Assembly (NCBI RefSeq): GCF_012912135.1
Contig: NZ_QMEB01000006.1
Coordinates: 22,242-57,098, forward strand
Length of the DNA stretch: 34,857 bases
Source: Brasilonema bromeliae SPC951
GTDB taxonomy: Bacteria > Cyanobacteriota > Cyanobacteriia > Cyanobacteriales > Nostocaceae
Direction: 5' to 3'
The notes beneath the pieces are model-generated. The model had not been told where the DNA came from, made no database searches, and saw only the letters and a list, made by a program, of their open reading frames with translations. This document shows, one piece after another, positions 1 through 34,857 of the stretch. Numbering within the stretch: position 1 is the first letter of the stretch; each line of letters starts with the position of its first letter. Made by a program: the position numbers and the translations under genes.

Positions 1-615
1 GTTCACCCAAGGGAAGGGGTAAAGTTTTTGAAAGAAAAAGACAAACGCTGGAATGAGAAATTTTTCCCAAAAACTTTCACACCTCAGCAGCACCATGAGA
101 GAAACAAGTTCTAAATTCTCTTGTTGCGCCTTTGCTACCAAGGAGCGGAGATTGTCAGCATCATGTTCAATATCAGCATCTGTCAAAATAACATACTCTG
201 GTGAATGTGTCAAGGTTTCTACATACTCAATACCTTGGTGTAACGCCCATAATTTGCCCGTCCAGTCAGGAGGTAAAGGTTGTCCAGAAAGGACGTGTAA
301 TTGCTGAGTTTTGTTTAATTCTTGGGCAACACCAGAGGCAATATTTGCTGTTCCATCAGTACTGTTATCGTCTACCAAAACGACGGTGAAATGACCAGGA
401 TAGTCTTGGGTGAGTAGCGATCGCAAAGTCACAGGAAGTAATTCAGCTTCATTTCTGGCAGGAACTACCGCACAAATGGCAGGGAACTTTTGTAAATCTG
501 TTTCCTGTCTTATTAATCGTTGGTCACAGCGCCAAAATTGACCCCAAAACCCCAGTAATATCACCCAAATTGTCAAGGATAGAACAGAAAGCCATAGTCC
601 AATTTCACCGCTCAT
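1..615 (-). CDS. hpnB: Hopene-associated glycosyltransferase HpnB-like, partial (3' end outside window)
   Basis: The frame is open from an ATG at 615 to the left edge, so only the first 205 residues are visible; the family is usually close to 400. A membrane segment lies at about residues 5-27. The GT2 fold follows: VPARNEAE near 51, VDDNSTDGT at 81-89, GKLWAL at 120-125 and the nucleotide-sugar/metal motif TDADI at 145-149. These fit the HpnB branch of GT2 enzymes, which are linked to hopanoid genes but whose substrate is not firmly known to me. The gene is divergent from the squalene-hopene cyclase gene across 114 bp, which supports a hopanoid role. The HpnB name rests on motif recognition and on this neighbour. 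A HIP1 site lies inside at 417-424. Confidence 0.8.
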   Translation of the reverse strand, partial: MSGEIGLWLSVLSLTIWVILLGFWGQFWRCDQRLIRQETDLQKFPAICAVVPARNEAELLPVTLRSLLTQDYPGHFTVVLVDDNSTDGTANIASGVAQELNKTQQLHVLSGQPLPPDWTGKLWALHQGIEYVETLTHSPEYVILTDADIEHDADNLRSLVAKAQQENLELVSLMVLLRCESFWEKFLIPAFVFFFQKLYPFPWVN

Positions 616-729
616 TGTGTTTTCTTTTTTTCATATAGAAAACACATTACAATGTCACGATTAGACAGGCAAAGAATTTTCTTGTTACAGCTTATAAGAA
701 GCAGATGTGGTTGAGGAGTAACGGAAACG
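616..729. promoter_or_regulatory. Divergent intergenic region between hpnB-like gene and shc
   Basis: This 114-bp gap separates two divergent genes and so must hold both start regions. The shc side has a strong GAGGAG ribosome-binding site at 713-718, 11 bases before the ATG. I could not assign -35/-10 boxes convincingly. Confidence 0.5.
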
Positions 730-2646
730 ATGCAAATTCAAGATAAACAGACAGTTTCCCGTGTCAAGGATGCAATCGCCAAAAATCAGAACTATCTTCT
801 TTCCATTCAATATCCTGATGGATACTGGTGGGCGGAGTTAGAATCCAATGTCACCATAACAGCGGAGGTTGTCCTCCTTCATAAAATTTGGGGAACAGAC
901 CGAGAAAGACCATTACACAAAGTTGAAGCATACTTACGTTCTCAACAACGGGATCACGGTGGATGGGAACTTTTCTACGGTGATGGAGGAGAACTGAGCA
1001 CTTCGGTTGAAGCATACATGGCGCTGAAGTTGCTTGGTGTACCAGAAACAGACCCCGCAATGGTGAAGGCGCGGAAGTTTATTTTAGAACGCGGCGGTAT
1101 CAGCAAAACTCGCATTTTTACCAAGTTACACCTAGCCCTGATTGGATGCTACAGCTGGCAAGGCATTCCTTCTTTGCCACCTTGGGTGATGTTGTTGCCC
1201 GATAATTTTGTGTTTAACATCTACGAAATGTCGAGCTGGGCAAGGTCAAGCACTGTCCCTCTACTGATTGTCATTGACCGCAAACCTGTTTTTGTGACTG
1301 ATCCAGGAATCACCTTGGATGAATTGTATGCTGAAGGTGTCGAGCAAGCCAGGTATGAGTTGCCCAGCAATGGTGATTGGACAGATTTATTTATTACTCT
1401 CGATAATGCCTTTAAGTTAGCAGAAACCCTGAATCTGGTTCCTTTCCGAGAAGAAGGTATTCAAGCTGCAGAGCGCTGGATTTTAGAACGGCAAGAAGCA
1501 ACGGGCGATTGGGGTGGTATCATTCCTGCGATGCTGAATTCACTGCTAGCTTTGCGCGCTTTGGATTATGACGCAGCAGACCCCATTGTAGAACGAGGAC
1601 TACGAGCAGTTGACAACTTTGCCATAGAAACTGCTGATACCTACACAGTGCAGCCTTGTATTTCCCCTGTATGGGATACTGCTTGGGTAATGCGAGCTTT
1701 GATAGAGTCAGGTTTGGCATCAGATCATCCGGCTGTGGTTCGGGCTGGAGAATGGTTGTTGAGCAAGCAGATTCTGGACTACGGTGATTGGGCGATTAAA
1801 AATAAAAAAGGAAAACCGGGGGCTTGGGCGTTTGAGTTTGACAACCGCTTTTATCCGGATGTAGATGATACTGCAGTTGTTGTCATGGCTCTTAATGAGG
1901 TGAAACTGCCGAATGAAAAACTTAAAGCTGCTGCGATCGCCCGTGCCGTAAACTGGATTGCATCTATGCAGTGTCAGCCAGGAGGCTGGGCAGCATTTGA
2001 TATGGACAATAATCAGGAGTGGCTCAATATGATCCCCTATGGTGATCTCAAAGCCATGATTGATCCAAACACAGCTGATGTCACCGCTAGGGTTTTAGAA
2101 ATGTTGGGCTGTGGTAATTTGTCAATAGATACACGTAACCTAGAACGAGCAATAAGCTATCTCATCCGCGAGCAAGAAACTGAGGGTTGCTGGTTTGGTC
2201 GCTGGGGAGTAAATTACATTTATGGAACCAGTGGAGTACTTTCGGCTTTGTCGTTAATTGCGCCAGAAAAGACGCAAGTCAGTATAGAACGGGGTGCTGC
2301 TTGGTTAGTCGGGTGTCAAAACTCAGATGGTGGCTGGGGCGAAACTTGTCGCAGCTACAATGATCCAGCCCTCAAAGGACAAGGACCCAGTACTGCTTCT
2401 CAAACAGCTTGGGCAATACTAGGCTTAATAGCAGCAGGTCAAGCAACTAGCAAGTTTGCGAAACTTGCTATTGAGAAGGGAATTAACTACCTGTTAGAAA
2501 CTCAGCAGTCTGATGGGACTTGGTACGAGGCAGATTTCACAGGGACTGGCTTTCCCTGTCATTTTTATCTGAAGTATCACCTCTATCAACAATATTTTCC
2601 TCTATTAGCTCTGGGTCGCTATCAAACAATATCAGAGTTATGGTGA
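730..2646 (+). CDS. shc: Squalene-hopene cyclase
   Basis: This 638-residue protein is full length for class II triterpene cyclases. It cyclises squalene to hopene or hopanol in the membrane, the committing step of hopanoid synthesis. The catalytic DXDD motif is present as DVDDTA, with DVDD at residues 377-380. Several QW-type repeats can be seen (for example QQRDHGGWEL, QCQPGGWAAF, QNSDGGWGE, QQSDGTWYE), which is the hallmark of the alpha/alpha-barrel fold. The start is an ATG preceded by GAGGAG. A HIP1 site lies at 1933-1940. The frame is intact and ends in the family-typical region (GTGFPCHFYLKYHLY). The divergent hpnB-like gene agrees with a hopanoid locus. I am very sure of the family. 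Confidence 0.97.
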   Translation: MQIQDKQTVSRVKDAIAKNQNYLLSIQYPDGYWWAELESNVTITAEVVLLHKIWGTDRERPLHKVEAYLRSQQRDHGGWELFYGDGGELSTSVEAYMALKLLGVPETDPAMVKARKFILERGGISKTRIFTKLHLALIGCYSWQGIPSLPPWVMLLPDNFVFNIYEMSSWARSSTVPLLIVIDRKPVFVTDPGITLDELYAEGVEQARYELPSNGDWTDLFITLDNAFKLAETLNLVPFREEGIQAAERWILERQEATGDWGGIIPAMLNSLLALRALDYDAADPIVERGLRAVDNFAIETADTYTVQPCISPVWDTAWVMRALIESGLASDHPAVVRAGEWLLSKQILDYGDWAIKNKKGKPGAWAFEFDNRFYPDVDDTAVVVMALNEVKLPNEKLKAAAIARAVNWIASMQCQPGGWAAFDMDNNQEWLNMIPYGDLKAMIDPNTADVTARVLEMLGCGNLSIDTRNLERAISYLIREQETEGCWFGRWGVNYIYGTSGVLSALSLIAPEKTQVSIERGAAWLVGCQNSDGGWGETCRSYNDPALKGQGPSTASQTAWAILGLIAAGQATSKFAKLAIEKGINYLLETQQSDGTWYEADFTGTGFPCHFYLKYHLYQQYFPLLALGRYQTISELW

Positions 2647-3011
2647 GAGGCTGGGTCACGAAACATCAAAGTTAAGTACCGTAAAACTTCGCTTAATTCA
2701 TAAACAAATATAGTCAGATAAGCTGCTTAATAAGCATAAAGCTATCTGACTATTGCACAACAAATTGGGAATCATATTACCTTCAAGCAGCAATCTGAAT
2801 AACAATGCTGACTTAACAGCTTACAATCTCAGGGCGAGTCAACCTTTGAGTCGTTATGCTTTGAAGTGGGTGCACCACAATTGCTCTGTCCTAAAGTGTC
2901 AATTCATCTTAGAGGAGAAAAGCAGCGAAACAGTCAAGTCTGTCTGGAGTTGGATCACAAATAACAGCCGTCTGCTCATACTGAAAATACGGCATATCAA
3001 ACAGTTAAAGC
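2647..3011. other. Gap between shc and small hypothetical gene
   Basis: Apart from the hairpin at 2710-2753 I see no supported feature. A TTG-started frame at 2753-3046 has no ribosome-binding site, begins within that hairpin and overlaps the next gene, so I do not call it. Confidence 0.5.
2710..2753 (+). terminator. Hairpin downstream of shc
   Basis: Near-perfect inverted arms lie at 2710-2724 and 2740-2753, with a single bulged base. The loop contains a second small palindrome (gctta-a-taagc). It starts 64 bases after the shc stop, so it could end or stabilise the shc transcript. No long T-run follows, so it is not a classical intrinsic terminator. Confidence 0.5.
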
Positions 3012-3281
3012 ATGAAAAACTCTCCACAGGATTTAGTTGCAGTTGAAGACCTTCTTATTGCCGTCCAAATTACAGACACTGATGACATTGTTATAGTTCA
3101 AGGTGAAGCGATAGTTGACTTAGCCGAATTCAATCTCACACCTCAAGAAGTTGATAAATTTGAAAAAATACTGAAGACAATAAATGGTAGGCTGGCGGAA
3201 TCATTTCAAAAACAGTTTCCTGCTACCTCGGTTATCTCTGAAATTCGGAAAAAATCACAGTGCGCAGACGCATCTACCTAA
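3012..3281 (+). CDS. Hypothetical protein, 89 residues
   Basis: I do not recognise the family. The protein is acidic in its N-terminal half (EDLLIAVQITDTDDIVIV) and looks alternately beta-stranded up to about residue 40. An amphipathic, probably helical region follows (EVDKFEKILKTINGRLAESF). It has no signal peptide, membrane segment or cysteine motif; the only cysteine lies near the C-terminus. The start is an ATG without a clear Shine-Dalgarno site. Its only close partner is the convergent response-regulator gene, and a hairpin at 3366-3394 lies between them. Composition and continuity suggest a real gene, but function cannot be inferred. Confidence 0.5.
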   Translation: MKNSPQDLVAVEDLLIAVQITDTDDIVIVQGEAIVDLAEFNLTPQEVDKFEKILKTINGRLAESFQKQFPATSVISEIRKKSQCADAST

Positions 3282-3354
3282 AGATTGAATCCACTTGGTA
3301 GAAGCAAGAAGATAACAAAAGTGAGTATTTTTTATCTTAATTAACCGATAACTC

Positions 3355-3394
3355 ACTAAAAACTAAGCTTCTAGCTAGTCTGTCGCTAGAAGCT
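3355..3394 (-). terminator. Intrinsic terminator of the response-regulator gene
   Basis: Perfect 10-bp arms lie at 3366-3375 and 3385-3394 with a 9-base loop. On the minus strand the stem is followed by TAGTTTTTAG, giving a T-run. It sits just past the minus-strand stop at 3410. On the plus strand the stem is followed by gttattt, so it may also stop the convergent gene. Confidence 0.75.
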
Positions 3395-3409
3395 GTTATT
3401 TATGAGTCA

Positions 3410-3853
3410 TTACAATGAATGATAGGAAGTAATAAGTTTTGCTATCTCTATGACCAAATCATCCGGCTCAATGGGCTTTGCCAAGTATGCTTGGAACCCA
3501 GATATCAAAGCAAGGTCACGCCCCTCTTGTGTATCCATAGCCGTTACAGCAATAGCAGGAATTCCTCCCAAAGGAGGACTAAGAGTTCTGACTTTACGCA
3601 TTAACGAATAGCCGTCAACTTCTGGCATAGCAATATCAGAAATCAAAAGATTTGGTTCAAATTGTCCGATGACCTCTAAAGCATCTAAGGCTGATGCTGC
3701 AGTCATCACTTGCACGCCATAGCTTTCAAGAATAAAGGTGATTAAGATACAGGTATCAGCGTCGTCATCTACTACAAGTATCCGTAACCCCCCTAAAGAC
3801 TGAAAATCTTCTATATCATCGTTAGGATGACGATTCTCAGAGTCATTCGACAC
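3410..3853 (-). CDS. Single-domain response regulator (receiver only)
   Basis: The protein is a CheY-like receiver domain with no output domain. Numbered from an upstream TTG at 3883, the acidic pair is D39-D41, the phospho-acceptor is D83 (LLISDIAMPEVDGY), the switch threonine is T114 and the conserved lysine is K136 (LAKPI). I place the start at the GTG at 3853 because a strong AGGAGG lies ten bases before it. The longer TTG version would put that AGGAGG inside the coding region. This gives 147 residues. It would receive phosphate from a histidine kinase and signal by protein contact. No kinase lies nearby, so the partner is unknown. A T-tailed hairpin follows the stop. Confidence 0.88.
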   Translation of the reverse strand: MSNDSENRHPNDDIEDFQSLGGLRILVVDDDADTCILITFILESYGVQVMTAASALDALEVIGQFEPNLLISDIAMPEVDGYSLMRKVRTLSPPLGGIPAIAVTAMDTQEGRDLALISGFQAYLAKPIEPDDLVIEIAKLITSYHSL

Positions 3854-4529
3854 GATAAAAGTGCCTCCTAGTTGCTTACTCAATGAGGGGGGAAGTCCTG
3901 CTGGGAGCTAGGTGGGAACTAGCTACCTAGTGGGCGTTTGAATTATCAGTCATGAAATCAACTTTCAATCATCGTTAGTCTTATTCCCTATGAGATACCT
4001 ATATATGCCGTCTTCACACAACCCCTAAAAAATTTGATAATTTTAGCAGTTGATATTAAGGTAGCTGGAAACGCCTAATTCAAGCCACCAGCCCCCAAAC
4101 TTTCGGTTACTCACAGATAGCCTTAATTCTAATAGAACTGTGCAGCTAAATACCGTGAGCAAAGCATTTCTAGGCGTGCTTTCACCAGTCAGCCTTCCAC
4201 TATTTCTTACTACTCTATCTGTGCATTATGACGAGAGGGTATGAGTAGGAAACGACTATAAATGTACGGATAGCCTGACTTTGCTAAAACGGAACTTAAT
4301 GATTAGCTAAAAGACATCCAGTAAGACTTGCCAACTAAAATATGACTGATACGATTTCACCAAAATCCTAATAGAATTTACTTGCCTTGCCTCAAGAGCC
4401 TCCCCCAATTCATGCAGATCCGACTACCTTACCCCAAGTTATGTTGATTTATAAATTTACAAGACAAAAACCAAGCGCGAATGGGAAAAGCGTGCGAATA
4501 TAAAGAAAACCTTAAGACGTTAATGATCC
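3854..4529. other. Long gap with no gene seen
   Basis: About 680 bases lie between the divergently oriented response regulator and the small ORF at 4530. It must contain both start regions. A small imperfect hairpin (ctaggt/acctag, 3908-3930) lies close to the regulator start. I found no other coding frame and no known RNA in it. Confidence 0.4.
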
Positions 4530-4766
4530 ATGATCACCCCAAAAATGATGCAACTCCTCTGGGCTGTCATCGAATCTACCCACGTTAGCACCCTTCTGGG
4601 GTTTGACGATGCTGCCTTAGTACAATTGCTCCTCAAGCAGTTTAAAACCCAGCAGGTGCTTGATGCTCAGGCAACAAGCCGCCTCAATACTTACATCAAA
4701 TCTAAACTGCCCCTCATTCGCGACACAGCCGCAGGCAGACTATCCACCGGGCAAGGCAGTTATTAG
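4530..4766 (+). CDS. Small conserved-looking protein, 78 residues, unknown function
   Basis: The protein is soluble and predicted largely helical: MMQLLWAVIES, DDAALVQLLLKQF and QATSRLNTYIKSKLPLIRDTA form successive amphipathic helices. It has no signal peptide and no catalytic motif. It resembles small uncharacterised cyanobacterial proteins as I remember them, but I cannot name a family. The start is the ATG at 4530; a second ATG at 4523 is in another frame. It precedes the small membrane protein at 4832 on the same strand by 65 bases, so the two may be co-transcribed. Confidence 0.6.
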   Translation: MITPKMMQLLWAVIESTHVSTLLGFDDAALVQLLLKQFKTQQVLDAQATSRLNTYIKSKLPLIRDTAAGRLSTGQGSY

Positions 4767-4831
4767 CACACAAGAGCGAACACACAAAGAGCGTGCAAAA
4801 CATTTCCTTGGATTGAAATCAGCACAATGTT

Positions 4832-5098
4832 ATGAATCACTGGCTAGGTATTGCCCTGGTAGCTTATCTCATGGGAGCCGCACTTGAGGGGGTAAGTACA
4901 GCCAGTCAGCTATCTCAAAAGGTGCCGGAGCTAGCTAAAGGCACACAAGACAACCCTGACGAATCTGACGCTCCACCAACAGGGCGTTGGCAAATTTTCG
5001 CAGCCATTGCATCGGTAAGTATTTGTGGAGCTTGCGTTTGGCCCTGCCGCCTGCTCCACCGTTCAATAAAAGGGAAGCAGGATTGCCAAAAGGACTGA
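4832..5098 (+). CDS. Small membrane protein, 88 residues, unknown function
   Basis: The first 20 residues (MNHWLGIALVAYLMGAALEG) form a hydrophobic helix that could be a membrane anchor. A polar, proline- and acid-rich linker follows (about 36-52). A second hydrophobic stretch (WQIFAAIASVSICGACVW, about 53-70) leads into a basic tail. This gives two membrane passes. The start ATG lies in a region without a strong ribosome-binding site. It lies 65 bases downstream of the 78-residue gene and in the same direction. I do not recognise a family. The C-terminal tail after about residue 72 is low in recognisable character and could have drifted. Confidence 0.5.
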   Translation: MNHWLGIALVAYLMGAALEGVSTASQLSQKVPELAKGTQDNPDESDAPPTGRWQIFAAIASVSICGACVWPCRLLHRSIKGKQDCQKD

Positions 5099-5506
5099 AA
5101 GGGCATGTAAAGTTCAATATCTATACATTTACACTCCCACAGCTTGTCACCGTGGAAGTGTCAAAGAGGTTTATATTCAAGGTCTTTATAATGGCTGACC
5201 TCGTTTGAAAGAAGAAGTTTTATCTTTTATTTAGATTCTCATCTAATTAGTCATTAATTGTAATACTTAATATTTTTTTTAGATTTGGGTTCTGAATATT
5301 TTTTTGTTTTTTTCCCATCCAAGATTACCAATAATGCTCCAGATGTTGAGAATTGAGGCTTTTGTGTGGGTAAGAGTGATTTTCCTTATCCCTGTTTCCA
5401 TAGCGTGCATTGGCAGTCAACTCTTATTTTTGTTAATTTTTCTTTATAATCAGTTACAATTTCATTAGATAGCGGTCTAATTAAGATTGCAAGGAAGGCA
5501 ACAGGT
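5099..5506. other. AT-rich gap with imperfect hairpin
   Basis: A hairpin with 10-bp arms and one mismatch lies at 5131-5140 / 5152-5161, downstream of the small membrane-protein gene, where a terminator would be expected. The rest is AT-rich with T-tracts around 5270-5315. A purine-rich AAGGAAGG near 5490-5500 serves the gene at 5507. Confidence 0.4.
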
Positions 5507-5695
5507 ATGCGGATGCAAGGTGTTTCACTGGCAGAGGCAGCAAGGCGCTTGGGCGTGAGTCAAAGCACTTTGTATGTGGCTGTGCAAAAAGGTCAGATCC
5601 CTACTTTTAGAAGAGATGGCAGAACAGTAGTTGCTACTGGAGCATTAACTGAGTATCAAATCAGACAACGCCCAATTTCTGATTATAGACTTTAA
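5507..5695 (+). CDS. Small helix-turn-helix DNA-binding protein, excisionase/MerR-like
   Basis: This 62-residue protein is a single winged-helix/HTH domain. The motif VSLAEAARRLGVSQSTLYVAVQKGQIPTFRRDGR (about 6-39) matches the small excisionase-like HTH_17 class. There, AEAARRLGVS is the first helix and turn, STLYVAVQKG the recognition helix, and IPTFRRDGR the wing. A good Shine-Dalgarno (AAGGAAGG) precedes the ATG. Such proteins act as excision factors, anti-toxin-like partners or small regulators. No integrase, toxin or phage gene lies beside it, so its target is unknown. It stands alone between two non-coding gaps. Confidence 0.8.
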   Translation: MRMQGVSLAEAARRLGVSQSTLYVAVQKGQIPTFRRDGRTVVATGALTEYQIRQRPISDYRL

Positions 5696-6048
5696 ACGTT
5701 TCAAGATTAAATCACGTATTCACGCAGTTCAAGAGTATGAGATAAGCGCTAGTGATATTGCTTGATCGCTCCTGAGCACTTTCTTATTGGTGCCCGCAAC
5801 TTCATATCTGAAGGGTGCGCGATGCCTTATGCCTCAGCGTGTTCTTTATGGTTTCCACGCTACCTGGATTTCGTCTGAACAAATGGCTACTCAAGGGAGT
5901 TAATGCTCAACCCACATTCTATAGTTGACGTTTTGTAGTCATATTTCTGTGAGAAAAACCAAAGTCAGTAGATCAAATCGATCTACTGATTTTTCGTTTA
6001 TCTGCGTCTGTCGTGTATTATTGACCAGTAGCATTGATTCTCCAGCTT
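5696..6048. other. Gap ending in a strong terminator; possible small RNA
   Basis: No credible frame is present. The gap ends in the intrinsic terminator at 5965-5994, 270 bases beyond the nearest upstream stop. A weak promoter-like pair (TTGATC at 5762, N17, TATTGG at 5785) lies upstream of it, so a transcript of about 200 nt is conceivable. Confidence 0.35.
5965..5994 (+). terminator. Strong intrinsic terminator
   Basis: Perfect 10-bp arms (tcagtagatc / gatctactga) at 5965-5974 and 5980-5989 enclose a 5-base loop and are followed directly by a T5 run and cgttt. The upstream side is A-rich (gagaaaaacc), so it may act weakly in both directions. Confidence 0.85.
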
Positions 6049-7383
6049 ATGAGTATCCCATTCAATCAAAAATTTGGACTTACAGTTAGTTTTGCTACCT
6101 TATTATTTATCGGTTTAGCCAACACTCACCTACGTGCTCAGTCAAAAACTCAACAGCTATCTCAACAACATACGGCGACACAAAATTTATCTCATACTCA
6201 ACAGCAAAATTCTGCCCTACTTCAACAGCAGATTCCCTCAGCTTCAAGTCAAGAGAATGCTTTTATTGTTCAGCAAACCTCAGATAACAATCTAGACAAA
6301 CAAAATACTCGTCTTTCTGAGCCAAAGTCAGCACCAACATCAACATATTATCAAGTTATTGACGAGTTACAAAAATATAAATTTAGTGTTCAAGGGAATC
6401 AGGTTTTCACTTCCGGAAAATTGCCGACGACGAAAGTTAATTTCAATCAATCAGACTTACTCACAGTTCTCGTTAATACTAGAAAGTATTATCAAGATTA
6501 CGCTTCAGAAGACCAAAAGGTTTTACGGACAGGAGTACTTGCTACTCAAGGAGTAAGTGTAGAAGACATTCTCAAAACCTTAGACTTCATGATTACTGTT
6601 TTGCAAGAAGATATTGCTAATAATCGAGCGACTCGTTTACAAGATCCTAATTTTATCAACACTAATTTCCGTGTTATTAAGTGGTCTGCCTATAACTCTC
6701 CAAGTTCTACTAGTCAAAAACAATTGCGAATTACAAAATATGCAGTTTTTACTCATCCAGCTTCTCATAAGAAAACATCTAAATATAACATACCAATTTA
6801 TAGCTTAAAAGATAACTCAATAGCTGAAAAATTCTACACTAAATATACAAAGCAGGATGTGTTATCAGGTATTTATGAATCAGGTGGTAAAGAATTTGGA
6901 AAAGTAGAACCCCTCGCTTACTTAACCCGAGAAGGTTTTGAAGAAGCGCTTATGGAGGGAACAATACTTCTTAATTTTACGGATGGATCCAAAGCACTTT
7001 TTAATGTTGATAGAAGTAATGAAATGCCTTATCTTCGAGGAGTTGCAGCCACATCACAAAAGCGCTATTGGTATTTTAGACAAGTGGATGATATCAAGGG
7101 TTATGGATATAAGATAGATGCAAAAATTTCTATCAAACCAGGAGTGACTTTTGCTGGAGATGTCTTAAATATTGGTTTAGGTAGAGTGATTGTTCTTGAG
7201 TATCCTAAAGATGGACGCAAACAACTACAATTAGGAGTCCTTGCAGATACAGGTGGAGCATTTTTACCTAATCTTCATCAACTCGATTTTTTGGCAGGTA
7301 TTTTTCAAGGTAGAAAAGATTTTGGGCAGCATACTAGGCAACTACCTGAATATGCTACAGCGTATATTTTAGTGAAAAAGTGA
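6049..7383 (+). CDS. Secreted MltA/3D-domain-like protein (possible peptidoglycan lytic enzyme)
   Basis: I start at the ATG at 6049 (444 residues); a TTG at 6034 would add five residues. Residues 1-31 form a signal peptide ending LRAQ. Residues 32-100 are a low-complexity, glutamine-rich linker. The C-terminal half recalls MltA lytic transglycosylases: KYNIPIY near 246, LTREGFEEA near 292, a GTILLNF...DGSKALFNV...MPY segment around 304-328, and a 3D-type ending ADTGGAF (399-405) with LDF (412-414). In MltA that aspartate-containing barrel holds the catalytic acid. If so, it would act on peptidoglycan in the periplasm. The N-terminal half is unlike E. coli MltA, so this is a divergent member. 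The gene is AT-rich and carries no HIP1 site. It converges with the SDR gene. Confidence 0.6.
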   Translation: MSIPFNQKFGLTVSFATLLFIGLANTHLRAQSKTQQLSQQHTATQNLSHTQQQNSALLQQQIPSASSQENAFIVQQTSDNNLDKQNTRLSEPKSAPTSTYYQVIDELQKYKFSVQGNQVFTSGKLPTTKVNFNQSDLLTVLVNTRKYYQDYASEDQKVLRTGVLATQGVSVEDILKTLDFMITVLQEDIANNRATRLQDPNFINTNFRVIKWSAYNSPSSTSQKQLRITKYAVFTHPASHKKTSKYNIPIYSLKDNSIAEKFYTKYTKQDVLSGIYESGGKEFGKVEPLAYLTREGFEEALMEGTILLNFTDGSKALFNVDRSNEMPYLRGVAATSQKRYWYFRQVDDIKGYGYKIDAKISIKPGVTFAGDVLNIGLGRVIVLEYPKDGRKQLQLGVLADTGGAFLPNLHQLDFLAGIFQGRKDFGQHTRQLPEYATAYILVKK

Positions 7384-7407
7384 ACAAAGAGTTTTTTCAA
7401 CCACAAT

Positions 7408-8124
7408 CTAATACTCTTGTATAAGTGGATGAAGCATCAGTTCATCAATGACTACATGTGATGGTGCACTGAGCGTATAAATAATGGCATCGGCTACATC
7501 GTGTGCGCTCAGCCATCCTTGATGTGCGGGATCTCCCTGAGGTTGTGTATGGAATGATGTGTCAACCAGACCTGGAAAAATAGTGCTTACCTTAATGCCA
7601 AATCGTCGAACCTCCTTGCGTAAAGCCATCGAGAAGGCATCTTGAGCGAATTTTGTCGCACAGTAAGCAGTTCCTCCGTCACAAACTCGTTTTGATACAT
7701 CGGATGCAACCATGACAATGTGTCCGTGTCCTTGGCGCTTCATATGCGGTACAACCTCACGCGAAAACAAAAAGGTACCTGTAACGTTGGTATCAAAAAG
7801 CTCCTGCCATTCACCAAGAGAGTACTGTTCAACTTCGCCAAATTTTCCTATGCCTGCATTATTCACCAGAATATCGATTGAACCGAAACGTTCAACGCAG
7901 TGTTGAACGGTGGAGACAACAAAAGGTTCTGCTGCAACGTCCCCGGCAAATACTTCACACTGATGTCCCTGGTTTTGTAGGTGCGCTTTGAGTTCACCTA
8001 AGAGTTCACTTGAGCGAGCAACTAACGCAAAGCAAATCGTATTGTGTGTTTCAAGCCTTGACACCAGTGCTCTCCCGATGCCTTTTGTGGCTCCTGTGAT
8101 GAGGATTGTTTTCTCTTTTAGCAT
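7408..8124 (-). CDS. Short-chain dehydrogenase/reductase (SDR)
   Basis: The 238-residue protein is a classical SDR. The NAD(P)-binding motif TGATKGIG lies at 10-17, NNAG at 88-91, and the catalytic tetrad at N113, S141, Y154 and K158 (Y-C-A-T-K). An arginine at 37 (ARSS) after the second strand suggests NADPH preference. The substrate cannot be read from the sequence. It lies convergent to the MltA-like gene and divergent, across about 500 bp, from a desaturase gene, so a lipid-related role is possible but unproven. The ATG start at 8124 gives a normal SDR length. Confidence 0.9.
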   Translation of the reverse strand: MLKEKTILITGATKGIGRALVSRLETHNTICFALVARSSELLGELKAHLQNQGHQCEVFAGDVAAEPFVVSTVQHCVERFGSIDILVNNAGIGKFGEVEQYSLGEWQELFDTNVTGTFLFSREVVPHMKRQGHGHIVMVASDVSKRVCDGGTAYCATKFAQDAFSMALRKEVRRFGIKVSTIFPGLVDTSFHTQPQGDPAHQGWLSAHDVADAIIYTLSAPSHVVIDELMLHPLIQEY

Positions 8125-8619
8125 GAATACATTACTGCTATGGCTTCTGGTCTGGCATTGTTATCCTTCTTTTCTACAACAAACATCTTAATATGCAATA
8201 TTTCTACATTGAACTAAACAATTTAAGCATGAATAAACAGTAATATGGAACTTCAATATTGATTAACGACTGTGCAAGGTGCGGCGCTTGGCGACAACAT
8301 ACCCGGAGAGCGCTATCGTTACTTTGTCCGGCGATGTCCGAGCAAATGTCGCGTAAATGTATCAGTGATTCTACATTTGTTTATATAATTGAATTTTTCT
8401 CGCCGACTTACTTATAGCGACCAAGATGCTCGCACTCAGTTCACACGCATTGAGATGTTCCCACTGAGAAGCTCATATAACTTGGAAAATCTTATAACCA
8501 CACGATTAACTCCAGTATTTCACATCAATATACTGTGAGGTTATTACGCATTAAGTGTGTTAAAAATGTGCGTGACACCATTCATGACGCCCATCTATAA
8601 ATGATGTGGAGTTTTAAGT
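8125..8619. other. Gap between SDR and desaturase genes
   Basis: This 495-bp divergent gap must carry both start regions. I see no coding frame, no strong hairpin and no known RNA. It contains a GC-richer patch at about 8280-8350 without recognisable structure. Confidence 0.35.
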
Positions 8620-9582
8620 ATGTTTCGTGATACAACGACTCGTCCTGAATTATTGGCAAGGATTGCCGATAATCAGCACAATCCCCGCCAGATTATCAGT
8701 GTGCAAGAATTAAAGGTTTTGAACGAGCGCTCTAACTGGAAAGGGCTGGTTCAACTGGCTTTTCATCTAACCGTCACTGGATGCAGTGGCTACCTGTGGG
8801 CGACAAACTTTGGCAATTGGTGGTTGGCAATACCAGCATTGGTGATCTACGGTTTTAGTATTGCTTGCATGTTTGCGCCTATGCACGAATGTGGTCACAG
8901 AACCGTTTTCGTTAACAATCGTTTAAATGAAACTGTTGGTTGGTGCGCAGGTTTACTATCATTTTACAACAGTACATTTGACCGTTACTACCACAAGTGG
9001 CACCATCTCTACACTCGCATTCCTGGCAAAGATCCGGAACTAACTGAGCCTAAGCCGAGCAATCTGGGTAAATACTTGTTAATAATCAGTGGTTTACCTT
9101 GGTGGGAAGGAAAGATACGCGGGCATTTTCGCGCCTGCATCGGTCAACTTGACGATTGCCCATTTGTGCCACGGACAGCACGAGGTGAAGTGATTCGATC
9201 CACTCGATTACAATTAGCTGTTTATGCAGGGGCGATCGCTCTTTCATTTGCAGTCAGACAGCCTTGGTTTGTGCTTTATTGGCTGCTACCGCTCGTTGTT
9301 GGTCAGCCGATTCTGCGTTTTCTTATGCTGGCGGAACATACAGGTTGCACTCTTGACGCTAATCTGCTCACGAATACGCGTACAACGCTAACACTTTGGC
9401 CTGTGCGATTTCTCACGTGGAATATGCCGTTTCATGCAGAGCACCATTTGTACCCATCAATTCCGTTCCACGCGCTGCCAAAAGCCCATAAGCAATTGAG
9501 TTCGCACTTTGCCCACATTGATTCGGGCTATATAAAAGTCAACTGGGATATTGTGTCTAAACAGGGAAAGTCGGCGGTATGA
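8620..9582 (+). CDS. Fatty-acid-desaturase-family membrane di-iron enzyme
   Basis: The 320-residue protein has the three histidine boxes of the desaturase/hydroxylase superfamily: HECGH at 89-93, HKWHH at 125-129 and HAEHH at 272-276, which bind the two irons. Hydrophobic segments near 44-85 and 196-235 give the usual membrane hairpins. The boxes and the WNMPFHAEHHLYPSIPFHALP stretch resemble the MocD-like and general cyanobacterial desaturase group more than the DesA/B/C acyl-lipid desaturases. It should oxidise a lipid or another hydrophobic substrate, but which one is unclear. The start is an ATG. A HIP1 site lies at 9232-9239. It converges with an acyltransferase gene 46 bases away. Confidence 0.88.
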   Translation: MFRDTTTRPELLARIADNQHNPRQIISVQELKVLNERSNWKGLVQLAFHLTVTGCSGYLWATNFGNWWLAIPALVIYGFSIACMFAPMHECGHRTVFVNNRLNETVGWCAGLLSFYNSTFDRYYHKWHHLYTRIPGKDPELTEPKPSNLGKYLLIISGLPWWEGKIRGHFRACIGQLDDCPFVPRTARGEVIRSTRLQLAVYAGAIALSFAVRQPWFVLYWLLPLVVGQPILRFLMLAEHTGCTLDANLLTNTRTTLTLWPVRFLTWNMPFHAEHHLYPSIPFHALPKAHKQLSSHFAHIDSGYIKVNWDIVSKQGKSAV

Positions 9583-9613
9583 CAAAACTTCTTTGTTGAT
9601 ACCCCAACTGTTC

Positions 9614-9630
9614 GAGGGTTACCAACCCTC
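9614..9630. terminator. Hairpin between convergent desaturase and acyltransferase genes
   Basis: Perfect 7-bp arms (gagggtt / aaccctc) enclose a 3-base loop and overlap the acyltransferase stop codon. Its place between convergent genes fits a shared transcript end. There is no T-run. Confidence 0.5.
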
Positions 9631-11044
9631 AGGAAATCATCTTTTCCAACGCCATTTGCAAATCTTGCGTTATCTCATTAACAGCGCCTCTTGCTGCTTG
9701 ACGACTTGTCTGATAAACTGACCAACGTTGTGTCACTGAAATTGGCTCACCTACTGTTAACCGTGATTTTCGCCAACCTAACCGAGGTCGTGCAGGATTT
9801 TTCTCCCCTTTTATCCGTGCGATGACGTCAAATAAGATTAAAGAGGTTTCGGCAAATCTCTCAAAAGTAGGCTTTTGTTGAACATAAGTTCCTGTGACAG
9901 CGACAAAACTCTCGGCTAGGCGCATATGTAGTATCCGCAAAGATGCCTCTTCAGCAATCCAGTCTGCCAAGCCGCGCTCCATAGGTGATAATGCATGCAA
10001 GTTTGGCAAATCCTTTCTGTGGATATCATCCCAGCTTGCTGACTCTAAGCGGCGACAACGCTCAATGATAGTTCCTTGGCTTTCCAGTCCAAAAAACTGC
10101 TCAGCTGCTTGTAGGGAATTATCTAAAACCGTCTGCAGTCGAGCCTCAAGTACGTGGTTACGACTTGCAGATGGATTTATTTGCGTTGTGACTGGTGTAC
10201 TTTGATGGTAAAAGCGAGCGTAAAATTGTTCCATTTGGGAAAGGATATGTTCACCAAGGCACAACAGTCGCTCATAGAAAACTTTTTCTCGCTCAACCAG
10301 GTTTGATTCACCAACTTTTTGCACTTGTTTGCCGCAATCTGCTTCCAATTTGCCCAAAAGCCAATCTAGTTTTGCCCAAGATGGATTGATGTAGCGATAC
10401 TGATTGGCGATTGGCACAATAAAAACTTCCTCAGTTCGGTTCGCTTTAAGCAAATCTTCTACACACCAGAAGCCCATATGAGCAACACCAGGTTCTAAAG
10501 GGCTGACAATTTCGCTATGTCCATTAGTTGCGCCTTCAGGAGCTACACTCATTGGTAGTTGACCATTGGCGAATAAATCCCGCGCTGTCCGCATACCAAC
10601 CTTGTCTAGCCGCTTACCTCGATGAATCGGAAAGCCCCCTAACCCAGAAAAGAACCAACCTAGCCAATCCCCAGCCCACAGAGTCATCCCCCGGTCATAG
10701 AGAAAATGAGAATGAATCGGATATTGCAATGAAATTCCCCTTTGATGAGCAACTTTCGGTACAGCGTGGGAGAGTAAATACATCATGCAAAGGGGATCAT
10801 CAACCTCTGGGTGGCGAAATGCCATTAAAAAGCGAATTTTGCCAGCTTGAAATTGTTGGTAGAGATCAACTAGCCTCTCGACATTCACAGTTTCAACCTC
10901 CGCGATACCAGCTGGTAACCACGGTCGAGTCCGAAACCGTAGCAAAACAGGCAGTGCCCATTTGGTGATATGGTACACTACTGGGTTAAAATGCTGGGGA
11001 ATAAACTCTAGGGGCGGTTGAGCTTGTTGAATCGAATGAGGCAA
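9629..11044 (-). CDS. Phospholipid/glycerol acyltransferase (PlsC-like) family protein
   Basis: The frame continues upstream to an ATG at 11164. I prefer the TTG at 11044 because GGAGA lies six to seven bases before it, and because the first 40 residues of the longer version are unlike a protein of this family. This gives 471 residues. The acyltransferase HX4D motif is H78-D83 (FRHPEVDD), followed by GGFPIHRG near 136-143 and APEG at 168-171. The enzyme would pass an acyl group to a glycerol-phosphate or similar acceptor at the membrane. The C-terminal half (about 250-471) is an extension without a motif I recognise. It converges with a desaturase gene, which suggests lipid remodelling as a shared theme. 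Confidence 0.82.
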   Translation of the reverse strand: MPHSIQQAQPPLEFIPQHFNPVVYHITKWALPVLLRFRTRPWLPAGIAEVETVNVERLVDLYQQFQAGKIRFLMAFRHPEVDDPLCMMYLLSHAVPKVAHQRGISLQYPIHSHFLYDRGMTLWAGDWLGWFFSGLGGFPIHRGKRLDKVGMRTARDLFANGQLPMSVAPEGATNGHSEIVSPLEPGVAHMGFWCVEDLLKANRTEEVFIVPIANQYRYINPSWAKLDWLLGKLEADCGKQVQKVGESNLVEREKVFYERLLCLGEHILSQMEQFYARFYHQSTPVTTQINPSASRNHVLEARLQTVLDNSLQAAEQFFGLESQGTIIERCRRLESASWDDIHRKDLPNLHALSPMERGLADWIAEEASLRILHMRLAESFVAVTGTYVQQKPTFERFAETSLILFDVIARIKGEKNPARPRLGWRKSRLTVGEPISVTQRWSVYQTSRQAARGAVNEITQDLQMALEKMIS

Positions 11045-11077
11045 GGTGGTTCTCCAAGGTGTGTTTGTGACGCTCCT

Positions 11078-11102
11078 ACACCGACTGCAAGCAGTACGGT
11101 GT
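11078..11102. repeat. Hairpin in the acyltransferase leader
   Basis: The arms acaccg-actgc and gcagt-acggtgt pair with one bulged base around a 2-base loop. If translation starts at 11044, this structure lies in the untranslated leader 34-58 bases upstream. It may be a dispersed repeat or a control element. Confidence 0.45.
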
Positions 11103-11267
11103 GGGCTTCTGGCAGAAATTATCTTTCGGTGAACTTCGTTCGTGGTACTCCAACTGTTTTCCACTACCGCAGTTTATAGTCAGGTTCGCGTCCTGCCCGA
11201 CTTGAATAACCACAGATACGGCTCTATGTCAAGCCACATCTTCGGTAATTTTGGAATCAGCCATTAT

Positions 11268-12149
11268 TTATGAGCCAAAAAGACCACCAAAGTTATAACC
11301 AACTCCTATTGATAAACCTATATCAGTATCACTGAAAAATGCGGCATTCAAAGCAGCTGTTGCTGTAAATCGAGGAGTTATGGGCACATCAACTCCACCA
11401 GTTACAAGAAAGGCAACCTCAGAACCATTACCAGTGTTGATAGCTGCACCTGCCCCGATGTATGGGGCAATAGGTAACGGAGCAGCAAAAGGATCTGATA
11501 ACTGCTTGAATGAAAGGTCGTAGGTTACGGGAATTAAGATACTTGTGTTGTCTCCGATCACTGCTGCGGGTCGCACTGATATGGCATTTGTTAGCCCGAT
11601 TTTGCTGATAACCATAAAGTTACCATCACCCAAAGCAGAGTTACCACCGAGACCAATGTTGCCACCAATTCCAATATAACTTGAACCACCACGGGTTGGT
11701 CTGCCTGGGTCAACACTAATATCTGCTTGTGCCACTTTAGATTTAGACGATTGAGAAGTTGATTGTTGAACTTCTGCATTCTGGGAATCTATGAGTGCTG
11801 CAGATGAAGTTGATGTTGTCCCAGGAACAGGTGTAACTACATTATTCGCGGCTTGTGTGCTCGTTGGTAACTGCTGCGGGTGATTTACATTTGATACTGG
11901 CGATAAATTATCTTGTACAGCAGTGGACTCTACCGGAGTAGGGCTAAAAGCTGGTGGGTAGAACCTTTCTACTTCAAGATTTACCTGATTAACAAACGCA
12001 TCAGTGCTGGGAGACTTGATGAACTGCTGAGTGCTTGTGGAATCTACCGTTTGGGCACCAGCAGATAAACCGCTTCCCAAAACCGCCATAGCCGATAAAC
12101 TCAGCAAAGAAAATACATTTTTACGGGAAATAATAATGTTCACGTTCAC
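11268..12149 (-). CDS. Exported protein with C-terminal beta-barrel-like domain
   Basis: Residues 1-32 form a signal peptide (VFSLLSLSAMAVLGSGLSAGA, with likely cleavage after AGA). Residues 33-145 are a serine/threonine/glutamine-rich, low-complexity stretch. The C-terminal half, from about 155, is a run of alternating glycine-rich strands (YIGIGGNIGLGG, APYIGAGAAIN, AFLVTGGVDVPI, TATAALNAAFF, DIGLSIGVGYNFGG). This is the pattern of a small outer-membrane barrel, in keeping with its aromatic final strand. No enzymatic motif is visible. It is probably a cyanobacterial outer-membrane protein of unknown role. It lies just upstream, in its own orientation, of the acyltransferase gene, separated by 220 bases. 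Confidence 0.7.
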   Translation of the reverse strand: MNVNIIISRKNVFSLLSLSAMAVLGSGLSAGAQTVDSTSTQQFIKSPSTDAFVNQVNLEVERFYPPAFSPTPVESTAVQDNLSPVSNVNHPQQLPTSTQAANNVVTPVPGTTSTSSAALIDSQNAEVQQSTSQSSKSKVAQADISVDPGRPTRGGSSYIGIGGNIGLGGNSALGDGNFMVISKIGLTNAISVRPAAVIGDNTSILIPVTYDLSFKQLSDPFAAPLPIAPYIGAGAAINTGNGSEVAFLVTGGVDVPITPRFTATAALNAAFFSDTDIGLSIGVGYNFGGLFGS

Positions 12150-12304
12150 TCCTGAATATTGCCTAAATGGATAACAGTTATGTGGTTTTTAGTCAAGTTT
12201 TGGCAATATCCACTATTAAACATCAAAATACCAATTTCCACATCTTCTATTTGACTAGATTACCTAAAGTTTGAAATAAGAATTTTGACGCATAGATTCT
12301 CAGT

Positions 12305-12334
12305 TTGACAGATGACAAAAAATATTTATATCAT
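12305..12334 (+). promoter_or_regulatory. Promoter-like sequence facing the gene-free region
   Basis: TTGACA at 12305-12310, an 18-base spacer and TATCAT at 12329-12334 resemble a sigma-70 promoter reading rightwards. No coding gene follows for 1.1 kb, so any product would be a non-coding or leader transcript. Confidence 0.4.
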
Positions 12335-12624
12335 GGGAAATATAGGAATCCAGTTTGGTTTATGAGCGAACTCGTTGAGCTAGGGAACTCTTAACGCTTA
12401 ACAGGGAACATAAACTGTACCTAGCTGAACAAAAATCAAATACGAGTCCTATAGATCTATTGGTAATAAGAATCTAAAGCAATAAAAGAAAGCTCTAAGC
12501 TACATCAGCTCGTTTTCTTATAAAAGAATGAGATTTGACTGGCTCTGACGCTCCAAGTACTGACTCTTGTAAAAGCAGCATCTGCGAAAGTCTTTTGGCG
12601 CATAGCAGATACAACATACACAAT

Positions 12625-12659
12625 CATTAATTTGGAAACAAATTTTTTCCAAATTAATG
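12625..12659. repeat. Perfect 14-bp-arm hairpin in gene-free region
   Basis: Arms cattaatttggaaa (12625-12638) and tttccaaattaatg (12646-12659) are perfectly complementary around a 7-base loop. The next bases are ttcttctt, a pyrimidine run rather than a pure T-tract. It could end a transcript that begins near 12340. Confidence 0.6.
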
Positions 12660-13462
12660 TTCTTCTTAATACACTATTTATCTTATTATAGCTTTATACA
12701 GTTTTCATACATGGCTCAAAAGTGTGCAAATTTTGGTCAAAACCCTTAAAAGGACTATATTTTAGACTTTTGCTAACTGTAGATACACTGAAATTATGTC
12801 GTTTTTTTTTATGAAAAATATGTGAAGTGACGATTTTGCTTTACATTTTCATGATAAATTGTCACATGTAATTTACATTTACAGCCGTAAAAGTGAAACA
12901 TTCAACAAAATCAAACCGTAAATACGCCTAAAAAATCGAGAACTAAAGCACATTGCTGATCTTATATCCAAGTACTCCTCTCGTCCTTATGTTCTACAGA
13001 CACGCTGCTTTGAACATGAAGTGTGCACTTTGGGTTTATGGGACACTGACTCGCGCTCATTCAAAATTCAAAAAGCTTTGATTCTGAGCTTTCTAGCTGT
13101 TTTGAATCATATGCTCCGCGCCCAACGTACTAGTAACGAAATATTGTATCGGCTATAGAAAACCCAATTCAGTTAAGTGTTCTCAGTTGGATCATCAAAA
13201 CAGAACTGATGGCGTGGAGTGTACGCAATACTCTCAAAGGCGATGTTTCCTGTGTGGGGTGAATCGTCAAATCCTCTAGAAATTCATAATTCTCACATAA
13301 CTCTCATTGAAATCTGTTCATTGGCTGAAAGATAGGTGTTATACACAACTAGGATGAAAATGTAAAATCAGCGCATTACCGAACTCTCAATATGCTCTCT
13401 CCCTTCTCATTATCTGCTGAGTAAATTAACCGAAAGTAAATCTAAGCCCAACTGTGCAAGCT

Positions 13463-14251
13463 ATGAACAAAGTCAAAATTTTGAACTTGGAGATTGACAA
13501 TTTATCGAAGTTAGAGTTGTTAGAGAAATTGCAATCGGGAGTAGTATTTACACCCAATGTTGATCATCTGATTAAACTACAAGAAGACCCGGAGTTCTTA
13601 CAAGCATATAGCATTAGTGACTATAAGGTTTGTGATAGTCAAATTCTCCTTTACGCATCTAAGTTTTTGGGGACGCCAATAAAAGAGAAGATCTCAGGTT
13701 CAGATTTGTTCCCGGCTTTCTATAATTATCACAAGAACAATCCAGACATCAAAATTTTTCTTTTGGGAGCAGGTATAGGGATAGCCAGCAAAGCTCAAAA
13801 TGAAATCAACCGGAAAACAAGCAGGAATATTATTGTTGCTTCCTATTCTCCACCTTTTGGATTTGAAAAAGACGAACAAGAGTGTCAGAACATAATTAAC
13901 ATGATAAATAGCTCCGGTGCTACTGTCTTAGTTATCGGAGTTGGTGCCCCAAAGCAAGAAAAGTGGGTATGCAAGTACAAAAATATGCTACCTCATATAA
14001 AGATATTTATGGCGCTGGGTGCCACTATTGATTTTGAAGCAGGAAACTTGAAAAGATCTCCAAAGTGGATGAGTGAAGTTGGTTTAGAGTGGTTGTTCAG
14101 AATTTTCTGTGATCCAAAAAGATTATGGAAAAGATACTTAATAGACGATCTTCCTTTTCTCAGATTAATTTTGAAACAAAAACTCAATTTATACATAAAT
14201 AAAGAACACAAGAAGAAAAACCCGATTTGGCAAATTGCTAACAAATTTTAG
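13463..14251 (+). CDS. WecG/TagA/CpsF-family (GT26) glycosyltransferase
   Basis: The 262-residue protein has the family landmarks in order: NVDHL (32-36), GSDL (79-82), GAPKQEKW (161-168), GATIDFEAG (186-194), RSPKW (198-202) and GLEWLFR (207-213). These enzymes add an N-acetylmannosamine-type sugar to a lipid-linked intermediate at the inner membrane surface, early in polysaccharide assembly. I start at the ATG at 13463; a GTG at 13454 would add three residues. It faces the leftward exopolysaccharide operon tail to tail, 26 bases from the glycosyltransferase remnant. It is AT-rich, lysine- and isoleucine-rich and has no HIP1 site, so it may have been acquired. Confidence 0.9.
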   Translation: MNKVKILNLEIDNLSKLELLEKLQSGVVFTPNVDHLIKLQEDPEFLQAYSISDYKVCDSQILLYASKFLGTPIKEKISGSDLFPAFYNYHKNNPDIKIFLLGAGIGIASKAQNEINRKTSRNIIVASYSPPFGFEKDEQECQNIINMINSSGATVLVIGVGAPKQEKWVCKYKNMLPHIKIFMALGATIDFEAGNLKRSPKWMSEVGLEWLFRIFCDPKRLWKRYLIDDLPFLRLILKQKLNLYINKEHKKKNPIWQIANKF

Positions 14252-14277
14252 GTCTGGCTTTAACACTCACTTTTCAC

Positions 14278-14660
14278 TTACTCAGCTAAGTTTGCTAAGT
14301 AAGTTTTTCGAGATAACATTTCTGGTGTAGTATTGAGTCCTACTTTCTCTATAATTTGCTCCCAACGGTACAGCCAGTCATGACGCAGTAAGGAATTCAT
14401 GAGATTATCTTTACGAATTCTATTTAGATGATCAGGTCGTGCATCTAATTCTGCTATGATATCGGCTACATTAGCAGCATCGTAAGGAATTTCAATTACT
14501 GCATTAGACCAGTTAAAGTAAGTTGTGTAAGCTTCACAAACTGGAGGAGTCCCAATCATAACTGTTTTCCCTGCAGTTCCCTCGAAAAAGCGAGAACCTA
14601 ACTCATCTTGACCACCTGTTTGACTGTTTATTATTCTTAATGCTACTACTTGATTAGTTA
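14278..14660 (-). pseudogene. 3' remnant of a glycosyltransferase
   Basis: The minus-strand frame encodes only a C-terminal glycosyltransferase segment: NSQTGGQDELGSRFFEGTAG, then VMIGTPPVCEAYTTYFNW, AVIEIPYDAANVADIIAELDA and LLRHDWLYRWEQII. The similarity-bearing reading runs upstream without stop to about the stop codon of the GH5 gene (14658-14660). There it meets sequence that belongs to the GH5 reading frame. The nucleotide-binding N-terminal part is missing. The only ATG is internal, at 14559. I read it as the tail of a once longer gene that lost its 5' part in a deletion or rearrangement joining it to the GH5 gene. Translation by coupling to the GH5 stop cannot be excluded. Confidence 0.7.
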
Positions 14661-15914
14661 ACGCAGCACCTGATTCAAAAGTTTCTGCTTATCAGTATTG
14701 ATACTTTTCCAGTCATCTAGTAAGATACCTCCGGTATCTTTACTATTGGGATTCCAGCACCAGTAGGTAAAGCTTAGCTTTTTCTTGTCAACGTAATCAA
14801 CGAACTGTCGCTGCCAAATTCCCTCTTTAGATTTAGTATCTACTTGATTTCCACCAAATTCACCAATCCAAATCGGGGCGATACCTTGAGTCGCAATATA
14901 GTGAAATCCAATCTCCAAACGTTTATACAAATTACCAGGAAGTATCGGTTCTTTAACCCACGGGAGATGAGAAGCTGCGTACTCATGAGGAGAATATACT
15001 AGCTTTTTTGGCACCTTCAAACGCACTGGGTATTTCAGCACACCTTCTAAATTCGCACCCCAAGCATAGATTGGCTGTTTCTGACCTGGCACATTTCCCA
15101 CAACTCCTTCTACCAAAATCAGCCATTTTGGGTTTACACTAAGAATTTCGTTTCCAGCCCGTTCTGCTGCTAACCGCCAGTCTGTGGCGCGATCGCCTGT
15201 TCCCCAACTAGCAGAACCATGAGGTTCGTTTTTCAGATCCGCCCCAATAACATTGCTTTGGTTTTTATAGCGCTTTGCCAAAAAAGTCCAAGTGTCAATC
15301 CAGTCCTTTTCAGTAAAACCGTCACCATACCATAACTCTGGAATCTTGTCATCTTTAAGAGTGTGACTGTCTAAAAGAATAAACAATCCCTGACGCTGCG
15401 CCTCCTGAATAATCATGTCCATGACCTCTATTGGAGTCTTAGCTTGAAAATCTTTATTTGCACCAATATAAAAATCAACACCACTGATATCACGAGAACG
15501 CAGTGCTTGTACAGAATATGGCAAGCGAATGACGTTGTAACCCAGACTTTTCATCTGAGCAAGCATATCTTTGTAACTTCTCACCCAAAGTCCATGAGGA
15601 ACATGATGTATTTGTTCTATCCCAAACCAGTTGACGCCACGCAGTAAAACAACACGATTTTTAGCATCAATAATCGCAGAGCCACGAGTAGACAAAGGAG
15701 GGACAATAGTCGTAGCAGCTTCGCTTCTTGCCATGTCAAATTGCTTTACAAACAACGGCGAACAACTACTGAAAATTGTGTAAAGTAACACTAAAGTCAA
15801 GCCAACTGCAATGTTTTTTGTGATTTGTCCCCACTTTTTGTAATAGTAAGCAATGGAAAAACCAATATTGCGTACTATGGTAAAACCCTGTTTCACAAAA
15901 ATTAGTCTACTCAC
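14658..15914 (-). CDS. Membrane-anchored glycoside hydrolase family 5 (cellulase-like)
   Basis: This 418-residue protein has a hydrophobic anchor at about 34-51, followed by SSCSPL, then a GH5 barrel from about 76. The barrel starts with LRGVNWFGIE, continues with GYNVIRLPYS (125-134), LLDSHT (180-185), DLKNEP with the acid/base E230, and IGEFGG with the nucleophile E352. Both catalytic glutamates are present, so it should cut beta-1,4 or related beta-glycosidic bonds outside the cytoplasm. The start is a GTG at 15914 with only a weak ribosome-binding site. It is the last intact gene of the leftward exopolysaccharide operon, 26 bases after a GT4 gene. This suggests polymer trimming or release, as BcsZ-type hydrolases do in cellulose operons. 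A HIP1 site lies at 15189-15196. Confidence 0.92.
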   Translation of the reverse strand: MSRLIFVKQGFTIVRNIGFSIAYYYKKWGQITKNIAVGLTLVLLYTIFSSCSPLFVKQFDMARSEAATTIVPPLSTRGSAIIDAKNRVVLLRGVNWFGIEQIHHVPHGLWVRSYKDMLAQMKSLGYNVIRLPYSVQALRSRDISGVDFYIGANKDFQAKTPIEVMDMIIQEAQRQGLFILLDSHTLKDDKIPELWYGDGFTEKDWIDTWTFLAKRYKNQSNVIGADLKNEPHGSASWGTGDRATDWRLAAERAGNEILSVNPKWLILVEGVVGNVPGQKQPIYAWGANLEGVLKYPVRLKVPKKLVYSPHEYAASHLPWVKEPILPGNLYKRLEIGFHYIATQGIAPIWIGEFGGNQVDTKSKEGIWQRQFVDYVDKKKLSFTYWCWNPNSKDTGGILLDDWKSINTDKQKLLNQVLR

Positions 15915-15940
15915 AAGACATCGTTAGTTATTTGATAGAA

Positions 15941-16978
15941 CTACATACCTGCTGCGTCTGCAACTTTATCTAGGATTCTGCCCAAAGCTGCTCCTGCAGC
16001 ATCACAAGAAAAATGTTCTTCAGCATAGCGTTTAGCTGCTTGACCAAGACGGTTGCGTAGTGCTGGGTCGTTCCATAACATTTCTATCGCCTGCATTAAG
16101 TCATCAACAGATTTCGGTTCAACTAACAAACCTGTCTCGCCATGCTGAATATAATCTTCTGCTCCATGACAACGGGTGGCGATGATTGCACGACCCATGA
16201 GCATAGCTTCTACAATAGTGACTTGTCCTGCTGCTGTCACTTGGGGCAATGGACGCAGAGGTACGACGCTGATGCGCGCCTCTTGAGCTAAACGCAGGCA
16301 ATCTGCCCTCTCAATGCCAAACGGTGTTTTTACATTCGGCGGAATGGTTAATCCTTCTAATGCACGTTGGCTTGATGCGACAACCGTTGGTAGGTTTAGC
16401 TTTTCTACTGCTTGGAAGAAGGTGGAAAAGTCGCGATGAGCAGAACCGAGTGCTGTGATAAAAGGATGGGTCGTATTCTCTTCATATGTTATGGGAATCT
16501 CTGGTTGATGATAGGGGACAAATTCAAAACGCTCCTTTGGGATTCCCAACCAGTGGTGGTAGATATCTACTTCATGGCGTGTGTGGACAACAAAGTGATC
16601 AATGTGTTTTAGGCTAAATTGGGCGATCGCCTGCCGAATCCCACTAGAACAGGTGCCAACATTAAATAACCAAGCTACTACAGGAATGCGCTTCTTGCCA
16701 GTCATCCGTTGTTGCATTCCTATGACTGCTGGTAGCTGAGGAAAAAGGGTGATCACGCCCCCCTCAGACGCCTTCATCGCTTCCATACCATGTTGCCAAT
16801 ATATTAGCCAACTTCTGAATCCAGTCACAGAAGATTTCTGATTGTGCCAGTTTCCTAACGGTTTTGAACGTGGAACGATATGGAACTGGTGGCGATCGCC
16901 GGGAACATTTCGAGTTAACCAAGGCTCGTTTACGAGGTTCTGTTGGTTAATAAAAGGGGCTGCAATTGTCCAATGCAT
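15941..16978 (-). CDS. GT4-type (group 1) glycosyltransferase
   Basis: The 345-residue protein has the C-terminal donor-binding half of GT-B enzymes: TAAGQVTIVEAMLMGRAIIATRCHGAEDYI, then HGETGLLVEP and DLMQAIEMLWNDPALRNRLGQAA. The usual EX7E is altered; the first glutamate position is alanine or another residue. The N-terminal half is short but has the HWTIAAPF opening and a VVHTRHEVD segment before the linker. It would transfer a sugar from a nucleotide donor to the growing lipid-linked repeat in the cytoplasm. It follows the other GT4 gene by 90 bases and precedes the GH5 gene by 26. It carries two HIP1 sites (16623, 16892), unlike its upstream neighbours. Confidence 0.87.
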   Translation of the reverse strand: MHWTIAAPFINQQNLVNEPWLTRNVPGDRHQFHIVPRSKPLGNWHNQKSSVTGFRSWLIYWQHGMEAMKASEGGVITLFPQLPAVIGMQQRMTGKKRIPVVAWLFNVGTCSSGIRQAIAQFSLKHIDHFVVHTRHEVDIYHHWLGIPKERFEFVPYHQPEIPITYEENTTHPFITALGSAHRDFSTFFQAVEKLNLPTVVASSQRALEGLTIPPNVKTPFGIERADCLRLAQEARISVVPLRPLPQVTAAGQVTIVEAMLMGRAIIATRCHGAEDYIQHGETGLLVEPKSVDDLMQAIEMLWNDPALRNRLGQAAKRYAEEHFSCDAAGAALGRILDKVADAAGM

Positions 16979-17068
16979 ATAAATTGAGAATACCTATGTA
17001 GAAATTCTTTATAGTATAAATGACTCACCATGTACAATATGCTTTCATGTTCTTTGAATCTGTTTTTG

Positions 17069-18280
17069 TCAGTTTACAGTAAAGACTTCTTTGTTGATAT
17101 CCGACACAACACCTTCGACGACTTGAGGACCGAACAGTGACTCAAGCAATTCTTGCTCAACATTAACCTTTAGGGGAGTTGATAACAATCTCACTATTTC
17201 TTCGGCGAAAGATTGAGCATTAACAGCTATTTTAAAAAGTTTTCTCACCTCTTCTGGCAAACCAGCTATTCCCTGAGGTGTAGAAACAATAGGTCTACCA
17301 GAGACAAGCATTTCTATAGACTTTATACTCACCCCGCTACCTGTTAAAACCGGATTAATCAGAACACGTCCCGACTGGTAAACTGCTAGAGAGGATGCTG
17401 GATTGATGCTTAAAGAGACACCTTGGTGTTCCTCACATAGTTGCTTGACTTTCTTTACAGGATTTGAACCAGCGATTAGCACTTTAACAGTGGGTAATGC
17501 AGAGCGTATAATCGGAAAAACCTGTGTTATGAACCAGACTATACCAGCTACGTTGTTGTCAACTTTTAGGTTCCCTAGAAACACAACGTCATACACAAGA
17601 TTGGCGCTGATTTGATCATGGGCTTGTTCTGAATAATTATCTTTAGGAAACTCAACAATAGGCGGTAAGTAGCGCCCATTCCTAAAGCCTTGACTTTGCC
17701 AAAATTTGAAGTCATCTACAGAGATATCGTAGAATAAAGTACTCTTTTTCAGTAAGTCTTTTTCAAAACTTTCCAAGTGAGATACTGACAAATATCTTTT
17801 GAGCTTACTTGTAAAGTCTGTTGTAGATGCAAGTAACCGACGGTAATATAGGTACTCTATATTGTGAGAGCGAGTGATCAGGGGTACATTTAACTTTTTG
17901 CTTAACTTATCTGCGATTTCTCCACCGTGAATTCCATCCAACCAGATAACATCAGGATGAAAAAGACGGACACCAGAAAGCAGAGTCGTTAACTCTTTTC
18001 CCCTGACAATCCGAGAAGTCACTTCTAAAGGATAATGTAATAAGTCAATTGCCCTACGAGCAAGAGAGCCTAGTGTACGTTTAAATGGTATGAGAGAAAT
18101 TTCTTTTACATATTTCTTAATTTCAGCTATTTCCTCTGGTTGTAGCGGTTCATTGATCCAAGATATGAGTTGTAACTCCACGCCGATATTAGAGAAGGCT
18201 TTTATTCTTCGCCACATCTCTACTCGCGCACCACGATTCGGAGGGTAGGGAATGTCATGACATATTAAAGTAATCTTCAT
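17069..18280 (-). CDS. GT4-type (group 1) glycosyltransferase
   Basis: The 403-residue protein opens with MKITLICHDIPYPPNRGARVEM, the typical GT-B N-terminal strand and glycine-rich loop. It continues through a DVIWLDGIHGG segment and a SHNIEYLYYRR region. The C-terminal half has VVFLGNLKVDNNVAGIVWF, KVLIAGSNP and GSGVSIKSIEMLVSGRPIVST, a GT4 donor site with a conserved glutamate. It fits the group that builds repeat units in bacterial exopolysaccharide loci. It starts 15 bases after the polymerase gene, so the two are almost certainly co-transcribed. The gene is AT-rich with no HIP1 site. Confidence 0.9.
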   Translation of the reverse strand: MKITLICHDIPYPPNRGARVEMWRRIKAFSNIGVELQLISWINEPLQPEEIAEIKKYVKEISLIPFKRTLGSLARRAIDLLHYPLEVTSRIVRGKELTTLLSGVRLFHPDVIWLDGIHGGEIADKLSKKLNVPLITRSHNIEYLYYRRLLASTTDFTSKLKRYLSVSHLESFEKDLLKKSTLFYDISVDDFKFWQSQGFRNGRYLPPIVEFPKDNYSEQAHDQISANLVYDVVFLGNLKVDNNVAGIVWFITQVFPIIRSALPTVKVLIAGSNPVKKVKQLCEEHQGVSLSINPASSLAVYQSGRVLINPVLTGSGVSIKSIEMLVSGRPIVSTPQGIAGLPEEVRKLFKIAVNAQSFAEEIVRLLSTPLKVNVEQELLESLFGPQVVEGVVSDINKEVFTVN

Positions 18281-18295
18281 AATTTTAATACGTTC

Positions 18296-19609
18296 TCAAT
18301 TTATTCTTCCTTCTTCGTCTGCCATCACACTGAGATAATAGTTGTATTTTTTTGCTTGTTCATACTCCACAGCCGTTGAGAAAATTATTGATATGTATAA
18401 TATCCAAAAGATACTGTTAGTTGCGACAAGAGTGCTTTCTGTGACGTTGGATAAAAATAAAAACGTCAGATACATTAAAGGCCATAAACCTTCTACCACT
18501 TTAGTCGCTCGTAACCACATGACTCCTCTTATACAGGCGGTTACATAGCTTATGCAAAAAACGATTAACCCTACTATCCCCAATTCTGCCAATAAATCCA
18601 TAAAGCCATTGTGACCATAAGGACATTGCCATTCCAAGGTGCGCCAAAGGTAGGCTGTCACCTCATTATCCCAGCTTTGCCAAACCGCATTAAAACCGTA
18701 GCCTAATAAAGGGCGTTCCCAAATTAGCTCAAACATGACTCCCCAAATATCTGTGCGTCCTGTCAGTGTCAAATCCCTACCTAATGCAGTCGCAATGACT
18801 GGTAAATTATCTAATAACAAGATAGCTATGCTTCCTACTAAAAGAATCACAGTTAGGACTGAAGGAATGACTTGGTTATAATTGCCTCGCAAAGCTTTAT
18901 AAAGTTGCAAAATAGTTGTCAAACTCAGAAAAACAACGAAGGCTGTTTTTGATGTTGAAAGAATGATTAAAATCGCTGAAAGAACAAAACCAACCCACAG
19001 AATCCATTTATATTTTTGTTGAGATTTCTGTTGATAAAGGGAGTTATCAACACAGAGTAAGAGAAAGACTATAGTGCTGACATTCATGAGACGACCCAAG
19101 TGGTTTTTGTGCGCTATGACACCTCGCCAAGCTCCCGCGTGAGCACCTTCTTCCTGAAAGGTCATTAAACCATAAGATGGCAGTGCTATAGCAAACACAA
19201 AGCTTAGTAATATTATTAACCCGAACATCCAGGCTAATAATTCTAATTGCTCCCTCATGGTGTAACGTGTAGCTAAGTATACTCCAAATCCCGTTGTCCC
19301 CAAAAGAAGTACACCACGACGTAGGGTAAGATCTGGTGCTACTGTCCACAACACGGATGCTAATGCAATTCCTACCAGTAGCCAGATCCAAATGTCTTTC
19401 TGGGCAACGTACAAAAAACTTTTCCTGTTTTTAATAACCAAGAAGAGAGTCACGACATAGACTCCCATAAACAGGATTGGAGTGTATGGATCTTGGCTCG
19501 CATCCACAGAATCTTCTTTTTCTATAAGAATAGGTATCAAGGCACTTGTCGAAAAAAACAGAGTCAATACAACAAATACCTTTTCGGCTAGCCTTGATAA
19601 TCTGTGCAT
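18296..19609 (-). CDS. O-antigen ligase/polymerase family membrane protein (Wzy/WaaL-like)
   Basis: This 437-residue protein has ten or more hydrophobic segments and the central periplasmic loop of the Wzy_C family. GVIAHKNHLGRLMNVS follows a gap typical of these proteins, and GYGFNAVW...YGHNGFMDLLAELGIVGL carries the conserved histidine-asparagine pair. Such proteins either polymerise lipid-linked repeats (Wzy) or ligate chains to an acceptor (WaaL). With a flippase and Wzc homologue next door, polymerase is the more likely role. It is the first gene of the leftward operon, starting 492 bases from the divergent Wzc gene. No HIP1 site is present. Confidence 0.9.
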   Translation of the reverse strand: MHRLSRLAEKVFVVLTLFFSTSALIPILIEKEDSVDASQDPYTPILFMGVYVVTLFLVIKNRKSFLYVAQKDIWIWLLVGIALASVLWTVAPDLTLRRGVLLLGTTGFGVYLATRYTMREQLELLAWMFGLIILLSFVFAIALPSYGLMTFQEEGAHAGAWRGVIAHKNHLGRLMNVSTIVFLLLCVDNSLYQQKSQQKYKWILWVGFVLSAILIILSTSKTAFVVFLSLTTILQLYKALRGNYNQVIPSVLTVILLVGSIAILLLDNLPVIATALGRDLTLTGRTDIWGVMFELIWERPLLGYGFNAVWQSWDNEVTAYLWRTLEWQCPYGHNGFMDLLAELGIVGLIVFCISYVTACIRGVMWLRATKVVEGLWPLMYLTFLFLSNVTESTLVATNSIFWILYISIIFSTAVEYEQAKKYNYYLSVMADEEGRIN

Positions 19610-20101
19610 GGCAACTCTATTTGCAATAACTCATTAGCCGTCTCAAGAAAAATTTTTGAACAGAAAAACTAAATAAATTTACCGTCTAAAGACTATCCTC
19701 TTTAACTCTCGTATAATTATGTCCACATAAGTGATTTTTGATTCATCCTAAGTTTTGACTTTACTTTATCTTTATTAGCAAACTCATTTTTATGAATTTT
19801 ATGTAAAGAAGAGCAGAACACATACGTAGGAGGGTATGTTAGAGGATACTGAAACTAGCAAAAATCTGGTATATTTATCCCTATCATCAGGGAGTACTCT
19901 GCGCAAAAAAAAACTAATGGGTGCAGAGTCTGTAACCGCATCACCTTGTTGGATGTTAGCCGTACCGTACTCACGCTACCATTTTTAGTTGCAAATGCAA
20001 CACCATTGCAAATAGTTATCCCGTTTGTGTTTCTGGCAAGTTGGCTAGAATTCAGTATCTAAAAATATAGATTGACAAAATCGTGTATTCAATATGTGTG
20101 A
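19610..20101. promoter_or_regulatory. Divergent control region of the exopolysaccharide locus
   Basis: Two operons diverge from this 492-bp gap, so it must contain both promoters. A 7-bp inverted repeat (actctgc 19896-19902 / gcagagt 19923-19929) brackets an A9-containing stretch and could be an operator. I cannot place the -35/-10 elements with confidence. Confidence 0.45.
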
Positions 20102-22420
20102 ATGGGAAAACCAATGCCAACTAAGGAACAAAGCTTGCAGTACTTGAGAAATTCCAATACTATCTTGAAAGAGCCGTATTTGTTCTGGAGAAGACCAGAA
20201 GGTGAAGAAGAAAATACAGGTTTTAATCAGGTTTTATCTGTATTGCGTCGTCGCTTAGGTTTGATTGCTAGTGCGACAGTTATTGTGACGACAGTGGCTA
20301 TTGCGTGGACAGCAACTCGAACTCCAAAATATGAAGGGAAGTTTCAGATATTAGTTGAACCATTAAAAAGTGCTGATAGTGAGTTACTGCTTTTGCTATC
20401 GGAAACTTTAAAGCAAAATATCAACGAAATCACCAAACAGAATAAAACCGACATGGATTATCAGGCTTTGATGGAGGTTTTAAAAAGTCCAAAGCTGATA
20501 GAGCCAGTTGTTAAAAATCTGAAAAACCGCTATCCAAACATTAGCTACGATCAACTTGTTGGCAGTGATGTGTCTGGTAAAGTGTCTCCTGAGCGAGTTG
20601 GTACGCTACACATTAGTCGGCTTGGTAAAGGCAAAGACCTATCAAGAGTTGTGGAGGTTCGCTATCGAGAATCCAACCCCCAAAAAGTCCAGTATGTTTT
20701 AGAGCAGGTATCACAAGCATATCAAAACTACAGTAAAGAACAACAGCAAACAAATTTACGTCAAGGAATAAAATTCATTGAGCAGCAGATTCCCAAAATA
20801 CAATTCCGGGTGAATACACTTCAAGGACAAATGCAAGTGTTCCAAAAGAAGCACAATATGTTTAACCCGGAACTTCAGGGTAAGCAATTGCTCAACAGAG
20901 TTGATGAACTCAAAACACAGCGCATAGAAATTGAAAGAGGCTTAGCTGAAACTCGCTCACTTTCTGCTTCTTTGCAAAAGCAATTGGATATGTCAGAGAA
21001 TACAGCGATCGCCGCATCAGCCTTGAGTGAATCACCCCAATATCAGCAAGTCCTCACTCGTCTGCAAGAGGTAGAAACAAAAATTGCCACAGAGTCAACG
21101 CGCCTGACTGACAACAACCCAGTCATGCGGAATTTGCGCGAACAGCGACGGAAACTGCTACCTTTAGTACAGCAAGAAGCAAAACTAGCATTAGGCAGGA
21201 ATGGCGGGAGGGATAACTCCCAAGTCGGAGTTTATCAAAACTCGGTTCGCCGTGACCTGATCAAACAACTGGCTGATACCGCTAACCAAAATCAGGCCTT
21301 AGAAAGTAGCCTCCAAGCTAATCAAAAAGCAACGGCTGAGCTAAATCAACAAATTCAGGAATATCCTGCCCTTTCACGTCAGTATGCCAATTTGCAAAGG
21401 GAATTGCAAGTTTCTAGCGACACTCTCAACCAGATTTTAACTAAGCAAGAAGCACTGCGGGTAGATGCTGCTCAACAAGATCTTCCTTGGGAAGTGATTA
21501 CGCCTCCCACACTCCCTCGTGACAAAAAAGGTCATCTCGTACCAGTAGGACTCAATGGTGAGCGTAACATTGCATTAGGAGTTGTTGGAGGTTTACTCTT
21601 AGGAACTCTGGCTGCTTTTGTTCTGGAAAATTCGCAAAATGTCTTTCGCGATTCTGAGGAAATCAAACGTACAACCAAACTACCAGTTTTTGCGGTCGTT
21701 CCTTTCCATAAAGAATTGCGACACCCAACTTCTGTCACTGATAAACAACTCCCATTAGCAGATCAAAAAGGAAAAAATCAATTTGCACCACAGGTAAAAG
21801 CAAAGACTCAGGAGTATCAAACAACAGCTTTTACCGAAGCTTTTTGCTCTCTTTATAACAGAATAAACTCTCTCAAATCACAAGCTTCTATCCACTCAAT
21901 AGTCGTCACATCAGCGACAAGTGGCGATGGAAAATCTACAGTAGCAGTGAATTTAGCAAAGATAGCAGCTCAAGCAGGTCAAAAAGTGCTACTAGTAGAT
22001 GCTAATTTACGTCATCCTCAAGTTCATCATGCATTAGGTTTAGTTAACATCAAAGGACTTAGCGAGATACTTTTTCTAGGTATAGATTTTAATGATGTTG
22101 TTGGACAAGCACCCAGAGAAGAAAATCTTTTTGTGATCACGGCTGGTGATGCACCACAAAATCCCACAAAGCTGTTCTCATCTCAAAGAATGGAGAATTT
22201 CGTGGAGGAAGCCCATGCAAACTATGATTTAATTGTGTATGACGCACCACACATTATGGGACTTTTAGACACAAGCATCTTAGCAAATCGTGTCGATGGA
22301 GTTTTGATGGTTGCAGGACTTGGTAAAACAGTTCGTCCTTCTTTGCACCAAGCCTTGGAAGAATTAAAAACTGGTCAGGTTCCAGTCTTGGGCATAGTAG
22401 CTGATACCATTGAACGGTAG
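20102..22420 (+). CDS. Wzc-like polysaccharide copolymerase with BY-kinase-type ATPase domain
   Basis: The 772-residue protein combines a Wzz chain-length domain with a C-terminal P-loop ATPase. Membrane segments are at about 52-71 and 488-508, enclosing a periplasmic part with coiled-coil stretches (200-450) and the PW-type TLPRDKKGHLVPV end. The ATPase has Walker A TSATSGDGKST (603-613), Walker A' VLLVDANLRHP (629-639) and Walker B LIVYDAP (710-716), as in bacterial tyrosine kinases of the Wzc/CapB kind. It should control chain length and export. The C-terminus ends at GIVADTIER with no tyrosine cluster, so the autophosphorylation tail is missing. Starts at 20102 or at the in-frame ATG at 20114 are both possible. 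It is followed by a flippase and a GT2 gene. A HIP1 site lies at 21005. Confidence 0.93.
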   Translation: MGKPMPTKEQSLQYLRNSNTILKEPYLFWRRPEGEEENTGFNQVLSVLRRRLGLIASATVIVTTVAIAWTATRTPKYEGKFQILVEPLKSADSELLLLLSETLKQNINEITKQNKTDMDYQALMEVLKSPKLIEPVVKNLKNRYPNISYDQLVGSDVSGKVSPERVGTLHISRLGKGKDLSRVVEVRYRESNPQKVQYVLEQVSQAYQNYSKEQQQTNLRQGIKFIEQQIPKIQFRVNTLQGQMQVFQKKHNMFNPELQGKQLLNRVDELKTQRIEIERGLAETRSLSASLQKQLDMSENTAIAASALSESPQYQQVLTRLQEVETKIATESTRLTDNNPVMRNLREQRRKLLPLVQQEAKLALGRNGGRDNSQVGVYQNSVRRDLIKQLADTANQNQALESSLQANQKATAELNQQIQEYPALSRQYANLQRELQVSSDTLNQILTKQEALRVDAAQQDLPWEVITPPTLPRDKKGHLVPVGLNGERNIALGVVGGLLLGTLAAFVLENSQNVFRDSEEIKRTTKLPVFAVVPFHKELRHPTSVTDKQLPLADQKGKNQFAPQVKAKTQEYQTTAFTEAFCSLYNRINSLKSQASIHSIVVTSATSGDGKSTVAVNLAKIAAQAGQKVLLVDANLRHPQVHHALGLVNIKGLSEILFLGIDFNDVVGQAPREENLFVITAGDAPQNPTKLFSSQRMENFVEEAHANYDLIVYDAPHIMGLLDTSILANRVDGVLMVAGLGKTVRPSLHQALEELKTGQVPVLGIVADTIER

Positions 22421-22491
22421 CTAGTAGCAGACAGTGATATTTTCGTCACTCGTTAGTTGTCTGAAAGATAATAATAAGATCAATTCATCCT

Positions 22492-23835
22492 GTGATAAAC
22501 ATTATCAAGAAAAAATTCTCCAGTCAATTCATCCGAAATGTTGGCTGGCTGAGTATCTCAGAGATTATCTACAGAGTTTTGCGCTTGGGATTAGTTGTGA
22601 TCATTGCGCGGTTTTTGAGCCGCCACGACTACGGTTTGGGTGCAATTGTAATGACAGTACGTGAGTTTTCAATCACGTTTGCTGATGTAGGTATAGCAGC
22701 AAAGATTATTCAGGCTGAAGAAGAAGAATTAGAGGATTTGTGTAACTCTGCATACTGGTTAAGTTGGGTCGTTTTTTTGAGTCTTTTTCTGATTCAGTCT
22801 ATTGCGGCTTTTCCCATAGCTTGGTTTTATAAAAGTCCAAATCTGATTTTGCCAATTATTGTTTCAGGTTTAGCTTACTTAATTTGGCCTCTATCTACCA
22901 TACAAAAAACTCTCATCCAAAGAGAAAATCGTCTGAAAGTAATAGCTATTACGAATAGTCTTCAAAACTTGACTGGCAGTATATTGAGTGCGATTTTTGC
23001 TGTATCAGGTATGGGTGTATGGTCGTTGGTGTTGCCTCCAATATTAGCTGCACCTATGGAACCCTTAATATACTACAGAGCACATCCTTGGCGTTTAAAC
23101 ACAGGATTTACTACAAAAAATTGGGGACAGATATTAAAATTTGGGAAAAATCTTTTAGGCGTCTCCTTATTAAGAACATTAAGAAATAACTTAGATTATT
23201 TATTGGTTGGTCGCTTTGTGGTCAACCCAGGAGATCCTGAATATGGAATTCAAGAATTAGGGTTATACTTCTTTGGTTTTAACGCAGGATTAGGAATTAG
23301 TTTAAGTTTTATCAATGCTATTAACTCAGCAATTTTGCCTCATTTATGTGCAGTACGCTCAGAATTGTCTGAATTGAAAAAATCCTATTTTAATAGTCTG
23401 AAAACTATTCGCGCTACCATTGTTCCTTTTGTCATACTCCAATCCAGTTTAGCTCATATTTATGTACCAATTGTTTTTGGTAAGAAATGGCAGCCTGCTA
23501 TCCCCATCGTTGTTCTCATTTGCTTATCGGCAATTCCACGACCCTTTGCAGACGCTGCATCCCAATTGCTTATAGCTGTTGGGAAACCTCATTTAGATTT
23601 ACATTGGAATGTCTTATTTACTATCCTATTTAGCATAGCAATTCTGATAGGAGTGAACTTACAAGTTCTTGGTGTAGATACATCTGTCTTATCAGTTCAT
23701 CTCGGAGAACATTGGCAAATAATTGTTGTAGCTATATCTGTTTTATTAGTTCATCTTGTGTTTTTACCTCTGTTTACATTGTGGGCAACACGTTATGTTT
23801 TTCCAAAAAGTAAGAAAAATGAGGCGCTTCTATGA
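22492..23835 (+). CDS. Wzx-type polysaccharide flippase (MOP superfamily)
   Basis: The 447-residue protein is a multi-pass membrane protein of the polysaccharide transporter family. The N-terminus NVGWLSISEIIYRVLRLGLVVIIARFLSRHDYG is typical of WzxC-like flippases, and 12 or so hydrophobic segments follow. It would move undecaprenyl-linked repeat units across the cytoplasmic membrane for polymerisation by the Wzy-like protein encoded divergently. The start is a GTG at 22492 without a strong ribosome-binding site. The stop overlaps the next start by four bases (ATGA), so the GT2 gene is translationally coupled. AT-rich, with no HIP1 site. Confidence 0.92.
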   Translation: MINIIKKKFSSQFIRNVGWLSISEIIYRVLRLGLVVIIARFLSRHDYGLGAIVMTVREFSITFADVGIAAKIIQAEEEELEDLCNSAYWLSWVVFLSLFLIQSIAAFPIAWFYKSPNLILPIIVSGLAYLIWPLSTIQKTLIQRENRLKVIAITNSLQNLTGSILSAIFAVSGMGVWSLVLPPILAAPMEPLIYYRAHPWRLNTGFTTKNWGQILKFGKNLLGVSLLRTLRNNLDYLLVGRFVVNPGDPEYGIQELGLYFFGFNAGLGISLSFINAINSAILPHLCAVRSELSELKKSYFNSLKTIRATIVPFVILQSSLAHIYVPIVFGKKWQPAIPIVVLICLSAIPRPFADAASQLLIAVGKPHLDLHWNVLFTILFSIAILIGVNLQVLGVDTSVLSVHLGEHWQIIVVAISVLLVHLVFLPLFTLWATRYVFPKSKKNEALL

Positions 23836-24896
23836 AAAAAGTTTCTGTGATCATTCCAGTTTACAAAGTTGAGAAATATGTAGCAGCAACAATACAATCA
23901 GTTCTTGATCAAACCTATAAAAATTTTGAGTTGATCATTATTGATGATGGTTCTCCGGATAAAAGCATAGAAATTTGCCAGCAATTTACAGACAATAGAA
24001 TCAAAATAATCCGTCAGGAAAATCGGGGAGTTGCAGCGGCTCGAAACGTTGGTATTCGTCATGCTCAAGGAGAATATTTGGCTTTTTTAGATGCAGATGA
24101 CTTATGGGTAAGCGAAAAGTTAGAACAACATGTTGAACATTTAAAGAATTCACCAGCAGTGGGGGTGAGTTTTTGTCGCTCTTCTTTAATCGATGAAGCG
24201 GGGAAGCCTTTGGGTATTTATCAAATAACCAAGCTTAAGGAGATTACCCCACTTGATATACTTTGTCGCACTCCCATAGGAAATGGATCGGTTCCCGTGA
24301 TTCGGCGTGAGGTTTTTGAAGAAATTGCATTCCAAGATAATCTTTATGGAGTGGTAGAAAACTTTTATTTTGATGATGATCGCAAACTGCACCCTTCAGA
24401 AGATGTGGAACTTTGGCTGCGGATAGCGATAAAAACGAAATGGCTTATAGAGGGAATTCCTGAAGCTTTGACGCTTTATCGAATAAATTCCCAGGGCTTT
24501 TCGGCTCAACTGGTGAAAAAATTACATTCTTGGGAAACAATGCTGGAAAAAGCACGCGCCTACGTACCTCCAGCATCAATGGCCCAGTTAGAAAAAATCG
24601 CTATAGCTTATCAACTACGGCATTTAGCCCGAAGGGCAGTGACTTTAGAAGATGGTTCAACAGCTGTGGAGTTTGCTTGGCGATCGCTCTCTACCCACTG
24701 GCGAATTATACTAGAAGAACCACACCGTACAATTATCACCCTCGCTGCAGCTTATTTTCTCTGGCTCATGCCACGCCAGCTGTACCATCAAGTACAGTCT
24801 GTTGCTTTAAAAATTGCCGGAACTATTCAAAAACGACGCATTCAACAAGAAGAATTAGCAAAAAAATCTTATAGCGTTGTTCTAAAGGATGTCTGA
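23832..24896 (+). CDS. GT2-family glycosyltransferase
   Basis: The 354-residue protein opens with VSVIIPVYKVEKYVAATIQSV, carries the nucleotide-binding DDGS at 38-41, RGVAAARNVGI near 66-75 and the metal-binding DADD at 87-90, all GT-A family 2 hallmarks. A VELWLRIA segment follows later. A hydrophobic stretch near the C-terminus (IITLAAAYFLWLM) could anchor it to the membrane. It would add a sugar to the lipid-linked repeat. It overlaps the flippase gene by four bases. A HIP1 site lies at 24680. A nested hairpin repeat follows the stop. Confidence 0.93.
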   Translation: MKKVSVIIPVYKVEKYVAATIQSVLDQTYKNFELIIIDDGSPDKSIEICQQFTDNRIKIIRQENRGVAAARNVGIRHAQGEYLAFLDADDLWVSEKLEQHVEHLKNSPAVGVSFCRSSLIDEAGKPLGIYQITKLKEITPLDILCRTPIGNGSVPVIRREVFEEIAFQDNLYGVVENFYFDDDRKLHPSEDVELWLRIAIKTKWLIEGIPEALTLYRINSQGFSAQLVKKLHSWETMLEKARAYVPPASMAQLEKIAIAYQLRHLARRAVTLEDGSTAVEFAWRSLSTHWRIILEEPHRTIITLAAAYFLWLMPRQLYHQVQSVALKIAGTIQKRRIQQEELAKKSYSVVLKDV

Positions 24897-24931
24897 TATC
24901 AAGTCCCGTAAATTACCCATAATTCCCACGC

Positions 24932-25001
24932 ACCCCACCCCGCCAAAGCTGCGCTTTGTCTCCCCTCCCCTTAATAAGGGGAGGGGATTAAGGGGTGGGG
25001 T
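24932..25001. repeat. Nested REP-like hairpin repeat
   Basis: Outer arms accccacccc (24932-24941) and ggggtggggt (24992-25001) enclose two further hairpins. One is small (aaagc-tgc-gcttt, 24945-24957). The other is a perfect 12-bp palindrome, cccctcccctta-a-taaggggagggg, at 24962-24986. The same CTCC-TTAATAA-GGAG core recurs at 30324-30346. It lies between convergent genes, so it may also act as a transcript end. Confidence 0.8.
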
Positions 25002-25077
25002 TCAGAGCAGAGCGAAAATTATAACTAATTAACCGAACCTGATAGAAACCACCAAAATTGAAATTATGGTGCTCTTA

Positions 25078-25104
25078 ACTGCTGAGTCATTCACACTCAG
25101 CAGT
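25078..25104. terminator. Hairpin between convergent GT2 and ABC genes
   Basis: Perfect 10-bp arms actgctgagt (25078-25087) and actcagcagt (25095-25104) enclose a 7-base loop, 25 bases from the ABC stop codon. No T-run follows on either strand, so it is terminator-like rather than a textbook intrinsic terminator. Confidence 0.55.
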
Positions 25105-25128
25105 CGTTACTTATAAATCAGTACTGAA

Positions 25129-26799
25129 TTATGCTCGCCCTAACAGAGGAGCTGCAGCAAGTAATGTTTTTGTGTAAGGATGTTGTGGATTGGCAAAAAT
25201 CTGTTTAGTGCGACCAATTTCTACAATTTTGCCACTATTCATGACAGCAATCCTATCACACAAAAACCGCGCTAACCACAAGTCATGAGTGATAAATAAA
25301 TACGTTAACTCAAATTCTTCTTTCAACTCCAACATCAAATCTAAAACTTGCGACTGCACGCTAGCATCTAACATACTCACTGGTTCATCGCAGATGAGTA
25401 GCTTAGGACGAGTAATTAAAGCACGGGCGATCGCCACTCTTTGCTGCTGTCCCCCAGATAAATCTGACGGATAACGTTCATAATAAACTTGTGGTGGTTT
25501 TAACCCCACTTTTTCCAGCATCGACAGCACCTGTTGTTTTGCATTCGCGGGAACCGCTAGCTTGTGAATCAGCAAAGGGTCAGCTATACTTTGTCCTACG
25601 GTCATCGCTGGATTTAAGCAAGCATGGGGATCTTGAAAGACCATTTGCATTTGCCGCCTAGACGCACGAACTTGTTGACGCGATAAGTTCGTTAAATCCT
25701 GTCCCAAAAACTCGACTTTACCTGCTGTGGGACGAATCAGTTGCAATATTGTCCGTGATAGTGTACTTTTGCCGCAACCCGACTCCCCAACTAATCCTAG
25801 AATTTCTCCTGGATAAAGTTCTAGGTTGATTCCATCCACCGCTTTAATGGTTTGATTTTGCCGTTTTAACAATCGCTCTATAAAGTTGGGTTCTAAGGTG
25901 TAATGCTGTTGTAATTCTAAGACGCGAAGTATGGGCGTTGACTGAACCTCTTGTCCTCTGTGAACGGGTATTGAGGAGAAGTCAGAGAATGAGGTGCTTT
26001 CATCAACTGTTTGAATATGCAAAGCTGCTTTGAGGAGAGACTGTGTATATTCGTGTTGGGGTTGCTGGAACACAGTCTGGGAAGAACCCGTTTCAACCAT
26101 TTTGCCGTTGTACATGACGCCAATGCGATCGCAATACTCGGCAACAAGAGCCAAATCGTGAGAAATTAATAGCAGTGCCATGTTTTCTTCCCCGCACAGC
26201 CGTGTGAGTTCCTGCAAAATCTGTGCGGAAACTGTGACATCCAAACTTGTGGTGGGTTCATCAGCAACAATTAACTTGGGGGACAGAAGTAAGGCTAGGG
26301 CGATCGCCACCCTCTGACGCATTCCACCGCTAAACTCGTGGGGATACTGACTCCAACGACTGGCAGGAATTTTAACTTTTTCTAAAGTCGCAATTGCTTT
26401 TTCTTTGGCTTGTTTGGTGGACAATTGTGGTGAGTGAGCTTTTAATGTTTCCAAACAGTGATTGCCAATCGTCATTAATGGATCAAGGCGCGTCATGGGA
26501 TCTTGAAATATCAGCGCGACTGCTTCTCCTCGGAATTTACGCAACTGTTCTGGCGTCATCTCAAACACTGAACGCCCTTGAAACGTTACTCGTCCCTCAA
26601 TTTGGCTTGAGGGTGGTAGTAACCGCATTGCTGCGCGTCCTAGAGTTGACTTACCGCAGCCTGATTCTCCAACCAATCCCATTCTTTCCCCAGGTTGCAG
26701 GATGAAAGACACACCATTTACTGCCCACTGGGCTTCTTCGTCGCTGCGATGAGGATAAGCGACTCGCAAATTTTCAATACAAAATAAGGCTTCACTCAT
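25129..26799 (-). CDS. ABC transporter ATPase with two fused nucleotide-binding domains (Opp/Dpp type)
   Basis: The 556-residue protein carries two ABC ATPase domains. Each has Walker A GESGCGKST (44-52 and about 331-339), an ABC signature (FSGGMRQRVAIALALLLS and LSGGQQQRVAIARALI) and a Walker B with DEP. Such DF-fused ATPases power peptide, nickel or related uptake, as DppDF, OppDF or YejF do. The RxxHPYT-type end (NPQHPYTKTLL) of Opp/Dpp ATPases is present. No permease or binding protein is in the window, so the substrate is open and the partners must lie elsewhere. Three HIP1 sites lie inside. The ATG start is supported by the conserved FCIENLRVAYP opening. Confidence 0.94.
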   Translation of the reverse strand: MSEALFCIENLRVAYPHRSDEEAQWAVNGVSFILQPGERMGLVGESGCGKSTLGRAAMRLLPPSSQIEGRVTFQGRSVFEMTPEQLRKFRGEAVALIFQDPMTRLDPLMTIGNHCLETLKAHSPQLSTKQAKEKAIATLEKVKIPASRWSQYPHEFSGGMRQRVAIALALLLSPKLIVADEPTTSLDVTVSAQILQELTRLCGEENMALLLISHDLALVAEYCDRIGVMYNGKMVETGSSQTVFQQPQHEYTQSLLKAALHIQTVDESTSFSDFSSIPVHRGQEVQSTPILRVLELQQHYTLEPNFIERLLKRQNQTIKAVDGINLELYPGEILGLVGESGCGKSTLSRTILQLIRPTAGKVEFLGQDLTNLSRQQVRASRRQMQMVFQDPHACLNPAMTVGQSIADPLLIHKLAVPANAKQQVLSMLEKVGLKPPQVYYERYPSDLSGGQQQRVAIARALITRPKLLICDEPVSMLDASVQSQVLDLMLELKEEFELTYLFITHDLWLARFLCDRIAVMNSGKIVEIGRTKQIFANPQHPYTKTLLAAAPLLGRA

Positions 26800-27225
26800 A
26801 ATTAGGCTATCAGATATCAGCTATCAGCTTTTTTCTCTGACATACATAATATATGTCAGGATTATTACCAGAGTATCTTTTAAAAACAACAATATAACTG
26901 AGAACGCACCAATAATTCCAATGAGTATACGGATAAATCACCAGGTTTATCACTTTGGTTTTCTACTTATAAAGAATTATTTTATACTTATTTTTGCTTC
27001 AGCGAGTTTGAAGTTTTTTATCAGTCAAAAGTTTAAATTTTAAGGATTCTTGACTTTTGACGCTATTTACAACGAATTGTGCCCAGGAAATATGTAAAGA
27101 TGACTACAAAACCTCAACAAATTTCCATGAAAAGAGTTTAAAAAAAGTTCAAGATTTTTAAGTTTCAATTTTTAATTTTAATTTGTCATTTTTTCATGGG
27201 TTACGGCTTGCCCTTCTGGTACTAT
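26800..27225. other. AT-rich gap between ABC and patD genes
   Basis: Besides the repeats near 26810-26859 this region is AT-rich, with T-runs near 27150-27195. It holds the downstream end of the patD transcript but no clear hairpin. No coding frame is supported. Confidence 0.4.
26807..26859. promoter_or_regulatory. Repeats and palindrome upstream of the ABC gene
   Basis: Three tatcag repeats (about 26808-26827) lie within 30 bases of the ABC start. A perfect 8-bp inverted repeat, ctgacata / tatgtcag at 26837-26859 with a 7-base spacer, follows. Their place is right for an operator of the ABC gene, but no regulator can be named. Confidence 0.4.
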
Positions 27226-27576
27226 TTATTGCAATATGGCATTACAGTAATTGATGAGAGTAGTCAGGCGATCGCCTATGGCATCAAGCCTACTCTTGGC
27301 AGTGGAAGCTTGCCGCGCTCCTTGGAAAAACATGACATCTATTTCCAACAGCCGCAGCTGCTTACTCATTTCCGTCTGATTTGACTGTAACCGACTCTCA
27401 TCATTGCTGTCTGTGTCCAGATTAACTAAAGGGACAATCTGTTGCTGAAAAAATTGTTGCAAGGATCTCACACGCTGCGCGACTTCGGATGCATCTACTT
27501 TGGTAGTCATGACATCCGAATGCAATTGTTTCAGCAATACCTTCAATACGTGATACTTATCGCGAGTTAGAGACAT
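27226..27576 (-). CDS. patD: Probable heterocyst frequency control protein PatD
   Basis: The 116-residue protein is soluble and nearly all helical: KYHVLKVLLKQLHSDV, AQRVRSLQQFFQQQI, QSNQTEMSKQLRLLEIDVMFFQGARQ, AKSRLDAIGDRLTTLINYC. The central EMSKQLRLLEIDVMFFQ block and the spacing of the helices match my memory of PatD of heterocyst-forming cyanobacteria. PatD is an NtcA-controlled protein that limits how many cells become heterocysts. The recognition is from memory, so it should be treated as probable. A HIP1 site lies at 27268. Two 9-bp direct repeats precede the gene. It is divergent from the (p)ppGpp enzyme gene, 299 bases away. Confidence 0.6.
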   Translation of the reverse strand: MSLTRDKYHVLKVLLKQLHSDVMTTKVDASEVAQRVRSLQQFFQQQIVPLVNLDTDSNDESRLQSNQTEMSKQLRLLEIDVMFFQGARQASTAKSRLDAIGDRLTTLINYCNAILQ

Positions 27577-27599
27577 CTAAGTTCTTCTTGAGATACTAT

Positions 27600-27619
27600 T
27601 AAAGTCAAGGTAATGTCAA
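27600..27619 (-). promoter_or_regulatory. Direct repeat upstream of patD
   Basis: On the minus strand TTGACATTA and TTGACTTTA lie in tandem, 11 bases apart, 24 to 43 bases before the patD ATG. They could be overlapping -35 elements or a helically phased regulator site. Confidence 0.35.
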
Positions 27620-27875
27620 GAAACTTTTCAAATAGACCAAACTTTGTTAATTTTTATTTCCGAATCTGTTGTCTCATATGAAAATTGGGGCTGGATTTGG
27701 CATTTCATCGATTTTACCGACTTTATGATCCGAGACACTCGTACTGGATAATTTGCACTCTTTGCCTTGGGGAATCTACTCCACACAGAAGGACGAAAGT
27801 GCAAGTGTCAGTAAGAGTTTGTTTTTTCAATTTCTCACTTTACTATCAATTACCTAGCCACCCCCGATTCTTTCT

Positions 27876-30155
27876 ATGAGCAGCACTGTTGTAGTCACTA
27901 CCAGAATTGATGTTACTCTCCCAGAATGGCTACAGACTTGCCTAAATGGGTCATATACAGTAGTAGGCACAGAAACTGAAGATGGCCGAAGGCAAAGCGA
28001 CATGGCTTTAATTCGTCAAGCATTTGAATTTGCTTACCAGTTGCATGAGGGTCAGTACCGTAAGTCAGGAGAACCATACATTTGTCATCCTGTGGCTGTT
28101 GCTGGAATCTTGAGAGACTTAGGGGGCAGTGCTGACATGATAGCAGCTGGCTTCCTCCATGATATAGTGGAAGACACAGATGTCACAATCGAAGAGATAG
28201 AGCAACGCTTCGGCAAAGAAGTGGGGCTTTTGGTTGAAGGTGTGACAAAGCTTTCTAAAATTAATTTCAAAAGTAAGACCGAAAGCCAAGCAGAGAACTT
28301 TCGCAGAATGTTTCTGGCTATGGCGCAAGATATCCGAGTGATTGTGGTGAAGTTAGCAGATCGTCTCCACAATATGCGGACTTTGGAATTCCTTCGTGAT
28401 GAAAAACGCCGCGCAATTGCTTTGGAAACACGAGAAATTTTTGCTCCCCTGGCTAATCGCTCAGGGATTTGGCGCATAAAATGGGAACTGGAAGATTTAG
28501 CTTTTAAATATTTAGAACCAGAGGCTTATCGGCAAATTCAGGAGTATGTCGCTGAAAAACGAACGGCGCGGGAAGAGAGATTGACAAAAATTGCCGAAAC
28601 TTTACGGACTCGGGTAGAGGAAGCGGGGATCAAGTGTCTGGACATGAGTGGACGTCCGAAGCACCTCTACAGCATTTACCTGAAGATGCAGAGGCAAAAC
28701 AAAGAGTTTCACGAAATTTACGATTTAGCAGCACTAAGGATTATTGTCAATAGCAATGAGGAATGTTACCGTGCTTTAGCGATTGTTCATGATGCTTGCC
28801 GTCCAATTCCTGGTAGATTCAAAGATTACATCGGCTTACCTAAACCTAACCGTTACCAATCGTTACATACTGGAGTTATAGGTCCGTGGGGTCGTCCTCT
28901 GGAGGTGCAAATTAGAACATTGGAAATGCATCACGTCGCCGAGTATGGAATTGCAGCTCACTGGAAGTATAAAGAAACAGGAGACTCCAACATTATCCAC
29001 TGGAGGCCATCAGATGAAAAGTTTACCTGGTTGCGGCAGCTGCTGGAATGGCAGAATGACCTCAAGGATGCTCAAGAATATTTGGAAAGCATCAAGGATA
29101 ACTTATTTGAAGATGATGTTTATGTTTTCACACCTAAGGGAGATTTGGTTGCTTTAAATCCTGGTTCCACAACCGTAGATTTTGCCTATCGCATTCACAC
29201 AGAAGTTGGGAATCACTGTGCAGGAGCAAAGGTAAATGGGCGGATGGTACCACTTTCAACGCGACTGCAAAATGGTGATATTGTAGAGATTCTGACACAA
29301 AAGAACGGTCATCCCAGTTTGGATTGGTTAAATTTTGTCAGAACTTCGGCGGCGAAAAATCGGATTAGGCAGTGGTACAAGCGATCGCGCCGGGAAGAAA
29401 ATATTGCCCGTGGACGGGAATTGTTGGAAAAAGAATTGGGGAGATCAGGTGTTGAAAACCTGATTAAATCACAACCCATGCAGATAGTAGCAGAGCGATG
29501 TAATTATCATTCTATGGAAGATTTACTCGCGGCTTTGGGTTATGGTGAAGTGACGCTGAATTTAGTACTCAACCGTTGGCGAGAAGTCGTAAAGGCGCAA
29601 CAACCTGTTGCAGATGCACCTCTAGTTCCGACCAAAGAACTCACCTCAACAACCAAAGCTTTACGAGACCTTACTCCAGCAACCTCACGCACCACTGACT
29701 CACCGATAATTGGGGTAGAAGGATTAGTCCATTATCTGGCTAAGTGTTGTACTCCGATTCCTGGAGAACCGATTATTGGTGTTGTCACACGAGGTAGAGG
29801 CATTTCGATTCATCGCCAAGGATGTCAGAATCTAGAGAATGTAGAGTGCGATCGCCTCGTACCAGTTCATTGGAACTCACCAGGCGAAATCTACTCTCGT
29901 CCTGCGACTTATCCTGTGAATATTCAGATTGAGGCTCTCGACCGCGTAGGAATTCTAAAAGATATTCTCTCACGCTTAAGTGACCACGGCATCAACGTCC
30001 GTCATGCTCAGGTAAAAACAGCGACTAGTCAACCAGCATTGATTGACTTGGGGATTGAGATACGCGATCGACCACAATTGGAACAGATCTTTACTCAAAT
30101 CAAAAAACTGAGCGACATTATCAACATTCGTCGTGTCGGTCAAATCGAGGAATAG
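27876..30155 (+). CDS. spoT: Bifunctional (p)ppGpp synthetase/hydrolase (RelA/SpoT homologue)
   Basis: The 759-residue protein has the full long-RSH layout. It begins with an HD hydrolase (H71, H95-D96, HDIVEDT) and a synthetase (from about 265, with GRFKDYIGLPKPNRYQSLHT). A TGS domain (VYVFTPKGDLVALNPGSTTVDFAYRIHT) and a C-terminal ACT domain (RVGILKDILSRLSDHGINV) follow. The RFKD motif is the form found in bifunctional enzymes, and the HD residues are intact, so it should both make and degrade the alarmone. It is cytoplasmic and responds to starvation. The ATG at 27876 lacks a strong ribosome-binding site. Two HIP1 sites lie inside. The divergent patD-like gene may link it to nitrogen starvation, but this is inference. 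Confidence 0.95.
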   Translation: MSSTVVVTTRIDVTLPEWLQTCLNGSYTVVGTETEDGRRQSDMALIRQAFEFAYQLHEGQYRKSGEPYICHPVAVAGILRDLGGSADMIAAGFLHDIVEDTDVTIEEIEQRFGKEVGLLVEGVTKLSKINFKSKTESQAENFRRMFLAMAQDIRVIVVKLADRLHNMRTLEFLRDEKRRAIALETREIFAPLANRSGIWRIKWELEDLAFKYLEPEAYRQIQEYVAEKRTAREERLTKIAETLRTRVEEAGIKCLDMSGRPKHLYSIYLKMQRQNKEFHEIYDLAALRIIVNSNEECYRALAIVHDACRPIPGRFKDYIGLPKPNRYQSLHTGVIGPWGRPLEVQIRTLEMHHVAEYGIAAHWKYKETGDSNIIHWRPSDEKFTWLRQLLEWQNDLKDAQEYLESIKDNLFEDDVYVFTPKGDLVALNPGSTTVDFAYRIHTEVGNHCAGAKVNGRMVPLSTRLQNGDIVEILTQKNGHPSLDWLNFVRTSAAKNRIRQWYKRSRREENIARGRELLEKELGRSGVENLIKSQPMQIVAERCNYHSMEDLLAALGYGEVTLNLVLNRWREVVKAQQPVADAPLVPTKELTSTTKALRDLTPATSRTTDSPIIGVEGLVHYLAKCCTPIPGEPIIGVVTRGRGISIHRQGCQNLENVECDRLVPVHWNSPGEIYSRPATYPVNIQIEALDRVGILKDILSRLSDHGINVRHAQVKTATSQPALIDLGIEIRDRPQLEQIFTQIKKLSDIINIRRVGQIEE

Positions 30156-30166
30156 TAAAATTAATC

Positions 30167-30200
30167 CGTAATTCGTAATCTATAATCATTACGAATTACG
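30167..30200 (+). terminator. Hairpin downstream of the (p)ppGpp enzyme gene
   Basis: Perfect 13-bp arms cgtaattcgtaat (30167-30179) and attacgaattacg (30188-30200) enclose an 8-base loop, 12 bases after the stop. No T-run follows, so it may stabilise the 3' end or stop transcription by another route. Confidence 0.65.
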
Positions 30201-30246
30201 AGTCAATCGACACTCCCGTCATAACACAATCCGGTTGCTTACCTAG

Positions 30247-30502
30247 CCCTCCTTTTGAAGGCTACGGTGTACACACATCTCCCTGAAAACCTCACCCTCG
30301 CTTTTTGCTACACAAAAACTTTTCCCTCTCCTTAATAAGGAGAGGGATGCCCGATAGGGCAGGGTGAGGTTAATAAGGAGAGGGATACCCGATAGGGCAG
30401 GGTGAGGTTAATAAACAGACGCATGCCCGATAGGGCAGGGTGAGGTTCCGAGGTTTGGGTAATTCGATGACGTGTGTGTACACGTAGCCCTAAAAAGGAG
30501 GG
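30247..30502. mobile_element. MITE-like element with inverted ends and internal tandem repeats
   Basis: Imperfect inverted ends of about 30 bp lie at 30247-30277 and 30473-30502; both read ccctcctttt...ggctac(g)gtgtacacaca when the right one is reversed. Inside are a CTCC-TTAATAA-GGAG palindrome and three tandem 38-bp copies. The element has no coding capacity and lies between the convergent (p)ppGpp enzyme and serS genes. I could not identify a target-site duplication. Confidence 0.65.
30333..30446. repeat. Three tandem copies of a 38-bp unit
   Basis: Copies run 30333-30370, 30371-30408 and 30409-30446. The first two differ at one position in the body; the third differs in its first half. 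Each contains the short palindrome cccgatagggc and ends in agggtgaggt. The array lies inside the MITE-like element. Confidence 0.9.
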
Positions 30503-30518
30503 AACTAAGCCCCTCAAA

Positions 30519-31799
30519 TCACAGTACTTCGCGTCCCATATAAGGTTGCAGCGCTTCCGGTATCCGTACCGTTCTATCCTCTTGTTGATAGTTTTCTAAA
30601 ATCGCAGCCATTGTACGTCCCACAGCCAGTCCTGAACCATTGAGAGTATGCACCAGTTGGGTTCCTTTCTTTCCACTTTCTTTGAAGCGAATTTGCCCGC
30701 GTCGCGCTTGATAGTCCAAAAAATTGGAACAACTGGAAATTTCTCGGTACTTTCCAGAAGAAGGAAGCCAAACCTCTATATCATAGGTTTTCGCCGAGTG
30801 AAATCCTATATCCCCAGTACATAATTCTATGACTCGGTAAGGCAGCTGCAACGCCTGTAAAATTGCTTCTGCATTGTTTAGCAACTTTTCCAGTTCCTCA
30901 CTAGAAGTGCTGGGATGGACAAATTTCACGAGTTCAACTTTGTTGAATTGATGCAGTCGAATCAGTCCCCGCATATCGCGTCCATAACTCCCAGCCTCCC
31001 GGCGAAAACACGGAGTATAAGCACAGTGGTAAATAGGCAAATCTTCAAAATTGAGAGTTTCACCACGATAGAGGTTGGTTACAGGAACCTCCGCCGTAGG
31101 CGTAAGCCACAAATCATCCGCCGCACACTTAAAGCTTTCTTCAGCGAACTTGGGCAATTGACCCGTAGCTGTCATAGACTCGGTATTAATCAAAAATGGC
31201 GGAATAACTTCCACATACCCTGCGGCTATCTGGCGATCAAGCATAAACTGGATTAATGCTCTCTCCAGTTTGGCACCAGCACCTATAAGGGTGATAAAGC
31301 GACTTTGTGCGACTTTTACAGCTCGCTCAACATTGAGAATACCCAACTTCTCGCCAATTTCCCAGTGGGGAAGAATGTTTGGGTTTTGGGGAAGATACTC
31401 ATCACCCCAACGACGCACTTCTGGGTTATCTTCCTCACTCCTACCAACAGGTGTAGAGTCGCTTGGTAAGTTAGGAAGTGTGAGTAAAAGTTCTTCGATT
31501 TTGGCTGATAGCTCTTTTTCTTGAGGTTCCAGTGTCCCAATCTCAGCTTTGACAGAACTACCATTCTCACGCAACGCTTGAATTTCTGGTCCAGTGGGGT
31601 TGCAACCAGCTTTTATCTTTTCCGGAATTAATTTCGCAATTTCGTTACTGCGTGCTTGCAGTTGATTTCGCTTCGCTTCCAATTCGCGTTGCTGTTTATC
31701 CAACTCCAAAAGCGGCTGAATATCGTAGTCACCACCACGAGTTTTCAACCGTTCCTGAACCAATTGTGGATTTTCCCTTATTAACTTAATGTCCAGCAC
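30519..31799 (-). CDS. serS: Seryl-tRNA synthetase
   Basis: The 426-residue protein is full length for bacterial SerRS. The N-terminal arm is a long antiparallel coiled coil (about 28-105, [20 protein letters not shown] and [20 protein letters not shown]) that grips the long variable arm of tRNA-Ser. The class II core has [13 protein letters not shown], motif 2 [21 protein letters not shown] and motif 3 [18 protein letters not shown]. It charges tRNA-Ser with serine in the cytoplasm. The start is a GTG at 31799 with AGGAT seven bases before it. The 3' side is the MITE-like element. Confidence 0.97.
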
Positions 31800-32144
31800 A
31801 GATTTATCCTAATTTTTAGCCTAGTATTTTCTTTACAGTTAACACTTCAAAATATAGTACTTCCGACTGGTGACAACTGCCAAAGCTAAATAAGTAGGTC
31901 GGTATTAATAAAGTTCACGATGTTTTGGCAGTCATGAGTCATTAGTCATTAGTCATGAGGAGGCAGTGATCGACTGGGGTCTGGCGGCATAAAACACCTG
32001 CCGTTCATTGGTAAGGGTTTTAGGCGTTTTTACAAATCTTTGCATAGCTTGATTTTTTTCCGCTTGTGTACTTAGCAGGGAAAAGTAAGTGATCTGTGAC
32101 TAGTTAGTCATTCAAGCAGTCCAAAGCGAACAACAAATGATCCA
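31800..32144. other. Gap between serS and the DUF3611 gene
   Basis: A cluster of 7-bp direct repeats (tcatgag, tcattag, tcattag, tcatgag) lies at about 31932-31961. The rest shows no frame or strong hairpin. The serS start region is at its left end. Confidence 0.4.
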
Positions 32145-32726
32145 CTAGGAACTACGCTCAGACTGGGGTTTGGAGATGCGGTAGAGTATCCAAATTGACG
32201 CGACAAGCCCCGCAAAATGGGCTGTAACCGTATTTGTGTTTGCCTGCACGACAAACATGTCTAAGGGTTGGATACTCCGGCTAGGGTCGATCTGGGTGAT
32301 TACTCCAGCACCCAATTGCGGTAAAGTCAATGACTTTGTGACTAGAGTCCCAACAATTATTTGTGCTCCTAACAGAGTCAATAGCATTCCTACTAAATGC
32401 ACAATAATCGCAAAGCGTACAACTTGAACAGTTTCAACTTTGCGCGGGCGGTTGTTAGGATTTGAGGATTCTAGTCGTAGCCCAAGTCTGGTGTAACGGA
32501 AAGCTATATAAATGCCCACTGCTAAAGCAACAAGCCCAGCAACGGCAAAAATAGCGCCAAACCCAGTTCCAGGGTTACTACTGGTATTGGCACCTCTCTG
32601 ACTAAAGACTGCGAACAGCAAAATGACCCCAGAAACAACACCTAGCACTAGTTGAATCCAGAAGCTAACCCATCCTGTAAGGCGAAATATTTGGGCAATT
32701 GCCCGGAGTGTAGACGAATCTGACAT
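32145..32726 (-). CDS. DUF3611 membrane protein (TIC21/PIC1-related)
   Basis: The protein has four hydrophobic segments: WVSFWIQLVLGVVSGVILLF, IFAVAGLVALAVGIYIAF, FAIIVHLVGMLLTLLGAQII and HFAGLVASIWILY. They carry the features of the cyanobacterial DUF3611 family, whose plant relatives TIC21/PIC1 sit in the chloroplast inner envelope and have been tied to protein import or iron transport. I start at the ATG at 32726 because GGTGAT lies just before it; an upstream ATG at 32738 would add four residues. That gives 193 residues. A 23-bp imperfect palindrome lies about 40 bases upstream. The DUF3611 name is from memory of the family. Confidence 0.8.
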   Translation of the reverse strand: MSDSSTLRAIAQIFRLTGWVSFWIQLVLGVVSGVILLFAVFSQRGANTSSNPGTGFGAIFAVAGLVALAVGIYIAFRYTRLGLRLESSNPNNRPRKVETVQVVRFAIIVHLVGMLLTLLGAQIIVGTLVTKSLTLPQLGAGVITQIDPSRSIQPLDMFVVQANTNTVTAHFAGLVASIWILYRISKPQSERSS

Positions 32727-33283
32727 ACTGATCACCATTTGTGCTGAGGGCTTGATAAATTTACTATCATACTTAGTAAGTGTGATAAGAGTATTTCTAG
32801 TAAATAACTTGCGTACTTCAAACTTTTTTGAGTGTGCCCACTATTCACAAAGCTTGAAAGAAAACATGATATTTTGCCTAATCTTTAAGCAAAAACTCTA
32901 GGAAAATTACTGTCTAGCAAAGTTTTGATTAAGTTTTACATAAATACCGCATTTTCCCTTTAAAATTGCTTAGACGGTATTTTATGCTTAAGCAGTCCTC
33001 ACGCCTTTGGCATTACTTAACACTAAAGATTGCAGCATAGCCGTTGTTAAATCGCTCCTCAATACAATGTCAGAAACTTGGGTAGGGATACAAAAACTTG
33101 TATTCCTATAGTTGGTGCATCGGTTCCACGATAAATAAGCGTGAAATCTGTCTCATGTTATTTTTACCCTTTGGTGATCCAGCCTAAGCAGTGCTATGTA
33201 CTCACTTTATAAGGGTAGTATTTTACACTACTCTTACCAGATTGTAAGCTTAACCCTTAGGCATTTTTCGTCATTCATTAACC
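32727..33283. other. Divergent gap between DUF3611 and PadR genes
   Basis: This gap must hold start regions of both genes. It contains the palindrome at 32765-32787. Near the PadR gene, GTA-N8-TAC at 33218-33231 matches the NtcA core but lies at the wrong distance from any -10 box I can see. No gene is visible. Confidence 0.4.
32765..32787. promoter_or_regulatory. Operator-like 23-bp palindrome upstream of the DUF3611 gene
   Basis: Arms tatcatactta and taagtgtgata match in 10 of 11 positions around a single central g. It lies 38-61 bases before the proposed start at 32726, a usual operator position. Confidence 0.5.
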
Positions 33284-33631
33284 ATGAAACTTGAGGATAT
33301 ATATCATTTCTTTGAAAATCCTCCGCCAACTTACCTTTGTCAGGAACTCGCTGTTTGTTATATAATGTATATTTTGATACCAAGCGAATCCTATGGAACG
33401 GAGTTGATCCAACGACTGGAAACTGAATATCCAACCTATCGGCTTTCAGATACTGTGCTTTACAGTGCGATTAAATTTCTCGAAGACCAGAAGGCAATTA
33501 CTGGGTACTGGAAAAAGCTGGAAGGACGGGGACGTCCTAGGCGAATGTACCAAGTCTCTCCAGAATGGCAATTTAAAGCGCAGGATTTAGCTCGTTTGTG
33601 GCAACAGTATATAAGCGGGAGAACAAGTTAA
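33284..33631 (+). CDS. PadR-family transcriptional regulator
   Basis: The 115-residue protein is a winged helix of the PadR type: YIMYILIPSESYGTELIQRLETEYPTYRLSDTVLYSAIKFLEDQKAITGYWKK...GRGRPRRMYQVSPEW. The GxELIQRLE helix, the VLYSAIKFLED recognition helix and the GRPRRMYQVS wing are clear. It lacks the long C-terminal dimerisation helix of larger PadR proteins and ends soon after a short helix. It probably binds DNA as a dimer and represses a small set of genes. The target is unknown. It lies 54 bases upstream of the CCB-like gene in the same direction, so the two may share a transcript. Confidence 0.85.
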   Translation: MKLEDIYHFFENPPPTYLCQELAVCYIMYILIPSESYGTELIQRLETEYPTYRLSDTVLYSAIKFLEDQKAITGYWKKLEGRGRPRRMYQVSPEWQFKAQDLARLWQQYISGRTS

Positions 33632-33685
33632 CGAATCATTGATAATGAATAAATCACCTCCTGTGAAACCCTCATAATCTAGTTT

Positions 33686-34216
33686 ATGGATACTGCTACT
33701 CTACCATCCACGTTGCTGCTCACTTTTTTATTATCGGTCGGGCTATTTTTCTTTATTCGTGCCTCTACCAAAGATCGTACACAAACCACACAACTGGTTT
33801 GCGAGCAAGACGAAGCTACTTTAATGCCTCAATTAAGGGAGTATTTTCAAACACGGTCTTACCGAGTAGCAGCGGTCGACCCAAAACAAAACCAGGTGAC
33901 TTTTGAAGGCATTGTTAGACCAAGCTGGTTTTTAGCTGTGTTTTTAACACTTTTAGCAGCTGTTGGTCTTCTGTGTCTATCACTGGTTTTGTCGCTACTT
34001 TTTCCCAACCTGAGTACAGTATTTCTTGGGTTGGTGCTGGTCTCACCTTTGAGTGGTGTTTTTTATTGGAAGAAAGCTGGCAAACATGAGTTGGTGTCGC
34101 TGAAGGTGGAAGCAGCCGAAAGCGACCAACACTCTCCAACTCAAATAACACTAACAGCCCATCGAGATGAAATCACGGAGTTACGGAGGACGTTGGGATT
34201 AAAAAGTTGTGAATAG
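33686..34216 (+). CDS. CCB-like membrane protein (cofactor assembly of complex C, tentative)
   Basis: The 176-residue protein has an N-terminal membrane segment (LLLTFLLSVGLFFFIRAS, 9-26), a soluble stretch with YFQTRSYRVAAVDPKQNQVTFEG, and a membrane hairpin (WFLAVFLTLLAAVGLLCLSLVLSLLFPNLSTVFLGLVLVSPLSGVFYW). A hydrophilic tail follows, ending in ITLTAHRDEITELRRTLGL. It resembles cyanobacterial proteins that I remember being annotated as cofactor assembly of complex C subunit B. Those help attach haem to cytochrome b6 of the b6f complex. The assignment is from memory and which CCB is not certain. The PadR gene precedes it by 54 bases. Confidence 0.55.
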   Translation: MDTATLPSTLLLTFLLSVGLFFFIRASTKDRTQTTQLVCEQDEATLMPQLREYFQTRSYRVAAVDPKQNQVTFEGIVRPSWFLAVFLTLLAAVGLLCLSLVLSLLFPNLSTVFLGLVLVSPLSGVFYWKKAGKHELVSLKVEAAESDQHSPTQITLTAHRDEITELRRTLGLKSCE

Positions 34217-34743
34217 CTGTTATTCTTTCTATTCTTAGTCTTACACTCTTATGCTGTACCGTAAGCTATACCTCTTATAGCTTTCATTCGTATCCACGAT
34301 ACGGTACTTCCTTGCTTTTAAGCTTTCGCATTTTTATATAAGTATCTTTCAGTGACTAGTCTGAGTCCAGACTGGCATATCATTTTATAACTTTTCAGAA
34401 TAACAAATGGAATAGAGAGAGGAGGTAAAACGACTCCAGATCTGTAGCTCTTCTCCACAAATTGTAGAAAAAAGTGATCTCGCTTGAAACTGCGTGCCAA
34501 AGCTTTGATCAGAACGGGTTCGCTGTATCCTCACTCCCACGTACGTTTTCACACCTAATACTCAACTCATACAAACACAAAGTTTGATTAGAGTTGATAG
34601 TCTTAAAGACAAAACTGCTAGCTTAACACTGGCAAGTGAGCTACATTCTTAAAAAAAAATGAAACTTAAAAAAAAACTAGCAATTTTGGTTGTTAATGGT
34701 TGTCATGAGCCAAATTCAAACTCTATGATCGCCATATGTTAGT
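34217..34743. other. Gap at the right end
   Basis: The region is AT-rich, with two ctt-A9 runs (A9 at 34651-34659 and 34668-34676). A minus-strand frame at 34318-34500 has a TTG start, no ribosome-binding site and no recognisable motif, so it is not called. I see no hairpin or RNA gene. Confidence 0.4.
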
Positions 34744-34857
34744 TCAACGACTAGCAACAGCCAGTGATTCCTGACCTGGTGGGGCTTCGAGTACCCTCAG
34801 GCTCGGAAATAAAAAGTGATTCTCTTCAACATATTGAGCTCCAAACAGCCCCTTTTC
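34744..34857 (-). CDS. Possible 3' end of a gene continuing beyond the window
   Basis: A minus-strand frame is open from the right edge to a TGA at 34744-34746 and encodes 37 residues ending LRVLEAPPGQESLAVASR. Its codon use looks coding (gcc cca cca ggt cag gaa), but it is too short to assign. It may be the C-terminus of a larger protein lying to the right. Confidence 0.35.
   Translation of the reverse strand, partial: EKGLFGAQYVEENHFLFPSLRVLEAPPGQESLAVASR

Follow-up and report, generated by a model that had tools for sequence, protein, structure and literature searches.

Does a cellulase-like enzyme that is encoded among exopolysaccharide genes act on the polymer of its own gene cluster? 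The question is raised by a locus of Brasilonema bromeliae SPC951, a cyanobacterium closely related to Scytonema, in which a conserved surface-polysaccharide gene set includes such an enzyme. The window is the whole stretch of 34,857 nucleotides that was analysed, on contig NZ_QMEB01000006.1 (C237). The initial annotation described two divergent operons, Wzy-GT4-GT4-GH5 and Wzc-Wzx-GT2, with a GT26 gene facing them, and each gene was confirmed by open reading frames and Pfam. The minus-strand block is headed by a Wzy-type polymerase (18296-19609, 437 aa; PF04932, 9.1e-17; 10 hydrophobic segments in a crude hydropathy count) and continues with two GT4 glycosyltransferases (17069-18280, 403 aa; PF13692, 2.5e-15; and 15941-16978, 345 aa; PF00534, 1.3e-14, and PF13692, 1.8e-14) and the GH5 endoglucanase-type hydrolase (14658-15914, 418 aa). 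The plus-strand block, 492 bp away, encodes a Wzc-type co-polymerase with a P-loop ATPase domain (20102-22420, 772 aa; PF02706, 1.2e-9; TIGR01007, 5.3e-38), a Wzx-type flippase (22492-23835, 447 aa; PF13440, 3.5e-51) and a GT2 glycosyltransferase (23832-24896, 354 aa; PF00535, 9.3e-40). The core of a Wzx/Wzy pathway is thus present in the window (Wzx, Wzy and Wzc by PF13440, PF04932 and PF02706). Intergenic gaps inside the two blocks are 26, 90, 15, 71 and -4 bp. The GH5 gene lies on the same strand as Wzy, 26 bp from the neighbouring GT4 gene, and is within the operon as had been claimed. The GT26 (WecG/TagA/CpsF) gene faces this block from the plus strand (13463-14251, 262 aa; PF03808, 1.5e-53).

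The GH5 protein matched PF00150 (2.2e-48; 165.6 bits against a cut-off of 23.5) and no other Pfam family with E-values up to 0.001, and neither a carbohydrate-binding module (CBM) nor membership of GH39 was found in that search. PslG of Pseudomonas aeruginosa belongs to GH39; the resemblance of the GH5 to PslG is one of role, not of family. Among phmmer matches were 1vrx (5.1e-89) and 1ece (4e-88), and the structural model of the GH5 superposed on endocellulase E1 (1ece) with Z 47.9 and rmsd 1.7 over 341 aligned residues. Both catalytic glutamates are kept, as the initial annotation stated (E230 and E352, corresponding to E162 and E282 of E1). They are part of the eight residues which we take to be the active site of an E1-type endo-beta-1,4-glucanase, and the window enzyme has all of them (R130, H184, N229, E230, H310, Y312, E352 and W387). 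By fold and active-site residues the GH5 is therefore predicted to be an enzyme of this type, presumably the subfamily labelled GH5_1 in CAZy. Hydropathy places a membrane segment at about residues 38-56, near the N-terminus, and the model has a helix at residues 2-51, a loose stretch at 52-68 and the catalytic domain after it. A lipoprotein anchor was considered and rejected: a Cys ends the hydrophobic segment in the Scytonema/Brasilonema enzymes, but it is missing in L081-L085 and others, and because of this the membrane helix is taken as the general feature.

The association of GH5 with Wzy was then looked up in other cyanobacteria. Among 217 genomes from the family of the window strain, 43 have a Wzy orthologue (at least 54% identity); the GH5 gene lies inside the Wzy operon in 26 of these 43 loci and is absent in the other 17. 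The Wzc-like gene adjoins Wzy in all loci except L096 (42/43). Homologues scattered through related genomes, which the initial annotation had named as evidence against the locus, were thus not what we found. With one GH5 fragment of 156 aa at a contig end (L091) left out, the enzyme analyses cover 25 of the 26 loci. In all 25 the N-terminus contains a hydrophobic segment, and Lys/Arg are more numerous in the 20 positions preceding it than in those following it; these enzymes are short and devoid of CBM2. In a tree of a subset of GH5 matches (25 locus enzymes, 38 other cyanobacterial enzymes and 5 others), the locus enzymes form one branch (100/99), separate from the free-standing cyanobacterial GH5s; solo_L028, a 24-aa product of a wrong frame, was left out of this tree. 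Short GH5 frames of 438-442 aa in G452, G455 and G456, likewise left out, are unlinked to Wzy, and for this reason a short GH5 is not always a Wzy-linked one. Since dN/dS was 0.07-0.32 in all ten locus pairs, the sequences indicate purifying selection on the locus GH5s. In a FastTree tree of Wzy plus Wzc, the GH5-bearing loci are not a single clade, and L096, L097, L098 and L101 fall among them; therefore losses, repeated gains or weak branches have to be assumed. Neighbouring glycosyltransferase genes are highly variable across loci while the GH5 is constant, so the GH5 may lack specificity for a particular repeat unit. The claim that a trimming or release enzyme is built into the pathway stands as to locus membership (the shared operon, the single branch and the dN/dS values); its substrate, place of action and role are what we infer.

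Cellulose is a rival candidate substrate. The solved structures closest to the GH5 are endo-beta-1,4-glucanases, cellulose is listed among the sheath components of Scytonema hofmanni in the part of a review available to us, and a BcsA-like gene was found on contig C99 (one match, just at the model's cut-off). The GH5 might therefore edit sheath cellulose made by a separate cellulose synthase operon and be merely co-expressed with the exopolysaccharide genes. We consider this improbable. The C99 operon carries its own GH8, together with BcsB and a TPR protein, which disfavours the GH5 as that operon's enzyme, and a second GH5 of the genome, on C12, bears CBM2; therefore these roles are already filled. 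In the locus no BcsA was found, as the match on C237 was weak (21.2 bits) and lay at a GT2 fragment at the left edge of the window. Moreover, the locus GH5 lacks the CBM2 carried by those relatives that were checked, and it remains with Wzy in 26 genomes.

The GH5 could also be a catalytically altered or weak enzyme whose task in the assembly complex is to bind glycan or to transglycosylate. Five columns that are kept in at least 37 of the 38 free-standing cyanobacterial GH5s are mostly altered in the locus clade (solo_L028 was again left out). The window enzyme differs at four of them (K187, Y283, A284 and A315) and keeps D393. In addition, three of the 25 locus enzymes have a catalytic-site substitution, namely His to Gln in two and Trp to Leu in one. 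On the other hand, both glutamates are present in 25/25 and all eight active-site residues in 22/25, including the window enzyme, and we give this explanation little credence.

The nearest outside relatives of the locus GH5s are free-standing cyanobacterial GH5s, and CBM2 was present in all five of these that were submitted to Pfam. The grouping with secreted cellulases that the initial annotation had regarded as adverse was thus borne out for the outside kin, but the locus enzymes form a membrane-anchored branch of their own. That the GH5 is, by this kinship, a nutritional or environmental cellulase placed in the operon by chance is very improbable, given its membrane anchor, lack of a CBM, single branch and lasting linkage to Wzy, and given an additional GH5 elsewhere in 22 of the 26 genomes having the locus enzyme.

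Neither a priming transferase nor Wza is encoded in the window. This observation of the initial annotation is true of the window but not of the genome. In a profile search of the genome contigs, PF02397 gave six matches, all off C237, and PF00953 gave two elsewhere, so an initiating sugar-phosphate transferase is available outside the window. PF02563 gave three matches, all off C237, with genes on C185 and C213, so a Wza-type exporter is available too. Because the missing priming and export functions are present in the genome, it is plausible that the locus shares parts with another locus. A 293-aa protein (11268-12149, minus strand), whose gene adjoins GT26 in many related loci and which may be an associate, was rejected as the missing Wza. 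Pfam gave no match for it with E-values up to 0.001, and its model is an OmpW-like outer-membrane barrel of eight strands (residues 153-287 match OmpW with Z 16.9; pLDDT is below 50 over residues 1-152). The locus was also rejected as a hormogonium polysaccharide (HPS) locus: the NCBIfam models for HpsE, HpsN and HpsP gave 51.5, 62.4 and 21 bits against cut-offs of 300, 425 and 550, and the exosortase-DegT-Wza gene group, compared with the exosortase/aminotransferase/Wza neighbourhood described for HPS loci in the part of PMC12188702 consulted, is on C213 and not on the window's contig. For a heterocyst envelope polysaccharide locus, the limited spread of the Wzy orthologue (43 of 217 genomes) is at most indirect counter-evidence. 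The Wzc-like protein has a Walker A motif, GDGKS, near residue 608. Its last 40 residues contain no Tyr, and thus lack the C-terminal tyrosine cluster of a bacterial tyrosine kinase; because of this, the sequence backs the co-polymerase/ATPase part of the name but not the tyrosine-kinase part.

The GT26 protein keeps the TagA active-site residues T37, N39, D65, Q167 and E168 as T30, N32, D58, Q165 and E166, with R83 replaced by K76, and is 86-95% identical across loci L012-L020. Its top NCBIfam match was EpsA (146.9 bits, below that model's cut-off of 500). Members of the GT26 family differ in the sugar used. Between GT26 and GH5 lies the remnant of a further glycosyltransferase, GTf8 (14266-14622, minus strand), which was rejected as an independent small gene as it matches the GTf8 C-terminus only. 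Its approximately 119 C-terminal codons are 76-82% identical (tblastn) to residues 270-388 of seven genes in L014-L020, where the full-length protein has 387-389 aa, and the remnants in L012 and L013 are shorter still. A GT4 gene of the nearest relative, f6 of L012, is absent from the window strain, between 17035 and 17094. The truncated gene and the loss of this second one had been overlooked in the initial annotation.

Polymer-editing hydrolases in Wzx/Wzy loci of other bacteria are already known, and their role is disputed. According to the available part of PMC6813494, the Psl locus of P. aeruginosa has a hydrolase, PslG, together with Wza- and Wzc-like proteins, and inner-membrane association and both glutamates of PslG matter for Psl yield; an earlier study cited there disagreed, finding PslG dispensable for Psl synthesis. 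PslG acts on Psl, whereas the window has a GH5 of E1-type fold, in another bacterial group and gene order. The Wzx/Wzy cluster for Myxococcus xanthus EPS, as far as described in the sections of PMC7484181 consulted, includes EpsB, a predicted glycosyl hydrolase whose contribution is important without being essential, and differs in including PHPT and OPX genes. By analogy, the GH5 probably works like PslG or EpsB, trimming or releasing a Wzx/Wzy polymer. In the gum-like (xanthan/acetan-type) cluster of Kozakia baliensis, a putative endoglucanase sits beside gumM among Wzx/Wzy-type genes; there the likeness rests on gene content, gumD and gumB are inside the cluster, and the authors proposed plant-wall degradation for the endoglucanase (PMC5050591, in part). 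GumM is a GT26 member (PMC6493773, in part). The wps-1 cluster of Actinoplanes missouriensis likewise combines GT26, a hydrolase and Wzx/Wzy-type genes, but the host is an actinobacterium, the hydrolase is a GH26 and sulfotransferases are included; deletion of wpsE caused a mild defect (PMC13390465, in part). The synechan (xss) cluster of Synechocystis 6803 is a cyanobacterial Wzx/Wzy cluster using a Wza-type gene elsewhere, but it contains sulfotransferases and a priming transferase, and the gene list in the part of PMC8205485 available has no hydrolase. Cellulose synthase operons with a BcsZ-type GH8 also devote an endoglucanase to polymer synthesis, but they are synthase-dependent, not Wzy-dependent, and one is present separately on C99.

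Taken together, we favour, with fair though not full confidence, a Wzx/Wzy exopolysaccharide locus of Scytonema-related cyanobacteria with its own membrane-tethered, periplasm-facing endo-glucanase that cuts the polymer. Undecaprenyl phosphate would be primed by a sugar-phosphate transferase encoded elsewhere, and the repeat unit would be built by GT26 and then the GT4 and GT2 enzymes, flipped by Wzx and polymerised by Wzy under control of the Wzc-like co-polymerase. The polymer would be let out via a Wza-type exporter encoded elsewhere. The most likely target of the GH5 would be beta-1,4-linked glucose in polymer chains that are still growing or have stalled, and cutting there may adjust chain length, remove wrongly exported chains or free the polymer. 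A bolder version, which we regard as rather unlikely, is that the product is a heteropolymer resembling xanthan, with a backbone of the cellulose type. GT26 would add a second beta-1,4-glucose like GumM, and the backbone would be edited in the periplasm by the anchored GH5, which would stem from a single capture of a free-standing cellulase and have been remodelled near its active site. If so, some of the 'cellulose' in sheaths of the Scytonema type would be this Wzx/Wzy polymer, and GT26-hydrolase pairs would recur as a design in distant Wzx/Wzy loci.

Within one cyanobacterial family, the GH5 is present in 26 loci and absent from 17, all of them with an orthologous Wzy, and this offers a natural comparison. 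If the GH5 cuts its own polymer, it would allow the sheath and slime polysaccharides of these cyanobacteria to be probed specifically and would give a handle on their backbone.

All eight genes of the exopolysaccharide locus claimed in the initial annotation were recovered by ORF calling, with Pfam matches as expected. On the minus strand, Wzy (19609-18296) is followed after 15 bp by a GT4 gene (18280-17069), after 90 bp by a second GT4 gene (16978-15941) and after 26 bp by GH5 (15914-14658). The plus-strand block consists of Wzc (20102-22420), Wzx (22492-23835, after a 71-bp gap) and GT2 (23832-24896, overlapping Wzx by 4 bp), and GT26 (13463-14251) faces the minus-strand block, with 406 bp between GT26 and GH5. 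The gene at 11268-12149 (-), which adjoins GT26 in many related loci, encodes a predicted OmpW-like outer-membrane barrel protein whose long N-terminal part is modelled at low confidence. At 1-2646, a squalene-hopene cyclase gene stands divergently to a GT2 gene that the window's left edge truncates; this GT2 gene is presumably HpnB-like, and the two are possibly a hopanoid pair.

Wzy was searched in 217 genomes of the family, sampled as one genome per species. Matches were found in 171, with at least 54% identity in 43; among the matches listed, none outside the 43 exceeded 47%. The 43 annotated loci (the window, nine loci of relatives termed L012-L020, whose coordinates place them in nine of the genomes recovered by the search, and 33 others) usually run Wzx and Wzc divergent from Wzy, then glycosyltransferases, GH5 where present, the glycosyltransferase GTf8, and the facing GT26. 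The initial annotation had asked whether GH5 neighbours Wzy in other cyanobacteria; GH5 is present in 26 of the 43 loci, spanning seven genus groups, and absent from 17. GTf8 or its remnant is the next gene after GH5 in 24/24 GH5-bearing loci with a readable far side, a set that leaves aside L085 and L091, where the contig edge comes right after GH5; in L017 a 122-aa ORF lies between the two. Fourteen of the 17 GH5-less loci have GTf8 without a preceding GH5, and in the GH5-less L101 an unidentified 389-aa gene lies ahead of GTf8. Within the locus stretch covered, the GH5-less L096-L098 yielded no GTf8 and no GT26, and GT26 was not seen in the annotated loci L094, L095, L099 and L100 either. 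L094 has a second, inverted GTf8-like gene (16083-17204, 46% identity) at the usual GT26 position. GH5 matches occur in 68 of the 217 family genomes, and a further GH5 lies elsewhere in 22 of the 26 genomes whose locus includes one. In 291 sampled genomes of the order, which included few of the near relatives, 41 had GH5 relatives, none above 72% identity except the window's own.

On a tree with 38 other cyanobacterial GH5s and 5 from other bacteria, the 25 locus GH5s compared form one branch (support 100/99), so a single origin fits. Since the Wzy+Wzc tree does not group the GH5-bearing loci into one clade, losses or transfers probably followed that origin. The GH5 tree sets two Brasilonema loci, L014 and L015, apart from L080, though their Wzy and Wzc are close, and their GH5 dS to L080 and the window (0.40 and 0.61) is higher than that of the neighbouring genes (0.05-0.34); GH5 alone was possibly exchanged there. 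By pairwise NG86, a crude measure, GH5 dN/dS was 0.07-0.32 in all ten locus pairs, and that of its neighbour genes in the same pairs was 0.06 to 0.73.

The locus GH5s are proteins of 395-435 aa that end with the catalytic domain; CBM2 was found in all five free-standing GH5s given to Pfam (from L001, L021, L024, L028 and L034). Each of the 25 locus GH5s carries a hydrophobic segment near its N-terminus, with Lys/Arg commoner before than after it. The AlphaFold2 model of the window GH5 (mean pLDDT 81.6) has a helix at 2-51, then a loose stretch at 52-68, and after these the catalytic domain, which matches the endocellulase E1 (1ece) with Z 47.9 and an rmsd of 1.7 over 341 residues. We take the E1 active site to be R62, H116, N161, E162, H238, Y240, E282 and W319, placed on the locus GH5s through the window GH5-E1 alignment. 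R62, N161, E162, H238, Y240 and E282 are kept in 25/25, H116 in 23 (Gln in L014 and L015; L080 retains His) and W319 in 24 (Leu in L094). In the free-standing cyanobacterial GH5s, 145 alignment columns are conserved in 37 or more of the 38 sequences; the locus clade also keeps 99 of these, and five (187, 283, 284, 315 and 393) are mostly changed in it; 187, 315 and 393 lie three to six positions after active-site residues 184, 312 and 387, and the window GH5 has the usual residue at 393. We read this alignment as a mechanism kept in changed surroundings, which may affect the substrate.

A GTf8 remnant lies at 14266-14622 (-), between GT26 and GH5. It matches, at 76-82% identity, residues 270-388 of the 387-389 aa glycosyltransferase, which L014-L020 carry in complete form. 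L012, the nearest relative, and L013 have shorter remnants, which suggests repeated or stepwise loss. L012 and others carry a GT4 gene, f6, that the window lacks between 17035 and 17094; compared with L012 (7535-8883), about 1.35 kb including f6 is missing and about 58 bp of unmatched sequence stands instead. Read from a draft assembly of 447 contigs, the window strain therefore carries a smaller set of sugar transferases than its nearest relatives. Glycosyltransferase genes are broken into two open frames elsewhere (GT4a in L013, 6271-7514, and in L090; x6 in L093), possibly as pseudogenes or through sequencing errors.

The genome (6.26 Mb, 89.8% complete) has six PF02397 and two PF00953 matches, plus three to PF02563 that fall on two contigs. 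None of these matches lies on the window's contig, C237, in agreement with the earlier claim that the window lacks an initiating transferase and Wza. Contig C213 carries an exosortase gene together with genes for a DegT aminotransferase, a Wza-type protein and a P-loop ATPase-domain protein of 723 aa, a group similar to the crtB locus that is linked to hormogonium polysaccharide in Nostoc punctiforme (PMC12188702); contig C99 has TPR, GH8, BcsB and BcsA-like genes. An incomplete set in the window is nothing unusual, because parts lie elsewhere in the genome, cyanobacterial EPS genes are described as typically scattered (PMC4594306) and synechan uses a Wza-type gene located elsewhere (PMC8205485).

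In the pathway that we consider most likely, the GT26 enzyme, which conserves five of six active-site positions compared with TagA, would add a sugar to the primed lipid, the other glycosyltransferases would complete the repeat unit, Wzx would flip it, Wzy would join the units, and the predicted anchored GH5 would meet and cut the growing chain in the periplasm. Because E1 and the nearest structural relatives of the GH5 model are endo-beta-1,4-glucanases, the simplest guess from the model is that the polymer may contain 1,4-linked glucose. In xanthan-type pathways, beta-1,4-glucose is added by GumM, a GT26 member (PMC5050591, PMC6493773).

Hydrolases inside Wzx/Wzy-type loci are described for Psl (PMC6813494), Myxococcus EPS (EpsB, PMC7484181), Kozakia (an endoglucanase, PMC5050591), Actinoplanes wps-1 (a GH26, PMC13390465) and Pseudomonas stutzeri EPS273 (EPS273-J). 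PslG is the best tested precedent for the role that the locus GH5 may play by analogy: its inner-membrane association and both glutamates are required for full Psl production, although an earlier study disagreed (PMC6813494). Among the matches listed in open-licence full text, no report of GH5 in a cyanobacterial Wzx/Wzy locus was found. The principle is that of these precedents in other bacteria, here with an E1-type, predicted anchored enzyme, in cyanobacteria, across 26 genomes.
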